The notes beneath the pieces were generated by a model, which worked only from the letters and a program-made list of their open reading frames with translations, was not told the DNA's origin and ran no database searches. From Syntrophomonas sp. DTU019 (GTDB lineage Bacteria; Bacillota; Syntrophomonadia; Syntrophomonadales; Syntrophomonadaceae): DNA of 64,000 bases. The stretch lies in the NCBI GenBank assembly GCA_913757435.1, contig CAJYDM010000008.1, forward strand, positions 1 to 64,000. Direction: 5' to 3'. Position 1 is the first letter of the stretch, and every line of letters begins with the position of its first letter. Positions 1 through 64,000 of the stretch are shown here, piece by piece. The position numbers and the translations under genes were made by a program.

Positions 1-847
1 AGCGACTATCTTCCAGATTCCATTCACAACAGCTGTCACATTGGTCAAATCCTACAAAACCAAAGTAGGTCGAATCGATAAAAAGAGGCATGGCTAGAAT
101 AGACTTAACACTTTGCATAGGCCAAAGGACCCGGACTGAATCCTCGGGAAGCTCTTTGATATCGCGACAATTGATACTGCTGCGGTTTAGCATAGTCTGG
201 TGCCACCAAGGGATATCGGCTGTTTTAATTCCCTGCAGACGGTGTTTCAGAGAAGGGACGCCTTGTGCCAACCATTCATAGGTGTTGTTTATCGTTCCCT
301 GTTCGGCATGGTATTCAAAGATATATACCCGGCTGAGCCGCAGCTTTTCGCCGATAATAGCCAGACAGCGGGAAAAGAATTGTTCGGGGTTGGCCTCTTG
401 CATGGCTAACATGGCAGCATTAAAGAGCAGTTCTTCATTTGAAAGCTGGCGTTTTAAATAGCGCTCCGCTTTGCGGTTCTTTAAGAGCTGAGAGGAGTCG
501 ATTAAATGTATCACATAATGCTGAGGCTGCGGCGAATGAATGTTTGCCTGGTAGATACGGCGGTGGGATCTGAAATAAGTTCTCAAGCGTAATGGCCTGC
601 CTTGGGCGACCCGCCCTAGAGCACCCAGGAGAAAGCTGAGTTCACGCTCCATTCCGCTACAAAGCTTGGAAAGCGGCTGCCCTTTAATATTGTCTTGATT
701 AAGGTTGAAAATCTCCATAAAAGCCGGATTGGCTTCAATTATCTCCAAATCGCTGATGCTGCCCGCATGGTCTGTCAGCGAGCGGCAATAAACATACCCG
801 GAAAGTGCGTTCTGCACCACCGTGCGGTAAAACTCTTGCTCGTTCAT
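1..847 (-). CDS. PAS-GAF sensor protein, C-terminus cut by window edge
   Basis: The visible 282 residues read on the minus strand from an ATG at 845-847, preceded by an AGGAGTGA ribosome binding site about 6 bases upstream. Residues 1-130 have the PAS pattern (a segment ending in EIIEANPAF, then FNLNQDNIKGQPLS). Residues 150-282 read as a GAF domain, with LSRVYIFEYH and later SILAMPLFI and FGFVGFDQC. Such proteins sense small molecules or redox state and normally end in a histidine kinase, GGDEF or similar output module, which here would lie outside the window. No membrane segment is visible, so it is likely cytoplasmic. The PAS fold and GAF fold are fairly clear; the output function is unknown. 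Confidence 0.75.
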   Translation of the reverse strand, partial: MNEQEFYRTVVQNALSGYVYCRSLTDHAGSISDLEIIEANPAFMEIFNLNQDNIKGQPLSKLCSGMERELSFLLGALGRVAQGRPLRLRTYFRSHRRIYQANIHSPQPQHYVIHLIDSSQLLKNRKAERYLKRQLSNEELLFNAAMLAMQEANPEQFFSRCLAIIGEKLRLSRVYIFEYHAEQGTINNTYEWLAQGVPSLKHRLQGIKTADIPWWHQTMLNRSSINCRDIKELPEDSVRVLWPMQSVKSILAMPLFIDSTYFGFVGFDQCDSCCEWNLEDSR

Positions 848-1049
848 ACAAGTCACTCCTGATGAATCCTTTGCGGATTTCTTATCTCTACTAAATTATA
901 TCGGATATGCCAGTACCACTCTGCAGTACAATGTAAAAATGATTTCCCCATCAGGGCTCTGATTCGCATTTGCTGGCAAATTTTGATAAAATGGGGACAG
1001 TTTAGAATACAGATAATCACAAGGAATGAAGGCTGATGGGAGGGTTTTA

Positions 1050-2104
1050 GTGCGCAAAGATCAAGACCATTATGAAGGCTGCCTTTTGGGAGGGCTCTGG
1101 GGATGCTCTAGGCGGCGGTGGAGTTTATCAATTATCAGCAGATATTATACCGCTACGGCGCTGAAGGCATTCAAGAACCGCAGCCGGGTGAGCAGGGATT
1201 ATTTGAAATCACTGACGACACCCAGATGACACTGTTTACTGCAGAGGGGTTATTACGGGCCAGAGTGGCGCAGGCAACTGCGCCCCAAAGCAGCATCGTC
1301 GGCATTGTGCATCACGCTTATTTGCGCTGGCTGCATACTCAAGGCGAGGATAACCCTCATTTCGCTAATATGTACGGTTTTCATAACGACGATGGCTTGC
1401 TGATACAACAATTTGAATTATTTAAACAGCGATCCCCCGGATTGACCTGTACTGCGGCCATGATGAACCCGGAAATCGGAACCCCGCAGAACCCGCTTAA
1501 CAACAGCAAAGGCTGCGGCGCGGTGATGCGCTCAGCTCCGGTGGGGATGATAGATCTGGGCGTTGCGCCTTTCCAATTATCCTGTGAGATCGGAGCTATA
1601 ACCCATGGGCATATCGACGGTATTCTGCCAGCCGGGGTCTTGGCCGTTTTAATCCAAGAAATCCTGGCCGGCCAGGATTTAGAGGAAGCAGTTCAAAGCT
1701 CCCTGCAGGTGCTGCGGCAACAGGATGGCAGCGGTGGCCTGGTGCAAAGGATCGAAGAGGCGGTTGGCCTGGCTCACAGTGACCTCCCCGTGCAGACTTG
1801 TTATAAAAAGCTGGGTGAAGGCTGGGTAGGTGATGAGGCCTTGGCCATAGCCATATACTGTGCCCTGAAATCTCCCCGTGACTTCAGGCAGGGAATCATA
1901 CTGGCCGTTAACCACAGCGGGGACAGTGACAGTACCGGAGCAATCTGCGGCAATATTTTGGGGGCTTACCTGGGTCGAAGCGCGTTGCCTCAGGATTGGC
2001 TGGCCAAACTGGAATTGTGCCAGGTCATTGCCGAGATGGGGCGGGATTTGTTGACCGCCTACCGCGAGGATGAAGAGTGGCAGGCCAAATATCCCGGCTG
2101 GTAA
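1050..2104 (+). CDS. ADP-ribosylglycohydrolase (DraG/ADPRH family), frameshifted N-terminus
   Basis: The family removes ADP-ribose from proteins or small molecules using two Mg ions. The main open frame runs from 1118. It has the family metal-binding motifs ITDDTQMT near its residue 33 and NHSGDSDSTGAICG in the C-terminal part. The family also needs an N-terminal GDALG motif. That motif is present in the DNA between about 1080 and 1118, but spread over three reading frames. A GTG at 1050, behind a GGGAGG site, starts the right N-terminus (HYEGCLLGG), and then at least three one-base indels in G-rich runs are needed to reach the main frame. Either the gene is a recent pseudogene or the sequence has homopolymer errors. 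Starting at 1118 would lose part of the active site. Confidence 0.75.
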
Positions 2105-2240
2105 AACAATCTAGGGCTAAAAAATATCAACCTACGGAGACTGCCAAAAGCGAAGTCCGAGACTGGCAGAGGGGACCGGGGGTTTTCTGTTATAATTGAC
2201 AATAGAGAGTAGATAGAAAGACTGATAAGGTGGGAGTATA

Positions 2241-2867
2241 ATGGGGGGAACCTTTAAGCAGATATCTGGCGGCACCATGTGTCGGTTGGAGATCAACTTT
2301 TTTGACCGCGACCGAGCCTGGGTAGGTATCATAGCCTATCTGTTCGATATTCGCGAACTGGATGTGATCCGCTTCTTTGCTCTGTACCTGGCCAAAATTC
2401 TTTTTACACTGGGAAACAGCAACACCGCCAGTGCGTTGTTGCTCAATGTCTACGACCATTTTATGGCCATGGCCAGCTACCCGCTGCCAGACGGTTCAGT
2501 AGCCCGCATCCAGGTACTGCAGAAAGAACAGAAGTTGGAAGATTCCAATGAACCGCCGCAGCGCATCTACCGCTCTCAGTTTTACGGCACTAATGATCTG
2601 GACCGGGAAATCGACATCAGTATGCCGCTGGGCGAAGAAAGCTATTATGCTCCGGCGGCGGTGATGTTCTTTTTGCAGTACCTGATTTTGAACCTGTCTG
2701 ATAAAGGCCTGCAGATGATGGTGTCATACATGAAGCATGTCCTGGATTATTACCTGCACATCGGGGATTATGCCAAACTGCGGGCTGGTTGGGAGGCTGA
2801 CCAGTATGCCTTGAACATGCTGCTGGCGGCAAGCAGTGATAGCGATCCAAATCCCGGGCTGATGTAA
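2241..2867 (+). CDS. hypothetical protein, 208 aa
   Basis: I do not recognise this family. The ATG at 2241 follows GGTGGGAG at a good distance. The protein has no signal peptide. Residues 45-85 are hydrophobic but interrupted (IRFFALYLAKILFTLGNSNT), as are residues 140-160 (APAAVMFFLQYLILNLS), which could be helices packed in a soluble fold rather than membrane spans. It stands alone, with about 130 bases before it and 300 after it, and no partner suggests its role. Confidence 0.6.
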   Translation: MGGTFKQISGGTMCRLEINFFDRDRAWVGIIAYLFDIRELDVIRFFALYLAKILFTLGNSNTASALLLNVYDHFMAMASYPLPDGSVARIQVLQKEQKLEDSNEPPQRIYRSQFYGTNDLDREIDISMPLGEESYYAPAAVMFFLQYLILNLSDKGLQMMVSYMKHVLDYYLHIGDYAKLRAGWEADQYALNMLLAASSDSDPNPGLM

Positions 2868-3168
2868 GCCGGCCCGATAAGTACATGAGTATAATAGCAC
2901 CATTGAGCCGCAGGCGAACAGGTCAATCTATCGCCACGGAAAAGAATCATATAATATATTTAGGAGGCGGTTCGCTGAATTGGCCGCATCTGGCTGCAGC
3001 CCGTACTGCGCCGTCATGACGGACAAGGCCGGGCCATAGAGGGGTCATCGTGATCGTCTCCGCTCCCCGGTTGGTTCTGACCAGCCCTGGACAACGCATA
3101 TAATAATAAGTGAGCATTGATAAGCAGCCAACAGGTCACAGCTATTCAGGAAGGGGAGTAATCGGCAG
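2868..3168. other. intergenic stretch, no gene seen
   Basis: No open frame with a credible ribosome binding site lies here. I see no convincing terminator, riboswitch or repeat. It presumably holds the promoter of the inositol phosphatase gene that starts at 3169. Confidence 0.4.
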
Positions 3169-3996
3169 GTGACATCAATCAGCAAGCTGAACAAGCTAGT
3201 TAATGTAGAGCAGGCCTTGGAGCTGACCTGTGGTCTGGTCAGGACAGTGGGAGAGATCCAAAAGGCCAACCTAAGCCACAAAAATTTAGGAGTGGGCACC
3301 AAATCATCCGGCATTGATCTGGTCACCGAGGTTGACCATTATTCCGAGCAGTATCTGATCACCGCGATTCGCCACGCCTACCCCCAGCATGCCATATTGT
3401 CTGAGGAGCAGCCTCGGCAGATCGGCGCTTCGGAGTACCTGTGGGTTATCGATCCCTTGGACGGGACCACCAATTACTCACAAGGGCTGCCGATCTTCTC
3501 TATATCAATAGCCCTGCAATTCCAGGGCGAGACTATAATGGGGGTGGTGTATGCTCCGCTGCTGGAGCAGATGTTCACCGCCATCCGCGGTCAGGGGGCT
3601 ATGCTAAATGGCAGCTCCATAAGCGTGGGCCTAAAAACGGATTTGGGGCAATGCGTGCTGGCAACCGGATTCCCTTATGACCGTGCCACTCATGCGGACA
3701 ATAATCTCAATTATTTTGCCCGCCTGACTCCACGGGTGCGAGGTATATTACGCATGGGATCGGCCGCTTACGACCTCTGCAATGTGGCTCTGGGCACCTT
3801 GGACGGCTACTGGGAATTGAATCTGAGTAAATGGGATGTGGCGGCCGGTGCCCTGCTGGTAGAAGAAGCCGGAGGCCGGGTGGTATACCTGCCCTACCAC
3901 CGCGGCGTATCGCTGGTGGCGGGTAATTCTACCATTTGCGAACGTATACTGGCAGAAATGCAGCATGCCGAAACCCTGTGGCCGGTAAGCTATTAA
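3169..3996 (+). CDS. inositol monophosphatase family protein (SuhB/HisN-like)
   Basis: This 275-residue protein belongs to the Mg-dependent, Li-sensitive phosphatase family that dephosphorylates inositol phosphate, histidinol phosphate or similar substrates. The metal-binding motifs are all visible: LSEEQ (Glu ligand) near residue 85, WVIDPLDGTTNYSQG near 99-113, and NLSKWDVAAGALLVEEAGG near 221-239. The start is a GTG at 3169 behind GGGGAG. The gene opens a three-gene run with a nitroreductase and an MBL-fold hydrolase on the same strand. Substrate cannot be told from sequence. Confidence 0.88.
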   Translation: MTSISKLNKLVNVEQALELTCGLVRTVGEIQKANLSHKNLGVGTKSSGIDLVTEVDHYSEQYLITAIRHAYPQHAILSEEQPRQIGASEYLWVIDPLDGTTNYSQGLPIFSISIALQFQGETIMGVVYAPLLEQMFTAIRGQGAMLNGSSISVGLKTDLGQCVLATGFPYDRATHADNNLNYFARLTPRVRGILRMGSAAYDLCNVALGTLDGYWELNLSKWDVAAGALLVEEAGGRVVYLPYHRGVSLVAGNSTICERILAEMQHAETLWPVSY

Positions 3997-4039
3997 AAAC
4001 ATGGAAGATTGCGAGCAGGAGGAGGAGGAGATTACTATC

Positions 4040-4579
4040 ATGCTGGAATTATTGATCAAAAGACGCAGTATACGCAAATTCCAGGATAAAAAGGTGGATG
4101 CGGAGCACATCGAGCAATTAATCAAGGCTGCATTGCTGGCCCCGTCTTCACGAACCCGGCGCCCCTGGGAGTTTATCCTGGTGGAGGACCAGGAACTGTT
4201 GCGAAAACTGGCGTTGTGCAAAGAGCATGGCGCTGGTTTTCTAGCAGAAGCCCCGCTGGGCATTGTCATTGCGGCCGATCCTGGCAAATGCGATGTTTGG
4301 GTGGAAGACTCAGCCATCTGCACCCTGCTTTTACACCTGCAGGCAGCTTCCATGGGACTCGGGTCGTGTTGGATCCAAGTGCGGGAGAGGTGGCATGCTG
4401 ACCACAAAACCTCTTCCAATTATGTAAAAGAACTTCTGAATCTGCCTGATCAATTCCAGGTCCTGGCTATCATGGCCATCGGTTATGCGGCGGAGCAAAA
4501 GCCTCCCAACGATGACCAGAACCTCCCTTACCATAAAGTGCATTATAATACCTTTGGGAACTCCTTTGTGAATGATTAA
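4040..4579 (+). CDS. nitroreductase family protein
   Basis: This is an FMN-dependent oxidoreductase of the nitroreductase fold. The N-terminus LIKRRSIRKFQDKKV is the usual FMN-binding opening, followed by LAPSSRTRRPWEFILV and the GLGSCWIQ segment near residue 110. I chose the ATG at 4040 because a run of GGAGGAGGAG lies just upstream; the upstream in-frame ATG at 4001 has no good site. About 179 residues, within the usual range. It lies 40 bases before an MBL-fold gene and is probably co-transcribed with it. The physiological substrate is unknown. Confidence 0.85.
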   Translation: MLELLIKRRSIRKFQDKKVDAEHIEQLIKAALLAPSSRTRRPWEFILVEDQELLRKLALCKEHGAGFLAEAPLGIVIAADPGKCDVWVEDSAICTLLLHLQAASMGLGSCWIQVRERWHADHKTSSNYVKELLNLPDQFQVLAIMAIGYAAEQKPPNDDQNLPYHKVHYNTFGNSFVND

Positions 4580-4618
4580 TGATACACCGCCACACGGAAA
4601 GATAAGGAGGTAGATAGA

Positions 4619-5500
4619 ATGCAGCAGTTAACCGAAAATGTCAGGCTGTTTGGCAATAAGTATTTTAATTATTACCTGGTGGGTGATGAAGAAGCTGCTT
4701 TGATCGAATGCGGCACCAGCGCTGCGGCGCAGATTTTTGCGGCTCAGTGGCAATCCCTGGAATCGAAACCGGATGTTAAATACATAGTCATTTTGCACTC
4801 CCACTTCGATCATGTCTGTGGCCTTCCCATACTGAAAAGCCTGTTCCCATCTGCTTTGGTGGTGGGCAGTGGCAGCGCCCAAAAGATTTTGTCCAAAGAG
4901 AAGGCTATGGCCAGTGCTTTTAGCAGCGATAATTTTGTGAGTGAATCCTATCTTAAAGCGGGCTTCATCAACACCCTTCCCGAGCTGCCGGAATGCGCCA
5001 CCATTCCCGTCGATGTGGTGGTAGGGGAAGGCGACCATTTGCAGTTAGGGGACAAGCTCAAGCTGGACATCCTCGAGGCCCCGGGACATAGCGCCTGTTC
5101 GCTGGCAGTGTATCTGGAAAGTGATGGCGTCCTACTGGTCTCGGATGCAGCCGGTTATCAGAGCGCCCCAGGGGAAATATCCCCGGTGTTTTTCCACAAT
5201 TATGACAGCTATATAGCCACATTGAAGCGCTTTCAAACCCTGCCGGTCAAAGTCTTGGGCATGGCTCACGGTGATATCATCACTGATGCAGCGGTAGCCC
5301 CATATCTGCAGGCCAGTATCGCAGCTGCCGAAGAGGGCTGTGCATGGATCCAACAGGCCTTGACGGCTGGTGAAGACGAAGAGCAGGTAAACCAAAAGGT
5401 ATTCGATCGTTACTTTAAGGGCGGTCTTACCTACTACCCGGCAGACATCATGTACAGCACCATGAAGCTCCTGGTGCAAAATGCCAAGGCCAAATTATAA
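4619..5500 (+). CDS. MBL-fold metallo-hydrolase
   Basis: The 293-residue protein has the metallo-beta-lactamase metal motif LHSHFDHVCG (an HxHxDH pattern with Ser at one spacer) near residue 60, a further His in APGHSACSLA near 160, an Asp in VSDAAGY near 178, and a His in GMAHGDI near 220. The family includes glyoxalase II-like thioesterases and flavodiiron-type hydrolases; the C-terminal helical part (AEEGCAWIQQAL onward) fits the simple hydrolase type. Start ATG at 4619 follows AAGGAGGT. It is the last gene of the run from 3169. A degenerate IS copy begins about 10 bases after its stop. Confidence 0.85.
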   Translation: MQQLTENVRLFGNKYFNYYLVGDEEAALIECGTSAAAQIFAAQWQSLESKPDVKYIVILHSHFDHVCGLPILKSLFPSALVVGSGSAQKILSKEKAMASAFSSDNFVSESYLKAGFINTLPELPECATIPVDVVVGEGDHLQLGDKLKLDILEAPGHSACSLAVYLESDGVLLVSDAAGYQSAPGEISPVFFHNYDSYIATLKRFQTLPVKVLGMAHGDIITDAAVAPYLQASIAAAEEGCAWIQQALTAGEDEEQVNQKVFDRYFKGGLTYYPADIMYSTMKLLVQNAKAKL

Positions 5501-5510
5501 GTCTAAATAA

Positions 5511-7300
5511 TGATTCCACTGCAAAAACCCCAAAAATATTGTAAAACAGCAGGATAACCATCAGAATATCGGCGCTAATATGATATTTAAAGCAAAATAA
5601 AAGATAAACTAACTTTAGGGTATTTTATGGTATGTTCCGGTAAAAACGATAGTCACTATCAAGATGAACTTTTTAGGCCATTACCAGTCCATATGAGAGA
5701 CCAAGCATAACCATTAAAACAAAACCCAATTCAGTTTAAACATGTTTTTGTAACCAACGAAGATCTTGTTTGTTCCATGTATTGTCTTGATACCGGCAGA
5801 CCCAATGTTCCAGTTAATATACTGATGTCATTAGAGATTATCAAAAAACATGTTTATTATAATTGATCAAGAATTAATCGAGCAGTTCTACTTAACTTCC
5901 AGGTCAATTATGCCCAGGGTATAAGAACCTGCGAGGTTTAATTGGCTGAACGTACCTTAATGAATTCAGAGAAAGAGTCATATGGGCACATTAGAGCATC
6001 CCGAGCAAGATGAAGTGATTTTCCAACAGTTTGAAATCCTATCCAAGAATTTTATCGAACAAGCCGGGATAAAAACCGATTGACCAGGTATGGATTCACT
6101 CTGATTCTAACATCAAGAAAGTTGGTAGATTCCTGTTAGCCTTTGGATGTATTGGTTCAAGCGGTATGAGGCATTGCCTTCTTTTCCGGATAATTCCCAA
6201 ACAAGGTTAAGATAGTTTCAGGAAACTGATTTACTATACAGAATTAGAAATCAGGAACTGGAAAGCATGGTTCCAGAGTCCTTAACCTCGCGCAAGAGGT
6301 AGATAATCAGTAAAATAAGGATTATAACCTTTGCTTCCAAAACGAGAAATGGTTCGCTAAGGTTTCTAGGCGGAACAGGTCGCTTTCGATGGAATCTGGT
6401 ATGAAGTTTATGGTTTCGCCAAGCCCAGTAGTGAACGAAAGCGGTCTCCCGTAAATCAGCTGCATGATAGTGACGCTACCTTCCGCAACAAAGCGGGTAT
6501 AAGAACCATAGCGGATACGTTTTAAACGAGCTGAAGTTCAGTAGCAAAGAAACCTGATTCAGGTGATTACCGACTTTTCAGTACAACCAATAACATCGAA
6601 GCGATGTAGAGGATGGCTAAGGAGCGTATACCCATCATTAAACAAAGTATACGATGTATTGACATCTACTTTAGATGAGGTTACTACGGCCAATATGTCA
6701 TAGAAATGGCAGATGAGCTAGAGGCGTTAACCTACACCATACAGATATGACCGGAGCGGGTATTCCATCAGATAAACTTCCACAACCAGTTTTAAGCTCT
6801 GGATGAGATGATGAAAATAATCAGTTGCCCCAGGCAAGAGTCTATTTAGCGATTTCAATCGGTTCCAAGACTAGCAGTTGCCATCAAACACGAGGATTGC
6901 TGGCGATGCGCTTCCGAATTTTGACATATGTCCATAGTAAAGACCTCCAGAAGAAAAGACCGATAATACGGGTTAGCGAAACCATCCAGGCTATCCAGAG
7001 ATCAAATACACGATATTATGTCAGACGAAAACACCAGTTATCGTTAACTGAGCAACCAACTTCCGCCTAAAAAGAGGAGAATATCCGAATAACCTACACG
7101 GCATGCTAAAAACTTACTTGTTCACTGCTTACAAAATTATAGCCCGAAACATAAGGCGTTTTCTGGATGACTCAAGCGTTAAGGAAGCCGAAAAGGCCAA
7201 AAGTAGGGATATTATGCCCAAATTTAGGTTAACGAACACAAAACCATAGAATGGAGGTCTAAATTAGCGATCTTCAGTTGAAAAAGAACTTATTGTGTAT
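5511..7300 (+). mobile_element. degenerate copy of an IS1182-type element
   Basis: The left end matches, base for base for about 48 positions, the reverse complement of 29354-29401, the outer end of the intact element at 27.6-29.4 kb. The stretch then follows the intact transposase gene in the same order to about 7150. Long identical tracts (for example about 5775-5848 against 29050-29125) are separated by many one- or two-base insertions and deletions, so no frame stays open. The transposase would read on the plus strand. The right end is uncertain, because similarity fades after about 7170. This is either a decayed copy or an uncorrected sequence of a good one. Confidence 0.8.
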
Positions 7301-7479
7301 CACTATTGACCCCCTAAGAAAGTCTTGGCAAGTAAATAGTCTTTGCTAATGTAGTTCTTCGGAATACTCTTCAATATATAACAAAATTAGGTAACAAACA
7401 CCATTTGCCCCTCATACTATAAAACGAGAATCGATCCATATGCTGGAATCTTTATAAATAGTAGAAAGGGGAGAATAAA
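7301..7479. other. leader region upstream of the repeat-protein gene
   Basis: This AT-rich stretch separates the IS remnant from the repeat-protein gene. It must hold that gene's promoter. A GGGGAG ribosome binding site lies at about 7467-7472, six bases before the TTG start at 7480. Confidence 0.4.
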
Positions 7480-10113
7480 TTGCCGAACTATAAAGTTTTT
7501 CAGGATTTTGCTGATTCTTTACGTACAAAAGTATTCGGCGTAGATAGTGGTAATAACACAAGACCAATTCGGATAGACAGTAGTGGAAGATTGGAAGTTC
7601 AATCAGCCATCAGTGGTCCAGTCGATGTAAGTGGTGTCGTCGGTATCAGTGGCCCTGTCGAGATTAGCGGTGTTGTCGGCGTCAGCGGCAGTGTTGCCGT
7701 CAGTGGTCCTGTCGATGTAAGTGGTGTCGTCGGTATCAGTGGTCCTGTCGAGGTTAGCGGTATCGTCGGCGTCAGCGGCAGTGTCGCCGTTAGTGGTCCT
7801 GTCGAGGTTAGCGGTATCGTCGGTGTCAGCGGCAGTGTTGCCATCAGTGGTCCAGTCGATGTAAGTGGTGTCGTTTGGCGTCAGCGGCAGTACGCCGTTA
7901 TGGTCCCACGATAGCGGTGTCGTAGCCAGCGGCAGGCTGCCATACCAGTGGTCCTGCTCGATGTAAGTGGTGTCGTCGGTTTCAGGCCCATTAGAGATTG
8001 AAGTGATTGTCGGCGTCAGCGGCAGCGTCGCCAGCAGTGGTCCTGTCGAGGTTACGGTATCGTCGGTGTCAGCGGCAGTGTTGCCGCCAGGTATCCTGGT
8101 TTTATTAGCGGTATCGTCGAACAGTGTTGCCGCCAGTGGTCCTGCCGATGTAAGTGGTGTCGTCGGTATCAGTGGTCCGTCGAGGTTATATGTGTCGTCG
8201 GCGTCAGCGGCAGTACGCCAGTGCATATCCTGTCGAGGTTAGCGGTATCGTCGGCGTCAGCGGCAGTGTCGCCGTTAGTGGTCCTGTCGAGGTTAGCGGT
8301 ATCGTCGGCGTCAGCGGCAGTGTCGCCGTTAGTGGTCCTGTCGAGGTTAGCGGTATCGTCGGCGTCAGCGGCAGTGTTGCCATCAGTGGTCCAGTCGATG
8401 TAAGTGGTGTCGTCGGTATCAGCACGCCGTTAGTGGGTCCGGTCGATGCGAAGCGGTATCATGCGTCAGCGGCAGTGTCGCCGTTAGTGGGTCCCACGAG
8501 GTTGAAGCGGGTATCGTCGGCGTCAGCGGTAGTCGCCGTTATGGTCCCCGCCGAGGCGAAGGGTATCGGCGTCAGCGGCAGTGTCGCCGTTATATCCAGT
8601 CAGATAGCGGTATTACCGCGTCAGCGCAGTCGCCGTTAGCGGTCCTGTCGAGGTTAGCGGTACTGTCGGTGTCAAGGGCAGTGTTTACCAGTGTCCAGTC
8701 GAGGATGCGGCAGTCGTCGGCGTCAGCGGCAGCGGTTACAATTGTGCGGTCCAGTCGATGCAAGTGGTACGTCGGTATCAGTGTCCCGTCGAGGTTAGCG
8801 GTATCGTTTGCGTCAGCGGTGTCGCCGTTAGTATCCCATTATGTTGAAGGCATCGTCGGCGTCAGCGGCGTGCTGCCGTTATATCCCATCGAGGTTAAGG
8901 TATCGTTTTACGTCAGCGGCAGTGTCGCCGTTAGTGGTCCCAATATGTTAGCGGTATCGTCGGCGTCAGCGGCGTCGCCGTTAGTGGTCCCACGAGGTTA
9001 GCGGCATCGTCGGCGTCAAAGGCAGTGTCGCCGTTAAAGTGGTCCTGTCGAGGTTAGCGGCATTTTGTCGGCGTCAGCGGTACGCTGCTATTAGTGGTCC
9101 TACGATGTTTAGCGGTATCAATGGCGTCAGCGGGCAGTGTCGCCGTTAGGTATCCCATGAGGCGAAGTGGGTATCGTCGGTGTCGCGGCAGTGCTGGCCA
9201 CCGGCGGTCCAGCCTGATGGCGAATGTCGGCATCAGTAAAATTACGAGGATTAGCGGTGTCGTCGGCGTCAGCGGCAGTGTCGCCGTTAGTGGTCCTGTC
9301 GAGGTTAGCGCATCGTCGGTGCCTGGCGGCAGGTTGCTACCGCGGTCCAGCCGATGGGCGGTGTCGTCATCAGTGGCCCCACAGAGATTGAAGGTGCTCG
9401 TTTACCGGCGCCAGCGCAGTGTTGCCGTTATGTCCTATTCGATAGTTACGGCATCGTTTGGTGTCAGCGCGCGTTGCCATCAGTGGTCCAATGATGTAAG
9501 TGGTGTCGTCGGTATCAGTGGTCCTGTCGAGGTTAGCGGTATCGTCGGTGTCAGCGGCAGTGTTGCCATCAGTGGTCCAGTCGATGTAAGTGGTGTCGTC
9601 GGTATCAGTGGCCCTGTCGAGATTAGCGGTGTCGTCGGCGTCAGCGGCAGTGTTGCCGTCAGTGGTCCTGTCGATGTAAGTGGTGTCGTAGGTATCAGTG
9701 GTCCTGTCGAGGTTAGCGGAACGGTTATCGTACAAAACACTAGCGGAAGTCCGCTATATGTCAATATATTTGCCAGAAATACTGTTGATTCAGGCCCTAT
9801 ATTAACCCCGGTCAGTGGAGGCACATCAGGTGCACTCAATGGTGGAATTTGGGATGTGCTAGGGTATAATTCCTGGACCCTGGCTGTAAAATACAGTGGA
9901 GCCAGCGGGGAACTAATGAATGTAAAACTGCAGATGGCAGCAGTAAGTGGGGACGAAAACTTCGTAGATGATGCTGCTTTTGTAAATTATAGCGGAAGAA
10001 CCTGGCATTTCTTTACTCCTAATTATCACGTCCGCTATGCTCGTATGTACTACCAATTTAGCGGCACCTCCGATGATGGTAATTTGTTGCTGCAATTCCA
10101 AGGAGAATATTAA
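7480..10113 (+). CDS. Ser-Gly hexapeptide repeat protein with DUF6385-like C-terminal domain, frame broken in the middle
   Basis: The gene begins with TTG at 7480 after GGGGAG and ends at 10113. Residues 1-44 form a unique head (NYKVFQDFADSLRTKVFGVD) with no signal peptide. Then comes a tandem array of six-residue units of the form SGxVxV, in the order SGPVDV, SGVVGI, SGPVEV, SGIVGV, SGSVAV. From about 9721 a unique 130-residue C-terminal domain follows (WTLAVKYSG, then RYARMYYQFSG and LLLQFQGEY). I relate this domain to DUF6385 with moderate confidence. Units are clean at 7609-7880, 8230-8440 and 9490-9720. Between these blocks many indels and substitutions shift the frame, so no full-length product can be read. 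This may be a sequencing problem in repeats or true decay. The absence of a signal peptide and the repeat design recall spore-surface filament proteins such as BclA, but only by analogy. Confidence 0.65.
7609..9720 (+). repeat. tandem 18-bp array encoding SGxVxV hexapeptides
   Basis: About 2.1 kb made of 18-bp units, each coding for one hexapeptide with Ser-Gly at positions 1-2 and Val or Ile at positions 4 and 6. Units are arranged in a larger pattern of 54 to 90 bp. If all units were in frame there would be roughly 115 of them. Alternating small and beta-branched residues suggest a regular beta structure, and there is one Ser per unit as a possible O-glycosylation site (inference). Long stretches are noisy, as described for the gene. 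Confidence 0.9.
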
Positions 10114-10140
10114 TTTCCGGAAAAGGTCTGCATATCCAAA

Positions 10141-10166
10141 GGCAAGCTTATTAGCTTGCCTTTTCT
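10141..10166 (+). terminator. terminator between convergent genes
   Basis: A seven-base stem (GGCAAGC / GCTTGCC) with a six-base loop is followed by TTTTCT. It lies 27 bases after the repeat-protein stop and 35 bases before the end of the convergent glycosyltransferase gene, so it may serve both strands. Confidence 0.8.
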
Positions 10167-10201
10167 ATGCTTAGGTAAAGGTATAATATTCACCCATTCA
10201 A

Positions 10202-12520
10202 TTATTGGTTTATTAACAGGTCTGCTATTGCCTGGATTACTCCCTGACCACCGTTGATATCAAGTACATAATCAACCTGATTTTTTAGTTCCAGAGTGGA
10301 ATCCTTCAGCGCCAAGCTGAGACCCAACCTGGGCATAGATAACAAATCAGACTGGTTATTACATAAACAAGCAATTGCTTCACAACAGAGGCCTTCTTTC
10401 TGACAAAGCATGTTAGCAACAGAAGCTTTGTCAAAATTCGAATAATCAGTATTAAGCTGAAATTCTTGAGCAGCAAATTTGATGATAGGATCTTCCTCCG
10501 GATTAATGAGCAGAATGGTAATCCCTTTCTGCAATAAACGAAGGACGCCTGTACGATCCTGGTAATTGAATTTCTTAAATGCTTGCCCGGAAGCATTATA
10601 ATAAACCGAACCATCAGTCAGGATACCATCTCCTTCTAGCAACAAGACTTTAATTTTAGCAGCTTTGGCGCCGATATATTGGTTTTTAATTGCCTCATTC
10701 ATGGCCTGGAAATGGGGGCTAATATCGTTGATATCCTGTTCACAATGTAACAAATAGGGACGGAACTTTTCTTCCATCATCTTTGCTTTACGAACGGGTT
10801 CCCTTTCGGCTGAGATGGTTGGAATCGCTAACATTAAAAATTCCAATTCTACCCGATTCATAGGAGTAATAAAAGTGCTGAAAAAAGGATTATTCCTTAA
10901 TTCTTCCATACTTTGATTAAACTGCTCATAGCTCTGGTTAATCCTTACCGGATCACGGCAACTTGCCAGTTCATTAATCATATCCAGCTTATCTTTACAT
11001 ACGGTTATCAAATCGAATACCTTTGCATAGGCATCCTGCATAATCTTGTTTTGTTTAATTACATAGTCCATATCATAACTTAAGTTATTGCCTTTGAGCC
11101 AATCCTCTTCTACAATGTGCTCTTGCAGTTGATTTTTTATCACATCATCTAGACTTTGAAATATGGTCCCTTTTATATGGGCACCTTGTTTCGTGGTATT
11201 GATTACATGCAGGGATTTATAATGACTTAGATAAGCTTCAAATTGCTGGCGCATGCGATTAAAGGTATGGCTGCTGGGTACGGGATTTCCATGTACATCT
11301 TCAAGCCAAAGTGCCTTATCCAGGATTTGTTCGCTAGCCTCCCAGGGATGAAAAGTAGTGCCAGCCGCATATACTTTATGGCCACGATAAGCCAGGTTTT
11401 GACCTACCAGGATGATAGGGTTGAAACCTAGCCGGGCTAGCAACTGGAGGGTGATTACTGCAATAGTAGTAGCATCATAAATAGTTTCATTAGGAACGTT
11501 GTTTCGTGGCTTGAGATAATATGCAGCTAGAGTATCCTGGCTGATTAACATATGCATTTTAGGGCCCGGGTATTGGACAAGAGTCTTGTAATATACTGTG
11601 CTGCCAAAGATTAGTGGAATTGAATTAATCCCTTTATCTATAACTTCTTTGCCAATTACTAAATTTTTTTCACTAGGGTCATAGGTACAGGCAGCATCAG
11701 GATAAATTCCGTTGCGAACCAAGGCATTCAATGCTGTACCTACGGAAAAAATATAGGCTAAGCCTTGTTCCTTTATTTTTCGCAGGTTTTCCAGTTCGTC
11801 CTCCAATGAAGGCCCTGAAGCTACCATGACCGCTGGTTTATTAACAAAGTAATCCTTTTTCTCTAGAAGAATATTAGGACAATTTAATACTTCAATTAAA
11901 TTATGGGCACTGTTCAGGGTCCAGCGCTTTTCAAAAGCGGATAATGTATTTATCGAAGCACTACGCTCTCTGATATGGTCTTCAAAAACAGTAAAGAAGT
12001 AGTGTCGCTTTTCCGTAAAGATCTCTTTGTAAGCAGGAAGCTCTATAACCATTCCTGAATAGCCAATAGTTTTAACATAATTACGGCAAAATTGTTCAAC
12101 GTCTGCGGGCTGGGTTTCTATAAAGATGTTTTTTAATAAATGGCGCGGGATTTTGGTCAGATCAGTTTGTGCCAGAAACTGTTGGAATATCTCGGGGACA
12201 GGTTCATATATGGAAAAAGGCTTGTAGGGATATGCTTCTATAAAAGCTTGAATAGCATAGCCTAATCCTGTTCCATAAAACAAAATATCGGAGTGTTCCT
12301 CAACATTTTTTTGGCTTTCAATAAAATCTTGGGCTTCCCGACGGGGATTGTTTTTATCATGAATGAAATTTTGTTCTACCTTAATATTATGAATGCCCTT
12401 TTTATTTGCTACCAGTTGAACCAAATCATGATTCAATGTTTTTTCTAATGAAGACATCTTTTCCCAGGCCTCGGGATAAAAATCTTTTAGAAATTTCATG
12501 TTTTTCTCTAAATATGACAT
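10202..12520 (-). CDS. MAF-type glycosyltransferase (MptE-like/DUF115 domain) fused to a degenerate KdsC-like HAD domain
   Basis: Proteins of the MAF (motility accessory factor) family transfer nonulosonic acids such as pseudaminic or legionaminic acid to Ser/Thr of flagellin. Here residues 75-115 (ILFYGTGLGYAI) and 225-390 (AVMVASGPSLEDE, then GTALNALVRNGIYPD and ILVGQNLAY) form the MAF core. Residues 622-770 look like a KdsC/CMAS-type HAD phosphatase: LLLEGDGILTDGSVYY, FNYQDRTGVLRLL, NQVDYVLDINGGQG. The nucleophile Asp of the DxDG motif is Glu629, and the GDDxND motif has become CNNQSD, so this domain is probably inactive. It is the last gene of the legionaminic acid operon, after a gap of about 195 bases from legF. 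With no flagellar gene in the window, its acceptor is open. Confidence 0.85.
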   Translation of the reverse strand: MSYLEKNMKFLKDFYPEAWEKMSSLEKTLNHDLVQLVANKKGIHNIKVEQNFIHDKNNPRREAQDFIESQKNVEEHSDILFYGTGLGYAIQAFIEAYPYKPFSIYEPVPEIFQQFLAQTDLTKIPRHLLKNIFIETQPADVEQFCRNYVKTIGYSGMVIELPAYKEIFTEKRHYFFTVFEDHIRERSASINTLSAFEKRWTLNSAHNLIEVLNCPNILLEKKDYFVNKPAVMVASGPSLEDELENLRKIKEQGLAYIFSVGTALNALVRNGIYPDAACTYDPSEKNLVIGKEVIDKGINSIPLIFGSTVYYKTLVQYPGPKMHMLISQDTLAAYYLKPRNNVPNETIYDATTIAVITLQLLARLGFNPIILVGQNLAYRGHKVYAAGTTFHPWEASEQILDKALWLEDVHGNPVPSSHTFNRMRQQFEAYLSHYKSLHVINTTKQGAHIKGTIFQSLDDVIKNQLQEHIVEEDWLKGNNLSYDMDYVIKQNKIMQDAYAKVFDLITVCKDKLDMINELASCRDPVRINQSYEQFNQSMEELRNNPFFSTFITPMNRVELEFLMLAIPTISAEREPVRKAKMMEEKFRPYLLHCEQDINDISPHFQAMNEAIKNQYIGAKAAKIKVLLLEGDGILTDGSVYYNASGQAFKKFNYQDRTGVLRLLQKGITILLINPEEDPIIKFAAQEFQLNTDYSNFDKASVANMLCQKEGLCCEAIACLCNNQSDLLSMPRLGLSLALKDSTLELKNQVDYVLDINGGQGVIQAIADLLINQ

Positions 12521-12715
12521 GTTGCTCTCCTTTTCTGGTCATAATGTTTTTTTATTCTATGACCAGGTTGGAAAGATTGTGTTAATGGCAACAGAACATG
12601 TTTATTTTGGAGATTTGGGATGTAGCGCTCCCCGTCCCATATTAAGTTTAATTAACCAAGAGGCAAGGAATTATGCTAGGGATGGTTTGGTGGCTTAGAG
12701 CTTGCCCAGAGGACT

Positions 12716-13420
12716 TTAAGGGCATGGGGGTCCTGTTGAGGATAGAAGAAAGCTCCCATATAACAAATCTACTTCACTATCTATATCCAGGGATCTTTCA
12801 ACAGGCATGGTATAGGCAATTGTTTGTCGGTTTATAAAGCTGCGTTCTTGCATTAAATTAGGAATGAAAGCCATGTAGATGGCACCATTAAGAACATATA
12901 CAGGGGGGAGATCTTGTTTGCGAGTAATAGAATGCTCCTCAGGCATTAAGGGAATAAGCCTTTTTTGCTGGTTCAGTATGTACATCCAATACGGGCTTGA
13001 TTGGGCAGCACAGACCGAAACACAAGATGGCGCATTTTCTTGTATACAATAATATATGCAGTTGTCAATATCCTCCGTAGTACGTAAAGGAGAAGTAGGC
13101 TGAAGTAAAATAACATAATCATAAGTCGTTTTCAGCGTTTGTATAGCGTGAATAACCGGTTCGATCCCAGGAGTTTCATCCCTGGACAGCTCAGCCGGAC
13201 GTACAAAAGGCACCTCACACCCCCAGGTAGCAGCAACGGTAATAATTTCCGGATCTTCCGAAGAAAGAATTAAGCGGTCAATGTAGCGAGAATGGAGCCC
13301 AGCTTCGATTGTCCACGCTATAAGTGGTTTGCCTCCGAACATGGTAAGGTTTTTACGGGGGATACCTTTAGAACCACCTCTAGCGGGAATAACTCCTAGA
13401 ATTCTCTGTCCATTGATCAT
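12716..13420 (-). CDS. legF: CMP-legionaminic acid / CMP-N-acetylneuraminic acid synthetase
   Basis: The enzyme activates a nonulosonic acid with CTP to give the CMP sugar used by glycosyltransferases. The N-terminal motif VIPARGGSKGIPRKNL (residues 10-25) is the CMP-sialate synthetase P-loop-like signature, followed by KPLIAWTIEA, LILSSEDPEI and VILLQPTSPLR near residue 100. The length of 234 residues is that of a single-domain enzyme, without the C-terminal phosphatase-like domain found in animal CMAS; a domain of that kind is instead fused to the neighbouring glycosyltransferase. The ATG overlaps the ptmE stop as ATGA. LegF rather than NeuA is chosen because of the pathway context. Confidence 0.85.
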   Translation of the reverse strand: MINGQRILGVIPARGGSKGIPRKNLTMFGGKPLIAWTIEAGLHSRYIDRLILSSEDPEIITVAATWGCEVPFVRPAELSRDETPGIEPVIHAIQTLKTTYDYVILLQPTSPLRTTEDIDNCIYYCIQENAPSCVSVCAAQSSPYWMYILNQQKRLIPLMPEEHSITRKQDLPPVYVLNGAIYMAFIPNLMQERSFINRQTIAYTMPVERSLDIDSEVDLLYGSFLLSSTGPPCP

Positions 13421-14460
13421 GTAAACACCTCGTTAAATTCGTGGTTAGCCCGCTCATACTCATCGAAGTGACCAATATCAATCCAATACTCACGGATAGG
13501 AAAAACGGTAATTTCTTTTTGATCTTCTTGGAGGGCTTTGATTAAATCAGGAATATCATAGAATGTTTCCGCAGGTACATATTTCAGAACCTCCGGATTA
13601 AATACATAGATGCCAGCATTGATAAAATAGCGTTGAAAAGGTTTTTCTTCAATATGCAGCAGACGGTTTTTGTCAAAATTCACAATTCCATAGGGAATCT
13701 GTCTATATTTTTCCTTAACACAGATGGTAGCAACACCCCTATTTTTTCTATGAAAATTGAGTAATTGCGTGGTGTTTATTTTGGTTAAAATATCCCCGTT
13801 CATGACCAGCAGAGGTTCAACCGGTTGGTCGGGAAGCAAGCTCAAAGCACCGGCGGTTCCTAAACGTTTGTTTTCGTGCAGATATTGAATTGATACCCCC
13901 CATCTCGAGCCATCACCAAAGTAATCCATAATCATTTCCGCCTTATAATTGACCGAAAAATAAAAATTCTTTAATCCTTCTTCTACAAAATTTTCTAATA
14001 TAGTCTCTAATAGAACCTTACCACCTATTTTTAACAAGGGTTTAGGGCAATTTTCGGTTAAGGGTTTTAAGCGCTGACCCAAACCACCAGCCATTATTAT
14101 TACAGAGTTATTGTATGAGGGGGAATCAAAAAAGTCCTGGGATACTTCTATCCCTACCACACAATGATCCTGGTTCAGAATGGGAATCTGATTTAATTTA
14201 TGGGTTTTCATGAGTTGAAAAGCGTTTTCTCGGGATTGCTTGTCAGTGATATATCGTGGATGAGTGTTCATAATATTGGCCACTGGTTTGTTTAGATCCG
14301 TATATTTTAATATAGCACGGCGAATATCTCCATCCGTAACCGTTCCTAATAACTGGCCTTTTTCATTGACAACCAGGGCGATCTGCAGGGTGGACTTGTC
14401 AATCACGGCAATGGTGTCCTGTATACTCGTTTCCGGCCTGACTAGCGCTTTCTTCCACAT
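13417..14460 (-). CDS. ptmE: PtmE-like nucleotidyltransferase with two CBS domains
   Basis: Residues 1-115 hold a CBS pair (VVNEKGQLLGTVTDGDIRR, LNQIPILNQDHCVVGI). Residues 118-347 hold a sugar-phosphate nucleotidyltransferase with MAGGLGQRLKPLT, the CPKPLLKIGG segment and EYWIDIGHFDEYERA at the end. In Campylobacter, PtmE with this architecture forms a GDP-activated glucosamine that feeds the legionaminic acid pathway. Its place among legB, legC, legG and legI supports the same role here. The start ATG at 14460 follows AGGGTGA. Partner enzymes that supply glucosamine phosphate (PtmA, PtmF) are not in the window. Confidence 0.82.
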   Translation of the reverse strand: MWKKALVRPETSIQDTIAVIDKSTLQIALVVNEKGQLLGTVTDGDIRRAILKYTDLNKPVANIMNTHPRYITDKQSRENAFQLMKTHKLNQIPILNQDHCVVGIEVSQDFFDSPSYNNSVIIMAGGLGQRLKPLTENCPKPLLKIGGKVLLETILENFVEEGLKNFYFSVNYKAEMIMDYFGDGSRWGVSIQYLHENKRLGTAGALSLLPDQPVEPLLVMNGDILTKINTTQLLNFHRKNRGVATICVKEKYRQIPYGIVNFDKNRLLHIEEKPFQRYFINAGIYVFNPEVLKYVPAETFYDIPDLIKALQEDQKEITVFPIREYWIDIGHFDEYERANHEFNEVFT

Positions 14461-14537
14461 TATGAATCACCCTATTTTCTTACATAGGAATTTAGTAATC
14501 CATTATATGTGGAATGAGTAATAAAAGTTCAATTGGG

Positions 14538-15149
14538 CTATGGAGAATTGGTAAACTTGTGCTTAATGACTGATCCTGCTCTAATGATGCAATTAGCACC
14601 AATTTCAATTCCCTGGACAATGGTAGAACCTGCACCAACGAAAGTACCGTCGCCGATAGTAACATTACCACATACAGTAGTTCCGGGAGCAAGGTGTACA
14701 TGGCTGCCGATCATCACATCATGGTCAACTGCTGTCCGGGTATTAATTATGCAATTTTCCCCTATGACAGTACCCGTCTGTATAACCGCACCAGCCATGA
14801 TCTGCGCCCCCTCCAGCAGAGTTACATTTGCTGCCAACACGGCTGAAGGATGCACTATGTTGGCAAAGGTGTAACCTTTATGTTTGAATTTATGGTAAAT
14901 GTCCCTGCGGCGGAGAAACCCAGAACCGGGTACCATCCCCAGGCCATTGACTAAATAAATAGTTTCCGGAGGATAACTAAACACCTGTTCATCAGTCCCG
15001 AGCAGAGGAAGCTCAAAAAATGCATCAGAAGTGATATTTCGCTGAAGGCAAAGAGAAGTAAACCCCAGAATGGTACAGGATACTTGGCTTAAAGTATCTA
15101 ACAATACCCGGGCATGACCTCCTGCCCCAATAATAATAACAGGTTTCAA
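14538..15149 (-). CDS. neuD: NeuD/PglD-like sugar O- or N-acetyltransferase
   Basis: The 203-residue protein has the two-part structure of this family: an N-terminal Rossmann-like nucleotide-sugar part (IIIGAGGHARVLLDTLSQ) and a C-terminal left-handed beta helix of hexapeptide repeats (for example GAQIMAGAVIQTGTVIGE, VHLAPGTTVCGNVTIGDG). The His in AVDHDVMIGSHVHLAPG is the expected catalytic base. In this operon it is best placed as the step that acetylates the 4-amino sugar made by LegC (LegH role). It could instead O-acetylate the finished acid. It starts with TTG at 15149, overlapping the legI stop, with GATGAGGTG upstream. Confidence 0.8.
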   Translation of the reverse strand: MKPVIIIGAGGHARVLLDTLSQVSCTILGFTSLCLQRNITSDAFFELPLLGTDEQVFSYPPETIYLVNGLGMVPGSGFLRRRDIYHKFKHKGYTFANIVHPSAVLAANVTLLEGAQIMAGAVIQTGTVIGENCIINTRTAVDHDVMIGSHVHLAPGTTVCGNVTIGDGTFVGAGSTIVQGIEIGANCIIRAGSVIKHKFTNSP

Positions 15150-16216
15150 GATATCACCTCATCAGCCTCATAGGCCCGGGATGCCTTCTGGCCCAGCATT
15201 TGCCAATAACAAAGTGGAGACATTCCGGTGCCAGGGCGTTTAATTCCCAGGTTCTCTTCCGTAAAAACCGCACCTTTTTGTATAGCCCTGGTTGCTACCA
15301 GGCTTTTTCTTACTAATAAACGATTTGCGGTTTCAGCCGGGGTAACGGTTTTGTGGGGGGAACCCAGGGCCATTTCTACCTGGTGAATAGCTTCCACCAT
15401 GGATTGTAGTTCATCCGGTTCAAGTGAAGATTGATGATCTGGGCCGGGTAGATTACGATCTAGAGTAAAGTGTTTCTCGATAATGGCAGCCCCTCTGGCT
15501 GCTGCCGCTATGGGGACTACAATGCCCGGGCTGTGATCGGAATAGCCCACAGCTAAACCAAATGCTTTTCGCAGGGTTTCCATTGCCCTGAGATTGATTT
15601 GATCCAAAGGTGCCGGGTATTCTGAAGTACAGTGCAGCAGGGTGACCTTATCTCTAAGAACCGGTTCTCCTGCTAATAATGCATAACTATCCTGAAAAGC
15701 TGGCGGAGATAATGTTGTGTTTTTATTCAGATAGCCCCAGGCTAATAACCCGAGAGCAGTTTCAATCTCTCCCAGGTTGCTCATCCCGGTGGACAAAATG
15801 ATTTTTTTCCCGGTTGAAGCGGCTTTCACTAGCAATGGAGCATTGGTGATCTCCCCAGAGGGAATCTTCAGGCATGTTACTTGTAAACGGGAAAGCACTT
15901 CTATACTATTAAGATCGAAAGGACTACATAAAAACTCGATATTGCGAGTACGACAGTATGCTGAAAGTTTCTGCAATTGGAATTCATCTAATTGTAGTCT
16001 CTCCAGCATCTGCCATTGGTTTTCTCCCAGTGGATCCGATTTTTTTTGGTAACCTGCTTTAGGGGCAGACTGGCTAACCAATTCCGAAGCCGTAAAGGCC
16101 TGAAATTTGACCGCATCAGCCCCGGATTTAGCTGCAATATCTATTAATTCATAAGCCAATGCCATCGAACCATTATGATTCACACCGGCCTCTGCAATAA
16201 TATAAACATGTTTCAT
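15146..16216 (-). CDS. legI: legionaminic acid synthase (NeuB/LegI family)
   Basis: This family condenses phosphoenolpyruvate with a 2,4-diacetamido-trideoxymannose (legionaminic) or ManNAc (sialic) to make the nine-carbon acid. The N-terminus IIAEAGVNHNGSMALAYELI and the segments GADAVKFQAFTA, LKIPSGEITNAPLL and HCTSEYPAP form the TIM-barrel active site. The last 60 residues are the SAF antifreeze-like domain (VRKSLVATRAIQKGAVFT). I placed the start at 16216, which has GGAGGG upstream; an in-frame codon at 16240 has none. LegI is preferred to sialic acid NeuB because legB and legC are present. Confidence 0.88.
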   Translation of the reverse strand: MKHVYIIAEAGVNHNGSMALAYELIDIAAKSGADAVKFQAFTASELVSQSAPKAGYQKKSDPLGENQWQMLERLQLDEFQLQKLSAYCRTRNIEFLCSPFDLNSIEVLSRLQVTCLKIPSGEITNAPLLVKAASTGKKIILSTGMSNLGEIETALGLLAWGYLNKNTTLSPPAFQDSYALLAGEPVLRDKVTLLHCTSEYPAPLDQINLRAMETLRKAFGLAVGYSDHSPGIVVPIAAAARGAAIIEKHFTLDRNLPGPDHQSSLEPDELQSMVEAIHQVEMALGSPHKTVTPAETANRLLVRKSLVATRAIQKGAVFTEENLGIKRPGTGMSPLCYWQMLGQKASRAYEADEVIS

Positions 16217-16264
16217 GACCACAGCCCTCCTTATTAACAACCCAACCTTGACCGTAATTAATAA

Positions 16265-17422
16265 TCAAAAGAGGTCATAAAATTTTTTCTTTAAAATTCC
16301 ACTTAAATGAGCCTTTTTTAACACTTCTTTTATTTTTTCAGCACTATTTCCTGCTCCGTATAATGACTTCGTACCCGGGAGCTTGGCCTGGAATTGCGGC
16401 GAAAGGGCGTAATCTATAGCTCTCTTTATATCCGCTTCTCTTGGTTCACAGTCAACAATACACGTTGCTTTTAATCTACCGGATTGCCTGCTGCCGATAT
16501 TTACCACGGCTTTTTTGAATACTGGTGCTTCGATAATGGCACTGGATGAATTACCAATGAGCAGTTGACAATGCTGCATTGCACTCAGATATTTCAACTG
16601 TCCCAGGGAAGGACTATAGTAAACCCGGCCCGGATTCTTAAAAGCATAGTCCTTCATTAAGGCGCTAATCCGTCTCCCCCCCATGTCAGCATTGGAACCG
16701 GTCATAACGATTTTGATATTTGGGTAGTGATGCAAAGTTGCTGATAGTTCCATAGCACTATCGTTGGCTTCTGTTTCCAAGGTGGGAGGATGATAGGAAA
16801 CCAGGAAAAATGGAGGCTTAAGATCAAAGTCCAGCGCTTGCGCCAATTCCTGTCGGGATAAGAGTTGCAGTTTTTTTAAGTGATCAATACCGGTACTGCC
16901 CACATTATAAACCCGCTCCGGATCTTCGCCCAGTTGGATTACCCTTTGGCGGTAGATTTCCGCGGCAACAAAATGAAAATGTGCCATCTTGGTAACAGCA
17001 TGACGTATGTATTCATCGACCGCACCTTCCGTAATCTCTCCCCCAGCGATATGGGCAACAGTAATATGGTGTAATATGGCAGCCTGCGCTGCAGCCAGTA
17101 TTTCATAACGATCTCCTAACAGCACCAGTATATCCGGGCGCAAACGTTCCAGCGCTTCAGCCAAGCCGATGATGGCAAGGCCCAATGATTTGGCCATACC
17201 CACTGCAGTATCGCTGGATAAAAGCATTTCCAGTTTTTCATTGATCTTGAAGCCATCATTTTCAATAATTTGATAGGTAAGCCCATATTCGGGAGACAAA
17301 TGGGTACCAGTAGCAATTATTTGTAGTTCCAGGTCGGCATCAGCCGCAATTTCTTGCATTAGCCAATACAGGAGTCCATATTCGGCTCTCGTACCGGTAA
17401 GCACACAGATTTTCCTATTCAT
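16265..17422 (-). CDS. legG: UDP/GDP-sugar 2-epimerase, hydrolysing (NeuC/LegG family)
   Basis: The enzyme cleaves the nucleotide from the diacetamido sugar while inverting C2, giving the mannose-configured substrate for LegI. Family motifs are clear: CVLTGTRAEYGLLYWLM at the start, DILVLLGDRYEILAAA near residue 95, VAHIAGGEITEGAVDE near 123, VSYHPPTLE near 210 and GNSSSAIIEAPVF near 290. Its 385 residues are the usual length. Start ATG with GAGGGAGG upstream. A gap of about 80 bases separates it from legC, and the next gene, legI, starts about 50 bases after its stop. Confidence 0.88.
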   Translation of the reverse strand: MNRKICVLTGTRAEYGLLYWLMQEIAADADLELQIIATGTHLSPEYGLTYQIIENDGFKINEKLEMLLSSDTAVGMAKSLGLAIIGLAEALERLRPDILVLLGDRYEILAAAQAAILHHITVAHIAGGEITEGAVDEYIRHAVTKMAHFHFVAAEIYRQRVIQLGEDPERVYNVGSTGIDHLKKLQLLSRQELAQALDFDLKPPFFLVSYHPPTLETEANDSAMELSATLHHYPNIKIVMTGSNADMGGRRISALMKDYAFKNPGRVYYSPSLGQLKYLSAMQHCQLLIGNSSSAIIEAPVFKKAVVNIGSRQSGRLKATCIVDCEPREADIKRAIDYALSPQFQAKLPGTKSLYGAGNSAEKIKEVLKKAHLSGILKKKFYDLF

Positions 17423-17503
17423 AATCCTCCCTCGGTATAACCCCTTGCTTTTCTATATAAATATAAATAATTCGGAATAAAAAATATGTTCGGCACTTTT
17501 CTG

Positions 17504-18673
17504 TCATGCCAAAAAAGCACTGCTGGGCAGGTTGATGATTCGGCGTTCCAGGCTTTCAGCGGTAGAAAGATCCATCAGCGGGCATTGCGCATACATCGGT
17601 AGTTTATGCATAAGAGTCCATGCTGGCCGGGTCATAATACCGTTTTTGTGGGTAAGTTGAAGCACATGATCGCGTTCCTGCATGTGTGCTTCATCCAGCA
17701 AGAGCACATTCAGCCAATAATTACTGGTAGCATAGTCCGGTTCGTGAAATATTTTTATACCTTCCAGACTTTTAAAAGCTTGCTGGTAACGCTGAGCCAG
17801 GTCTCGTTTCTTTTTAATGAAATGCGGCAACTGTTCAAGCTGGGCACAGCCCAGGGCAGCATTGAGGTTGGGCATACGGTAATTAAATCCTGTCTGATCA
17901 TGGTTAAAAGCCCATGGGTGGGGAAGTTTGGCCTGTGTACTTAAATGCCTGGCTTTTACTGCCATCAGGCTATCATTGGTTAGTATCGCCCCACCGCCTC
18001 CAGTAGTAATTATTTTATTACCGTTGAAACTAATAATAGAGAGGAGACCGTGATGACCTACATGCTTTCCTTTATAATATGATCCTAAGGCTTCGGCTGC
18101 ATCTTCAATTAGAATCAAATTATGTTCTTGACAAAGTCGCAGCAAAAGATCCAGATCTACCGAATGTCCAAAGGTATGCATAACAATTAAGGCCTTGATA
18201 CGACGGCCTGTATTCTTGTTGAAACATCCTTCCGGTTTTTGCGAGGCTACATCATGCAAATATTGATTCAATTTAGCACCGTCTAAGCCCAAACTGTATT
18301 CACTGCTGTCTACAAAATGGGGAATAGCTCCAATATATTTAACCGCATTGGCAGTAGCGATAAAAGTAAGGGTTGGCAACAATACTTCATCGCCTGCTTT
18401 AACCCCGGCTACGAGCAGGCTTAAATGTAGAGCTGCGGTACCATTCACAACCGCAACCGCGTATTTAGCACCGGTAAAGGTTTTAAGGCGCTCTTCAAAA
18501 TCATTCACATATTGTCCCGCAGAAGATACCCAACGTGAATCGATACACTGTTTTATATAGTTCCATTCATTACCAGCAAAAGAAGGTTCATGCAAGACTA
18601 ACGGACGCTGATGATTCGGCAGAATTATGTCCAACACTTGCATAATGGCATCAGCCTTGAATTTTGATTTCAT
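17504..18673 (-). CDS. legC: PLP-dependent sugar 4-aminotransferase (DegT/LegC family)
   Basis: The enzyme adds an amino group at C4 of the 4-keto-6-deoxy sugar made by LegB. Visible signatures are AVVNGTAALHLSLLVAG (cofactor phosphate binding), IVMHTFGHSVDL, LIEDAAEALGSYYKG and ISFNGNKIITTGGGGAI, where the Lys after Asn-Gly-Asn forms the internal aldimine with PLP. 389 residues is typical. The ATG overlaps the legB stop as ATGA, which points to translational coupling. B. subtilis SpsC is a relative used in spore-surface glycan synthesis. Confidence 0.88.
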   Translation of the reverse strand: MKSKFKADAIMQVLDIILPNHQRPLVLHEPSFAGNEWNYIKQCIDSRWVSSAGQYVNDFEERLKTFTGAKYAVAVVNGTAALHLSLLVAGVKAGDEVLLPTLTFIATANAVKYIGAIPHFVDSSEYSLGLDGAKLNQYLHDVASQKPEGCFNKNTGRRIKALIVMHTFGHSVDLDLLLRLCQEHNLILIEDAAEALGSYYKGKHVGHHGLLSIISFNGNKIITTGGGGAILTNDSLMAVKARHLSTQAKLPHPWAFNHDQTGFNYRMPNLNAALGCAQLEQLPHFIKKKRDLAQRYQQAFKSLEGIKIFHEPDYATSNYWLNVLLLDEAHMQERDHVLQLTHKNGIMTRPAWTLMHKLPMYAQCPLMDLSTAESLERRIINLPSSAFLA

Positions 18674-19680
18674 AGATTATACACATCAGTTCGATACTTT
18701 TTTAGATGGTTAGGATCGCAAAACCAATGTATGGTTTCTTCTAGCCCTCGTTTTAAGCCATCTATACCTCCATAGGTTGGATGCCAGCCCAGGAGTCTTT
18801 GGGCTTTACTATTATCTGCCCACAGGCGCTCTACTTCACTTTTTTTCGGCCGCAGGCGCTCTGCATCTGTTTCAATTTTTACTTCTACCTGCATGAGATC
18901 GATAATTGTTTTCGCCAGACTTCCCACCGCAATTTCATAATTACTGCCGATATTAATAATTTCTCCGATAGCTTCATCACATGCCGCAACGGCTAAAAAT
19001 CCCGAGATGGTGTCCTGGATATAATTAAAGTCGCGCGTGGGATGGGTTGCTCCTAGTTTTATTATTCGTTGTCCGCTGGCGAGTTGAGTGATAATCGTTG
19101 GGATAACGGCCCGAGCCGATTGGCGTGGTCCATAGGTATTAAAGGGACGGATGATGGCAACCGGTGTTTGGAAAGAACGATAAAAGGCTAATGCCAGTTG
19201 ATCGGCAGCGATTTTAGTAGCAGCATAGGGAGACTGTCCCTGGAGAGGATGATTTTCATCTATAGGTACATAACGGGCGCTGCCATAGACTTCACTGGTG
19301 GAAGTATGGATAACCTTCTCTACACCTAATTCACGAGCTGCCTGTAATATATTTAATGTGCCTTTAATATTGGTATCCACATAAGTCTCCGGTGAGTGGT
19401 AAGAATAGGGAATAGCAACCAGTGCAGCTAAATGAAAAACCAGATTGCAGCCTGTCATGGCTTTCTTGACCCCATATGGATCACGTATATCTCCTACAAC
19501 AATATCCAGCTGCTGCAGGATGTCCGGTGGAGTATTATCTAACCAACCCCTGGAGTTAAATGAATTATAAAAAACAAACGTCCGCACGTTGCACCCTGAT
19601 CTCACCAAGGCCTCCGCCAGATGTGATCCCAGGAATCCATCAGCACCAGTGAGTAAAATTTTGCCACTATTAAGTTTCAT
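18670..19680 (-). CDS. legB: nucleotide-sugar 4,6-dehydratase (LegB family, extended SDR)
   Basis: This is the first committed enzyme of the legionaminic branch; it makes a 4-keto-6-deoxy nucleotide sugar. The Rossmann motif LLTGADGFLGSHLAEAL is at residues 9-25. The active site shows HTSTSEVYGSARYVPIDE and SPYAATKIAADQLALAFY, with the YxxxK pair. The segment RPFNTYGPRQS is also typical. I chose the ATG at 19680, preceded by AAAAGAGGA; an in-frame start at 19725 lacks a site. It is the first gene of an eight-gene minus-strand run ending at 10202, and its promoter must lie in the 127 bases shared with the divergent gene at 19808. Confidence 0.87.
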   Translation of the reverse strand: MKLNSGKILLTGADGFLGSHLAEALVRSGCNVRTFVFYNSFNSRGWLDNTPPDILQQLDIVVGDIRDPYGVKKAMTGCNLVFHLAALVAIPYSYHSPETYVDTNIKGTLNILQAARELGVEKVIHTSTSEVYGSARYVPIDENHPLQGQSPYAATKIAADQLALAFYRSFQTPVAIIRPFNTYGPRQSARAVIPTIITQLASGQRIIKLGATHPTRDFNYIQDTISGFLAVAACDEAIGEIINIGSNYEIAVGSLAKTIIDLMQVEVKIETDAERLRPKKSEVERLWADNSKAQRLLGWHPTYGGIDGLKRGLEETIHWFCDPNHLKKYRTDVYNL

Positions 19681-19807
19681 ATCAATCCTCTTTTCATGTC
19701 CTACTATTCCGATTATATTTAGCATTTGGGATTGTTATCACTCTTTTCTTTTAACTGGAATAATATGTTTAGTAGTATTAAATTTTTCATTAAAGGGAAG
19801 TGAAACC
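19681..19807. promoter_or_regulatory. divergent promoter region between legB and the second DUF6385-like gene
   Basis: The two start codons face away from each other across 127 AT-rich bases. A TAATAT-like -10 lies near 19760-19768 for the plus-strand gene. Promoters for both directions must be here, so the glycan operon and this gene may be co-regulated (inference). Confidence 0.4.
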
Positions 19808-20674
19808 ATGAAAAAGACTGTTTTGTCTTGCTTTGAAGCCAATAAAAATCATGTTTATAATTGTAATTTTTTACTTCCAAATAATTGTAGAAATGTTCCA
19901 GATGGTTGGCTGATTTGCGCAAATGAGGGTTATGCTCGGTTTTGTTGGCATAAATCATGCCGTAGTAAATCTTCGGTAACCATCCAGAACACTTGCCCGC
20001 AATTTAGTAGTATATGCCAGGAAAGACCCTATTATATACCGGTTAATGCCCAGGAAGAGTGGCAGGTAGGAGCAGTTTTAAAGGCTAACCGGAAAATGCG
20101 GGCCAGTATTATAGTGCACATGATTAATAGCTGTGGTCAGATTTCCAGCTTCGAAATGATTTTTATGCTGCAGCCTGGGTGCCGCTACTATTATCGGCAT
20201 ATAACTATACCTGACGATATGCAGTTAGCCTTCCTGGAAATAGGTACCGCCGAACTGAAAATTCTGAGTATACGTGGAGTAGTTTTTAGAAAAGATGAAT
20301 CGAAAATAAATGTTGGTGTAGTTGAGGCTGTTAAAAAGATAATAGAGCCGGTTAAAATTGATAGATATATCTGTGATACGAGTGAAGACGTCATTGCTAC
20401 TATGATTGAACAGGTTTCGGAAACAAAAAATGTACTTTTACTTAGAAATTATACTTTTTCCGTACTAAACTTGGGAAGTATGCCGGCACTGGTTAGACTC
20501 CAATCAAGTCCAGATGGGATTCATTTCATGGATGAACCTATGGGAGATGAAATAATTGCACCCGATGAAGTTAAAGCCTATACGTATAACTATTTTCTCC
20601 CCTTTGTTCGAATCTGTTTTAAAACGGAAACAGGCAGCACTCATTTACGCGTTTTTTTCCACGGACATGATTAA
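19808..20674 (+). CDS. hypothetical protein with DUF6385-like C-terminal domain
   Basis: A 288-residue protein whose ATG at 19808 follows AAAGGGAAGTGA. No signal peptide or membrane span is visible. Residues 1-160 look like a beta-rich carbohydrate-binding-like module (NVPDGWLICANEGYARFCW, then MRASIIVHMINSCGQ). The last 80 residues (NYTFSVLNLGSMPALVRLQS, then FLPFVRICFKTETG and LRVFFHGHD) follow the same pattern as the end of the repeat protein at 10113: an aromatic-rich strand, a VRLQ-type strand, an (F/Y)xR strand and a final FxG strand. Its place directly opposite legB ties it to the glycan operon. Function is unknown; a glycosylated or glycan-binding surface protein is a guess. Confidence 0.7.
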   Translation: MKKTVLSCFEANKNHVYNCNFLLPNNCRNVPDGWLICANEGYARFCWHKSCRSKSSVTIQNTCPQFSSICQERPYYIPVNAQEEWQVGAVLKANRKMRASIIVHMINSCGQISSFEMIFMLQPGCRYYYRHITIPDDMQLAFLEIGTAELKILSIRGVVFRKDESKINVGVVEAVKKIIEPVKIDRYICDTSEDVIATMIEQVSETKNVLLLRNYTFSVLNLGSMPALVRLQSSPDGIHFMDEPMGDEIIAPDEVKAYTYNYFLPFVRICFKTETGSTHLRVFFHGHD

Positions 20675-20700
20675 GCAGTCCTGTAATGCTTAAAAGAACT

Positions 20701-20985
20701 TTGAAAAAAGGGACGCCTTTCTCTACAATGAAATTGTGCTAGATCCAGCAAAGACGGCACAAATCATAGTTCGGAGGCGTCCCTATATGAAAATACACAG
20801 AATGAAAAGATTCCGCAAATCAATTTTTTGACTCTGGTGGTTGGAATAGATATGGCCAAGGAAACGCACTACGCTAGAGCTTTTGTCTACAGGGGGATAG
20901 AGCTATTCAAGTTGCTCAAATTCAGCAACACTGCAAGGGTTATGAAGACTGGTGCATTGGCATATGTCTCATCAATAGCTTAAGC
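20701..20985 (+). pseudogene. IS110-family transposase, N-terminal fragment
   Basis: The DNA encodes the start of an IS110-type DEDD transposase, with VVGIDMAKETHYARAF as its first catalytic strand. A one-base frameshift near 20810 separates the initial residues (from an ATG at 20787) from this segment, and only about 50 residues remain before a break near 20985. The upstream region contains GGGACGCC and its complement GGCGTCCC about 60 bases apart. Confidence 0.7.
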
Positions 20986-21290
20986 CGTCTGTTGCCAAGG
21001 TGCGTTGCCTCAAGAAACCACCTACCTGGGCTCCCGGCGGCTTGGCTGTTGAATCAGATGCGGAAACGTTTAGATGTTTTCTTCTCCGTTACCAATATAT
21101 TTGACCTTGAGGTTGATCTGTTGATTCTGGACACTACCACCACCTACTTTGAAATAGAGGTGAAGATGAGGATACTGATGAACAGGACAGTCTTCGAAAG
21201 CGTGGTCATGGCAAAGATAATCACCCGAAGAAACCCTGGCCAGTGTTGCGGAAGGGGTCTAAGCAAAGAATCATACCTAAAGTTACAGCG
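20986..21290 (+). pseudogene. IS1634/IS4-like transposase fragment
   Basis: An internal piece of a DDE transposase abuts the IS110 fragment. The stretch DLEVDLLILDTTTTYFEIE (about 21103-21160) is the first catalytic Asp region of IS1634-type enzymes. After a frameshift, LRKRGHGKDNHP continues the conserved rGhSKD motif. No start or end is left. Confidence 0.65.
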
Positions 21291-21293
21291 AGG

Positions 21294-21316
21294 CAGGACG
21301 CGCGTCCTGTTTTTTT
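21294..21316 (+). terminator. terminator upstream of the coupling-protein gene
   Basis: A perfect palindrome (CAGGACGCGCGTCCTG) is followed by seven T residues. It insulates the coupling-protein gene from the transposase fragments. Confidence 0.65.
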
Positions 21317-21345
21317 GCGTCCTATTTTTTTTGAAGGAGAAATAT

Positions 21346-22117
21346 ATGGATAAACGAAAGATGTATCTCTTCTTTCTGCCGGTCCTGTTCCTCTTGGACA
21401 TATGGATAGTGGGATACATTTCAGCATTCTTTGTCGCTCCAGAAGTATTGGGGTTTATTAAAGAACACCCCCTCCGCGCAACATGGGAATTGACGATTGC
21501 TCTGTTTGGAAAAAATGCTTCCCCCGCAGGGGAGGCGATAATCCATACCTGGAAATGGGCTAATCTCTTATTAATGATATCTGTCCTGTCGCTTCTAGGC
21601 GCACATCGGCTGGGAACTCAAAGCAAAACCGAACCTGAATATCACGGAAACCTTCTGGGTTCGGAACGATGGGCCACCTTTAATGAAATCAAAAAGATTT
21701 TCAGATTCAAACTCTCTCCGGGCTTATTATTCGGAACCTTCAACAACAGACCCCTGATACTTCCTTCTGATATAGGAGGAAACCTGAACGTATCCGTTCT
21801 AGGGCCGCCCGGCTCCGGTAAATCAAGGGCTTATGTGAGATTGAACTTATTCCAGGCCGTAGACAGCGGTTGGTCGGTAGTGGTCACTGATCCCAAAGGA
21901 GAACTCACCAGGGATTTCCGATCATTTTTTTTAAAACAAGATTACGATGTGAAGATATTTAACTTGGTTGATATGCTCCACTCCGACCGTTGGAACCCGC
22001 TATCACAAGTAAAAACAGACATAGACGCGCAGCTTTTTACTGAAGTAGTGATCGCGAACACTCAGGCACCAGGTAGAAAGAGCGGTGACCCCTTCTGGGA
22101 CCGCGCTGAAGCGAACT
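21346..22117 (+). CDS. VirD4/TraG-type conjugation coupling protein, 5' exon
   Basis: Coupling proteins are membrane ATPases that hand DNA to a type IV secretion channel. This 5' part encodes two N-terminal membrane segments (residues about 5-27 and 73-92) and the Walker A motif in LGPPGSGKSRAYVR (about residue 165), followed by VVVTDPKGELTRDF. It stops making sense after PFWDRAEAN, where a group II intron starts at 22118 (literal translation runs into a stop at 22140). Joining base 22117 to 26391 gives an uninterrupted 605-residue reading frame. Start ATG at 21346 follows GAAGGAGA. Confidence 0.88.
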
Positions 22118-22697
22118 GTGCGTCCGTAATGGCAATGTAGAAAATCTGCCATAGCAAGCAGTGGGCGTGACCCATATACCCATCATCAACCGGTTTACCT
22201 GAGAGGGAAACCTCAAAAGGGAAAATAGCATACTGGTGAAACCATGAGTTGGCAAGTTACCATGCCACGACTGAATGGGAAGATGAAATCTGGCGAAAGC
22301 CGACCAATAGATACAAGGATAAAACCTGAATTGGTTGAACGATAGTCTGAGTGGTCTGACTCGGGTCTATGACGTAAGGTAACTACAATCGTCATACTGT
22401 AAATCTGTCTTTCCGCAAGTTTGGGAAAGATAGCATGGGGAATTTACAGCACAATTTCAACAAGAAATAAAAGGCGAAAGTCGTATCCGACAATCTATTG
22501 GGCTAGTTTCTACATTTGCTAAACGGAGATTGCCTAAGTTGGAACGCTTGCAATACAAGCTATTAAGCACAAGGTTTATGAATATCCAATATGGCAACGG
22601 AGCCGCCATAGTAGTCTGAGAGCGGGAAAGCCGTTTACATGGCGAAGGGCGGCAGCTTATGAACTTAACATTGATTTAGGAAGGTGTGAGAGACACT

Positions 22698-22816
22698 ATG
22701 AGAAATCCCGAAAAAATGTTGAGCAGTCTAGTAAAACACAGTGCACAAAAAGAGTACAAGTATGAACGCCTGTACCGTCTGCTTTACAATCAGGAAGTGT
22801 GTTTAGCTGCATACCA
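22698..22816 (+). pseudogene. ltrA: group II intron reverse transcriptase, 5' fragment
   Basis: The first 40 residues of the intron-encoded protein (MRNPEKMLSSLVKHSAQKEY, then YERLYRLLYNQEVCLAAY) are cut off by the IS at 22817. Joining 22816 to 24587 after removing the IS and one copy of the 6-bp duplication gives a continuous 604-residue protein reading AAYQKIYAKPGNLTRG across the joint. Confidence 0.88.
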
Positions 22817-22833
22817 CCTGGATTCCCGTCAAC

Positions 22834-24444
22834 TCATAACGAGGTGGGCAATTCAACCCCCAACGCGTGATAGACTTCTTTTTGCTTTTCTAGCAGTTCG
22901 CCTACACGCAGCCGTTGACCAGGGAACTCAAAGCATTCAATAACATCCAGCTTATCCAAGGCTCCCTGGATGCTATACTTTTGGAACAACTTCGACACCT
23001 GCATTTGCTTTTTGATGTAAGACAAGTAGATCAGTGCCACAAATTCAACGAAAAGCTTGCCATCCAAGCTTTGCTCGGATGATACTAGAGCGCGGCGCAG
23101 GTTTAACCGTTCTTTTAGGTTGCCAAAAGCCTTTTCTACCAGATCCTTGTTCCGGTAGGTTTCAAGAGCAGTAATCGCATCCATGGTTTCGTTGGTGAGT
23201 AGTGCAAAAAACCCGAAATACTTCTTGGCCTGTAAAACCGCTTCTTCCTTTACGGTGGCCTTTGTACCCCGTTTTGGTGTGGTTTTAACATCGAAGTACT
23301 TCCTATACTGAGTTTCATGTTCTGGAACCCGCTTGCCGGATTCTAGTTCGCGACGTAGCATGATCAACTTTCTGTCAAAGGCCTTTTCCTCATCAGCTGC
23401 TTTTTCAATGTTGTAGTAATAGTGAACGTAGATCCGACGGGGTTCTTTTAGGGTTTCTTTCTTGTATGGTCGATACTGGGTATACTGCCATTGGGTTTCA
23501 ATGCTGCGGTAATAAAGCTCATAGGTCTCGCTGTAGTGCTCAAAGTTGCGAAAGTTGTCATAGACACCCTCCAAATTGGACTTCATAAAGTTTAGAGACA
23601 TTTTGCCGGCAATGAGGAATTTTACATGGTCTTTGAAAAGGGCATTCAGGTTTTCTTCACTGTAGAAACCCCGGTCCATGACCAACTTCACCTTGGAAAA
23701 CCCCAGGGTGTCCAAATCTGACAATAAGTGCTTCAAGGTTTTGGAGTCGGGGATGTTACCTGCCAGTTTTCGATAGTAAAAGGGCAGGTTGGAGGTTTGG
23801 CCAAAGACCAGCGCTAGGTTTAGCTGGGGAAGTCTGTCATCCTCCTTGTTTTTCCCATACTGCACTTGTCGTAGGGATTCCGAATAACTTGAGATGGAGG
23901 TAATGTCATAGGCCCAGTATTCTTTTTCGCTTCTGCGCTTCCCTTGCAGCTTGAAGAAATGCTGCTTTTCTTCTTCAGTAATGGAGGCGAACAACTCGCT
24001 GCTTCTTTGAGAGGGTATGTTTTTACCATAGGGGTGCTTGTGAAGGCTTCCCCACTTTTCAAAGCGGTACAATGGGTTATGGTCTTCCAGAACCAGGTAA
24101 TAGGCTGTGGACAATATCTGCCGGTAGGTTGCCGGGAAACAGGTCTTTAAGTCTTGGGTTATGCCCAGCTTCTCGCTAATAGCATCTAGTAGATAGGTAG
24201 CGCCATAGAAAAAGCGCGCAGTTTCCTCCGTGGGTACTGGACCCCTTTTAGCAGGGACGGATTCGTCCTTCTTCTTTCGCCCCCGACCGTCTGTAGGAAG
24301 GATTTCGCCAGTCTTGTCATCTACTCGTCCAATGAGGGTTCTTCTAGAACGCGACTGCTGCTTCTCCTTGTCCCAGTAGGATACGGATTGATATGCGTAT
24401 GTAATTCCAGAGCGTTTATCTTTCTGATGAATGATTGCTGCCAC
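22834..24444 (-). CDS. transposase, IS4 superfamily (IS1634-like)
   Basis: The 536-residue DDE transposase has first Asp in YWAYDITSISSYSE (near residue 184), second Asp in KLVMDRGFYSEENL (near 265) and Glu in YRNKDLVEKAFGNLKERL (near 455). The frame is intact and the start is a GTG at 24444 behind GAGGAGGT. It reads against the intron and the coupling-protein gene. With intact ends and a perfect target duplication, it appears to be a recent and possibly active insertion. The assignment to IS1634 rather than another IS4 subgroup rests on motif spacing and the 6-bp duplication. Confidence 0.88.
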   Translation of the reverse strand: MAAIIHQKDKRSGITYAYQSVSYWDKEKQQSRSRRTLIGRVDDKTGEILPTDGRGRKKKDESVPAKRGPVPTEETARFFYGATYLLDAISEKLGITQDLKTCFPATYRQILSTAYYLVLEDHNPLYRFEKWGSLHKHPYGKNIPSQRSSELFASITEEEKQHFFKLQGKRRSEKEYWAYDITSISSYSESLRQVQYGKNKEDDRLPQLNLALVFGQTSNLPFYYRKLAGNIPDSKTLKHLLSDLDTLGFSKVKLVMDRGFYSEENLNALFKDHVKFLIAGKMSLNFMKSNLEGVYDNFRNFEHYSETYELYYRSIETQWQYTQYRPYKKETLKEPRRIYVHYYYNIEKAADEEKAFDRKLIMLRRELESGKRVPEHETQYRKYFDVKTTPKRGTKATVKEEAVLQAKKYFGFFALLTNETMDAITALETYRNKDLVEKAFGNLKERLNLRRALVSSEQSLDGKLFVEFVALIYLSYIKKQMQVSKLFQKYSIQGALDKLDVIECFEFPGQRLRVGELLEKQKEVYHALGVELPTSL

Positions 24445-24455
24445 AGGAGCACCTC

Positions 24456-24485
24456 CTCGTTATGCATATTATTACACATAACGAG
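24456..24485. repeat. palindrome upstream of the transposase gene
   Basis: CTCGTTATG and CATAACGAG face each other across 12 AT-rich bases. The same nine bases form the inner end of both terminal repeats. The palindrome touches the transposase ribosome binding site, so transposase binding here could limit its own expression (inference). Confidence 0.75.
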
Positions 24486-24580
24486 GTTTGGGGCAATTAT
24501 AAATGTTCGCCAAAGTAAGTAAATTCATAGGTTTTCAGCCTTTTTCTCGCTGACTCGTTATGTGTCAGCGGGAGGGCAGG

Positions 24581-26282
24581 ATACCAGAAAATATATGCCA
24601 AGCCGGGGAACCTTACTAGGGGCATAGATAAATCTTCCATTGACGGAATGAACATGAAACGTATCGACGCAATTATCGAATCCCTGAAGGATGAAAGCTA
24701 CCAGCCCAAGCCTTCACGGCGGACATATATCCCTAAGAAAAACGGGAAAAAGCGTCCGCTAGGGATACCCTCGTTTGATGATAAATTGCTACAGGAAGTC
24801 ATCCGCATGATACTGGAGGCCATTTACGAAGGCAGTTTTGAGCCATCTTCTCATGGATTCCGTCAGTGTAGGAGCTGTCACACAGCCCTGATTAGTGTGC
24901 AGAAGACCTTCACAGCAGTTAAATGGTTCATCGAAGGGGATATTCACAGCTTTTTTGACAGTATCGATCATGACATTTTAATTGATATATTGCGAGAACG
25001 AATTGCGGATGAACGATTTTTGCGGCTAATACGAAAGTTTCTGAACGCTGGATATATTGAAGACTGGACTTTCCACAAGACCTACTCCGGCACCCCGCAG
25101 GGCGGTATCATCAGCCCGATTCTGGCAAATATCTATCTGGATAAGCTGGATAAATACATGAAAGAGTATTGTAAGGCTTTCAATAAAGAAAAACGGCGGG
25201 ACAGAAATCCGGTGTATCGGCAGAATGAAACACTTATGCTGAAAACCCGGAAGGAGCTTGCTATAGCAACTCATGAAGCAGAAAAAAAGAGAATTATTGA
25301 GCGAATCAGGCAACTGGAACGGGAGCGTATGACCCTTTCCCCAACCCTGGCGATTGCCACGGGGTACAAAAGGCTGTTTTATGTCCGGTATGCGGATGAT
25401 TGGTTATGCGGTGTAATCGGCAGCAAAGAAGATTGCAAAACAATCAAAGAGGATATTAAGCAATTTCTTCATAAAAAACTGCGCCTGGAACTATCAGAAG
25501 AAAAAACACTCATCACCAACGCCAAGGATAAAGCCCATTTTCTAGGGTTTGATATCTATGTCCGTCATACGAATTTAGCAAAGCGGGACGCTCTTGGCAG
25601 GCTGGGCAGGAACTATACTAAGAAGGTGGTTTTGGCAATATCCAACGATACCATACGCCAAAAACTACTGGATTATGGCGTAGTCAAGATAATACACCAT
25701 CAGGGGAAGGAAATCTGGAAGCCATGGCATCGCAACAAATTGAAAAACCATGACGACCTTGAAATTATCGAATCCTACAATGCCCAGATTCGCGGGTTTT
25801 ACAATTATTATCGTATTGCCAATAACAGTTCAATTCTCAATAATTTCTACTATATCATGAAATATAGTATGCTCAAGACTTTTGCGGGCAAGTACAACAC
25901 AACAAAGTCAAAAATCATTCAGCGGTATCGCGTTGGAAAGGACTTTGGCGTGACATACACAAATGCAAAAGGCAAAGAGATTACCCGGCTATTCTATAAT
26001 CAAGGGTTTAAACGGAAAACAGATTGTTCATACAAAAAGTGCGACACTATAGTTCCTATGGCGTTATTTAATACCTCCACCAGTCTGATAGATCGATTAC
26101 GAGCAAACAAATGCGAAGTTTGTGGGAAAGAAGACACAGAACTTCATGTTCACCATGTCAGGAAGATCAAGGACCTAAAGGACAAGGATTTCTGGGATTC
26201 ATTCATGATTGCTCGACGTAGGAAAACGCTGGTGCTGTGTGAATCATGCCATTCAAAATTACACTGGGGAAAACTAGACTGA
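24581..26282 (+). CDS. ltrA: group II intron reverse transcriptase/maturase with HNH endonuclease, 3' part
   Basis: The main body of the intron protein. Reverse-transcriptase motifs include RPLGIPSFDDKLLQEV, SHGFR, GTPQGGIISPILANIYLD and YVRYADDWLCG with the catalytic YADD. A maturase (X) region follows (residues about 380-500), then a C-terminal HNH endonuclease with two Cys pairs and a His pair (CEVCGKEDTELHVHHVRKI, later CESCHSKLHW). An internal ATG at 24648 can start only a truncated product lacking the first RT blocks. Because the IS cuts off the N-terminus, this copy probably cannot support its own splicing unless another intron protein helps. Confidence 0.9.
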
Positions 26283-26390
26283 TTTCATAAGTGGAGAGCC
26301 GGATACGCGGAGACGTGTAAGTCCGGTTCGGAGGCGAATGTTTGGAAACCTACCGAAGTGATTCGACAAGGCGCCGAGCATTTAGCCTAC

Positions 26391-27436
26391 TGCTGAAAGC
26401 TCTCACCCTGTACGTCCTTAATGAACTTCCTCAGTCTGAGCGAAACCTTGGTTCGCTATACCAGATTTTAGCCTCCGGCGATTCGAAGTACATGGACCTG
26501 ATATTCAGCCCGCTGCCTTTTGATCACCCGGCTAAAATGCCATACAACATATACGCCGAAACCTCAGCACAGGTAAGATCAGGGGTCATCATCGGACTGG
26601 GGACCAGATTACAGGTCTTTCAAAATACTTTAGTGAGATCACTCACTGAAGAATCAGACATCAGTTTGGAAGCTCCAGGTCACACCAGGACCGCGTATTT
26701 CTGCATCGTGTCTGATATGGATAGAACCTTTGATTTTCTGGCTTCCTTATTCTTTTCTTTCTTATTTATAAGCCTCACTCGTAGCGCGGATCGGAACGAC
26801 GGCAGATTGCCGACCACCGTAAATTTTTTATTGGACGAATTCTGCAACATCGGACACATCCCGGACTTCACCAAAAAAATATCTACCATGCGCAGCAGAG
26901 GCATTGCTTGTTCAGTAATATTCCAATCGATAACTCAACTTCAAAGTCACTACCCTGATGGAGACTGGGAAACGATCATGGCCGACTGCGACTCCTGGCT
27001 AACGCTCGGAGTGAAAGACGTAACCAGCGCGAGATATATCTCCGAACACCTGGGCAAGGGCACGATCGAAGTTGAAGCCCAGACGCGCCGGGTGTTCGCA
27101 GTATTCGACTTCGGGAGCAAGCGCAAAGACTCAAAAGCCCGCTATCTTATGAACCCTGACGAACTCACTCATATGCCACCCCAGGATGCAATCCTGTCAG
27201 TGTCATGGGGACTAAACCCCATCAGAATAAAAAAACTAGACTTCTCAAAACACCCCATGACTAAATTGTTGCAGCCAGCTTCGGTGTCGGATTTTAAGCC
27301 CGACTGGGCGGAGGAATTCAAGAAAACCGGAGGCAAGAAGATCACTTACGCATCAGAAATAAAGACGGAAACCACCAAAGACGAAGCGCCCGGAATATAT
27401 ACGAAAGGCGGTGACTGTGATTCGTTTTGGAGCTAA
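26391..27436 (+). CDS. VirD4/TraG-type coupling protein, 3' exon
   Basis: This is the downstream exon, beginning with the last two bases of a Leu codon followed by LKALTLYVLNELPQSERNL. It holds the Walker B region FLLDEFCNIGHIPDF (about 26829-26873) and the conserved segment SIFQSITQLQ-like (VIFQSITQLQSHYP). A separate ATG at 26342 lies inside intron domain VI and is not a real start. Together with 21346-22117 it gives a full-length coupling protein of 605 residues. No relaxase or other conjugation gene remains nearby. Confidence 0.87.
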
Positions 27437-27505
27437 AGCCAATCTTGGCAACGAACTAGAAACCTTGTTAGACACAGCCTGCCAACAATACTACCAGAGA
27501 AATCG
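27411..27505 (+). pseudogene. truncated gene after the coupling protein, possibly RecU-like
   Basis: A GTG at 27411, overlapping the coupling-protein stop by 26 bases, begins [19 protein letters not shown] and continues about 12 residues before the sequence runs into a trpC fragment near 27505. The N-terminus resembles RecU-type Holliday junction resolvases (small basic head, then a NxGxxxExLL segment), which can neighbour conjugation genes. The similarity is weak and only about 30 residues remain. Confidence 0.4.
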
Positions 27506-27623
27506 GCTCGGTCAACACGGAAATACAATCGGCCCCTGCCGCCTCATATTCCTTCGCAATCTGCAAATATGGAAAATCTGGGGATATCAATCCTTTTGAA
27601 GGGGAGGCCTTCTTGCACGCACA
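27505..27623 (-). pseudogene. trpC: trpC (indole-3-glycerol-phosphate synthase) internal fragment
   Basis: About 40 residues on the minus strand read [14 protein letters not shown], then [19 protein letters not shown], which is the signature region of TrpC (Lys of KASPSKG, and the AGAxxISVLTE strand). There is no start, no end and no other trp gene nearby. One edge meets the truncated gene after the coupling protein; the other meets the IS1182-like element. It marks a recombination joint. Confidence 0.8.
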
Positions 27624-29401
27624 GAGCCACTGGGGGTCACAGGGCCATGATACCAGACCTCTTTGCGGTAGGTCTTGTCACCCTTATAGCTTGCCCAGGG
27701 TCATCCGGGAAAACTGCTTAATATTTCGGGCTATAATTTTGTAAGCAGTGAACAAGTAAGTTTTTAGCATGCCACGTGTGTAAAGGTTATTCAGATCTTC
27801 TCCTCTTTTTAGAGCGGAGTTGGTTGCTTCGATTCCAGCACGATAACTGGTGTTTTCACGTCTGACCTCAATATCGTGTATTTGATCTCTAACCCGGTCA
27901 GCCTGGATGGTTTTTAAACTAACCCGTAATATCCGGTCTTTCTTCTGGGTCTTTACTGGACATATATCAAAATTCGGGCATCCTTGGCAATCCTCGTGTT
28001 TGAAGTGGCAACTGCTAGTCTTGGAACCGGGATTGAAATCGCTTCTAAATGGGCTCTTGCCCTGGGGGCAACTGATTATTTTCATATCATCATCAAACTT
28101 AAAACTGGTTGTGGAAAGTTTATCTGATGGAGCCTTACGTCCGGTCATATCTGTATAGTGTAGGTTAACCTCTAGCTCATCTGCCATTTCTATGACCTCT
28201 TGGCCGTAGTAACCTCCATCTAAGTAGATGTCCAATACATCCGTACTTTGTTTAATGATGGGTATGCGCTCCTTAGCCATCTCTACATCGCTGATGTTAT
28301 TGGGTTGTACTGAAAAGTCGGTAATCACCTGAATCGGGTTTTCTTTGCTACTGGTTTCGCTCACGTTTAAAACGTATCCGCTATGGTTCTTACCCGCTTT
28401 GTTACGGAAGGTAGCGTCACTATCATAAGCTGATTGCAGGGAACCGCTTTCAATTTCACTACTGGGCTTGGCGAGCCATATTCCCTTAGATTCATCGAAG
28501 GCAGCCTGTTCGCCTAGAAAACGCTTAAGCAGAACCATTTCTCGTTTTGAAGCAAGGTTACGATCCTTATTTGCCAAGTTATCTACCTCTTGCATGAGGT
28601 TAAGGACTTTCTGGAACCTGCTTTCCAGTTCCTGATTTCTAGTTCTGTATAGTAAATCAGTTCTGAAGCTATCTCTTAACACTTGTTTGAGATTATCGGA
28701 AAGCATGTTAGAAGCAATGCCTCTTACCGCTTGAACCAATACATCCAGGGCTAACGAGAGTCTACCGGCTTTCTTGATATTGGGAGAAATCAAGGTAGAA
28801 TCCATACGCTGGTCATCGGTTTTTATCCCGGCTTGTTCGATAAAATTCTTGGTTAGGATTTCAAACTGTTGGAAAATCACTTCATCTTGCTCGGGATACT
28901 CTAATATGTGCCTATAAACTCTTTCTCTGAATTCGTAAAGGGTACGTTCAGCCAGGTAAACCTCACCCAGGTTTCTTATACCTAGGGCATAATTGACCTG
29001 GAAGTTAAAGTAGAACTGCTCGATTAATTCTTGATCAGTATAACCAAACATGTTTTTGATAATCTCTAATGACATCAGTATATTAACTGGAACATTGGGT
29101 CTGCCGGTATCAAGACAATACATGGGGGCAAACAGATCTTCGTTGATTTTACAAAAAACATGTTCATAGAAAACTGGTGCCCAGGTTTTGTTTAGTAGTT
29201 TGGCTACACTTGGTCTCATGGACTGGTAATGGCTAAAAAGTTCATCTTGATAGTGACTATCGTTTTTACGGAACATACTGCAAAACCACCCTAAAGTTAG
29301 TTTATCTTTTATTTGCTTTAAATATCTAACTATTACTTCGATATTCACAGTGGTTTATCCTGCTGTTTTACAATATTTTTGGGGTTTTTGCAGTGGAATC
29401 A
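27624..29401 (-). mobile_element. intact IS1182-type insertion sequence
   Basis: The outer end near 29401 is shared with the degenerate copy at 5511, which sets that boundary well. The other end near 27624 is placed by a short inverted match (CCACTG on both sides) and is less sure. Size about 1.78 kb, with one transposase gene. Confidence 0.8.
27684..29348 (-). CDS. transposase, IS1182 family
   Basis: The 554-residue protein has the DUF772 N-terminal region (RPNVPVNILMSLEIIKNMF, GYTDQELIEQFYFNFQVNYA) and a C-terminal DDE domain with YDSDATFRNKAGKNHSGY, YLDGGYYGQEVIEMA and the Cys-rich insert CQGCPNFDICPVK. The frame is fully open, in contrast to the broken copy at 5.5-7.3 kb. It probably retains activity. 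Confidence 0.9.
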   Translation of the reverse strand: MNIEVIVRYLKQIKDKLTLGWFCSMFRKNDSHYQDELFSHYQSMRPSVAKLLNKTWAPVFYEHVFCKINEDLFAPMYCLDTGRPNVPVNILMSLEIIKNMFGYTDQELIEQFYFNFQVNYALGIRNLGEVYLAERTLYEFRERVYRHILEYPEQDEVIFQQFEILTKNFIEQAGIKTDDQRMDSTLISPNIKKAGRLSLALDVLVQAVRGIASNMLSDNLKQVLRDSFRTDLLYRTRNQELESRFQKVLNLMQEVDNLANKDRNLASKREMVLLKRFLGEQAAFDESKGIWLAKPSSEIESGSLQSAYDSDATFRNKAGKNHSGYVLNVSETSSKENPIQVITDFSVQPNNISDVEMAKERIPIIKQSTDVLDIYLDGGYYGQEVIEMADELEVNLHYTDMTGRKAPSDKLSTTSFKFDDDMKIISCPQGKSPFRSDFNPGSKTSSCHFKHEDCQGCPNFDICPVKTQKKDRILRVSLKTIQADRVRDQIHDIEVRRENTSYRAGIEATNSALKRGEDLNNLYTRGMLKTYLFTAYKIIARNIKQFSRMTLGKL

Positions 29402-29641
29402 ATAATAAATAGTAACGAAAAAATTGCCGCCGAGACGGGGTCATCGACAAAGGATGTCGACAGCCCCGTCTAAATGTTATTATGGTTTCAAGCCTCCCCA
29501 CCGGCAGGCGTTTTCTTTGAGGTTGTTTCAGATTCTAAGGCTTTGATTTGAGGCGAGACCTCATCCTAATATGACTCTTACAGCCCAATGGAGGAAAGCG
29601 GGGCCCAAAAGAGAATATTCTATAATGAGGTGCCTAATCAG
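29402..29641. other. intergenic stretch with a hairpin
   Basis: An imperfect hairpin at about 29434-29470 (GACGGGG ... CCCCGTC with an inner TCGACA/TGTCGA pair) stands out. It has no T run on either side, so it is not a clear terminator. A short minus-strand open stretch ends at 29490 but has no recognisable start. Otherwise I see only the leader of the gene at 29642. Confidence 0.4.
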
Positions 29642-30178
29642 ATGTCTATCAAGAGAAATCAACCCCAAATCGATATCAAGGTGATTTTTGCTAAAAAGCG
29701 CCGCGCCATAGCTATCAGGATTGAGGCTGCGGCTGCCCGGGGCCAGGTATACCTAGAGTCAGGCAGTACAGAAGCTTTAGCCGATTTCGCTGATCATGTC
29801 CTGGTAACCATTCGTGAAGGTGCCTTTGAATTGCTCCGATCGGTGCCAGAGCAGACCTTGTGGAGCAGTCAGTGGTCTGAAATACTGGACCGCTGCCACG
29901 GCTTCGTTGACGACCAGGGCGAGTATCTTTTCAAAAGATGCCTGGAGCTGTGGGGCAGTGATGCTCAGGCTGTACAAGTCTATATCGAAGATGCCTGTCA
30001 CCGCATCAAAACTGATTTGAGCGGAGAAGTGGAGATCGCCCAACGTTTACACAGGCAGAGCCCCTGGGAGGTTAAAGTGCGCCCGGGCATCAAGATCCCC
30101 CCTCAGGAAACCATCAAGCTGCTGGTAATCAGCATTGCCGCATTGGCCTTGGGGTTTCTGCTGGGAAGACTTATATAG
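29642..30178 (+). CDS. hypothetical protein with C-terminal membrane anchor
   Basis: A protein of 178 residues if started at the ATG at 29642, which has GAGGTG nine bases upstream; an in-frame ATG at 29588 would add 18 residues. The body is soluble and mixed in charge. The last 25 residues (TIKLLVISIAALALGFLLGR) form a single membrane helix with almost nothing after it, so this is a tail-anchored type protein facing the cytoplasm. I do not recognise the family. Confidence 0.6.
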   Translation: MSIKRNQPQIDIKVIFAKKRRAIAIRIEAAAARGQVYLESGSTEALADFADHVLVTIREGAFELLRSVPEQTLWSSQWSEILDRCHGFVDDQGEYLFKRCLELWGSDAQAVQVYIEDACHRIKTDLSGEVEIAQRLHRQSPWEVKVRPGIKIPPQETIKLLVISIAALALGFLLGRLI

Positions 30179-30247
30179 CAGTGTTTAGGGCTTAATAAAT
30201 GCACTGGTATTTAAAGAAATGGTAGTTATCATCTGGCAATTAAGGTC

Positions 30248-30418
30248 TTAATAGCCGTGGTTGAAGCCTTCAGCCATCAAACCGAGTCCCATCACGGCGA
30301 ACACCAGCATCCAGTTGGTGTTGAGGGGAAAAGGCTGCAGGATCACGAAACCGATGAGGAACAGTCCCAGGGCGATACGGATGCCTCGGTCTAAGGCATC
30401 GAGATTTTTATAGTCCAT
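30248..30418 (-). CDS. small membrane protein, DUF2892 (YgaP-like)
   Basis: A 56-residue protein too short for most gene finders. It starts at an ATG (30416-30418) behind GGAGGGG. Charged head (DYKNLDALDRGIRI) then two hydrophobic segments (ALGLFLIGFVILQPF and MLVFAVMGLGLMAEGF). This is the pattern of DUF2892 proteins: a DRxxR motif followed by two membrane helices. Function of the family is unknown. A second possible member lies at 33068-33268. Confidence 0.75.
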   Translation of the reverse strand: MDYKNLDALDRGIRIALGLFLIGFVILQPFPLNTNWMLVFAVMGLGLMAEGFNHGY

Positions 30419-30623
30419 TTGCTACCCCTCCAGTTCGAATCTAGTTGTTAATTTGCCCTGGGGGCGGTTTAATAAATCCTCGGACGCTATGAATATAAAA
30501 CCTTTTGGGGAAAAAAAGACCAGTGCGGGTCACTTAATCCAGGATGCGGAGAAAACTGGGATTGTTGTTAAACAGGCCGGTTCGCTTAAGCTGTTATGTT
30601 GATACATTTGGAGGAGGAAAGAT
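30419..30623. other. divergent intergenic region upstream of cobS
   Basis: It separates the DUF2892 gene from cobS. I looked for a cobalamin riboswitch (B12 box) before cobS and did not find one. It should hold promoters in both directions. Confidence 0.4.
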
Positions 30624-31364
30624 ATGCGCAGTCTGCTGCTGGCCATCAGTTTTTTAACTATTTTTCCGGTTTACGGCAATCGCATCGCTGATGATAGGGA
30701 ATTTTCTAATTCGCTGTATTTCTATCCCCTGGTGGGCTTTATTATCGGCATGATCCTCCTGCTGGTGTTAAAAGGGGCGGAAATGCTGGGGCCAGGCCTG
30801 GCCACAGAGGCTTTGCTGCTGTTGGTCTGGGTGGCAGTCACCGGGGCTCTGCACTTGGACGGTCTAATGGATTCCGCCGATGGCTTGTTCTCCGGCAGAG
30901 AGCGGGAGCGCAAATTGGAGATCATGAAGGACAGCCGGGTGGGCGCCATGGGAGCGGTGGCGCTGGTAGTAGCTTTACTGCTCAAACTGGCTTTCCTGGA
31001 TAATCTGTCCCCGGTGGATAAGGCCTGGGTGATCCTGGTGGCACCGGCCGCGGGGCGCTTTATGATGGTGTATGCGGTTTGCCGCTACCCATATGCCAGG
31101 CCTGCAGGAGGCCTGGGAGCGGCGTTCGGCGGTCAGGCGGGATGGCCTCAACTGACCGGGGCGGCTCTGCTGCTGGCTGCCGGCGCCTGGTTGGTTTTTG
31201 CCGGGACGGCTTTGCTTGCGGTCGCGATTGCGGTTGTTACTGGAATGACGATCGCCGCCTGGATAGCCCGGCAGTTAGGGGGCTTGACCGGCGACAGCTT
31301 CGGGGCTTTATGTGAATGCACCGAGACAGTATTCATAATGGCTGCGGTATTACTGCTTCATTAG
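30624..31364 (+). CDS. cobS: adenosylcobinamide-GDP ribazoletransferase
   Basis: CobS joins adenosylcobinamide-GDP with alpha-ribazole (phosphate) in the last steps of cobalamin assembly, in the membrane. The sequence opens LLLAISFLTIFPV and has the conserved GALHLDGLMDSADGLFSG motif with acidic residues (about 75-92), MKDSRVGAMGAVAL near 103, and several membrane helices. 246 residues is the usual length. ATG follows GGAGGAGG. It is followed 24 bases later by the cobC-like phosphatase, which is its usual partner. Confidence 0.93.
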   Translation: MRSLLLAISFLTIFPVYGNRIADDREFSNSLYFYPLVGFIIGMILLLVLKGAEMLGPGLATEALLLLVWVAVTGALHLDGLMDSADGLFSGRERERKLEIMKDSRVGAMGAVALVVALLLKLAFLDNLSPVDKAWVILVAPAAGRFMMVYAVCRYPYARPAGGLGAAFGGQAGWPQLTGAALLLAAGAWLVFAGTALLAVAIAVVTGMTIAAWIARQLGGLTGDSFGALCECTETVFIMAAVLLLH

Positions 31365-31388
31365 AGCCTTATTTAAAGGAGTATCAAC

Positions 31389-31979
31389 ATGAGGTTAATT
31401 CTGATCAGACACGGGGAAACCGCGTGGAATGCCAGCCAGAGGTATCAAGGCCAGACTGATATACCGCTGAACGAGAGCGGGCGGGAGCAGGCCAGGCGGC
31501 TGGCGGACTATCTGGCAAAAAATGAAGCTCTGCAGGCAGTGTACTGCAGCGATCTGTCGCGGGCCATCGAGACCGCTCAGATTTTGGCCCGGGAAGCGGA
31601 TATTGAGCCCATCCCGGATAAACGGCTGCGTGAATTCTGTTTCGGCCTTTGGGAAGGTCTAACTTTTAATGAGATCTGGGAGAGCTACCGTGAGGACTTC
31701 GAGAATTGGTTCAATAACTTCGAGGAATTCTGCGTGCCTGAAGGAGAGTCTTTCAGCGATTTGTCTGCGCGCAGCCTGGAGGCTATCGAAGAGATAAAGG
31801 CCAAACATTCCGACACCGTGGCAGTGGTCACCCACGGAGGGGTAATCAAGGCGGTGCTGTGCAACCTTAAACACAGCCCTGATCCCTGGCGGGATACCGT
31901 TCCCCCCGGATCAATTACCATTGTCGACTTTTTCCCTGAGCATACCGAGATCCGCTGCGTAGGCCTGACGGTTCAATAG
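31389..31979 (+). CDS. cobC: alpha-ribazole phosphatase (histidine phosphatase family)
   Basis: The 196-residue protein has the phosphohistidine motif LIRHGETAWN at residues 4-13, an acidic loop GLWEGLTFNEI and the second His in VVTHGGVIKAVL near 150. Proteins of this family next to cobS remove the phosphate from alpha-ribazole 5'-phosphate or from adenosylcobalamin phosphate. The gene context is what favours CobC over a general phosphoglycerate mutase. ATG at 31389 follows AAAGGAG. Confidence 0.85.
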   Translation: MRLILIRHGETAWNASQRYQGQTDIPLNESGREQARRLADYLAKNEALQAVYCSDLSRAIETAQILAREADIEPIPDKRLREFCFGLWEGLTFNEIWESYREDFENWFNNFEEFCVPEGESFSDLSARSLEAIEEIKAKHSDTVAVVTHGGVIKAVLCNLKHSPDPWRDTVPPGSITIVDFFPEHTEIRCVGLTVQ

Positions 31980-32110
31980 AGAACCCGGCAGATCATCACT
32001 GCATGGGCCATATTTGCGCCCAACATCCGATATATCTCCTTTCAACTACATCCGCCAACTTACATAAAACTGGTAGACACGCATATAATAAAGCGGATAT
32101 AAAAACATAA

Positions 32111-32310
32111 AAGGCACCCTTGAGTGCCGAGGACGGGTTGAGCATAGCATTGGCCTTGACATGAGCAATAAAACCTTTTCACATACAGCAGATATGAAAA
32201 TATCGCCCGGGTCAAGTCATCCCGGTAATTTTGAGTATTGGGCTGACATATGTTGTAGAGGGGATGTCTGCCAGATGGCCAGGTTAACGACTCAACCCGC
32301 ATGGGCAAGA
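32111..32310 (-). ncRNA. candidate structured RNA with terminator
   Basis: On the minus strand, CGGGTTGAG at 32299-32291 pairs with CTCAACCCG at 32142-32134, closing about 165 bases. Inside are further pairs: TGGCC/GGCCA and GACAT/ATGTC extend the stem, and CCGGG...CCCGG forms a distal hairpin. Directly after the closing stem comes a terminator (stem GGCAC/GTGCC, then TTTTATGTTTTT) at 32128-32101. No protein frame is credible. Size and a long stem with an open middle recall 6S RNA, but I see no sequence proof. Confidence 0.4.
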
Positions 32311-32508
32311 CGACTCGTGGTTCTCTAGCAACAAAGAGGAACAAGATTTCCTTTTTATTGCACTGTTTTTTTTCGTACACTTCACATATAATCAAATAAA
32401 TAGAAAGCAGAAAAGTCGGCAGATAATGTCAAAACAGCCTGTGAAGGGAACGGAACAACCGTCGTAAACGTAGTTTTGGGGAATGCAGCAAGATGCGGAG
32501 GTGAGGCT

Positions 32509-32910
32509 GTGAGTAAGCGATGGGGTAAAGGCGATCCAGTGAACTTATCCGATTTATTAAAAATTACTCCGGTTGCCAATGAAATAATTCAATTAGCGGA
32601 AGAACTGGAAATAAGCGTAGCAGACATACTATGGATAGTGACGCAGATCATTGATAACGGTGATGAAATCGATGCCAAGGCGTATGCTAAGCTGTTCAAT
32701 GAAGAAGATTTGAACATGGAAGAAGAATGGGAAGACATTGAAATTGATAACATAGAGTCAGATATGGAACAGGCCACTTACACCGTCGACGTTAAAATCA
32801 ACAGTGCCGGCCGCTTCCCGGAAGTAGGCTTCAAAGCCGGAATCAATGAGCGTGAGGATATCAGTTACTTCTTCGACATGGTTCTGGATATGTTGGAGAA
32901 GTTGGAATAA
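32509..32910 (+). CDS. hypothetical acidic protein, about 133 aa
   Basis: I place the start at a GTG at 32509, which has GGAGGTGA six bases upstream; an upstream in-frame ATG at 32476 has no site. The protein is rich in Asp and Glu, especially in the middle (NEEDLNMEEEWEDIEIDNI). The first half is helical (DLLKITPVANEIIQLAEELE), and the second half looks like a beta-strand domain (TYTVDVKINSAGRFPEVGFK). No family recognised. It ends in a strong terminator, so it is a one-gene unit. Confidence 0.65.
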   Translation: MSKRWGKGDPVNLSDLLKITPVANEIIQLAEELEISVADILWIVTQIIDNGDEIDAKAYAKLFNEEDLNMEEEWEDIEIDNIESDMEQATYTVDVKINSAGRFPEVGFKAGINEREDISYFFDMVLDMLEKLE

Positions 32911-32941
32911 ACCGAATCCCAGGATATACTAAACTACAACC

Positions 32942-32968
32942 AGAGCCCGGGATCTCCCGGGCTCTTTG
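32942..32968 (+). terminator. terminator of the acidic protein gene
   Basis: A ten-base perfect stem (AGAGCCCGGG / CCCGGGCTCT) with loop ATCT and a short T tail lies about 30 bases after the stop. Confidence 0.8.
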
Positions 32969-33067
32969 ATGTGTTTATGAAGGCTAAAATACTGCTAAGC
33001 GAATCACCGAATTACGCGAGGCTTAATGGCTTTTTTGATTTCCTTATCAAGGATAAAATCGAGATGG

Positions 33068-33268
33068 TTATAAGCTCGACTTCTGGCTTTGCCACCAGTC
33101 TATGAGCTCTGCCAGGGGGGAATATCTGAGGATGGCGCTGGCCAGTTCGACGGTTCCCAATACTCCGCAAACGGTGGCCGGCCATCCGCTTACCAGACCG
33201 GTTCCGGAAGCAAAGAAAAAACAGATCGCCAGGATAAACCTGGCCATGGCCCCATCACGACTCAACAT
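33068..33268 (-). CDS. small membrane protein, DUF2892-like
   Basis: A 66-residue protein from the ATG at 33266-33268, with AGGTGG about eight bases upstream. After a short charged head (LSRDGAMAR) there are two hydrophobic segments (FILAICFFFASGTGLVSG and ATVCGVLGTVELASAIL). The layout resembles the DUF2892 protein at 30248, but the match is looser. Function unknown. Confidence 0.55.
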   Translation of the reverse strand: MLSRDGAMARFILAICFFFASGTGLVSGWPATVCGVLGTVELASAILRYSPLAELIDWWQSQKSSL

Positions 33269-33409
33269 ATCTAGACCACCTGACCTTTCTCTTATTATCC
33301 TCACCACCGTGCTGCCCGATTATGTGGGTACAATTTCCCAACAAAAGATTCAAGCCCGACTAGCCTTGAGATATACTGAATGGAACAGAGGAAAGCGAGG
33401 CTGAATAAT

Positions 33410-34981
33410 ATGACCGATTGGGCAGTACTGCTAGCTACAGGGGCTGGATTGATTATAGGCGGATTAGGGATGGCTATGGCCATGCGAGGGCACTTTGAGG
33501 CTCAAAAGGGCTTGTATGAGCAGAACAGTGAACTGGAACGGTCCATGTATCAGAGCCACATCGGCCATAAAGAACAGCAGTTGGTGGAGCTGCGCCAGCG
33601 GGAGGCCGTTTTAGAACAGAAATGCGCTGAATTGACCGGGGAACTGCAGAACGAGCAGCAAAAACGTTCAGCCGCCGAGGAACGCTGTTTGCGCATTGAC
33701 GCTCTGGAAATCGCCCTGGAGAAGAAAGAAGGCCGGTTAAGTGAATTGCAGGTGGAGTTGAACCGTCTGCACAAAACCCAGGCAGGACTGGAGGAACGAC
33801 TGCAGGAGAGTACAAAGAGGCTGGCCGAGGAGAAGCAATTGCTGGACCAGGCCAGGGAAAAGCTGACCGAGGCTTTTGCCTCCCTGTCGGCTGAGGCCTT
33901 GCGCAAGAACAATCGGTCATTTCTCGACCTGGCCGCCACTTCCTTGCAGCAATTCCAGGAAGGCGCCAAAAACGATCTGGAAATAAGGCATAAAGCCATT
34001 CAAACCCTGGTGGAGCCGGTTCTCAATTCTTTGAAAGAAGTTGATAATAAAATGCAGCAACTGGAGAAGGAGCGCACTGCTGCATATGCCGGACTGATGG
34101 CTGAGGTGGGCAATATGACCCGCACCCAGGCACAGCTGCAGCAGGAAACCGCCAATCTGGTGAAGGCTTTGCGCCGCCCCGAGGTCAGAGGCCGCTGGGG
34201 AGAGATGCAATTGCGCCGGGTGGTGGAGTTGGCGGGGATGATCAACCATTGTGATTTCGTGGAACAACTGAGCAGTTCAAGCCCGGATTCCCGCCTGCGT
34301 CCTGACCTGATTGTCATGCTTCCTGGGAACCGGCGCGTTGTGGTCGATTCTAAAACCCCCTTGCAGGCCTACCTGGATGCCATGGAGAGCGAAGATGATG
34401 ATCTCAAAAGAGCCCGGCTGGCTGACCATGCCCGACAGCTCAGAACCCACATCAGCCAACTGGGAAACAAGAGCTACTGGGAGCAATTCCAGCCCACCCC
34501 AGAGTTCGCGGTTATGTTCATACCTGGGGAGGCCTTTTTTTCCGCCGCTTTGGAATACGACCCCAGCCTGATTGAGTACGGCTCACAGCAGCAAGTCATG
34601 CTGGCCACGCCAACCACTTTGATAGCCCTGCTCAGGGTAGTGGCTTTCGGCTGGAAGCAGGAGGCCATTGCTGATAATGCCCGGGAAATCAGTGCTCTGG
34701 GCCAGACCTTGTATGAACGTATTCGGGTCATGAGCAGGCATTTTGAAGAATTGCGCAAAGCCCTGGAACGAAGTGTTGAGGCCTACAATCAGACGGTAGG
34801 TTCTTTAGAGAGTCGGGTGCTGGTCACCGCACGGCGTTTTGCGGAATTGGGCATCTCTGCCTCAAAACCGCTCGCGAACACGGTGATGATAGATAAGCAT
34901 CCCCGTGCCCTGCTGGGAATGGTAGATGATTCTCTGGCTCAGGCATCCAGCAGCACCGATCAGGAAGGTGGACCCGGGTAG
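33410..34981 (+). CDS. rmuC: DNA recombination protein RmuC homologue
   Basis: RmuC limits inversions between short inverted repeats and is thought to be a nuclease. The start at 33410 gives an N-terminal membrane anchor (WAVLLATGAGLIIGGLG). Residues 40-170 form a long coiled coil rich in Glu, Gln and Lys. The conserved RmuC domain follows (RRPEVRGRWGEMQLRRVVEL, then VVVDSKTPLQAYLDAM with the nuclease-type Asp-Ser-Lys, and FMFIPGEAFFSAAL-like FAVMFIPGEAFF). About 523 residues. An upstream in-frame ATG at 33380 is possible but has a weaker site. Confidence 0.92.
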   Translation: MTDWAVLLATGAGLIIGGLGMAMAMRGHFEAQKGLYEQNSELERSMYQSHIGHKEQQLVELRQREAVLEQKCAELTGELQNEQQKRSAAEERCLRIDALEIALEKKEGRLSELQVELNRLHKTQAGLEERLQESTKRLAEEKQLLDQAREKLTEAFASLSAEALRKNNRSFLDLAATSLQQFQEGAKNDLEIRHKAIQTLVEPVLNSLKEVDNKMQQLEKERTAAYAGLMAEVGNMTRTQAQLQQETANLVKALRRPEVRGRWGEMQLRRVVELAGMINHCDFVEQLSSSSPDSRLRPDLIVMLPGNRRVVVDSKTPLQAYLDAMESEDDDLKRARLADHARQLRTHISQLGNKSYWEQFQPTPEFAVMFIPGEAFFSAALEYDPSLIEYGSQQQVMLATPTTLIALLRVVAFGWKQEAIADNAREISALGQTLYERIRVMSRHFEELRKALERSVEAYNQTVGSLESRVLVTARRFAELGISASKPLANTVMIDKHPRALLGMVDDSLAQASSSTDQEGGPG

Positions 34982-35094
34982 ATAATACGCGAAATTTTTC
35001 TAAAAACTTAACAGAAATCGCCATATTTTTTGTGGTGGAGGATACTATAATATATAATATGAGTTGAAGACAAAATACCCGGAGAGGAGGTGAG

Positions 35095-35181
35095 ATGCAA
35101 TTGGATAAAAAGCTTATAGATGAGATCCTGCGTTCGATTGGACTGGAGCACATCGAGGACGACAGAGATGACAGAGAATAA
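35095..35181 (+). CDS. 28-residue acidic peptide with its own RBS and terminator
   Basis: The ATG at 35095 follows GGAGAGGAGGTGAG, a very strong site, and the TAA is followed immediately by a perfect terminator. The peptide begins MQLDKKLIDEILRSIGLEH and ends in an acidic, Arg-containing tail (EDDRDDRE); the first part would be an amphipathic helix. A TATAAT box lies about 45 bases upstream. The signals argue that it is translated. No homologue recognised. Confidence 0.6.
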   Translation: MQLDKKLIDEILRSIGLEHIEDDRDDRE

Positions 35182-35223
35182 GAAGAAGCCATTTAAGAAC
35201 CCTTAAATGGCTTCTTCATTTTT
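35182..35223 (+). terminator. strong terminator
   Basis: A 16-base perfect stem (begins GAAGAAGCC) with a four-base loop AACC, then ATTTTTC. It starts at the stop codon of the 28-residue peptide gene and also lies between this gene and the convergent deacetylase gene, so it may act in both directions. Confidence 0.88.
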
Positions 35224-35243
35224 CTGCCAGCCCCTGCCCAAGG

Positions 35244-35978
35244 CTACTCCTCAGCCTGGCGCAGCAGTTCGGAAATGGTCACTATTTCGTAGCCCTGACT
35301 GTGGAGGTTATGGATGATGATCGGCAAGGCCTGGGCGGTTTGTTTGCAGGTATCGCTGGCATGCATCAGGATGATGTCGCCGGGATGAACGCGCTTGTTG
35401 ATGCGCTCCACAATTACTGAGACTCCCGGGTTCATCCAGTCCAGTGAGTCGGTGCCCCATTGTATGGCCTTATAATCACACTCGCGAATGGCTTCCATGA
35501 CATTGTCATTGTAATCGCCGTTGGGGGTGCGGATGAGGCGGGGGGCTTCACCAGTCACCTCCTGAATCGCCTGGTGAGCCTTCATGATTTCCTCCTTGAC
35601 CTCGGTCTTGCTGAAAATGGTGAGATTGAGGTGCCGGTGCCCGTGGCTGGCTATCTCGTGGCCGTCGGCCTGAATGCGTTTTACAATTTCAGGATACTGA
35701 GTGGCCCAGGGGCCGGAGATGAAAAAGGTACATTCTACCTGTTCGGCTTGGAGTATATCCAGGACCTGAGGGGCGGTTTCAAAACCCCAACTGATATCAA
35801 AGGTCAAGGCAACGATTTTCTTGTCGGTTTTAACCTCCTGCAGCGGTTTTTGTTTCAGGAAGGCCTGTACATAAACCCCACTGGTTGCCAAAAGCAGCAT
35901 CACCAGTACGGCGATCACTACCAACTTGGTCTGCGGATTCATTTCATAAAAACCAAAGAATCTGGGCAAAATCCTCAC
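35244..35978 (-). CDS. polysaccharide deacetylase, PdaB-like (sporulation)
   Basis: This NodB-type deacetylase has an N-terminal membrane anchor (VVIAVLVMLLLATSGVYV), then LTFDISWGFETAPQVLDIL with the first catalytic Asp, ATFF-like CTFFISGPWATQ, GHEIASHGHRHLNLT with the metal His pair, LIRTPNGDYND, and ILMHASD near the end. The DISWG and RTPNGDYN variants are those of PdaB, a B. subtilis sporulation enzyme. A GTG at 35978 behind AAGGGAG gives a short head (RILPRFFGFYE) like other PdaB proteins; an ATG at 35942 is the alternative. It sits alone, outside an obvious operon. Confidence 0.87.
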   Translation of the reverse strand: MRILPRFFGFYEMNPQTKLVVIAVLVMLLLATSGVYVQAFLKQKPLQEVKTDKKIVALTFDISWGFETAPQVLDILQAEQVECTFFISGPWATQYPEIVKRIQADGHEIASHGHRHLNLTIFSKTEVKEEIMKAHQAIQEVTGEAPRLIRTPNGDYNDNVMEAIRECDYKAIQWGTDSLDWMNPGVSVIVERINKRVHPGDIILMHASDTCKQTAQALPIIIHNLHSQGYEIVTISELLRQAEE

Positions 35979-36111
35979 TCCCTTGCCTTTAATGAATTCT
36001 ATGGCGAAAAAGGCGGCTTTATTCAGATTTTCCCCAGGCTGATCAACTCCTCTATGGTGACAAGACCTAACCTTCGCCGCGTTTCCGCCGTGCCTGCAGG
36101 GTAACCCCGGC

Positions 36112-36139
36112 AAAAAAATACCGGGGGATTATCCCCCGG
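36112..36139 (-). terminator. terminator of the 36.2-kb hypothetical gene
   Basis: Read on the minus strand, CCGGGGGATAATCCCCCGG is followed by TATTTTTTT. It lies 26 bases after the stop of the gene ending at 36165. Confidence 0.85.
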
Positions 36140-36164
36140 CTGTAATGGCCGATCTGTGACGCAA

Positions 36165-36386
36165 CTATTCATCCACCAACTGCAGGTCCCACTCTTCGGT
36201 GCCCCAGATGTTGCAGGCCAAAACCAAGGCCTCGACAGCGGATTTGGCAGAATACTCTGTGTCTATGCGGTTCTCATCGGGATCTACCCAAAATATGCGC
36301 CAGCAGTCACCCTGTTCTTCGGCCCACAATTCTGTCCTGCCTTCCATGCCTGCTGCTTTGATGGTACCGATCAATTCCTTAGCCAT
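36165..36386 (-). CDS. hypothetical protein, 73 aa
   Basis: Starts at the ATG at 36384-36386, which has GGAGGGG just upstream; an earlier in-frame start at 36401 is less likely. The product is small, soluble and acidic, with a Trp-rich middle (TELWAEEQGDCWRIFWVDPD). It is a single-gene unit with its own terminator. No family recognised. Confidence 0.6.
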   Translation of the reverse strand: MAKELIGTIKAAGMEGRTELWAEEQGDCWRIFWVDPDENRIDTEYSAKSAVEALVLACNIWGTEEWDLQLVDE

Positions 36387-36401
36387 ATTTGTCCCCTCCA
36401 C

Positions 36402-36615
36402 TTGCTCTTTTTTCCATAGTTCCCTTTTTGACAGTAAAATCCTCTAAATATTTCTTCCAAAAGAATAGCAAGCTTTGTTGAACGATTTATTGAAGGTCGG
36501 CGATCGTGTCGCTTACGCCGGATTTGCATTGATTAAAACGGCTGAATCCGGTCATAAAAAATGTCATAGGTTGCTTTTCCAGGCGGAGTAATGGGGCCTT
36601 AGATACTCGTGCTTT
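36402..36615. other. intergenic stretch
   Basis: No gene or clear regulatory element. It holds the promoter of the small gene to its left and the 3' end of the histidine kinase transcript to its right. Confidence 0.3.
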
Positions 36616-37869
36616 TTAGAACAGTCTTGTCTGCGTCTCGGCTATTGAAAAGCAAACATAAAACACGGTTCCCTGCGAGCTGGTCTCCACCTCTATTCTG
36701 GCATTATGACGGGCGGCAATGCTGTAGCACACTGCCAGCCCAAGCCCGGGACCGTCATCTTTGGTGGTCAGAAAAGGAGTGCCCAGCCTGTCCAGAAGTG
36801 GCGCGGATATTCCCGGCCCTTCATCCTTGATAAATAGCACCACTTCATTATCCTGCAATGTGGTGCCAATAGTTAGCGTGCCCCCGGGCGACATGACCTC
36901 CAGGCCATTATAGGACATATTAAATACCAGCTGGCGAATCTCACTCTCATCTATTAGTACCTGTGGAGTATAGCCTAAGTCCAGACGGGTGTTCATTGCT
37001 CGTTGGACCGCGTCGGCTTTGATGAGAGGGTGCAGCGCTGTGATGACCTCGTGCAGGTAAGTCGGCTTTGGGTCGATGTTCTTGTCTTTGGCCATTCCCA
37101 GGAACTTGGTGATGATATCGTTGGCCCGGTCCAGTTCATCGATCATGAGGTTAAAATAGGCAAACTCGTCGGCGTATTCATATTTAGAGCCCAGCATCTG
37201 CAAGAAGCCCCGTACGGCTGTCAAGGGATTTCTGATTTCGTGGGCGATGCTGGCAGCTATTTCCCCGATCAGGTTGAGGCGGTCCATACGTGCCAGGTTG
37301 AATTCCATCAGCCGCATAGCGGTGATATCCTGGAAGGCGATCAGACGACATAATTGGTGGTTGAAGTCGATTAAATCCAGGGAAGCCAAGACTGTTAAAA
37401 CCCTGCCCGTGACCGTGTGCAGCTGAGTTTCAACATTGTCGATTTTGCCTTTGTCAGCAAGTTCGGAAAGTGCTTCGGCAAACTTATCCTGGTTGGTCCA
37501 GATGCCAAGTTCCTGAGGGGTATGCCTGATCAGCTGATCGCGTCGGCACTCTAATTTATCAATAAAAGCCTGATTGGCCTCCAGGAATACTCTGCTGTCC
37601 ATGCTCAAAATTGCCATCATGATCGGACTTTGGTTAAAAACCCGGAAAAAGCGTTCTTCTGCCCGAGGACGATCGATTTCCAACAGTTTTTCTGCAATCC
37701 AATGCAAGTTGTGGTCACTATCTTGCAAGGCATGAGTAACCAGAGCATGTTCGATTTTCAGCCACAGCCTTTGCGCCAGAGAACGCTGCAACTCGATTTG
37801 GTCATCACTCCACACCCGTGCACCGGTTTCACCGTACGAATGCTGGTTCTGGTCTGCCTTGTCTTTCAT
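36616..37869 (-). CDS. orphan PAS sensor histidine kinase
   Basis: A 417-residue cytoplasmic kinase started at 37869, where GGAGGTAGGC precedes the ATG. Residues 80-210 are a PAS domain (RFFRVFNQSPIMMAILSMDS). The HisKA domain contains the phospho-acceptor in AASIAHEIRNPLTAVRGFLQ near 240. The ATPase domain has NMSYNGLEVM, FIKDEGPGIS and GPGLGLAVCYSI. No response regulator is next to it. Its catalytic half is strikingly like that of the kinase at 39838-41850. Kinases of this soluble PAS type feed the Spo0 relay in many spore formers; that role here is inferred only. Confidence 0.88.
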   Translation of the reverse strand: MKDKADQNQHSYGETGARVWSDDQIELQRSLAQRLWLKIEHALVTHALQDSDHNLHWIAEKLLEIDRPRAEERFFRVFNQSPIMMAILSMDSRVFLEANQAFIDKLECRRDQLIRHTPQELGIWTNQDKFAEALSELADKGKIDNVETQLHTVTGRVLTVLASLDLIDFNHQLCRLIAFQDITAMRLMEFNLARMDRLNLIGEIAASIAHEIRNPLTAVRGFLQMLGSKYEYADEFAYFNLMIDELDRANDIITKFLGMAKDKNIDPKPTYLHEVITALHPLIKADAVQRAMNTRLDLGYTPQVLIDESEIRQLVFNMSYNGLEVMSPGGTLTIGTTLQDNEVVLFIKDEGPGISAPLLDRLGTPFLTTKDDGPGLGLAVCYSIAARHNARIEVETSSQGTVFYVCFSIAETQTRLF

Positions 37870-38401
37870 GCCTACCTCCACTCCACCGTACCACAGCATT
37901 GCAAAGATACACCAAGCCACCCTTAGACCATTCCAAACAGTAAACAAATTAGATGGGACGATGGCCATTAATGGGCAAAAGCCTTAGTGAAATGATAGTT
38001 TTTGCGAAAACTCAGGAAAAACAGGCTGTAGTGTTAGGAAAACACAACGTAATTGGTCATTATTAGCAATCTAACATAAGTATTAAGCTGAGCTGTGTCG
38101 AACTTTGCGTAGTTTATGAGCCAGGAGTGGAGATGTTTGCTGGCAGGATAACTCGCTTTTTGGGGAAATGTGGCAGTTAACCTCGGCGCTGCTAAAGCCG
38201 CCATATGGTTTTATGGTGATAATTGGGATTGTCGAAATAAGGCGTTTAAACAAAATTTGTTGATATATTTAGAAAAACTTTAGAAGAGACGGTGGCAGGA
38301 AAAATGTCATTTTATATGGAAAGGCTCGTGATATACCCCAGCTTTCGACGGCCGCCAGGCGTATTTATGTAGAGCATAATTATATGGAAGGATGTCATGA
38401 T
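37870..38401. other. divergent intergenic region, 530 bases
   Basis: No credible gene. Short open frames have no ribosome binding site. I see no known riboswitch pattern. A small GC-rich hairpin (GGCGCTGCTAAAGCCGCC) lies near 38183-38201. Promoters for the kinase and the SH3 protein must be here. Confidence 0.4.
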
Positions 38402-39517
38402 ATGACAACAAATACTGAGTTTTGGCAGAGGGCGATAAAAACCTCTCTATGCTTACTGTTGTCCCTGGGACTGATCCTGAACCTGTGGTGCCTGCAATCT
38501 CTGGCTGCCAGCGCGGTAGTCACCGGCAGCGTGGTCAACGTGCGCTCCGGACCGGGCACCGGGTATACAGTGGCGGGAGTCCTCTATAATGGTACGCAGT
38601 TGGAGGTGACCGGTCATAATGGGTCCTGGGAAAAGGTCCGTTACGGTTCCCTGGAGGGCTGGGTACTGTCCTCACTAATAAAGGTCTCACCGCCTCAGAC
38701 CCTGGTGGTGGGGGTCGGAGTCGCCAACCTGCGTTCCGGACCGGGCACCGGTTACGACATTGTCGGTGAGGCCACCAAAGATGAGGTGCTGACGCTGGTG
38801 TCCCAGGAAGGTGATTGGTATCTGGCCCAGACTGCTGCAGGGCTGGGGGTATATATCCGTAAGGATATGGTTGCCGGGCCAAAGGCAAGCATTGCGCTTA
38901 GTCAAAATGATGCTCCCGACACTGGCATTTTGGGGCCGCCGGTAAAAATGGTTTTAAATGGTCGGTCCCAATCGGGCCCCATCTCACCCATTGTGTATAA
39001 CCATCGTGTGCTGGTACCCTTACGCGAGGTCTTCGATGAAGTCGGAGGCACAGTGGGTTGGAACAAGGCCGCTCAAACTGCTACGGTCAATTGGGGCAGC
39101 AAGAAGATAGTGCTGCCGGTCAATTCCTATGAACCAACCGTAAATGGGTCGGTGTGGGGCACTGATGTGCCTACTATGATAGTACAGAATAACACTATGG
39201 CCCCGCTGCGCTTTATTATTGAAGCCCTGGGTGGCACCGCTTGCTGGGATTCTAAGACTGCTACGGTGTATGTCTTCATCCCGCCTGCAGACGGATTGAA
39301 GGCAGTGGCATTGGTTGTCAACTCGCCGGGCGTCAATCTGCGCAACGGACCGGGTACTCAATATCAAGTGGTCGACCAGGCCATGCGAGGAGAACAAATG
39401 GCGGTTGTGGAACAGCAGGACGGCTGGTACAAAGTCACCCGACGAGGACAGACCGCCTGGGTGGCTGGCTGGGTAGTTGATGTGATCTGGGGGTATGCAT
39501 CAAATAATATACAATGA
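38402..39517 (+). CDS. secreted protein with three SH3b domains around a copper-amine-oxidase-like domain
   Basis: A 371-residue protein with a signal peptide or anchor (LCLLLSLGLILNLWCLQSLAA). Two bacterial SH3 domains follow at about residues 35-85 and 95-150, each with the NVRSGPGTGY / NLRSGPGTGY motif. A copper-amine-oxidase N-terminal-like fold comes next (VLVPLREVFDEVGGTVGWNK, MAPLRFIIEALGGT). A third SH3 domain (NLRNGPGTQYQVVDQAM) ends it. Such proteins bind the cell wall or spore cortex. It lies between two paralogous kinases and is transcribed toward the second. The start is the ATG at 38402 behind GGAAGGA. Confidence 0.85.
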   Translation: MTTNTEFWQRAIKTSLCLLLSLGLILNLWCLQSLAASAVVTGSVVNVRSGPGTGYTVAGVLYNGTQLEVTGHNGSWEKVRYGSLEGWVLSSLIKVSPPQTLVVGVGVANLRSGPGTGYDIVGEATKDEVLTLVSQEGDWYLAQTAAGLGVYIRKDMVAGPKASIALSQNDAPDTGILGPPVKMVLNGRSQSGPISPIVYNHRVLVPLREVFDEVGGTVGWNKAAQTATVNWGSKKIVLPVNSYEPTVNGSVWGTDVPTMIVQNNTMAPLRFIIEALGGTACWDSKTATVYVFIPPADGLKAVALVVNSPGVNLRNGPGTQYQVVDQAMRGEQMAVVEQQDGWYKVTRRGQTAWVAGWVVDVIWGYASNNIQ

Positions 39518-39837
39518 TTTTCCAGGTTTATTTCTTTAGTGGCATTTGGCAACAAAGTTCAATTCACTTTATCATCTATCCCATTACCGGAATACTATTG
39601 GTTTATTTGGAAAATGTATTGCCGTATGGGATATTTCTTCCTAATTTGTAAGCCCCGATATGCTACAATTATTGCTAGGTTATATATATTAGAAGACTGC
39701 GTGCATAGCCTCCTGCCTCCTGGCCTGGAGGTATGCCACGGTATGGTTTAAAGCCATGCTATGAATAGGGGGGGCATTACCCGCTATTGGCACCAAAGGT
39801 GGTGCATGGTAGAGGTATTGCGTGTATCGAGGTAAGC
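39518..39837. other. intergenic stretch between the SH3 protein and the second kinase
   Basis: About 320 bases. A 70-codon open frame at 39539 lacks a ribosome binding site and family features, so I do not call it. A GAGGTAAGC site at the right end serves the kinase start at 39838. Confidence 0.4.
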
Positions 39838-41850
39838 ATGGAAGACAATAAGATACATAAATGGGAACAAGTCGAAGCCGAATTGTTGAAGGCCAACCGG
39901 CGTGAACGCCTGCTCAACGCTGTAACCTGTCGGCTATTGGCCAACGATGACCCTCAGAGCATAATAGACGACCTGTGTAAGGACACCATGGAATATCTGG
40001 AATGTGAGTTTTTTTTCAACTATCTACTGGACCGGGAAATGGATTGTCTGCATCTAAATGCCTGGGCCGGTATACCCCGGGAGGAAGCTGTTAAAATAGA
40101 ATGGCTCGAATATGGGGCGACGACATGCGGGTGTACAGCCGGGAATGGTTCCCCCCTGGTATCAGAAAACATGACCACCATCCCAGATCTCGGGACTGAC
40201 CTGATCGAGTCTTACGGTTTGCAGGCTTATGCCTGCCACCCGCTAATGATAGGCGAAGAGCTTTTGGGGACCATCTCCTTCGGCACCTGTTCGCGGCAGG
40301 TTTTCACCGAGGAAGAATCGGCCTTGATGAGAACAGTGGCTGATCACATCTCCATGGCTATGGGCCGCCTGCTGGTAAACCAGGAACTGAGAAAGAGTGA
40401 ACAGCGGCTGGAATCGCTGGCGCAGGAACGCACCCGTGAGTTGGAGGAATCCAACCAGAACTTCACTAAAATTCTCGAGAGCATCACTGATGCTTTCTTC
40501 ACTATTGACCGCGACTGGAAGGTTACTTATTGGAATGGGGCGGCCGAGCAGATGTTCAGCGTCACCCGTGAGCAGATTTTGGGCAATGTATTTTGGGAGG
40601 TTTTTCCTGAATCGGTGGGGTCGGAATTCTATTACGAATACCATCTGGCTATGCGCTACGACATCCCAGTGTCGTTCGTAGCCCATGGAGGTGACATCGA
40701 TCTCTGGGTAGAAGCCCGGGTTTACCCCTCACCATCCGGTCTCACCATTTATCTGCACGATTTCACCGAGCGCAAACTGGCCGAAGATGAACTGCGCAAT
40801 TCTGAGGAGCGCTTTTATACTATCTTTAACAACAATCCTGATGCCATAGCTATAGTGCGCATGAAAGATAACCGCTATGTGGATGTGAACCAGAGGTTCC
40901 TTAACCTGACCGGTTATAGCCGGAATGAGGTTTTGGAGCATACCCCTGAGGAATTGGGCCTGTGGTCCCTGGATAGGGCAGAGCTGGATTCTTGTCTGGG
41001 ATATTTGGAATCAAGAGGTGAGGTTCACAATTGCGAACTCCGAATAAGAACTAAGACAGGGAAAATCGCCAGTGTTTCCTTGTCAATGGTCATGATAAAC
41101 CTGAATGGGGAATTGTGCAGAATAGCTATTATCAGAGATTTGACCAGGGAAAAGATGATGGAGGCGGAGATTACCAGGCTGGATCGTTTGAACCTGGTGG
41201 GGCAAATGGCTGCCAGCATCGGTCATGAAATAAGGAACCCCATGACAGCAGTGCGAGGGTTTCTGCAAATGCTGTGTGAAAAGGACGAATACCAAGAGGA
41301 GCGGGCCATCTTCGACCTTATGATAGAAGAACTGGACCGTGCCAACTCCATCATTAGCGAATACCTGGGTATGGCCAAAGACAAAAAAATCAATTTACAG
41401 CTTAAGCAGTTGGACGACATCGTACAATCGCTGGAGCCTATCCTCCGTTCTTCGGCCCTGAAAAAGGATATGAACCTTAAGCTCGATTTGGCCGAGCCAT
41501 CAACGTGCCTGATTGATGAGAACGAGATCCGCCAATTGGTCCTGAACATGGCCCACAACGCTTTCGAAGCGATGCAAAGCGGCGGCTTACTGACCATAGG
41601 TACCTTAGAGGAAAATGATCAAGTGGTCCTCTATATTAAAGACCAGGGTTCGGGCCTTGATGCAGAGATCATGGAAAGATTAGGCACTCCCTTCGTTACT
41701 ACCAAGGAAGAAGGCACCGGACTGGGGTTGGCGGTCTGCTATAGCATTGCTGCCCGGCAGAATGCTAAAATCGATGTGGAGACCGGACCTGCCGGGACTA
41801 CCTTCCTGGTCAGATTTCCTATAGCCACGAGGTCGGGCGTCGGGACATAA
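39838..41850 (+). CDS. orphan sensor histidine kinase with GAF and two PAS domains
   Basis: A 670-residue cytoplasmic kinase started at 39838. Domain order: GAF at about 20-190 (YLECEFFFNYLLDREMDCLH, then ACHPLMIGEELLGTISFGT), PAS at 210-330 (ESITDAFFTIDRDWKVTYWN), PAS at 335-450 (FYTIFNNNPDAIAIVRMKDN), HisKA with MAASIGHEIRNPMTAVRGF near 460, and ATPase with NMAHNAFEAM, YIKDQGSGLD and GTGLGLAVCYSI. No response regulator is adjacent. The C-terminal half is a close paralogue of the kinase at 36616. The two may integrate different signals into one partner such as Spo0F (inference). Confidence 0.9.
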   Translation: MEDNKIHKWEQVEAELLKANRRERLLNAVTCRLLANDDPQSIIDDLCKDTMEYLECEFFFNYLLDREMDCLHLNAWAGIPREEAVKIEWLEYGATTCGCTAGNGSPLVSENMTTIPDLGTDLIESYGLQAYACHPLMIGEELLGTISFGTCSRQVFTEEESALMRTVADHISMAMGRLLVNQELRKSEQRLESLAQERTRELEESNQNFTKILESITDAFFTIDRDWKVTYWNGAAEQMFSVTREQILGNVFWEVFPESVGSEFYYEYHLAMRYDIPVSFVAHGGDIDLWVEARVYPSPSGLTIYLHDFTERKLAEDELRNSEERFYTIFNNNPDAIAIVRMKDNRYVDVNQRFLNLTGYSRNEVLEHTPEELGLWSLDRAELDSCLGYLESRGEVHNCELRIRTKTGKIASVSLSMVMINLNGELCRIAIIRDLTREKMMEAEITRLDRLNLVGQMAASIGHEIRNPMTAVRGFLQMLCEKDEYQEERAIFDLMIEELDRANSIISEYLGMAKDKKINLQLKQLDDIVQSLEPILRSSALKKDMNLKLDLAEPSTCLIDENEIRQLVLNMAHNAFEAMQSGGLLTIGTLEENDQVVLYIKDQGSGLDAEIMERLGTPFVTTKEEGTGLGLAVCYSIAARQNAKIDVETGPAGTTFLVRFPIATRSGVGT

Positions 41851-42081
41851 TCCCACTATCAATTGCCGCGTTTCGGTTCGCGACCGGGGTGCGTCTCATG
41901 GTGGTATACTGGCAGCAACGGAAAACCAGCACAAAAGGCCGGGGACTATAAACCCCGGTATTGCTATGCGCCTGTGAAAGCAAATGTATTGGAGCACCAA
42001 GCTTAGGTGGTTGTTATAGCGTAACTATAATTATTCTTCTCTGGCAAGGGTAAAGCTATATTAATATTATGTGGGGTGGTA
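41851..42081. other. intergenic stretch
   Basis: Contains a small hairpin at about 41940-41961 (CCGGGG ... CCCCGG) with no T run, which might be a weak terminator for the kinase gene. Nothing else seen. Confidence 0.35.
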
Positions 42082-42720
42082 ATGATTATGAATGTTTGCA
42101 GGGAATGTTCCCAAGAACATAATGATAGCCTTCAGCTTGGACAAGGTGGGTGTATTTGCCCTGATTGCTTGAAGGCCAAAGAAAATAGACTTGTCAGCAG
42201 CAAATCGGGACTATCCAAAGAAGAATCGTCGAAACCGCCATCAAACGTATGGGATACTACTGCTATAATAATTGCCGGATTTATCGCCGCAGTGGGTGTA
42301 TATTTGATCTTTCGTTTCAACAATACAGCTCATACCATATGGATTATCATTATAGGTTATCTAGCCAGCCGCGGGGTGCAAAATGTGATGAAAAGTAAAT
42401 CACAAAAGCATAACGAAATGTTTTACCGTGAAAAGGAGAGTAGAATAGCGGAACTCCAAAAGAATATCGATAGCCTTGAAGGGGAGTTGAGTTCAATTTA
42501 CGAGGAGGCAGTGAAACACAGAGAACAGGGACGCTGCCAGCATTGTGGACGGATAGAGCGCCCCAGCATGGCCCCATTCCAGGTATACAATTTTTCAGAT
42601 GCTGAAACGGAAGGCAGCTATGATTTTTCCCACTTGATGCTTCTATGCGAAAACTGTCGCTCCAAAATCGATGAATCCGGGAATGAATTGAGCAAGAAAG
42701 AGAGAAGGAAAAAAAAGTGA
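42082..42720 (+). CDS. membrane protein with two zinc-ribbon-like Cys clusters
   Basis: About 212 residues. N-terminal Cys pairs (NVCRECSQEHN, then GGCICPDCLK) suggest a small zinc-binding head. Two membrane helices follow (TAIIIAGFIAAVGVYLIF and IWIIIIGYLASRGVQ), then a coiled coil (SRIAELQKNIDSLEGELSSI), and a second pair of CxxC motifs (CQHCG and CENC) near the end in an HNH-like spacing. The C-terminus is very basic (KKERRKKK). I chose the ATG at 42082, after GTGGGGTGG. No family name can be given with confidence. Confidence 0.65.
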   Translation: MIMNVCRECSQEHNDSLQLGQGGCICPDCLKAKENRLVSSKSGLSKEESSKPPSNVWDTTAIIIAGFIAAVGVYLIFRFNNTAHTIWIIIIGYLASRGVQNVMKSKSQKHNEMFYREKESRIAELQKNIDSLEGELSSIYEEAVKHREQGRCQHCGRIERPSMAPFQVYNFSDAETEGSYDFSHLMLLCENCRSKIDESGNELSKKERRKKK

Positions 42721-42804
42721 AACAAACCTGAATGGTAATACTTGGGGAAACCTGACCGAAGTATCCAAAACCCTGTAGATCGGAGCTAAAAAATAGATGG
42801 GGTG

Positions 42805-42840
42805 CTCCCGGAGAACTCAAAACCGGGAGTTTTCTTATTT
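42805..42840 (+). terminator. terminator
   Basis: CTCCCGG pairs with CCGGGAG across an 11-base loop, followed by TTTTCTTATTTT. It lies 85 bases after the zinc-ribbon protein gene. Confidence 0.8.
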
Positions 42841-42954
42841 TGAACGGTCATATGTCCCCTCTCAGACTGCGACAATAACAATGAAGCCGCAAAAGCTGAT
42901 ATATCGGGATTCTAATTTTGTAATCATCCATTCGTTATTCGGTTTAAAATAAAA

Positions 42955-42978
42955 CAAACCCCTATATATCGGGGTTTG
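42955..42978 (-). terminator. terminator of the tRNA-Val gene
   Basis: On the minus strand, CAAACCCC pairs with GGGGTTTG around an AT loop, followed by TTTTATTTTA. It lies about 14 bases after the CCA end of the tRNA. Confidence 0.85.
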
Positions 42979-42991
42979 CAAATGTCTTTTA

Positions 42992-43066
42992 TGGTGGGCC
43001 GTATAAGATTCGAACTTATGGCTTCTTCCGCGTCAAGGAAGCACTCTCCCACTGAGTTAACGGCCC
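42992..43066 (-). tRNA. tRNA-Val, anticodon GAC
   Basis: A 75-base cloverleaf on the minus strand. The acceptor arms GGGCCGT and ACGGCCC pair fully, the D stem is ACTC/GAGT, the anticodon stem CTTCC/GGAAG encloses loop TTGACGC, and the T arm is ATAAG-TTCGAAT-CTTAT. The CCA end is encoded. Confidence 0.97.
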
Positions 43067-43283
43067 GTGTGCTTATAAATTATATAACGATTGGCAGCGA
43101 AAATCAACAGCTTAGCGGATGAGTTGTTAAAGGTTTAAATTTGAAGGAGGATCTCCAATGATCGTCCTGAAATGAGAAAACATGGGAACATCCGTCCTTA
43201 GGCCTCTAAAGGTGATTAGTCTTTTCACAGCCGGATATTCTGCTATAATAACTTTAATTGTACATATTTTGGGAGGTGAAGAA

Positions 43284-43373
43284 ATGAAATCTAGTTATGA
43301 GAAACCTTTATTAATGATTTACGATGACCTTCAGGCGATTACCGCCGGTAGCATAAGCATTGGGCTCAGCTAA
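43284..43373 (+). CDS. 29-residue peptide, possible RiPP-like precursor
   Basis: The ATG at 43284 follows GGGAGGTGAAGAA. The peptide begins MKSSYEKPLLMIYDDLQA and ends ITAGSISIGLS. The head, with a YEKP(L/M) motif and an acidic turn, then an Ala/Gly/Ser tail, resembles short leader-core peptides common in Clostridia. An upstream in-frame ATG at 43182 has no site. No modifying enzyme is in the window, so the RiPP reading is only a suggestion. Confidence 0.5.
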   Translation: MKSSYEKPLLMIYDDLQAITAGSISIGLS

Positions 43374-43416
43374 TTAGAAGGCAAAGACAAAAGGGACGGT
43401 TCAGGGACAAAGGGAC

Positions 43417-43481
43417 CAGGGACAAAGGGACGGTTCTGTTGTCCCAATTATTGGGACAACAGAACCGTCCCTTTGTCCCTG
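43417..43481. repeat. 65-bp perfect palindrome with flanking direct repeats
   Basis: Two 32-bp arms match perfectly around a single central base at 43449. Each arm contains AGGGACAAAGGGACGGTTC. Further copies of parts of this unit flank the palindrome (43391-43415 and 43482-43504), giving a cluster from about 43391 to 43504. It resembles dispersed palindromic (REP-like) elements that recur in Clostridia genomes. As RNA it would form a very stable hairpin. Confidence 0.9.
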
Positions 43482-43667
43482 CAGAACCGTCCCTTTGTCC
43501 CTGTTTGGTTAGCAGGGTACTGTTCCCCCGCATTCATTGATTAAATAAAATCCCCCTCTTTATGCACCTATATCCATCATTTACACTATGAAACATCGGA
43601 CTTGCTACTGAATAATGGTTTTTTGGCAAACATATAATTAGACTAACTTTTATGCAGGAGGCCATTT

Positions 43668-44603
43668 ATGGTTTACGAATTACAGGTAATCACCATGCGG
43701 ACGCCAAACCGCCTGGGGGATTTGATCAATGAGCGGCTAGAGTGGATAAAACAGCGGGGGTATGAAGTGGAGATCGTATCAGAACCCCTGGACGAGGAAA
43801 TGGACAGTCTGCTTTTTAAACTGCACGTGACTGATCGGCCTGAGAGCGTATTCCAAAGTGATGATATTGTTTACATTTGCAGGCATCAACTGGCCGAGGC
43901 TATAGCCGAACATATAGTAAACGGCTGGGAATCTCGCCTGTTGTGGCGCGAGATCCAGCGTGTCTGCCGGTCCATGTCACCGCAGGATAAACAGCGATTG
44001 CTGGCCAAAGCAGAGGAATTTATCAAATGCTGCCATTCCAGTGAGAGCCTCAATATGCTTATGAATTTTGGCCGCAAGAGCCGCATCGCCAGCCGCGTCT
44101 TGGGCTACATTGAGGAAGCCCGGCAACTGGTGGTGGAAGGCTTTATCACCTTCTGGATGCAGGATTACATGACTGAGATCAAGTTTGCTGTGGAGGTGGC
44201 CATAGAAGAACTGCGCAATGAAAAGGAATACAATGATTTCGTCAATTTGTTGCGTTATTTCGTAGAGACCCAACCTGCCAAGGTTCAGGAGGTAAACCTG
44301 CTTATGAGCAGCAACGGGGTGTTCTATCTGTGGGACAGTGCCGGCACCAAAATCGACGAAAGCTATATGGACTACTATCTGGATGATATGCTTATGGAAG
44401 AAATTGACTTGGATGATGTCCTGGTCAGTATACTGGTGACCATCGCCCCCAGGCGCATAATAATACATGAGAGTGATGGCCTTGTCCTCAAAGAATCGGT
44501 CACCATGATTCGCAATGTATTTCAGGAACGCATCGTGACCTGTCCTGGCTGTGAGCGCTGCAAACAACTGGCTGGCCACGAGGCCGGGCTGCGCCGTCCC
44601 TGA
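43668..44603 (+). CDS. ytxC: YtxC-like sporulation protein
   Basis: The 311-residue protein belongs to the YtxC family found before thrS in spore formers. Typical segments are IVYICRHQLAEAIAEHIVNG-like, FGRKSRIASRVLGYIEEARQ, EGFITFWMQDYMTEIKFAVE and the Cys-rich tail CPGCERCKQLAG. Its biochemical role is unknown. ATG at 43668 behind CAGGAGG. It is followed by the DUF445 gene and thrS, the same order as in other Firmicutes. Confidence 0.8.
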   Translation: MVYELQVITMRTPNRLGDLINERLEWIKQRGYEVEIVSEPLDEEMDSLLFKLHVTDRPESVFQSDDIVYICRHQLAEAIAEHIVNGWESRLLWREIQRVCRSMSPQDKQRLLAKAEEFIKCCHSSESLNMLMNFGRKSRIASRVLGYIEEARQLVVEGFITFWMQDYMTEIKFAVEVAIEELRNEKEYNDFVNLLRYFVETQPAKVQEVNLLMSSNGVFYLWDSAGTKIDESYMDYYLDDMLMEEIDLDDVLVSILVTIAPRRIIIHESDGLVLKESVTMIRNVFQERIVTCPGCERCKQLAGHEAGLRRP

Positions 44604-44707
44604 CTGTAACCCGCCTGTACTGTCTGCCTTTCCCCAAATCCCTCTTTATTGCGACTGCCTGTGAAATCTGCTATATTTGTTTAAAACAGTTAGGTGGCCT
44701 ATGAGTC

Positions 44708-45301
44708 TTGCAGTTATTGATCATACCTTTGATTGGCGCCTTCATCGGGTATATTACTAATGTTTTCGCCATCAGGATGCTTTTCTGGCCCAAGCAACCA
44801 GTCAAATTATTTTGCTTCGAACTGCAGGGCTTGCTCCCCAAGCGGCAACGAGAAATTGCCGAGAGTATCGGAACATTGATCGAAGCGCGCCTGTTGTCTG
44901 TAGATGAACTGTTTGACAGCGTCGACACCCCGGAACTACGTCACCGCATTTTGAATGAGGTGGTGCAGACTCTGAAGAAGAGGCTGCGTCAGACCATGCC
45001 GCGCGTGTTACCGGACAGGCTTTATCGCTTGATCGAGGAGAGTCTGGAAAAGATCGTGCGCCAGGAAGCGGACCACATTATCCATAAGGCTATCAAAAGC
45101 GGGCGGGAAACCGTCTCGGCAAAGATAAGCGTCAAACAACTGGTAGAGGACAAGATCAACGCCTTTGACCTGGACGAGCTGGAGATGTTGATCCGTGGGG
45201 TTGCTCATACCGAACTCAGGTTTATTGAGGTTTTAGGTGGTGTCCTGGGCTTCCTGATCGGGTTGATCCAGGCGGCCATTGTTTTATTTTTCCCAAGCTG
45301 A
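44708..45301 (+). CDS. DUF445 family membrane protein (YtxB/YheB-like)
   Basis: A 197-residue protein starting at a TTG. The N-terminal segment LLIIPLIGAFIGYITNVFAI followed by RMLFWPKQP is the DUF445 hallmark, and a C-terminal membrane segment (VLGGVLGFLIGLIQAAIVLF) repeats the same idea at the other end. The middle is helical and charged. Family members are membrane proteins, some linked to sporulation; function unknown. It sits between ytxC and thrS. Confidence 0.8.
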   Translation: MQLLIIPLIGAFIGYITNVFAIRMLFWPKQPVKLFCFELQGLLPKRQREIAESIGTLIEARLLSVDELFDSVDTPELRHRILNEVVQTLKKRLRQTMPRVLPDRLYRLIEESLEKIVRQEADHIIHKAIKSGRETVSAKISVKQLVEDKINAFDLDELEMLIRGVAHTELRFIEVLGGVLGFLIGLIQAAIVLFFPS

Positions 45302-45326
45302 CAGATTGCAGGCAGGAGGTATTTAA

Positions 45327-47237
45327 ATGGTATCAGTAAAATTAAAAGACGGCAGTGAGAGGCAGTTTCCCAAAGGCACCACCCTTTTGCAGGCAACTGA
45401 AGGAATCAGCAAGAAATTGGCCAAAGAAGCTCTGGTGGGCCGGTTTAATGGTGAATTGACCGATCTCAACCGACCCCTTGACGAAGACGGGGTATTGGAA
45501 CTGATCGGTTTCGAAGATCCTTCCGGACAGGATGTGTACCGGCACAGTTCTTCCCATGTCATGGCCCAGGCGGTCAAGAGGCTGTGGCCGGATACGCAAC
45601 TGGCCATCGGGCCTGCCATCGACAAGGGCTTCTATTATGACTTTGAGAGTACCCATACCTTTACTCCCGAGGATTTCGCAGCTATCGAAGCGGAGATGAA
45701 CAGTATCATAAAGGCCAACTATCCCATCATCCGCAAGGAAATGCCCCGTGATGAGGCGATTCGCTTTTTCAAGGAGCGGGGCGAGGAATACAAAGTCGAG
45801 CTGATCGAGGATTTGCCTGAGGATGCTCAGATCAGCCTGTATCAGCAGGGGGAGTTTGTGGACCTTTGCGCCGGTCCACACGTGCCTTCCACCGGGCGGA
45901 TCAAAGCGGTCAAACTGATGAGCCTGGCTGGAGCCTACTGGCGCGGCAGTGAGGCCAACGCCATGCTGCAGCGCATCTACGCCACCTCGTTTCCCAAGAA
46001 GGCACAGTTGGATGACTACCTGTACAAGCTGGAAGAAGCTAAGAAACGCGACCACCGCAAACTGGGCCGTGAACTGGGCCTATTCGTCATAGTTGATGAG
46101 GGCCCGGGCTTTCCGCTGTTTCTGCCCAAAGGCATGATAATTAGGAATGAACTGGAGAATTTCTGGCGTATTCAGCACGCCCTGGCCGGTTATCAGGAGA
46201 TCCGCACCCCCATCATCCTCAATGAGGAGTTGTGGCACCGCTCCGGCCACTGGGACCATTATAAGGAGAACATGTACTTCACCAAAATAGATGAGGAAGA
46301 CTATGCGGTCAAACCCATGAACTGTCCGGGCGGGCTATTAGCCTATAAACAGAACCTGCACAGCTACAGGGAATTGCCTCTGCGCATGGGCGAGATGGGC
46401 CTGGTGCACCGCCATGAACTTTCCGGGGTGCTGCACGGCCTGATGAGGGTGCGAGCCTTTACTCAGGATGATGCCCATATCTTCATGCTGCCCGAGCAGA
46501 TCATTGCAGAAATCAAAGGGGTCATCGATCTGATCGACCGTTTCTACAGCTTGTTCGGCTTCCCTTACCATGTGGAACTGTCCACCCGGCCTGAAAAATC
46601 TATGGGTTCGGATGAGGATTGGGAAGTTGCCACCAACGCCCTGGAACAGGCCTTGATAGAAAAGGGCATGAACTATAAGATAAACCCCGGCGATGGTGCT
46701 TTCTATGGCCCCAAGATCGATTTCCACCTCCGCGATTCGCTGGACAGGACCTGGCAGTGCGGCACCATTCAGCTGGACTTCCAGATGCCGGAGCGTTTTG
46801 ATATATCCTACATCGGCGAGGATGGCGAAAAACACCGCCCGGTGATGATACACCGCGTCATTTATGGCAGCATCGAGCGTTTTATAGGCATCATCACCGA
46901 GCATTTTGCCGGGGCTTTTCCCGTCTGGTTAAGTCCGGTACAGGTCAGGGTCCTGCCTATCACCGACCGCCACCATGATTATGCCCAAGAGGTCTTAGCC
47001 CAACTCAAAGAAGCCGGCCTGAGGGCTGAAGCCGATCTACGCAGTGAGAAGACCGGCTACAAAATCCGCGAAGGCCAGTTGCAGAAAATCCCTTACCTTT
47101 TGGTGGTGGGGGACAAAGAGGTGGAAGCCGGAACTGTTTCGGTAAGGCATCGCAAAGAAGGCGACCTGGGCAGTCAGGGTTTATCCGAGTTTATCCAGAC
47201 TATAAAACAGGAGATAGAGGAAAAACTTATCAGATAA
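45327..47237 (+). CDS. thrS: threonyl-tRNA synthetase
   Basis: The 636-residue enzyme charges tRNA-Thr. Order of domains: TGS (residues 1-60, SVKLKDGSERQFPKGTT), editing domain with the HSSSHVMAQAVKRLW motif near 73 and CAGPHVPSTG near 180, class II catalytic core with MNCPGG near 333, HRHELSGVLHGLMRVRAF and GPKIDFHLRDSLDRTWQCGT, and the anticodon-binding domain from about 540. ATG follows GCAGGAGG. Unlike many Firmicute thrS genes it has no T-box directly upstream in the 25 bases after the DUF445 gene, so control may lie further up or be absent. Confidence 0.97.
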   Translation: MVSVKLKDGSERQFPKGTTLLQATEGISKKLAKEALVGRFNGELTDLNRPLDEDGVLELIGFEDPSGQDVYRHSSSHVMAQAVKRLWPDTQLAIGPAIDKGFYYDFESTHTFTPEDFAAIEAEMNSIIKANYPIIRKEMPRDEAIRFFKERGEEYKVELIEDLPEDAQISLYQQGEFVDLCAGPHVPSTGRIKAVKLMSLAGAYWRGSEANAMLQRIYATSFPKKAQLDDYLYKLEEAKKRDHRKLGRELGLFVIVDEGPGFPLFLPKGMIIRNELENFWRIQHALAGYQEIRTPIILNEELWHRSGHWDHYKENMYFTKIDEEDYAVKPMNCPGGLLAYKQNLHSYRELPLRMGEMGLVHRHELSGVLHGLMRVRAFTQDDAHIFMLPEQIIAEIKGVIDLIDRFYSLFGFPYHVELSTRPEKSMGSDEDWEVATNALEQALIEKGMNYKINPGDGAFYGPKIDFHLRDSLDRTWQCGTIQLDFQMPERFDISYIGEDGEKHRPVMIHRVIYGSIERFIGIITEHFAGAFPVWLSPVQVRVLPITDRHHDYAQEVLAQLKEAGLRAEADLRSEKTGYKIREGQLQKIPYLLVVGDKEVEAGTVSVRHRKEGDLGSQGLSEFIQTIKQEIEEKLIR

Positions 47238-47241
47238 GCCC

Positions 47242-47270
47242 TTGCAGGGCGAATCTGCTTATGTTATAAT
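47242..47270 (+). promoter_or_regulatory. sigma-A-type promoter of the infC operon
   Basis: TTGCAG (47242-47247) and TATAAT (47265-47270) are 17 bases apart, a near-consensus promoter just after the thrS stop. Confidence 0.85.
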
Positions 47271-47274
47271 TTTT

Positions 47275-47420
47275 GGCGTAATCAAGCAGGAGCTTAGCTT
47301 CTCACCTTACTACTGCGGTTCGTAAGGTATTATACCAGTCATTACAGGCTCTGGAGTCGACCAGGCCTGTTAACCTGAAGTATAAGAAGCGAGCCTTGCT
47401 GCTCGCTTTTACATTTTTAT
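47275..47420 (+). promoter_or_regulatory. infC-rpmI-rplT leader, probable L20 leader
   Basis: About 145 bases of leader RNA end in a terminator-like hairpin (GCGAG ... CTCGC, then TTTT at about 47390-47412) just before the infC ribosome binding site. In Firmicutes this operon is held in check by ribosomal protein L20 binding such a leader and promoting termination. The pairing has not been checked against the Rfam model. Confidence 0.6.
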
Positions 47421-47432
47421 GGAGGTGAATTC

Positions 47433-47969
47433 ATTATCAGTAAGGATTGGAGAGTTAACGAAGAAATCCGGGCCAAAGAGGTTAGGCTTATCAGTGAAAC
47501 TGGGGAGCAATTAGGGATCGTGCCCATACGCGAAGCTTTGGAGATGTCGCTTGTTAGAAACCAGGATCTGGTTGAAGTAGCGCCTTCGGCCAAACCACCG
47601 GTATGCCGTTTCATGGACTACGGCAAATTCAAGTTCGAACAGAACAAGCGCGATAAGGAAGCACGGAAAAAGCAGAAGATCATTTCTGTTAAGGAAGTCA
47701 AAATGAGGCCTAACATCGAGGACCATGATTTTCAGACCAAGGCCAAAAATGCCCGCAAATTTCTTTTAGGGGGCGACAAGGTCAAGCTGACCATCATGTT
47801 CAAGGGAAGACAGATCACCCACCCGGAGCTAGGCGAGCGACTCTGTATTAAACTTGCTGAACATTTAGCGGATATATCTACAGTAGAGAAGAGCCCCAAA
47901 GTAGAGGGGAGAAATATGACTAGCATATTTGTGCCCAAAGCTGACATCGAAAAAAAGGAGGATGCCTAA
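47433..47969 (+). CDS. infC: translation initiation factor IF-3, AUU start
   Basis: The gene starts with ATT at 47433, five bases after GGAGGTG. This gives ISKDWRVNEEIRAKEVRLIS, the standard IF-3 N-terminus, and 178 residues. Starting at the first ATG would lose this conserved head. AUU is a known infC start codon that lets IF-3 control its own translation. Other motifs: FMDYGKFKFEQNKRDKEARK and the C-terminal KLTIMFKGRQITHPELG. rpmI follows with no gap. Confidence 0.95.
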   Translation: MISKDWRVNEEIRAKEVRLISETGEQLGIVPIREALEMSLVRNQDLVEVAPSAKPPVCRFMDYGKFKFEQNKRDKEARKKQKIISVKEVKMRPNIEDHDFQTKAKNARKFLLGGDKVKLTIMFKGRQITHPELGERLCIKLAEHLADISTVEKSPKVEGRNMTSIFVPKADIEKKEDA

Positions 47970-48164
47970 ATGCCGAAAATGAAGACCCACCGGGGAGCCG
48001 CTAAGCGATTCAAAATGACCGGTAGTGGTAAGATAAAGCGCTCCAAAGCCAATGCCAGCCACCTGCTGGGTGACAAGAGCCCCAAGAGAAAACGCGGCCT
48101 GCGCAAAGCCGGACTGGTCAGCAAAGCCGAGACCAGCCGCATTGCCAAGCTGATTCAGCAATAA
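47970..48164 (+). CDS. rpmI: ribosomal protein L35
   Basis: A 64-residue basic protein with [20 protein letters not shown] at the start and [14 protein letters not shown] in the second half, as expected for bL35. It starts directly after the infC stop. Confidence 0.97.
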
Positions 48165-48181
48165 ACGGGAGGTAGTAAAAT

Positions 48182-48541
48182 ATGCCGAGAGTTAAACGTG
48201 GTGTTACATCACATCGCAGACATAAAAAGATTCTGAAGCTGGCCAAAGGATATCGCGGCAGCAAATCCAAGCTCTACCGGGTGGCCAATGAACAGGTAAT
48301 GAAATCCGGCCAGTACGCGTACATCCATCGCCGCCTCAAAAAGAGGGATTTCCGCCGCTTGTGGATAGCCCGCATCAACGCTGCCGCCCGTAATAACGGT
48401 ATGTCGTACAGCCGCCTGGTGCATGGCCTTAAAGTGGCTGGAGTGGATATCAACCGCAAGATTTTATCGGAGATGGCCATTAGCGACCCGCAGGGCTTCA
48501 CCAGACTGACCGAAGTCGCCAAAGCCAGCGTAAGCAAATAA
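48182..48541 (+). CDS. rplT: ribosomal protein L20
   Basis: A 119-residue protein with [39 protein letters not shown] and [20 protein letters not shown], which is bL20. It builds the 50S subunit early and likely represses its own operon through the leader upstream of infC. ATG follows GGGAGG. Confidence 0.97.
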
Positions 48542-48560
48542 ATTACTTAGAGAATCGAGG

Positions 48561-48603
48561 GGCTGTTCCATGGGTGAGACTAGGGAACAGCCTTAAGTTT
48601 TTC
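48561..48603 (+). terminator. terminator of the infC-rpmI-rplT operon
   Basis: GGCTGTTCC pairs with GGAACAGCC across a 14-base loop, followed by TTAAGTTTTT. It lies 20 bases after the rplT stop. Confidence 0.85.
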
Positions 48604-48901
48604 AGGGCCAACAAAACTAACATGAGCCTTCGGTTCACAAGCATGAATGAAAATCCTTTGGCTTTAAGGGGATTTTCGTAAAAAAAGAACGGCAGACTGT
48701 GTAAAAACTATTCTACGTTTTTTGGGCGCCCCACTTTTGGCTGTTTTGGGGCTGATATATGGGATGGGGGCTGGCATTTAGTTCGGAATGGCACGACTGT
48801 CCCCCACTTTGAGAGCACAGTTCATGAATTCGAGGACTTTTCGCACGGTCTGACGTCCCTCTGTCCCCCTGTTGGCCTGTTGGTCGAAATAGGTGGTTTA
48901 C
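48604..48901. other. intergenic stretch before the rRNA methyltransferase gene
   Basis: About 300 bases. A second small hairpin (AAAATCC ... GGGATTTT) lies near 48651-48678. No gene seen. Confidence 0.35.
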
Positions 48902-49699
48902 ATGAAAGAGTTGATTTCGAAAGATAACCCCATAGTCAAGGAGATTGCCCGGTTAAAACAGAAAAAATACCGTGATCTGGCAGGGATGTATGTGCTGGAG
49001 GGACGGAACCTGGTAGAAGAGGTCCTGAAGAGCGGGCAGCATCCGGTTTATCTTGTGGCGGAGAGACAGCGTCTGGACCAGTACCAGGAAATAATCGCCG
49101 CACATCCCAACCTGCCCTGGCATGTGGCAGATGCACGCATCATGAGGCAGTTGAGCGATACAGAGAGCCCGCAGGGCATGCTGGCGGTAATGGCCAAACC
49201 CGTGTACAAGTTGGAACAAGTGGCCAGACCGGGGGGGTTGTTGGTAGTGTTGGATCAGCTCAGCGACCCCGGCAATGTCGGAACCATTATCCGCACCTGT
49301 TGGGCATTCGCAGTTGATGGGTTGTTGTTGACCAGAGGGAGTGTAGACCCATTCAATCCTAAAGTGGTGCGCAGCAGTATGGGAGGAATCCTCAAGGTGC
49401 CGGTGATTGAGGACGTCACTACCACACAACTGCAGCAATTGACAGGCCTGGGCTATCATCTCTTGGCAACAGCAAGCGCCCAGGCGATGCCGATCTATGC
49501 TGCCGATTTCAATGGTTCAGTGGCCGTAGTGATTGGCAGCGAAGCCAGGGGCTTGAGTCCTCAGGTGGCGGCCATATGCGACTCCACTGTAACCATCCCC
49601 TGCGCGTTAGGCGTGGATTCGCTAAACGCTGCTGTAGCATGTGGTATTATCCTGGGCCATAGTTGGCGGTGTCGTTTTCATCGCGATTCTTTTGTCTAA
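48902..49699 (+). CDS. 23S rRNA (guanosine-2'-O-)-methyltransferase family, TrmH/SpoU type
   Basis: A 265-residue SPOUT methyltransferase. An N-terminal substrate-binding part (LEGRNLVEEVLKSG) is followed by the knot domain with LVVLDQLSDPGNVGTIIRTC, VIGSEARGLSPQVAAICD and VTIPCALGVDSLNAAVACGI, the three SpoU motifs. Members modify 23S rRNA or tRNA; the exact site cannot be read. It is commonly found close to pheS in Firmicutes. I used the ATG at 48902. Confidence 0.88.
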   Translation: MKELISKDNPIVKEIARLKQKKYRDLAGMYVLEGRNLVEEVLKSGQHPVYLVAERQRLDQYQEIIAAHPNLPWHVADARIMRQLSDTESPQGMLAVMAKPVYKLEQVARPGGLLVVLDQLSDPGNVGTIIRTCWAFAVDGLLLTRGSVDPFNPKVVRSSMGGILKVPVIEDVTTTQLQQLTGLGYHLLATASAQAMPIYAADFNGSVAVVIGSEARGLSPQVAAICDSTVTIPCALGVDSLNAAVACGIILGHSWRCRFHRDSFV

Positions 49700-49719
49700 C
49701 CAAAATTGGTGTGATATAA
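49691..49719 (+). promoter_or_regulatory. promoter upstream of the yqzL-like gene and pheST
   Basis: TTGTCT (49691-49696) and TATAAT (49714-49719) are 17 bases apart, partly overlapping the end of the methyltransferase gene. A second TATAAT at 49865-49870 may start a shorter transcript at the T-box. Confidence 0.75.
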
Positions 49720-49768
49720 TAGCTCTAGTTGGGCCCTAGCTTTAACAAAGAGGGGTGAAGGGTTAGTG

Positions 49769-49858
49769 ATGACGCAAGCTGACGATTTGTGGCGCCTTTT
49801 CGAGGTGTCCGGCTGCATTGTATATTACCTCTTGTATAAGATGATGGTTACCCAATAA
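49769..49858 (+). CDS. yqzL: YqzL-like small protein, 29 aa
   Basis: ATG at 49769 (or the GTG just before it) follows GAGGGGTGAAGGG. The peptide reads MTQADDLWRLFEVSGCI and then VYYLLYKMM, which matches the YqzL family pattern of a LWxLFxxTG-type head and a YLLYK tail. YqzL proteins are tiny, conserved in Firmicutes and of unknown function. It is too short for most gene callers. Confidence 0.65.
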   Translation: MTQADDLWRLFEVSGCIVYYLLYKMMVTQ

Positions 49859-49873
49859 TACTGATATAATAAA

Positions 49874-50116
49874 CGAGGAACAGGACAAGTAGCCTGTGTT
49901 GTGATCCCGACAGGGAGGTGCGGTCAGCGATTGAGAGCCGGACTCGGGGTGGGTGCAGGCCAATTCACCTGGGAGTTGTGGGCTGAAATCTTGAGTAGGC
50001 TTTACCGGGGTGCCCCGTTAACGGCAAGGAGAGTGAGTCAGGTGCATTACCTGGCTAATATGGGTGGTACCACGGAACATGGCTTTCGTCCCTCGGGGAC
50101 GAGCTTTTTTATTTTC
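49874..50116 (+). promoter_or_regulatory. T-box riboswitch, phenylalanine type
   Basis: All landmarks are present: GGACAAGTAG and AGAGCCGG in stem I, a specifier TTC at 49964-49966 (Phe), GAGTAGG, the conserved T-box TGGGTGGTACCACGG at 50061-50075 that pairs with the uncharged tRNA end, and a terminator (CGTCCC-TCG-GGGACG, then TTTTTT) ending at about 50112. Uncharged tRNA-Phe would favour the antiterminator and turn on pheST. Confidence 0.96.
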
Positions 50117-50135
50117 TGAAGGAGGCGACGGCAAG

Positions 50136-51158
50136 ATGTTGGCAAGACTGGAACAGCTATCAAAGCAGGCTGAGGCAGCCCTGAGCGTAGCGGCGGATTT
50201 GGAGGCGGTAAACGACATCAAGGTCAAGATGCTGGGCCGCAAAGGGGACATAACCCTGTTGCTACGGGGCTTAAAAGATCTGGGGGCTGAAGAACGCGCT
50301 GCGGTCGGCAAACGGGGCAACGAAGTCAAAGCACGTTTGGAAGAGCTTATAAGCAATCGTACTGAAGAGCTGCAGCGCTCGCAGTTGGAAAAAAGGCTGC
50401 AGCAAGAGAGTATTGATGTGACTCTTCCCGGGGTACCCCTGCCGCGGGGAAGCAGGCACCCACTCACCCGCATCAATGAGGAAATCGTACGGATATTTAC
50501 CGGCATGGGCTTTAGCGTCGCCGAAGGTCCGGAAATTGAACTGGATTATTACAACTTCGAGGCCTTAAATGTCCCCAAAGACCATTCCGCCAGGGACATG
50601 CAGGATTCTTTCTATATAGATGAGGATGTATTGCTCAGAACACATACTTCGCCGGTGCAGGTACGCACCATGGAGAAGATGGCTCCACAGCTGCCGGTGA
50701 AAATAGTGGTACCGGGCAAGGTCTACCGCAAAGACGACGATGCCACTCATTCACCCATGTTCCAGCAGGTGGAAGGTTTGTTGATCGATCGTCACATCAC
50801 CTTTGCCGATCTTAAGGGTACTCTGATGCTGTTTGCCCAGGAGATGTTCGGCTACAATGTGCGGGTGCGCTTTCGCCCCAGCTTCTTTCCTTTCACCGAA
50901 CCGAGCGCGGAGATGGACATATCCTGCGTGATGTGCGGCGGCTCAGGCTGTCGGGTATGCTCCCACACCGGCTGGCTGGAGATATTAGGCTCAGGGATGG
51001 TGCACCCCAATGTACTTCGCTATGGAGGCTATGACCCCGATAAGGTCTCCGGCTTTGCATTCGGCATGGGGGTGGAACGCATCGCCATGCTGAAATACGG
51101 CATTAATGACCTGCGCTTATTCTTCGACAATGATTACAGATTTCTGCGTCAATTTTAG
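50136..51158 (+). CDS. pheS: phenylalanyl-tRNA synthetase alpha subunit
   Basis: Catalytic subunit of the alpha2-beta2 enzyme. N-terminal coiled coil (residues 1-85), then [60 protein letters not shown] (motif 2) and [20 protein letters not shown] (motif 3). 340 residues, typical. Start ATG at 50136 follows GAAGGAGG just after the T-box terminator; an in-frame ATG upstream lies inside the T-box and is not used. Confidence 0.97.
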
Positions 51159-51169
51159 GAGGTGACAGG

Positions 51170-53221
51170 ATGGGAGTATCATTAAACTGGCTAAAACAAT
51201 ATGTTGATATCGAAGAAAAACCCGAAGTGATCGCCCACCGTCTCTCCATGGCGGGAATTCTGGTGGAAGGCCTGGAGAAGGTCGGCAGCGATTTGATAAT
51301 GGATTTGGACTTGACCCCTAACCGGGGCGACTGCCTGGGGTTGATAAACCTGGCCCGAGAGGTTTCAGCCTTAACTGGCAAACCGGTCAAGATCCCCGAG
51401 GTCAAACTGTATGAGAATGCGGAGCGTATCGAGGATTACATTGAAGTGGAAATTGAAGATCCCGACCTGTGCCCCCGTTATGCGGCCCGGGTGGTCAAAA
51501 ATTGTGTTATTAAACCGTCTCCGCAGTGGATGCAGGAGGCTCTCAGCAATTCCGGAATCCGCCCTATCAATAATATAGTCGATGTCACCAATTACGTGAT
51601 GCTGGAAACCAACCAGCCCTTGCACGCTTTTGATTATCGACTTTTGGGGGAAAACCCCCGCATCGTAGTGCGCCGCGCCAAGGAAGGGGAGCCATTCACC
51701 ACCCTGGATGAGGTGGATAGAATTCTGGACAGCAACATGCTGGTCATCACTGATGGGAATAGACCGGTGGCTTTAGCCGGGGTTATGGGTGGCATGAACA
51801 CGGAGATAAATGATGATACCTGCGATGTGCTCTTGGAGTCCGCCAACTTCCTGGGGACGAATATCCGCAAGACTGCTCAGAAACTGGCCATGCGCAGTGA
51901 GTCTTCTATGCGCTTCGAGAAAGGCCTGGACATCAATGGGGTTATATACGCCGTAAACCGGGCTGCGCAGCTATTGCAGGATCTGGCCGATGGCGAAGTG
52001 GTCTGGGGCATTTGTGATTGCTATCCGCAAAAAGCTGTACCGGTAGAGATTCTGTTGCGCCCCGATAGAGTCAACCACCTGCTGGGGACGGATATTAGTG
52101 CAGAGGCCATTAAGGGATATATGAACAGGCTGGGCCTACCTTATGACGAAAAAGAGCACGGTCTGCTGGTGCATGTACCCAGTTACAGGGTCGACCTGTC
52201 CATAGAAGCCGACTTGATCGAAGAGGTAGCGCGACTCTATGGATATGATAACATTCCCAGCAGCCTTCCCAGAGATGCCAGCCGGGGCAGGCTGAGCGAA
52301 TACCAGCAATTCCGTCAAGAGGCCACCGTGATCATGGCTCGTTATTGCAATGAGGTCATAAACTACAGCTTTATTAATCCGGCTGTATTTGACCAGATCA
52401 TGCTGCCAGGAGACAGTCATTTACGCCGCACGGTCAACATAGCCAACCCGCTCTCTGAAGAACAGAGCGTGATGCGCACTCTCTTGCTGCCCGGTCTGCT
52501 GAAAAGCCTGAGCACTAACTTGGCCAGGAGAAACCTCAACATGGCCTTGTTTGAAACCGGCAAGGTGTTCTATCCCGGTGATGAAAAGCTGCCCCGGGAG
52601 AACTTGAAGCTAGGAGCCATTGTCTGTGGACGCAGTGAAATCAACTGGATCAAATATGATGTAGAGATGGATTTCTTCTTCCTCAAAGGCGTGACTGAGA
52701 TTCTGCTACAGGGACTAGGCTGCTCGGAAGTCAGTTTTGCGGCGGGGGCGATGCCTGGCTACCATCCTGGGCGCACGGCGGTTCTATCGAGTAAAGGTGA
52801 GGAGATCGGGGTCTTGGGCGAACTGCATCCTGCGGTATTGGAAGCATACAATATCAAGGAGCGGGCTTGTGCCCTGGAAGTGGATCTGGATAAGATTTAT
52901 TCGCTGTCCAGCCAGCGCATCGAAGCCCGTGGGATACCGCGCTATCCGGCGGTGGAGCGCGACTTGGCCCTGCTCTTAAAGCAGTCCAAGACCGTAGCCC
53001 AAACGGTGCAGGCCATCCGCGAAGCGGCCAGCAATCTCTTAGAGACGGTACACCTGTTTGACGTTTATGATGGTGAACAGGTCCCGAGCGGATATAAGAG
53101 CCTGGCCTTCCGCCTGACCTTCCAGGCGTATGACCGTACCCTGACCGATGCCGAGGTGAACGCGGAGATGGATGCTATCCGTAGGAGTGTACAAGAGAGA
53201 TTAGAGGCGGCACTGCGATAA
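51170..53221 (+). CDS. pheT: phenylalanyl-tRNA synthetase beta subunit lacking the EMAP-like tRNA-binding domain
   Basis: At 683 residues it is about 110 shorter than usual bacterial PheT. The N-terminus VSLNWLKQYVDIEEKPEVIA and HRLSMAGILVEGLEKVGSDL runs straight into IMDLDLTPNRGDCLGLINLA. The usual OB-fold (B2) domain between these blocks is absent. The rest is complete: B3/B4 editing domain (SGIRPINNIVDVTNYVML), B5 (VEILLRPDRVNHLLG), the catalytic-like core and the C-terminal ferredoxin-like anticodon domain (GIPRYPAVERDLALLL). The joint is seamless, so the loss is evolutionary, not a frameshift. It starts 11 bases after pheS behind GGAGGTGA. Confidence 0.95.
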   Translation: MGVSLNWLKQYVDIEEKPEVIAHRLSMAGILVEGLEKVGSDLIMDLDLTPNRGDCLGLINLAREVSALTGKPVKIPEVKLYENAERIEDYIEVEIEDPDLCPRYAARVVKNCVIKPSPQWMQEALSNSGIRPINNIVDVTNYVMLETNQPLHAFDYRLLGENPRIVVRRAKEGEPFTTLDEVDRILDSNMLVITDGNRPVALAGVMGGMNTEINDDTCDVLLESANFLGTNIRKTAQKLAMRSESSMRFEKGLDINGVIYAVNRAAQLLQDLADGEVVWGICDCYPQKAVPVEILLRPDRVNHLLGTDISAEAIKGYMNRLGLPYDEKEHGLLVHVPSYRVDLSIEADLIEEVARLYGYDNIPSSLPRDASRGRLSEYQQFRQEATVIMARYCNEVINYSFINPAVFDQIMLPGDSHLRRTVNIANPLSEEQSVMRTLLLPGLLKSLSTNLARRNLNMALFETGKVFYPGDEKLPRENLKLGAIVCGRSEINWIKYDVEMDFFFLKGVTEILLQGLGCSEVSFAAGAMPGYHPGRTAVLSSKGEEIGVLGELHPAVLEAYNIKERACALEVDLDKIYSLSSQRIEARGIPRYPAVERDLALLLKQSKTVAQTVQAIREAASNLLETVHLFDVYDGEQVPSGYKSLAFRLTFQAYDRTLTDAEVNAEMDAIRRSVQERLEAALR

Positions 53222-53281
53222 TATATCCAATCAATTGTGGGAGCCCTGTTTTGTGTGGGAAAGGCTTATAGTAAATCTGCC

Positions 53282-53317
53282 AATAACTTTGGCGCCTGGC
53301 GCCAAAGTTATTTTTAT
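53282..53317 (+). terminator. terminator of pheST
   Basis: A 15-base stem (AATAACTTTGGCGCC and its complement) is nearly perfect and runs into TTTTTATT. It lies about 60 bases after the pheT stop. Confidence 0.9.
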
Positions 53318-53649
53318 TGGGGAAGCAAGGGGACACAATCCGTTTAGCAGTCTGCATCCGAACCCATAAAAAAAAAGTATTCATTCACGTTTTTGAAACT
53401 GAAGGTTCATGGAAGTCTTGCTTCCTTTACGCCGCCTCCCGTTCTCTTCCATAAAAAAATTGGAAGAACGCATTTCACCCCGCTTCTTGCCGCTGCCCTC
53501 CTGTTTCCACCATCTAACCAGCCTGTAAATGTTTTTGCTTCTATATGAGAGGCTTTTTAGGGCAGTATGATTTGTGTTGATCACATTTTTCTATGGTTAA
53601 TAAGTCCATACTATTAGAACCGACATTCAACCGACTGGAGGCAGTGTTA
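53318..53649. other. intergenic stretch
   Basis: About 330 bases with no gene I trust. A minus-strand open frame of 67 codons at 53381-53584 has no ribosome binding site. GGAGG at 53636-53640 serves the next gene. Confidence 0.35.
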
Positions 53650-54351
53650 TTGGCCAATGACCATAATAGGGTACCGCTTAGAAAGAGACAAATATCAAAA
53701 TATTCTTGGGTATTAGCGGTAATCCTGGGTTTAGCCTTGGCAGGCTATTTGTGGCAGGGATATCTCAACTCTGGGAGGGCTGTAACCCAGCCAGCAAGTC
53801 CCGCTGACATGGTGGATCTGCGCGATTATATCCCCGGCATCCAAATTGAACTGGTTTATGCCACCGAAAACAATGTGTATAAAAAGCCTATATATGATAG
53901 TGATCAAGCCCTGTTGCGCCGGGGCACTGCGGAGAAGCTGAAAAAAGCACAACAGACCCTGCAATCCCAGGGCTATTCCCTGAAGATATGGGATGCTTAC
54001 AGGCCTCCGCAAGCCCAATATCGGCTGTGGGAGGTGATGCCGGACCGCCGTTATGTTATTGATCCTAATCAGGGTTTCTCCAATCATTCCCGGGGGGCGG
54101 CGGTAGATGTGACCCTTGTCGATCTGACCGGCCAGGAACTTTTCATGCCAACTGGATTCGATAATTTCACCGCCCAGGCCGACCGCGATTATCGAGATAT
54201 AAGCCAGGTCCAGGCGGACAATGCTCGGCTTTTGGAAAAAGCCATGGTCGACAGCGGATTCAGTAGTATCTTCTATGAATGGTGGCATTTCAATGACACT
54301 GATCTTGGCCAGTACAGTGTATACTGGCCACCGCAGGCTCAGATTCCATAA
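53650..54351 (+). CDS. D-alanyl-D-alanine dipeptidase, VanX/DdpX family, membrane-anchored
   Basis: Zinc peptidases of family M15D cut D-Ala-D-Ala. The active-site motifs are SNHSRGAAVDVTLVDL (His and Asp zinc ligands), EWWHFND (base Glu and third ligand), and KIWDAYRPPQAQ (the Arg that binds substrate). An N-terminal membrane segment (WVLAVILGLALAGYLWQGYL) places the enzyme outside the membrane, unlike the cytosolic VanX of resistance operons. A TTG at 53650 has GGAGG nine bases upstream; an ATG at 53593 would add 19 residues. There is no vanH, vanA or regulator, so a wall-recycling or spore role is likelier than vancomycin resistance. Confidence 0.88.
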   Translation: MANDHNRVPLRKRQISKYSWVLAVILGLALAGYLWQGYLNSGRAVTQPASPADMVDLRDYIPGIQIELVYATENNVYKKPIYDSDQALLRRGTAEKLKKAQQTLQSQGYSLKIWDAYRPPQAQYRLWEVMPDRRYVIDPNQGFSNHSRGAAVDVTLVDLTGQELFMPTGFDNFTAQADRDYRDISQVQADNARLLEKAMVDSGFSSIFYEWWHFNDTDLGQYSVYWPPQAQIP

Positions 54352-54456
54352 ACTGAAAATGCTTTAATAAATTGTTAGCAGGAAGTCGAACAGATCCACC
54401 GAATAAATAATATTAAGCAATACAGGCACGGTCGCGAAGATTGCATACGCCGTGAA

Positions 54457-54484
54457 AAAGAGGGCATAAGGCCCTCTTTTACTT
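54457..54484 (+). terminator. terminator after the dipeptidase gene
   Basis: AAAGAGGGC pairs with GCCCTCTTT across five bases, followed by TACTT. Confidence 0.75.
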
Positions 54485-54705
54485 GGGGTCTAGAAGTCAG
54501 ATAAGTGATTTTAGTAGCTTTTCCTCGCGAAAAAGCAGAAGATTTTACCGTGTCGGCTATTTCCTGCTGCTAACGACAGCATAAGCTCGGAAACGCTTAT
54601 CTTTTGCACATCTTACGAAGCCCGGCTTAATGCGATGATGCGCACAACCGGGCCGTATTGTATTATAATGAACGTTAGATGACTGTGGGAAGAGGGGGAA
54701 CTAGT

Positions 54706-56379
54706 ATGGCTATCTCAAGTTATCAGAGCTATGACATCAATGTGCATGTCAAGGGATTTGGAACTTATGTAATACCTGCTGAGAGCACCACTGCAGAGCT
54801 GATCGATACACTGCGCGACAGGTTGCGCCATCGGGTGGTGGCGGCCATAATCGACAATCAGTTGGAGGATTTGAGCTTTGTCCTCGATAAGGACTGTGAT
54901 ATCGAACTGGTGGATATCAGTAGTGAGATCGGGGCCAGAATTTACCGCCGCAGTGTAGTCTTTATGCTCATCCGTGCCTGCCGGAGCCTATTTCCCTATA
55001 GCGAGCTGATTGTCAAGCATTCGCTTTCAAACGGCTTATACTGTGAACTCGAAGATATTTCACTAAGTGATGAGGATATAGAGCAGATCCAGAAGCGTAT
55101 GCGTGAATATGTGGTACAGGATCTGCCCATCAGCAAACATGTAGTGAGCCGCGAAGAGGCGCGGCGCATCTATGCTCGGCAATGCCAGCTGGACAAGGTC
55201 GGGCTGTTGGAGTACCGGGATAAGGCCACCGTCCACATCTATGAACTGGACGGCCATTATGAATATTTTTACGGTTATATGCTGCCAAATACCTGTGATT
55301 TGGACAGTTTCCGCCTCATCAATTATCCTCCCGGGATGATATTACAGACTCCGGATGTCAACTACCCGGAAGGTATTCGGCCGTTCACCGACCTCCCCAA
55401 ATTATTCAACGTCTACCAGGAGGCCAAAAAATGGGCGGTTATGATGGGCACTCCCCATGTGGCCGCTTTGAACGGTATTATTCAGCAGGGCGGCCTGAAG
55501 GATCTGATAATGATCAACGAGGCCTTGCATGAGAAGAAAATCTCTGACATCGCGGACCAGATCTGCTCTGACCCCGCCATCCGGCTGGTCACCATAGCCG
55601 GTCCTTCTTCTTCGGGTAAGACCACTTTTGCCAACCGTCTGATGATACAGCTTAGAGCTAATGGAAGGCGCCCCGTGGCCATTTCCCTGGATAATTACTT
55701 CCTCGATCGCGATCTTACCCCAAAAGATGAAAATGGAGAATTTGACTTTGAAGCCCTTGAAGCCTTGCAGTTGGACTTGTTCAATGACCACCTCTGCCGC
55801 CTCATTGCCGGAGAAGAGGTGGAGATCCCGCGCTACGATTTCCTGACCGGCAAAAGCCACCTGCAGGCCAGCAGAATGCAGGTGCCGCCCGGGGAATTGA
55901 TAATCATTGAAGGTATTCATGGACTGAACGAAAAGCTGACCTTCAGCGTTCCTTCACAGCAGAAATTCCGCATATATATAAGTGCATTGACTCAGCTGAA
56001 CATCGATTACAGCAACCGTATACCGACCACAGATTCGCGTCTGATTCGCAGGATCGTTCGTGACAATCGGGTCAGAGGCTATTCCGCTCTGGAGACCTTG
56101 CGCCGGTGGCGTTCGGTACGCCGCGGGGAGGAGCGTAATATATTCCCATTTCAGGAGAACGCCGATGTGATGTTCAATTCCTCCTTAGTCTATGAACTGG
56201 CCATCTTAAAACCGCATATCGAGCCTTTACTAGAGGAAATCAAACCAGATGTGCGGGAATATGTAGAGGCCACTGCACTATTGAAGTTCTTGAGTTATTT
56301 CCGCGCCGCAACTGATGACTTCGTTGCGCCCAATTCGATACTGCGCGAATTTATCGGAGGAAGCTGGTTTAAGGATTAA
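54706..56379 (+). CDS. uridine kinase-like protein with TGS-like N-terminus
   Basis: A 557-residue protein. Residues 1-60 look like a TGS domain and 60-230 like the editing domain of threonyl-tRNA synthetase (RRSVVFMLIRACRSLFPYSE, VVSREEARRIYARQCQ). From about 285 there is a phosphoribulokinase/uridine kinase domain with a P loop in IAGPSSSGKTTFANRL, then ISLDNYFLDRD, PRYDFLTG and IIEGIHGLNE. This architecture is common in Clostridia and annotated as uridine kinase, though its true substrate is not known. ATG at 54706 follows GAGGGGG. Confidence 0.85.
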   Translation: MAISSYQSYDINVHVKGFGTYVIPAESTTAELIDTLRDRLRHRVVAAIIDNQLEDLSFVLDKDCDIELVDISSEIGARIYRRSVVFMLIRACRSLFPYSELIVKHSLSNGLYCELEDISLSDEDIEQIQKRMREYVVQDLPISKHVVSREEARRIYARQCQLDKVGLLEYRDKATVHIYELDGHYEYFYGYMLPNTCDLDSFRLINYPPGMILQTPDVNYPEGIRPFTDLPKLFNVYQEAKKWAVMMGTPHVAALNGIIQQGGLKDLIMINEALHEKKISDIADQICSDPAIRLVTIAGPSSSGKTTFANRLMIQLRANGRRPVAISLDNYFLDRDLTPKDENGEFDFEALEALQLDLFNDHLCRLIAGEEVEIPRYDFLTGKSHLQASRMQVPPGELIIIEGIHGLNEKLTFSVPSQQKFRIYISALTQLNIDYSNRIPTTDSRLIRRIVRDNRVRGYSALETLRRWRSVRRGEERNIFPFQENADVMFNSSLVYELAILKPHIEPLLEEIKPDVREYVEATALLKFLSYFRAATDDFVAPNSILREFIGGSWFKD

Positions 56380-56819
56380 GTTCTGACAGGCTGATTTGAA
56401 CTGACCGGTTGAGCACAGAATAATATAGTGTTCGAATTTCTGTTTATAGATTTTTTCCTCGTTGGTGAGCATGCTCTGTTAAGAGTGACTGGATAATCAA
56501 CGAGCTGATTGAGAACTGATTTCAAACTTACATAGATAAAACGTCACCAGGGGGTCCGGACTGATCACTTATTTTTTCCTCGGCGTAGGGGTGGGGCTCT
56601 GCTCCATCCGAAAAAACGGGTGCCCTTCGTCTACCTTCAGGGCTTATTGAGGCGGGCCGGGCCTAAGGGCGGTTTAAGCAGGTAGAATGAGCAACAGCAG
56701 AGGGAGGTAGGCACTGTCCTAATAGTATCTGTATAGTTAAAAAGAAATGATTCGAAAGTGACTCAGAAAATGACACAGATAAAGCGTCCCCGTGTGTCAT
56801 TAAGATAAGGAGGGTTGTA
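56380..56819. other. intergenic stretch with a short inverted repeat
   Basis: About 440 bases without a gene. TGACAC (56771-56776) and GTGTCA (56794-56799) face each other just before the next gene, and a related phrase (GATAAAACGTCACC) occurs near 56535. They could be operator or relic repeat sequences. No clear promoter stands out. Confidence 0.4.
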
Positions 56820-58244
56820 ATGCCGAGTCTGTTTCAACGTCGTCTGACCCTGTTCTATTTTTTGCTCATCGCAGCCGTCATGGCGGCCATGGGGTTTATA
56901 CTCTATATGGTTATCGATCGCAGCGGCTTCGATTTCACTGCGGACAAGTTCTTGATGACTGTACTCCTGGCCGCAGTCGCTGTAGGTATTCTAGCCCTAT
57001 TGATGAATATCTTGATTGCTGCACAGATTTCGCGGCCGCTGGATATCATCACCGCCGGGGTGGATAACATGTCGGAGGGCAATCTGCAGCACCGCATCCA
57101 CCTATTACCCTCGGATGAGTTGTACCATCTGGCTCAGACCATTAATGAGATGGCTGAAAGGCTGGAGAACAACCTGATCGAAATCTCCTCGGTGCGAAAT
57201 CGTCTCGCCCTGGTGCTGGACACCACGGTCAATGGCATCTTCACCGTAAGCCAGTACGGCCGCATCACTTATATGAACCGCCGGGCTGCCAAGATTCTGG
57301 GCATTGGCCCTGAACAAATTGGCCAAAAACACCAAGAAGTCCTGCAAAACCAGATATTGGTGGATATGATCGATAAGGTGCGCGTAAATTATCAGCCTAT
57401 TCGCAGCGAGGTTAAATTCCACGGTGTTTATGACCACCTTCTGGAAGTGAATGTGGTTCCCTTAAGAACCGGCTTAAATGGACGGGAGGATGGAACTTTA
57501 GCCATCTTCAATGACATCACCGAACTAAAAAGGCTGGAACGGGTCCGTAAGGATTTTGTGGCCAACGTCTCCCACGACCTGTTGACACCTGTGAATAACA
57601 TCACCGGATGTGCCAAGCATCTCTTGAACAGACGGGATATGGCAGATCAGGAAATCAAGTCTAACCTGGAATCTATCTATGAACAGTCCATCCGCCTGGA
57701 ACTCCTTATCAACCGGTTAATGGAGCTGTCCCGCATAGAATCTGGGCGCATGCAGTTGCACAAGCAGAACCTGGATCTTACAGCAGTGATCAACAAATCC
57801 ATCAGCATGTCGAGGATCGACCACGAACAGGAATTTATTGTGGAATTCAACCCGCCCCAACACCCTTTGATGGTCGATTTCGATGAACAGCTCATAGTGC
57901 AGGTAATGCTGAACCTGCTGGACAACGCCATCAAGTTCAGCCCACCGGGTTCACCGATCATAATATCCGTGGAAGATCGCCCGGAGGAGGTCAAAGTAAT
58001 GGTTGCCAACCAGGGCGAGGGCATCCCCCCACATGAAAAAGACCGTATTTTCGAGCGTTTCTACCGGGTTGATAAAGAGAGGTCCAATGACAGTGGGGGA
58101 TTTGGCCTGGGGCTATCCATAGTCAAACACCTGGTCGAACACCACAACGGCAAGCTGGGGGTAGAAAGCGAAATAGGAAGCGGGGCCACCTTTTTCTTTA
58201 CCTTGCCCCGCCAGCATGAGGACGAAAAGGAATCAGCCCAGTAG
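56820..58244 (+). CDS. membrane sensor histidine kinase (WalK/ResE-like)
   Basis: A 474-residue kinase. Two membrane helices (LFYFLLIAAVMAAMGFILYM and FLMTVLLAAVAVGILALLMN) are separated by only about 12 residues, so there is hardly any outside sensor. HAMP follows (about 67-120), then a PAS domain (VLDTTVNGIFTVSQYGRITY), HisKA with NVSHDLLTPVNNITG (Leu in place of the usual Arg after HD/EL), and ATPase with NLLDNAIKFSPPGSP and GGFGLGLSIVKHLV. No response regulator gene is adjacent. ATG at 56820 after AAGGAGGG. Confidence 0.9.
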   Translation: MPSLFQRRLTLFYFLLIAAVMAAMGFILYMVIDRSGFDFTADKFLMTVLLAAVAVGILALLMNILIAAQISRPLDIITAGVDNMSEGNLQHRIHLLPSDELYHLAQTINEMAERLENNLIEISSVRNRLALVLDTTVNGIFTVSQYGRITYMNRRAAKILGIGPEQIGQKHQEVLQNQILVDMIDKVRVNYQPIRSEVKFHGVYDHLLEVNVVPLRTGLNGREDGTLAIFNDITELKRLERVRKDFVANVSHDLLTPVNNITGCAKHLLNRRDMADQEIKSNLESIYEQSIRLELLINRLMELSRIESGRMQLHKQNLDLTAVINKSISMSRIDHEQEFIVEFNPPQHPLMVDFDEQLIVQVMLNLLDNAIKFSPPGSPIIISVEDRPEEVKVMVANQGEGIPPHEKDRIFERFYRVDKERSNDSGGFGLGLSIVKHLVEHHNGKLGVESEIGSGATFFFTLPRQHEDEKESAQ

Positions 58245-58432
58245 CTCAGTCTGTTCGTGGCAGCGGCGGTTGATGGAACCGGATGTGGTTTGCCAGGTGC
58301 ATTAAGCCCGGTCTTACAACCCAGCCGCCTGATTTACGATCGAAAACTTCATGACCCCAAATGGCAGGAAATAAAACCCGCTGTAGAGAATTAACAGCAG
58401 ATATTGACCTTGAAACGAGGGAGGGCGTCTGG

Positions 58433-58705
58433 TTGAACAGAAATCAAATTGCCAAGGTTACGGTTTCGATATTTAACGAAGACTATGTAGTAAGAGGAGA
58501 AGAGGATCCTGAATACATACAGATGCTGGCCTCCTATGTGGACAGACGCATGCGCATGATTTACCAGCGTAATCCCAATCTGTCAAGCACCAAGGTGGCG
58601 GTGCTGACCGCCCTCAATTTGGCAGATGAGTTGAATAAGCTTCAGGAAGACTATGATGAGCTGGTCAAGGCCATGGAGGAGGAGCGTAAAAGCAGGATGG
58701 GCTGA
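58433..58705 (+). CDS. zapA: cell division protein ZapA
   Basis: A ZapA-type regulator that bundles FtsZ. The body KVTVSIFNEDYVVRGEEDPE, YIQMLASYVDRRMRMIYQRN and KVAVLTALNLADELNKLQED fits the family, ending in a coiled coil. I prefer the TTG at 58433, with GGGAGGG upstream and 90 residues; an ATG at 58361 would add 24 residues unlike the family. The stop overlaps the region just before polX, as in many Firmicutes. Confidence 0.85.
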   Translation: MNRNQIAKVTVSIFNEDYVVRGEEDPEYIQMLASYVDRRMRMIYQRNPNLSSTKVAVLTALNLADELNKLQEDYDELVKAMEEERKSRMG

Positions 58706-58708
58706 ACC

Positions 58709-60373
58709 ATGAACAACCAGGAAGTCGGGCAGATATTGGAGCGCATTGCCGCCCTGCTGCAGCTCAGCGATGAGAATCCCTTTAAGATCAGGGCTTACCG
58801 ACAAGCGGCACACAGTATCTATAACCTGGAATGCGATCTCTACGATCTTTATGCACAGAAGCGCCTTAGAGAGATCTCCGGGGTGGGCAAAACCGTTCAG
58901 GCCCACATCGAAGAGATTTTGAAAACTGGTGCTTCTGCTTATTTAGAGGAACTGAGCCGGCAGATCCCGGAGACGGTCGTGGATATGCTGCGTGTTCCTG
59001 GTCTCGGTCCCAAAACTGTGGTGCAGCTATATCAGGAACTGGGAATCGATAACCTGGCGGATCTTAAGGACTCAGCCCGTGCAGGCAGACTGAGAAACCT
59101 TCCAGGTGTGGGACCCAAAACCGAAGCCCGGATATTACAAGGCCTTCAGGTTCTACAGCAAAACGCGGACAAACACTCCATAGGACTGGCTCTGCCAATG
59201 GCTGAGAAATTGAGAGAGCACCTGCGCATCAACATGCCTGAGACCGAGGTGGAGATAGTAGGCAGCCTGCGCCGGGGCAAGCCCCTGGTCAGTGATGTGG
59301 ATATCCTGGTCGGGACTCTGGACAACAGGCGGGTAGGTCAGATCACATCAAAACTGGCCAACCTGGATATACGAGAGCAGGAGATGGACCGTATTGCTGG
59401 TTTGTTGCCTTCTCAGATCCCCTTCGAGATAATTCTGGTAAACCCTGAAGAATTCGCCTATCACCTTTTTACCAGCACCGGATCCAAATCCCACCGTGCC
59501 CGGGTTCTGGAGGAGATTTCGGCCAGGCCGGATAGCTTCTGCGATGAAACTCAGATTTATCATCACTGCCACCTGAGCTATATCCCCCCTGAATTGCGTG
59601 AAGACCGCGGGGAAATCGAAGCCGCCCGGGATAACCGCCTGCCCCAACCAGTGAGTCTCGGCGATATCAAGGGCGACTTGCATATGCATTCCAATTGGAG
59701 TGATGGCTCGGAAAATCTAATAGACTTGATGGCCGCAGCCCGCGCCCGGGGCTATGAATACCTGGCTATTACCGACCACAGCAGCTCCCTGCCCATTACC
59801 GGAGGCCTGGACCGGGAACGCCTTCGCATGCAAGGGCACATCATCGCTGAACTCAACCGGCAGCCCGGGCCCCGGCTGCTGCGAGGCATCGAGTGTGAAA
59901 TTCTGAAGGATGGCAGTCTGGACATTGTCGACGATGAACTGAAGCAGTTGGACGTGGTAATCGCCTCGATTCACAGCCATTTCCGCTTAGACCGCCAGGC
60001 CCAGACGGAGAGGTTGCTGCGCGTTATAGAGAATCCACATGTAGATATTATTGGGCACCTGACCGGGAGGATGCTCAATCGTCGGCCTGGATATGAACTG
60101 GACTTGGAACGGATTCTACAAGCGGTGCAAAGACATAAAAAGGTCCTGGAAATCAATTCCCATCCCTACCGTCTGGATATCGATGAGCATATCACCAGGC
60201 AGGCGGTAAGCCTGGGAATAAAGCTGGCGGTCAACAGTGATGCCCATAATCGATCGGAACTTGAACTGCTGCGTTATGGCATACTTTCAGCCCGGCGCGG
60301 CTGGGCACAAGCCAGGGATGTGATAAATACCTGGAGCCTGGCGGAGATCATGGCCTATTTCCACTCCTCGTGA
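58709..60373 (+). CDS. polX: DNA polymerase X family protein with PHP exonuclease domain
   Basis: A 554-residue PolX, a gap-filling DNA repair enzyme with 3'-5' exonuclease. Residues 1-150 hold the lyase-like and helix-hairpin-helix part (GVGKTVQAHIEEIL, VPGLGPKTVVQLYQ). The palm has GSLRRGKPLVSDVDILV with Asp196 and Asp198. The third catalytic carboxylate, usually Asp in a vDLR strand, is Glu240 (PFEIILV). The PHP domain begins near 322 with DLHMHSNWSDG (His325, His327) and has ITDHS, GIECEI, SIHSHF, IIGHLTGR and NSDAHN, all intact. So the nuclease looks active; polymerase activity may be reduced. Confidence 0.92.
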   Translation: MNNQEVGQILERIAALLQLSDENPFKIRAYRQAAHSIYNLECDLYDLYAQKRLREISGVGKTVQAHIEEILKTGASAYLEELSRQIPETVVDMLRVPGLGPKTVVQLYQELGIDNLADLKDSARAGRLRNLPGVGPKTEARILQGLQVLQQNADKHSIGLALPMAEKLREHLRINMPETEVEIVGSLRRGKPLVSDVDILVGTLDNRRVGQITSKLANLDIREQEMDRIAGLLPSQIPFEIILVNPEEFAYHLFTSTGSKSHRARVLEEISARPDSFCDETQIYHHCHLSYIPPELREDRGEIEAARDNRLPQPVSLGDIKGDLHMHSNWSDGSENLIDLMAAARARGYEYLAITDHSSSLPITGGLDRERLRMQGHIIAELNRQPGPRLLRGIECEILKDGSLDIVDDELKQLDVVIASIHSHFRLDRQAQTERLLRVIENPHVDIIGHLTGRMLNRRPGYELDLERILQAVQRHKKVLEINSHPYRLDIDEHITRQAVSLGIKLAVNSDAHNRSELELLRYGILSARRGWAQARDVINTWSLAEIMAYFHSS

Positions 60374-60665
60374 CCAGTCGAGCCTGGAACGCAAAAGGTA
60401 CATGCTGATCTATAAACCTCAATGAGCCGGTTTTATTGGCTATGCCCTCTAAGTCTTAGCTAAGATCCCCTGCCGCTGTCCTTTCTAACCGGAATGTATT
60501 CCTGTTTTGCGCCCCATTCACAAATTATCTCTGCACTCAGGAGTTTTCAGCATTAAGTATAAACGTCTCGCCTGATTCTCTTCTCAGGCAAGGGCCAGAG
60601 GGGAATAAACCCATTGTACTAAGCACAATAATAAATCATACCGGCATTTAAGGAGGTTGGGACCT

Positions 60666-61334
60666 GTGCTGAGTTTTGCGCTTAGGGCTGCAGTGATGTA
60701 TTTTCTGGCTTTGATCATGGTAAGGGTATTAGGCAAGCGGGCCCTGGGTGAACTGGGGCCTTTTGATTTTGTGGTCATGACCGGGGTAGGCCACACTGTG
60801 GTCTCCATCGCCCTGGACCAGAGCATCCCGTTCATAGAGGGAATAATAGTACTGTTCACGCTGGCTGGCCTGGAATGGTTAATGTGCTACCTGGGGTTGA
60901 AAAGCCAGAAGTTGTCTAATCTCATTATCGGCACCCCCAAGGTGCTGATCGAGGACGGCCGCATCATCAAAGAGAACCTGGCCAAAGAGAATTTCAATGT
61001 CGATGACCTCATGCAGGAACTGCGCAAACAGGGCATCCCTGATGTGGATATGGTGGAAAAAGGGGTCCTGGAATCCTGCGGGGGATTCAGCGTGATCTTG
61101 CGTGGCGGAGATGAACCCGTGACCAGGCGTGATCTGGGCATAGCCCCGCCACCGCGCAGTGAAATCCTGACCCGGGTAGGGATGTCCCGCAAAGATTTCT
61201 TCCAGCAACAGCAGGGGCCTAGCTGGCAGGGTGAACCAGAGTTGTCCCTGCCGGAGGCCTTCAACAAACTGCAAGCCCAACTGGAGAATCTGTCGACTCG
61301 CCTGGATGAGATAAGCAAGGCTGTAAAGGCCTAA
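60666..61334 (+). CDS. DUF421 family membrane protein (YetF-like)
   Basis: A 222-residue protein with three N-terminal membrane helices (FALRAAVMYFLALIMVRVLG, FVVMTGVGHTVVSIALD, EGIIVLFTLAGLEWLMCYLG), the LGKRALGELGPFDFV motif and the soluble LIIGTPKVLIEDGRIIKENL / DDLMQELRKQGIPDV region typical of YetF proteins. Function unknown; relatives in Bacillus are tied to spore germinant receptors (YetF, YrbG-like). GTG at 60666 with GGAGGT upstream. Confidence 0.85.
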   Translation: MLSFALRAAVMYFLALIMVRVLGKRALGELGPFDFVVMTGVGHTVVSIALDQSIPFIEGIIVLFTLAGLEWLMCYLGLKSQKLSNLIIGTPKVLIEDGRIIKENLAKENFNVDDLMQELRKQGIPDVDMVEKGVLESCGGFSVILRGGDEPVTRRDLGIAPPPRSEILTRVGMSRKDFFQQQQGPSWQGEPELSLPEAFNKLQAQLENLSTRLDEISKAVKA

Positions 61335-61404
61335 TATATCGGTTTGTGATATAATGGAAACGCATTTTTATACTGCCGATTTTTGACGGTGAAAGGTGGT
61401 TATT

Positions 61405-62352
61405 ATGAAGTTACGGGAAATATACGAACTGGCAATAAACCTGGGAAAAAAATACGACCCGCGCGGAGATGGAATCAACGCTCTGCTGGAGAGGGAAGAG
61501 AAGGCTTACCAGGCATTGAAGAGTGATGAACAAGAATTCTACGACACTGAATGTCTGGTCAATCCCTACGCAGATACCCGCATCTTGAACGGCACCGGGA
61601 ATGAAGACATTAAAACCGTGATGACGGGGATAGACATTGAAACCCCGGAGGTCCTGCTGGCAGACCAACTCAAAGGCCGAGGCCGCCAGATCGACGCGCT
61701 CATCGCCCACCATCCCGAAGGCATAGCCCAAGTTGCCCTGCACCAGGTGATGCATGTGCAGGCTGACATGCTGGCTGATGCAGGTGTGCCTATCAATGTC
61801 GCTGAGGGCATCATGGTGTCTCGCATCGCCGAGGTGCGCCGTGCCCTCATGCCCGCCAATCACCAGCGGGCGGTCGACGCAGCCCGGCTATTGGATATGC
61901 CTTTTATGTGCGTGCACTCCCCGGCGGACAATCTGGTCAACCATTATCTCAACCGGCTGTTTGCTGAAAACGCCTATCGCAGCGTGGAAGATGTGGTGGA
62001 ATTGCTCTTGACCATTCCCGAGTATAAAATGGCCCGCCGCCTCAAGGCCGGCCCGCGCATTCTGGTGGGGGACAAAAAGCGGCGCGCCGGGCAGATCTTT
62101 GTCAAAATGACCGGGGGCACCGGAGGATCGGAAAAATCCTATGAGAAGCTGGCGCAGGCCAGGGTGGGTACGGTGATCGCTATGCATATGACTGACAAGC
62201 ATCGTCAGGCAGCTAAAGACAACCATATAAATGTGATCATATCCGGACATATGGCCAGCGATTCGCTGGGCATGAACCTATTCCTGGATGAACTGACCAA
62301 GCGGGGCCTGGAAATACTGCCTTGTGCCGGGTTGCTGCGGGTGGAGCGTTAA
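61405..62352 (+). CDS. NIF3-like metal-binding protein
   Basis: The 315-residue protein has the NIF3 signature: DALIAHHPEGIA near residue 95 (His pair), a His cluster in CVHSPADNLVNHYL, TGGTGGSEKSYEKLAQ near 235, and NVIISGHMASDSLGMN near the end. NIF3 proteins bind two metal ions; the physiological role is debated. Longer N-terminus than the classical form. ATG at 61405, after AAAGGTGG. Confidence 0.8.
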   Translation: MKLREIYELAINLGKKYDPRGDGINALLEREEKAYQALKSDEQEFYDTECLVNPYADTRILNGTGNEDIKTVMTGIDIETPEVLLADQLKGRGRQIDALIAHHPEGIAQVALHQVMHVQADMLADAGVPINVAEGIMVSRIAEVRRALMPANHQRAVDAARLLDMPFMCVHSPADNLVNHYLNRLFAENAYRSVEDVVELLLTIPEYKMARRLKAGPRILVGDKKRRAGQIFVKMTGGTGGSEKSYEKLAQARVGTVIAMHMTDKHRQAAKDNHINVIISGHMASDSLGMNLFLDELTKRGLEILPCAGLLRVER

Positions 62353-62374
62353 TCGTCGCCCAGGAGGAAACATC

Positions 62375-64000
62375 GTGGAATTATTAGCCCCGGCCGGCAA
62401 TTGGACCGCCATGCAAGCCGCCTTTGCCAACGGCGCCGATGCGGTCTATCTGGGTGGACAGAAGTTCAATGCACGCCACAGCGCGGACAATTTTAGCATG
62501 GATCAGGTCCAGAAGGCGGTTGAATACGCCCGGGTACGTAATAAAAAAATGTATATTACTTTCAATACCTTGATCGACAATCAGGAATTCTCGGCTGCGC
62601 TGGATTATGCCTATGATCTGTATGCTGCTGGGGTAGATGCTGTCATCGTGCAGGATCTCGGTCTGTTGACCAGCTTGCGCCGACTGTTGCCCCAATTGCC
62701 TGTGCATGCCAGCACACAGATGACGGTGCACAACAGCCCAGCGGCGGCGCTGCTGTTGCAACAGGGGGTATCCCGCCTAGTGCTCGCCCGGGAGATGAGC
62801 ATCGCCGAGATCAAGTGTCTCCACCAGGATATTCCGGGAATAGAACTGGAAGTCTTTGCACACGGAGCCTTGTGCTTCTGCTATTCCGGACAATGCTTGT
62901 TCAGCAGCATGGTAGGGGGCAGAAGCGGAAATAGAGGCCGCTGTGCGCAGCCCTGCCGCTTGCCTTATCAACTGATCAAAGAAGATGGCAGAGAAAAGCG
63001 GGTGATGGATACAGCCGGGCGCTACCTGTTGAGCCCGGCCGACCTGTGTGTGGTGGATCATCTGGCTGAACTCAGAGAAGCCGGAGTGACGGCGCTAAAA
63101 ATCGAGGGGCGAATGAAACGGGCTGAGTATGTGGCGGTGGTTACCTCAGTCTACCGTCAGGCCTTGGACTTGCTGCAAGTTGATGCGTCAGCCGTTATTG
63201 ATGAATTGCAGCGCAAGAAGCTCTACCAGATATTCAACCGCACCTTGGGCAGCGGTTACCTGTTGCCTGAGCACAAGGTGCTAAACATAAACCGCCCCAA
63301 TAACCGGGGAGTATATTTAGGACGGGTCATTTCCCACCAGGCCGGGTACTTGACTATTAAATTGAGCGAAGAGCTGGCCTTGGGAGACGGCATCGAGGTC
63401 TGGGTGGCACAGGGCAAAGGGCCTTCCGCCATCGTCAGAGCCATTCTTGTGGAGGGAACGGCAGTGGCCCAGGCAGGGCGCGGACAGACTGTGACCATCC
63501 CGCTTACAGGCCGGGCAGCGCCGGGAGACCGGGTATTTAAGACCCATGATGAGGCCTTAATCAATGCTGCCCAAGCCAGTATTGAGTTGGATAAGGAATT
63601 CAAGATCCCGGTTCGGATGAAAGTGCAAATCGAAAGCGGAAAGCCTATGTTGCTGACCCTTGAGGATTTCAAAGGCCACCGGGTGCAAGTGGAAAGCGCC
63701 AACACCGCGGTAGCATCTCAGAGGCAGCCCCTACAGGAAGATACTATAATGGAAAAATTGGGTCGCCTGGGGGGGACCCCTCTAGCCCTGCAGGAATACC
63801 AACTGGAATACCAGGGCGGGCTAATACTGCCTTTTAGCGACCTGAACGACAGCCGCCGCCGGGCTGTTGAGCAGCTCCTGGATTTGATAATCGACCGCCC
63901 TCCTCTCAATATAGATGATCGGCAGCGCTTCGATCAGGAGGTTAAGGCGCATCAGCCCAAGTCCGGCCGAAGGCCTTCACAGGCGGCGCTCCTGAGCATT
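62375..64000 (+). CDS. U32 peptidase family protein (RlhA-like), C-terminus cut by window edge
   Basis: The frame opens with a GTG at 62375 behind CAGGAGG and stays open to the end of the window (542 residues visible). The TIM-barrel U32 domain starts ELLAPAGNWTAMQAAFANGA with DAVYLGG, then FAHGALCFCYSGQCLFSSMV, the Cys-containing GRCAQPCRLPY, and KIEGRMKRAEYVA. A second domain with collagenase-like (DUF3656) features follows from about residue 400. This two-part layout is that of RlhA, which hydroxylates a 23S rRNA cytidine, and of relatives once called collagenases. The Cys residues would hold an Fe-S cluster. Confidence 0.88.
   Translation, partial: MELLAPAGNWTAMQAAFANGADAVYLGGQKFNARHSADNFSMDQVQKAVEYARVRNKKMYITFNTLIDNQEFSAALDYAYDLYAAGVDAVIVQDLGLLTSLRRLLPQLPVHASTQMTVHNSPAAALLLQQGVSRLVLAREMSIAEIKCLHQDIPGIELEVFAHGALCFCYSGQCLFSSMVGGRSGNRGRCAQPCRLPYQLIKEDGREKRVMDTAGRYLLSPADLCVVDHLAELREAGVTALKIEGRMKRAEYVAVVTSVYRQALDLLQVDASAVIDELQRKKLYQIFNRTLGSGYLLPEHKVLNINRPNNRGVYLGRVISHQAGYLTIKLSEELALGDGIEVWVAQGKGPSAIVRAILVEGTAVAQAGRGQTVTIPLTGRAAPGDRVFKTHDEALINAAQASIELDKEFKIPVRMKVQIESGKPMLLTLEDFKGHRVQVESANTAVASQRQPLQEDTIMEKLGRLGGTPLALQEYQLEYQGGLILPFSDLNDSRRRAVEQLLDLIIDRPPLNIDDRQRFDQEVKAHQPKSGRRPSQAALLSI

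Follow-up and report, generated by a model that had tools for sequence, protein, structure and literature searches.

Why should a glycosyltransferase of the MAF family carry at its C-terminus a KdsC-like HAD domain that lacks the catalytic residues of a phosphatase? The question is raised by a gene in the 64,000-nucleotide stretch of Syntrophomonas sp. DTU019 DNA analyzed here (the window), and the first point to settle is whether the fusion is real. Across the whole open reading frame the Pfam models Maf_flag10_N (PF20157, 1.9e-9) and MptE-like/MAF_flag10 (PF01973, 6.4e-36) both score above their cut-offs, and the only Pfam HAD match in the 772-residue protein is sub-threshold. Compared separately with PDB chains using phmmer, residues 611-772 match KdsC (1j8d, 3.3e-20), the HAD domain of a Bacteroides acylneuraminate cytidylyltransferase (3e81, 1.7e-16) and an N-acylneuraminate cytidylyltransferase (3ewi, 5.8e-14), which bears out the by-eye alignment of residues 622-770 with KdsC and the C-terminal domain of CMP-sialate synthetase made in the initial annotation. 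The NCBIfam KdsC model (TIGR01670) spans residues 623-770 at 4.8e-23 with 81.8 bits, below its curated cut-off of 106.95; the HAD domain of the CMP-sugar synthetase at locus L063 scores 171 for comparison. An AlphaFold2 model of the whole fusion, built from eight fusion sequences, has a mean pLDDT of 73.6, with most of the HAD part at 75-89. Its top Foldseek match is the solved Maf structure 5mu5 (E 4.8e-16), and its tail matches KdsC/YrbI structures (E about 5e-12, TM-score by target 0.71-0.81), giving the HAD IIIA fold. Sequence matches, the family model, fold and the broken motifs described below all agree, and the joining of a MAF to a catalytically incomplete HAD of the KdsC/CMP-sialate-synthetase type is confirmed far beyond chance. 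The protein is the only MptE-like protein of its genome; Table 1 places it among its neighbors.

Table 1. Features of the window around the MAF-HAD fusion gene.
Feature	Position	Strand	Basis and remarks
DUF6385 protein, Ser-rich VSGxVxVSG repeat array, putative acceptor	7480..10113	+	Convergent; stop 88 bp from MAF stop; C-terminal PF19912 just below cut-off
MAF-type nonulosonic-acid glycosyltransferase with C-terminal HAD pseudo-phosphatase	10202..12520	-	772 aa, ATG start; Pfam, PDB match, Foldseek
HAD IIIA domain (KdsC / CMP-NulO synthetase C-domain type)	10205..10690	-	Residues 611-772; E629, N674, CNNQSD; LTDG hairpin and GGxG tail retained
CMP-nonulosonate synthetase, LegF/PseF-type, without HAD	12716..13420	-	PF02348 1.3e-18; TIGR03584 (PseF) 2.9e-45, below cut-off
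CBS-domain sugar-1-phosphate nucleotidyltransferase (PtmE/LegX-like)	13417..14460	-	PF00483 and PF00571
NeuD-family acetyltransferase	14538..15149	-	TIGR03570 above cut-off
NeuB-type nonulosonate synthase (LegI-like)	15146..16240	-	TIGR03569 above cut-off
NeuC-type hydrolyzing 2-epimerase (LegG-like)	16265..17422	-	TIGR03568 above cut-off
LegC-family aminotransferase	17504..18673	-	TIGR04181 above cut-off
LegB 4,6-dehydratase	18670..19725	-	TIGR04180 above cut-off
Second DUF6385 protein, non-repetitive	19808..20674	+	288 aa; divergent from legB, other cluster end; PF19912 60 bits

In its N-terminal Maf domain, central MptE-like/Maf_flag10 domain, helical C-terminal bundle and linkage to nonulosonic-acid genes, the protein resembles the Maf flagellin glycosyltransferases of Magnetospirillum (5mu5) and Clostridium botulinum (CbMaf), but it differs from them in the extra C-terminal HAD and in having a DUF6385 neighbor instead of flagellin. 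The explanation to which we give an even chance is that of a MAF with a non-flagellin, DUF6385 acceptor, and with a non-catalytic scaffold tail that was moved to it from a synthetase. In this model, the MAF-type O-glycosyltransferase would take a CMP-activated nonulosonic acid, probably of the legionaminic-acid type, and attach it to serines of the repeat protein encoded tail-to-tail with it, rather than mainly to flagellin. The HAD tail would descend from the sugar-phosphate phosphatase domain of CMP-nonulosonate synthetases and, once transferred, would have been inactivated in differing ways from lineage to lineage while being retained as a folded scaffold. By analogy with vertebrate CMP-sialate synthetase, the likeliest use of such a scaffold would be to hold an oligomer together through its conserved hairpin and tail, with recruitment of the synthetase to the transferase as a possible second role. 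The C-terminal domain of the mouse enzyme (3EWI) is likewise a KdsC-type HAD; it forms tetramers and is without phosphatase activity (PMC8636478).

The fusion is not peculiar to the window. The search for further MAF and HAD fusions that had been suggested for this gene found 13 distinct loci in Syntrophomonadaceae, Desulfosporosinus and Peptococcaceae (the window, L056, L057, L058, L059, L060, L061, L062, L076, L078, L081, L082 and L194). Full-length matches occur in 7 of 398 evenly drawn Bacillota genomes, and the fusion is present in 8 of the 63 genomes of the class. A pattern scan of 84,980 species, which alone covered phyla beyond Bacillota and used clade-specific patterns, contributed Desulfosporosinus sp. 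Tol-M and two metagenome-assembled genomes of Peptococcaceae; in the same scan the nearest named relatives placed the window genome in Syntrophomonadaceae. We found no description of a Maf-HAD fusion in the openly accessible literature searched. Maf-1, with its C-terminal TPR, and Maf-2 with GlfM are likewise Mafs that have gained an extra domain or a helper protein for an additional task, but here the module is an enzyme-derived HAD, and the fusion clade points to a further type of accessory module in Mafs, the third besides TPR and GlfM.

The source of the domain is apparent from a maximum-likelihood tree of 51 HAD domains (13 MAF-HADs, six synthetase-fused HADs and 32 standalone KdsC-like sequences, with vertebrate sequences left out). 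The MAF-HADs and synthetase-fused HADs are split from the standalone sequences with support of 99/98, the MAF-HADs are monophyletic (98/92), and closest to them is the synthetase HAD of genome G413 (89/82). The kinship with the CMAS-type, synthetase-fused domain that had been proposed for the tail is therefore upheld for bacterial synthetases, and descent from a standalone KdsC is disfavored. In G413 and G407, both Syntrophomonadaceae, the synthetase carries an intact HAD (DCDG, SG/TG, GDDIND and the E-R-K triad) and the MAF has none; a HAD profile run at the highest sensitivity found no remnant of the domain hidden in the 1455-residue MAF frame of G413. Because of this arrangement and the grouping in the tree, the simplest history is probably that the HAD shifted from the CMP-sugar synthetase to the transferase; the tree is rooted at its midpoint, and the direction of the move rests on the intact catalytic residues at the synthetase side. 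In the window the HAD, of the same lineage as those of the bacterial two-domain synthetases, sits on the transferase, and the synthetase is a separate single-domain protein of 234 residues with only a CTP-transferase domain in Pfam, as the initial annotation had said of this neighbor.

A tail derived from a synthetase invites the idea that it still meets one. The cluster contains the complete LegB, LegC, NeuC/LegG and NeuB/LegI set, its CMP synthetase being a LegF in an informal sense only, and since the LegB, LegC, NeuC, NeuB and NeuD models all score above cut-off, the product predicted from these assignments is probably of the legionaminic-acid type. It is conceivable, as the initial annotation proposed, that the HAD tail holds the adjacent LegF-type synthetase and thereby lets CMP-legionaminic acid be handed straight on to the transferase. 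Besides the descent of the domain, gene order speaks for this: a LegF-type gene is the next recognized gene upstream of the MAF in 10 of the 13 fusion loci, overlapping or touching it in three, and is not adjacent to the MAF in unfused relatives. The data do not demand such docking, however, because the fusion persists in three genomes (G061, G189 and G330) in which no LegF-type synthetase was detectable; in these LegF-less fusions a SpsF-like cytidylyltransferase gene, identified by eye in the G330 cluster, stands in place of LegF. Moreover, the LegF proteins of fusion loci have no HAD partner with which the tail could pair, and we consider docking unlikely. A broader form of the same idea, which we also regard as improbable, is that a MAF subfamily left flagellin for Ser-rich DUF6385 repeat proteins of the surface and recruited the pseudo-phosphatase domain of the enzyme that makes its sugar donor; the resulting synthetase-transferase assembly would channel CMP-legionaminic acid onto dense serine arrays.

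The change of acceptor assumed by the preferred reading draws on the other side of the fusion gene. A convergent DUF6385 gene lies 74-263 bp from the end of the MAF gene in all 12 assessable fusions, the window included, the thirteenth locus (G309) being at a contig end and so outside this count. No flagellin gene was found near any fusion gene within the retrieved flanks, in contrast to 13 of 16 unfused relatives (G352 included); of the remainder, L071 and L075 have neither flagellin nor DUF6385, and G413 has DUF6385. In the MAF tree all fusions and the unfused MAF of G413 form one clade (100/99) nested among flagellin-adjacent MAFs. Within the draw of 398 genomes, DUF6385 is present in seven of seven fusion genomes against 56 of 398 overall (hypergeometric 8e-7, ignoring relatedness), and since fusion and neighborhood are shared by descent, the 12 pairings amount to one or two evolutionary events. 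Mafs are known as flagellin glycosyltransferases, and the MAF-HAD clade points to a non-flagellin acceptor, the DUF6385 repeat proteins. The flagellin genes of the window genome sit on another contig and this MAF is the only one there, so that it may also act on flagellin.

Most of the adjacent DUF6385 proteins contain arrays of the type VSGSVAVSGPVEISG, in which a serine recurs at intervals of about 6-9 residues and Ser+Thr make up 21-29%; at L060-L062 the array of the partner is short or absent. A structural model of the DUF6385 protein is weak (mean pLDDT 56), its repeats showing a regular pattern of short strands. In the window both ends of the gene are intact and in one frame, and the middle (about 7870-9440) has many frame shifts within the tandem array, reflecting either a repeat assembly error or decay of the gene; in L076, the nearest relative, the array stays open over at least 379 codons. 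The second DUF6385 gene of the window has homologues in the same divergent arrangement, beside the SDR gene, in G309, G330, G402 and G061. In many other Bacillota (L153-L162, L167, L170, L171), DUF6385 genes enclose or adjoin genes for large GT2-TPR and GT2-methyltransferase proteins. The pairing of glycosyltransferase and DUF6385 is the same as at the fusion loci, but the transferase families are unrelated, and in the window the transferase is a MAF accompanied by a dedicated nonulosonic-acid pathway. Because GT2-TPR glycosyltransferases are flanked in this way, these loci support the idea that being glycosylated is a general property of DUF6385 proteins, and suggest that DUF6385 and GT2 proteins form a general protein-glycosylation system. 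We found no mention of DUF6385 in the openly accessible literature searched.

This neighborhood also bears on a different use of the tail, namely as an adaptor for binding to the DUF6385 protein. According to Unay et al. 2024, as cited in PMC13317340, other Mafs bind flagellin through a C-terminal TPR domain or the partner GlfM, and the fusion coincides with the replacement of flagellin by DUF6385, which would make acceptor recognition by the HAD an analogous solution. We nevertheless find it doubtful. The source of the domain is a sugar-nucleotide enzyme and not a protein-binding module, and its most conserved features, the hairpin and the GGxG tail, are common to KdsC. Furthermore, G413 has a HAD-less MAF of the same clade with DUF6385 on both sides, and the HAD is therefore not strictly needed for the pairing. 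At that locus (L063 5695-10059) the MAF lies in a 1455-residue frame between the two DUF6385 genes, and within this frame it is followed by about 650 residues without Pfam match and a C-terminal methyltransferase domain.

The residues of the HAD domain itself argue for a scaffold rather than an enzyme. In the window, the Asp nucleophile of KdsC is replaced by Glu at position 629, "GDDxxD" reads "CNNQSD", motif II has N674, and the motif III Lys is retained. The two substitutions on which the initial annotation had based its dead domain, Glu629 and the replaced GDDxND, are thus real in the window, but Glu629 recurs in the nearest relative only. Across the 13 fusions the position is Glu in two, Asp in seven, Val in one and Asn in three, and with Asp in more than half of them Glu629 was rejected as a family mark of inactivity. 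What the family has in common is that no fusion retains the full catalytic set (DxD, Ser/Thr, Lys, GDDxxD): the motif II Ser/Thr is lost in 10 of 13 and retained in three, as is the first motif IV Asp. As alignment reference for substrate specificity we used a Glu-Arg-Lys triad, which corresponds to residues 56, 64 and 67 in KDN-9-phosphate phosphatase from Bacteroides. E56 and K67 are named in the PDB title of 4hgr, a structure of that enzyme, and the Arg is absent from all 13 fusions. The fold, LTDG hairpin and GGxG tail are thus like those of KdsC and KDN-9-phosphate phosphatase (TIGR01670, NF058599), but the window domain lacks their catalytic residues and substrate Arg and falls below the family cut-offs. 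The hairpin begins with LTDG in 12 of 13 fusions (LSDG in one) and GGxG is kept in 12 of 13; hairpin and tail are located at the contacts between subunits in KdsC. It had been suggested that the HAD might bind the sugar acid, and a domain that still binds nonulosonic acid or the phosphorylated form, serving as an allosteric sensor or retaining some phosphatase activity, would account for the seven Asp nucleophiles and for the second Asp and motif III Lys present in most fusions. Set against the broken motifs II and IV and the universal loss of the specificity Arg, that suggestion is weakened, and we judge it very unlikely. The losses were not a single event either: L060-L062 have lost the nucleophile and retain the motif IV Asps, whereas the other fusions mostly show the reverse, and inactivation therefore occurred more than once, after fusion.

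The tail has nonetheless been maintained. By the NG86 method, which gives only rough values where dS exceeds 1, dN/dS among pairs with usable dS is 0.12-0.30 for the HAD, and in these pairs the MAF part has 0.13-0.21; the HAD is therefore under purifying selection, though in most pairs it is somewhat less constrained and evolves faster than the MAF. That faster rate and the differing catalytic losses among lineages are what an accidental, functionless fusion in decay would leave, but with dN/dS well below 1, core motifs conserved and full length kept in 13 loci of at least three families, we regard decay as extremely improbable.

These loci constitute a natural experiment on the role of the HAD tail that animal CMP-sialate synthetase carries in inactive form, because a domain of this kind has passed between successive enzymes of the pathway and been inactivated in its new place more than once. 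A further arrangement occurs in G406 (L196 7919-8995; also L055), where a KdsC-like HAD is N-terminal in a 359-residue protein encoded beside NeuB-type and LegF-type genes. Directly past the window cluster, at 20992-22140 on the forward strand, lies the start of a T4SS-DNA_transf coupling protein, which hints at an integrated conjugative element nearby.
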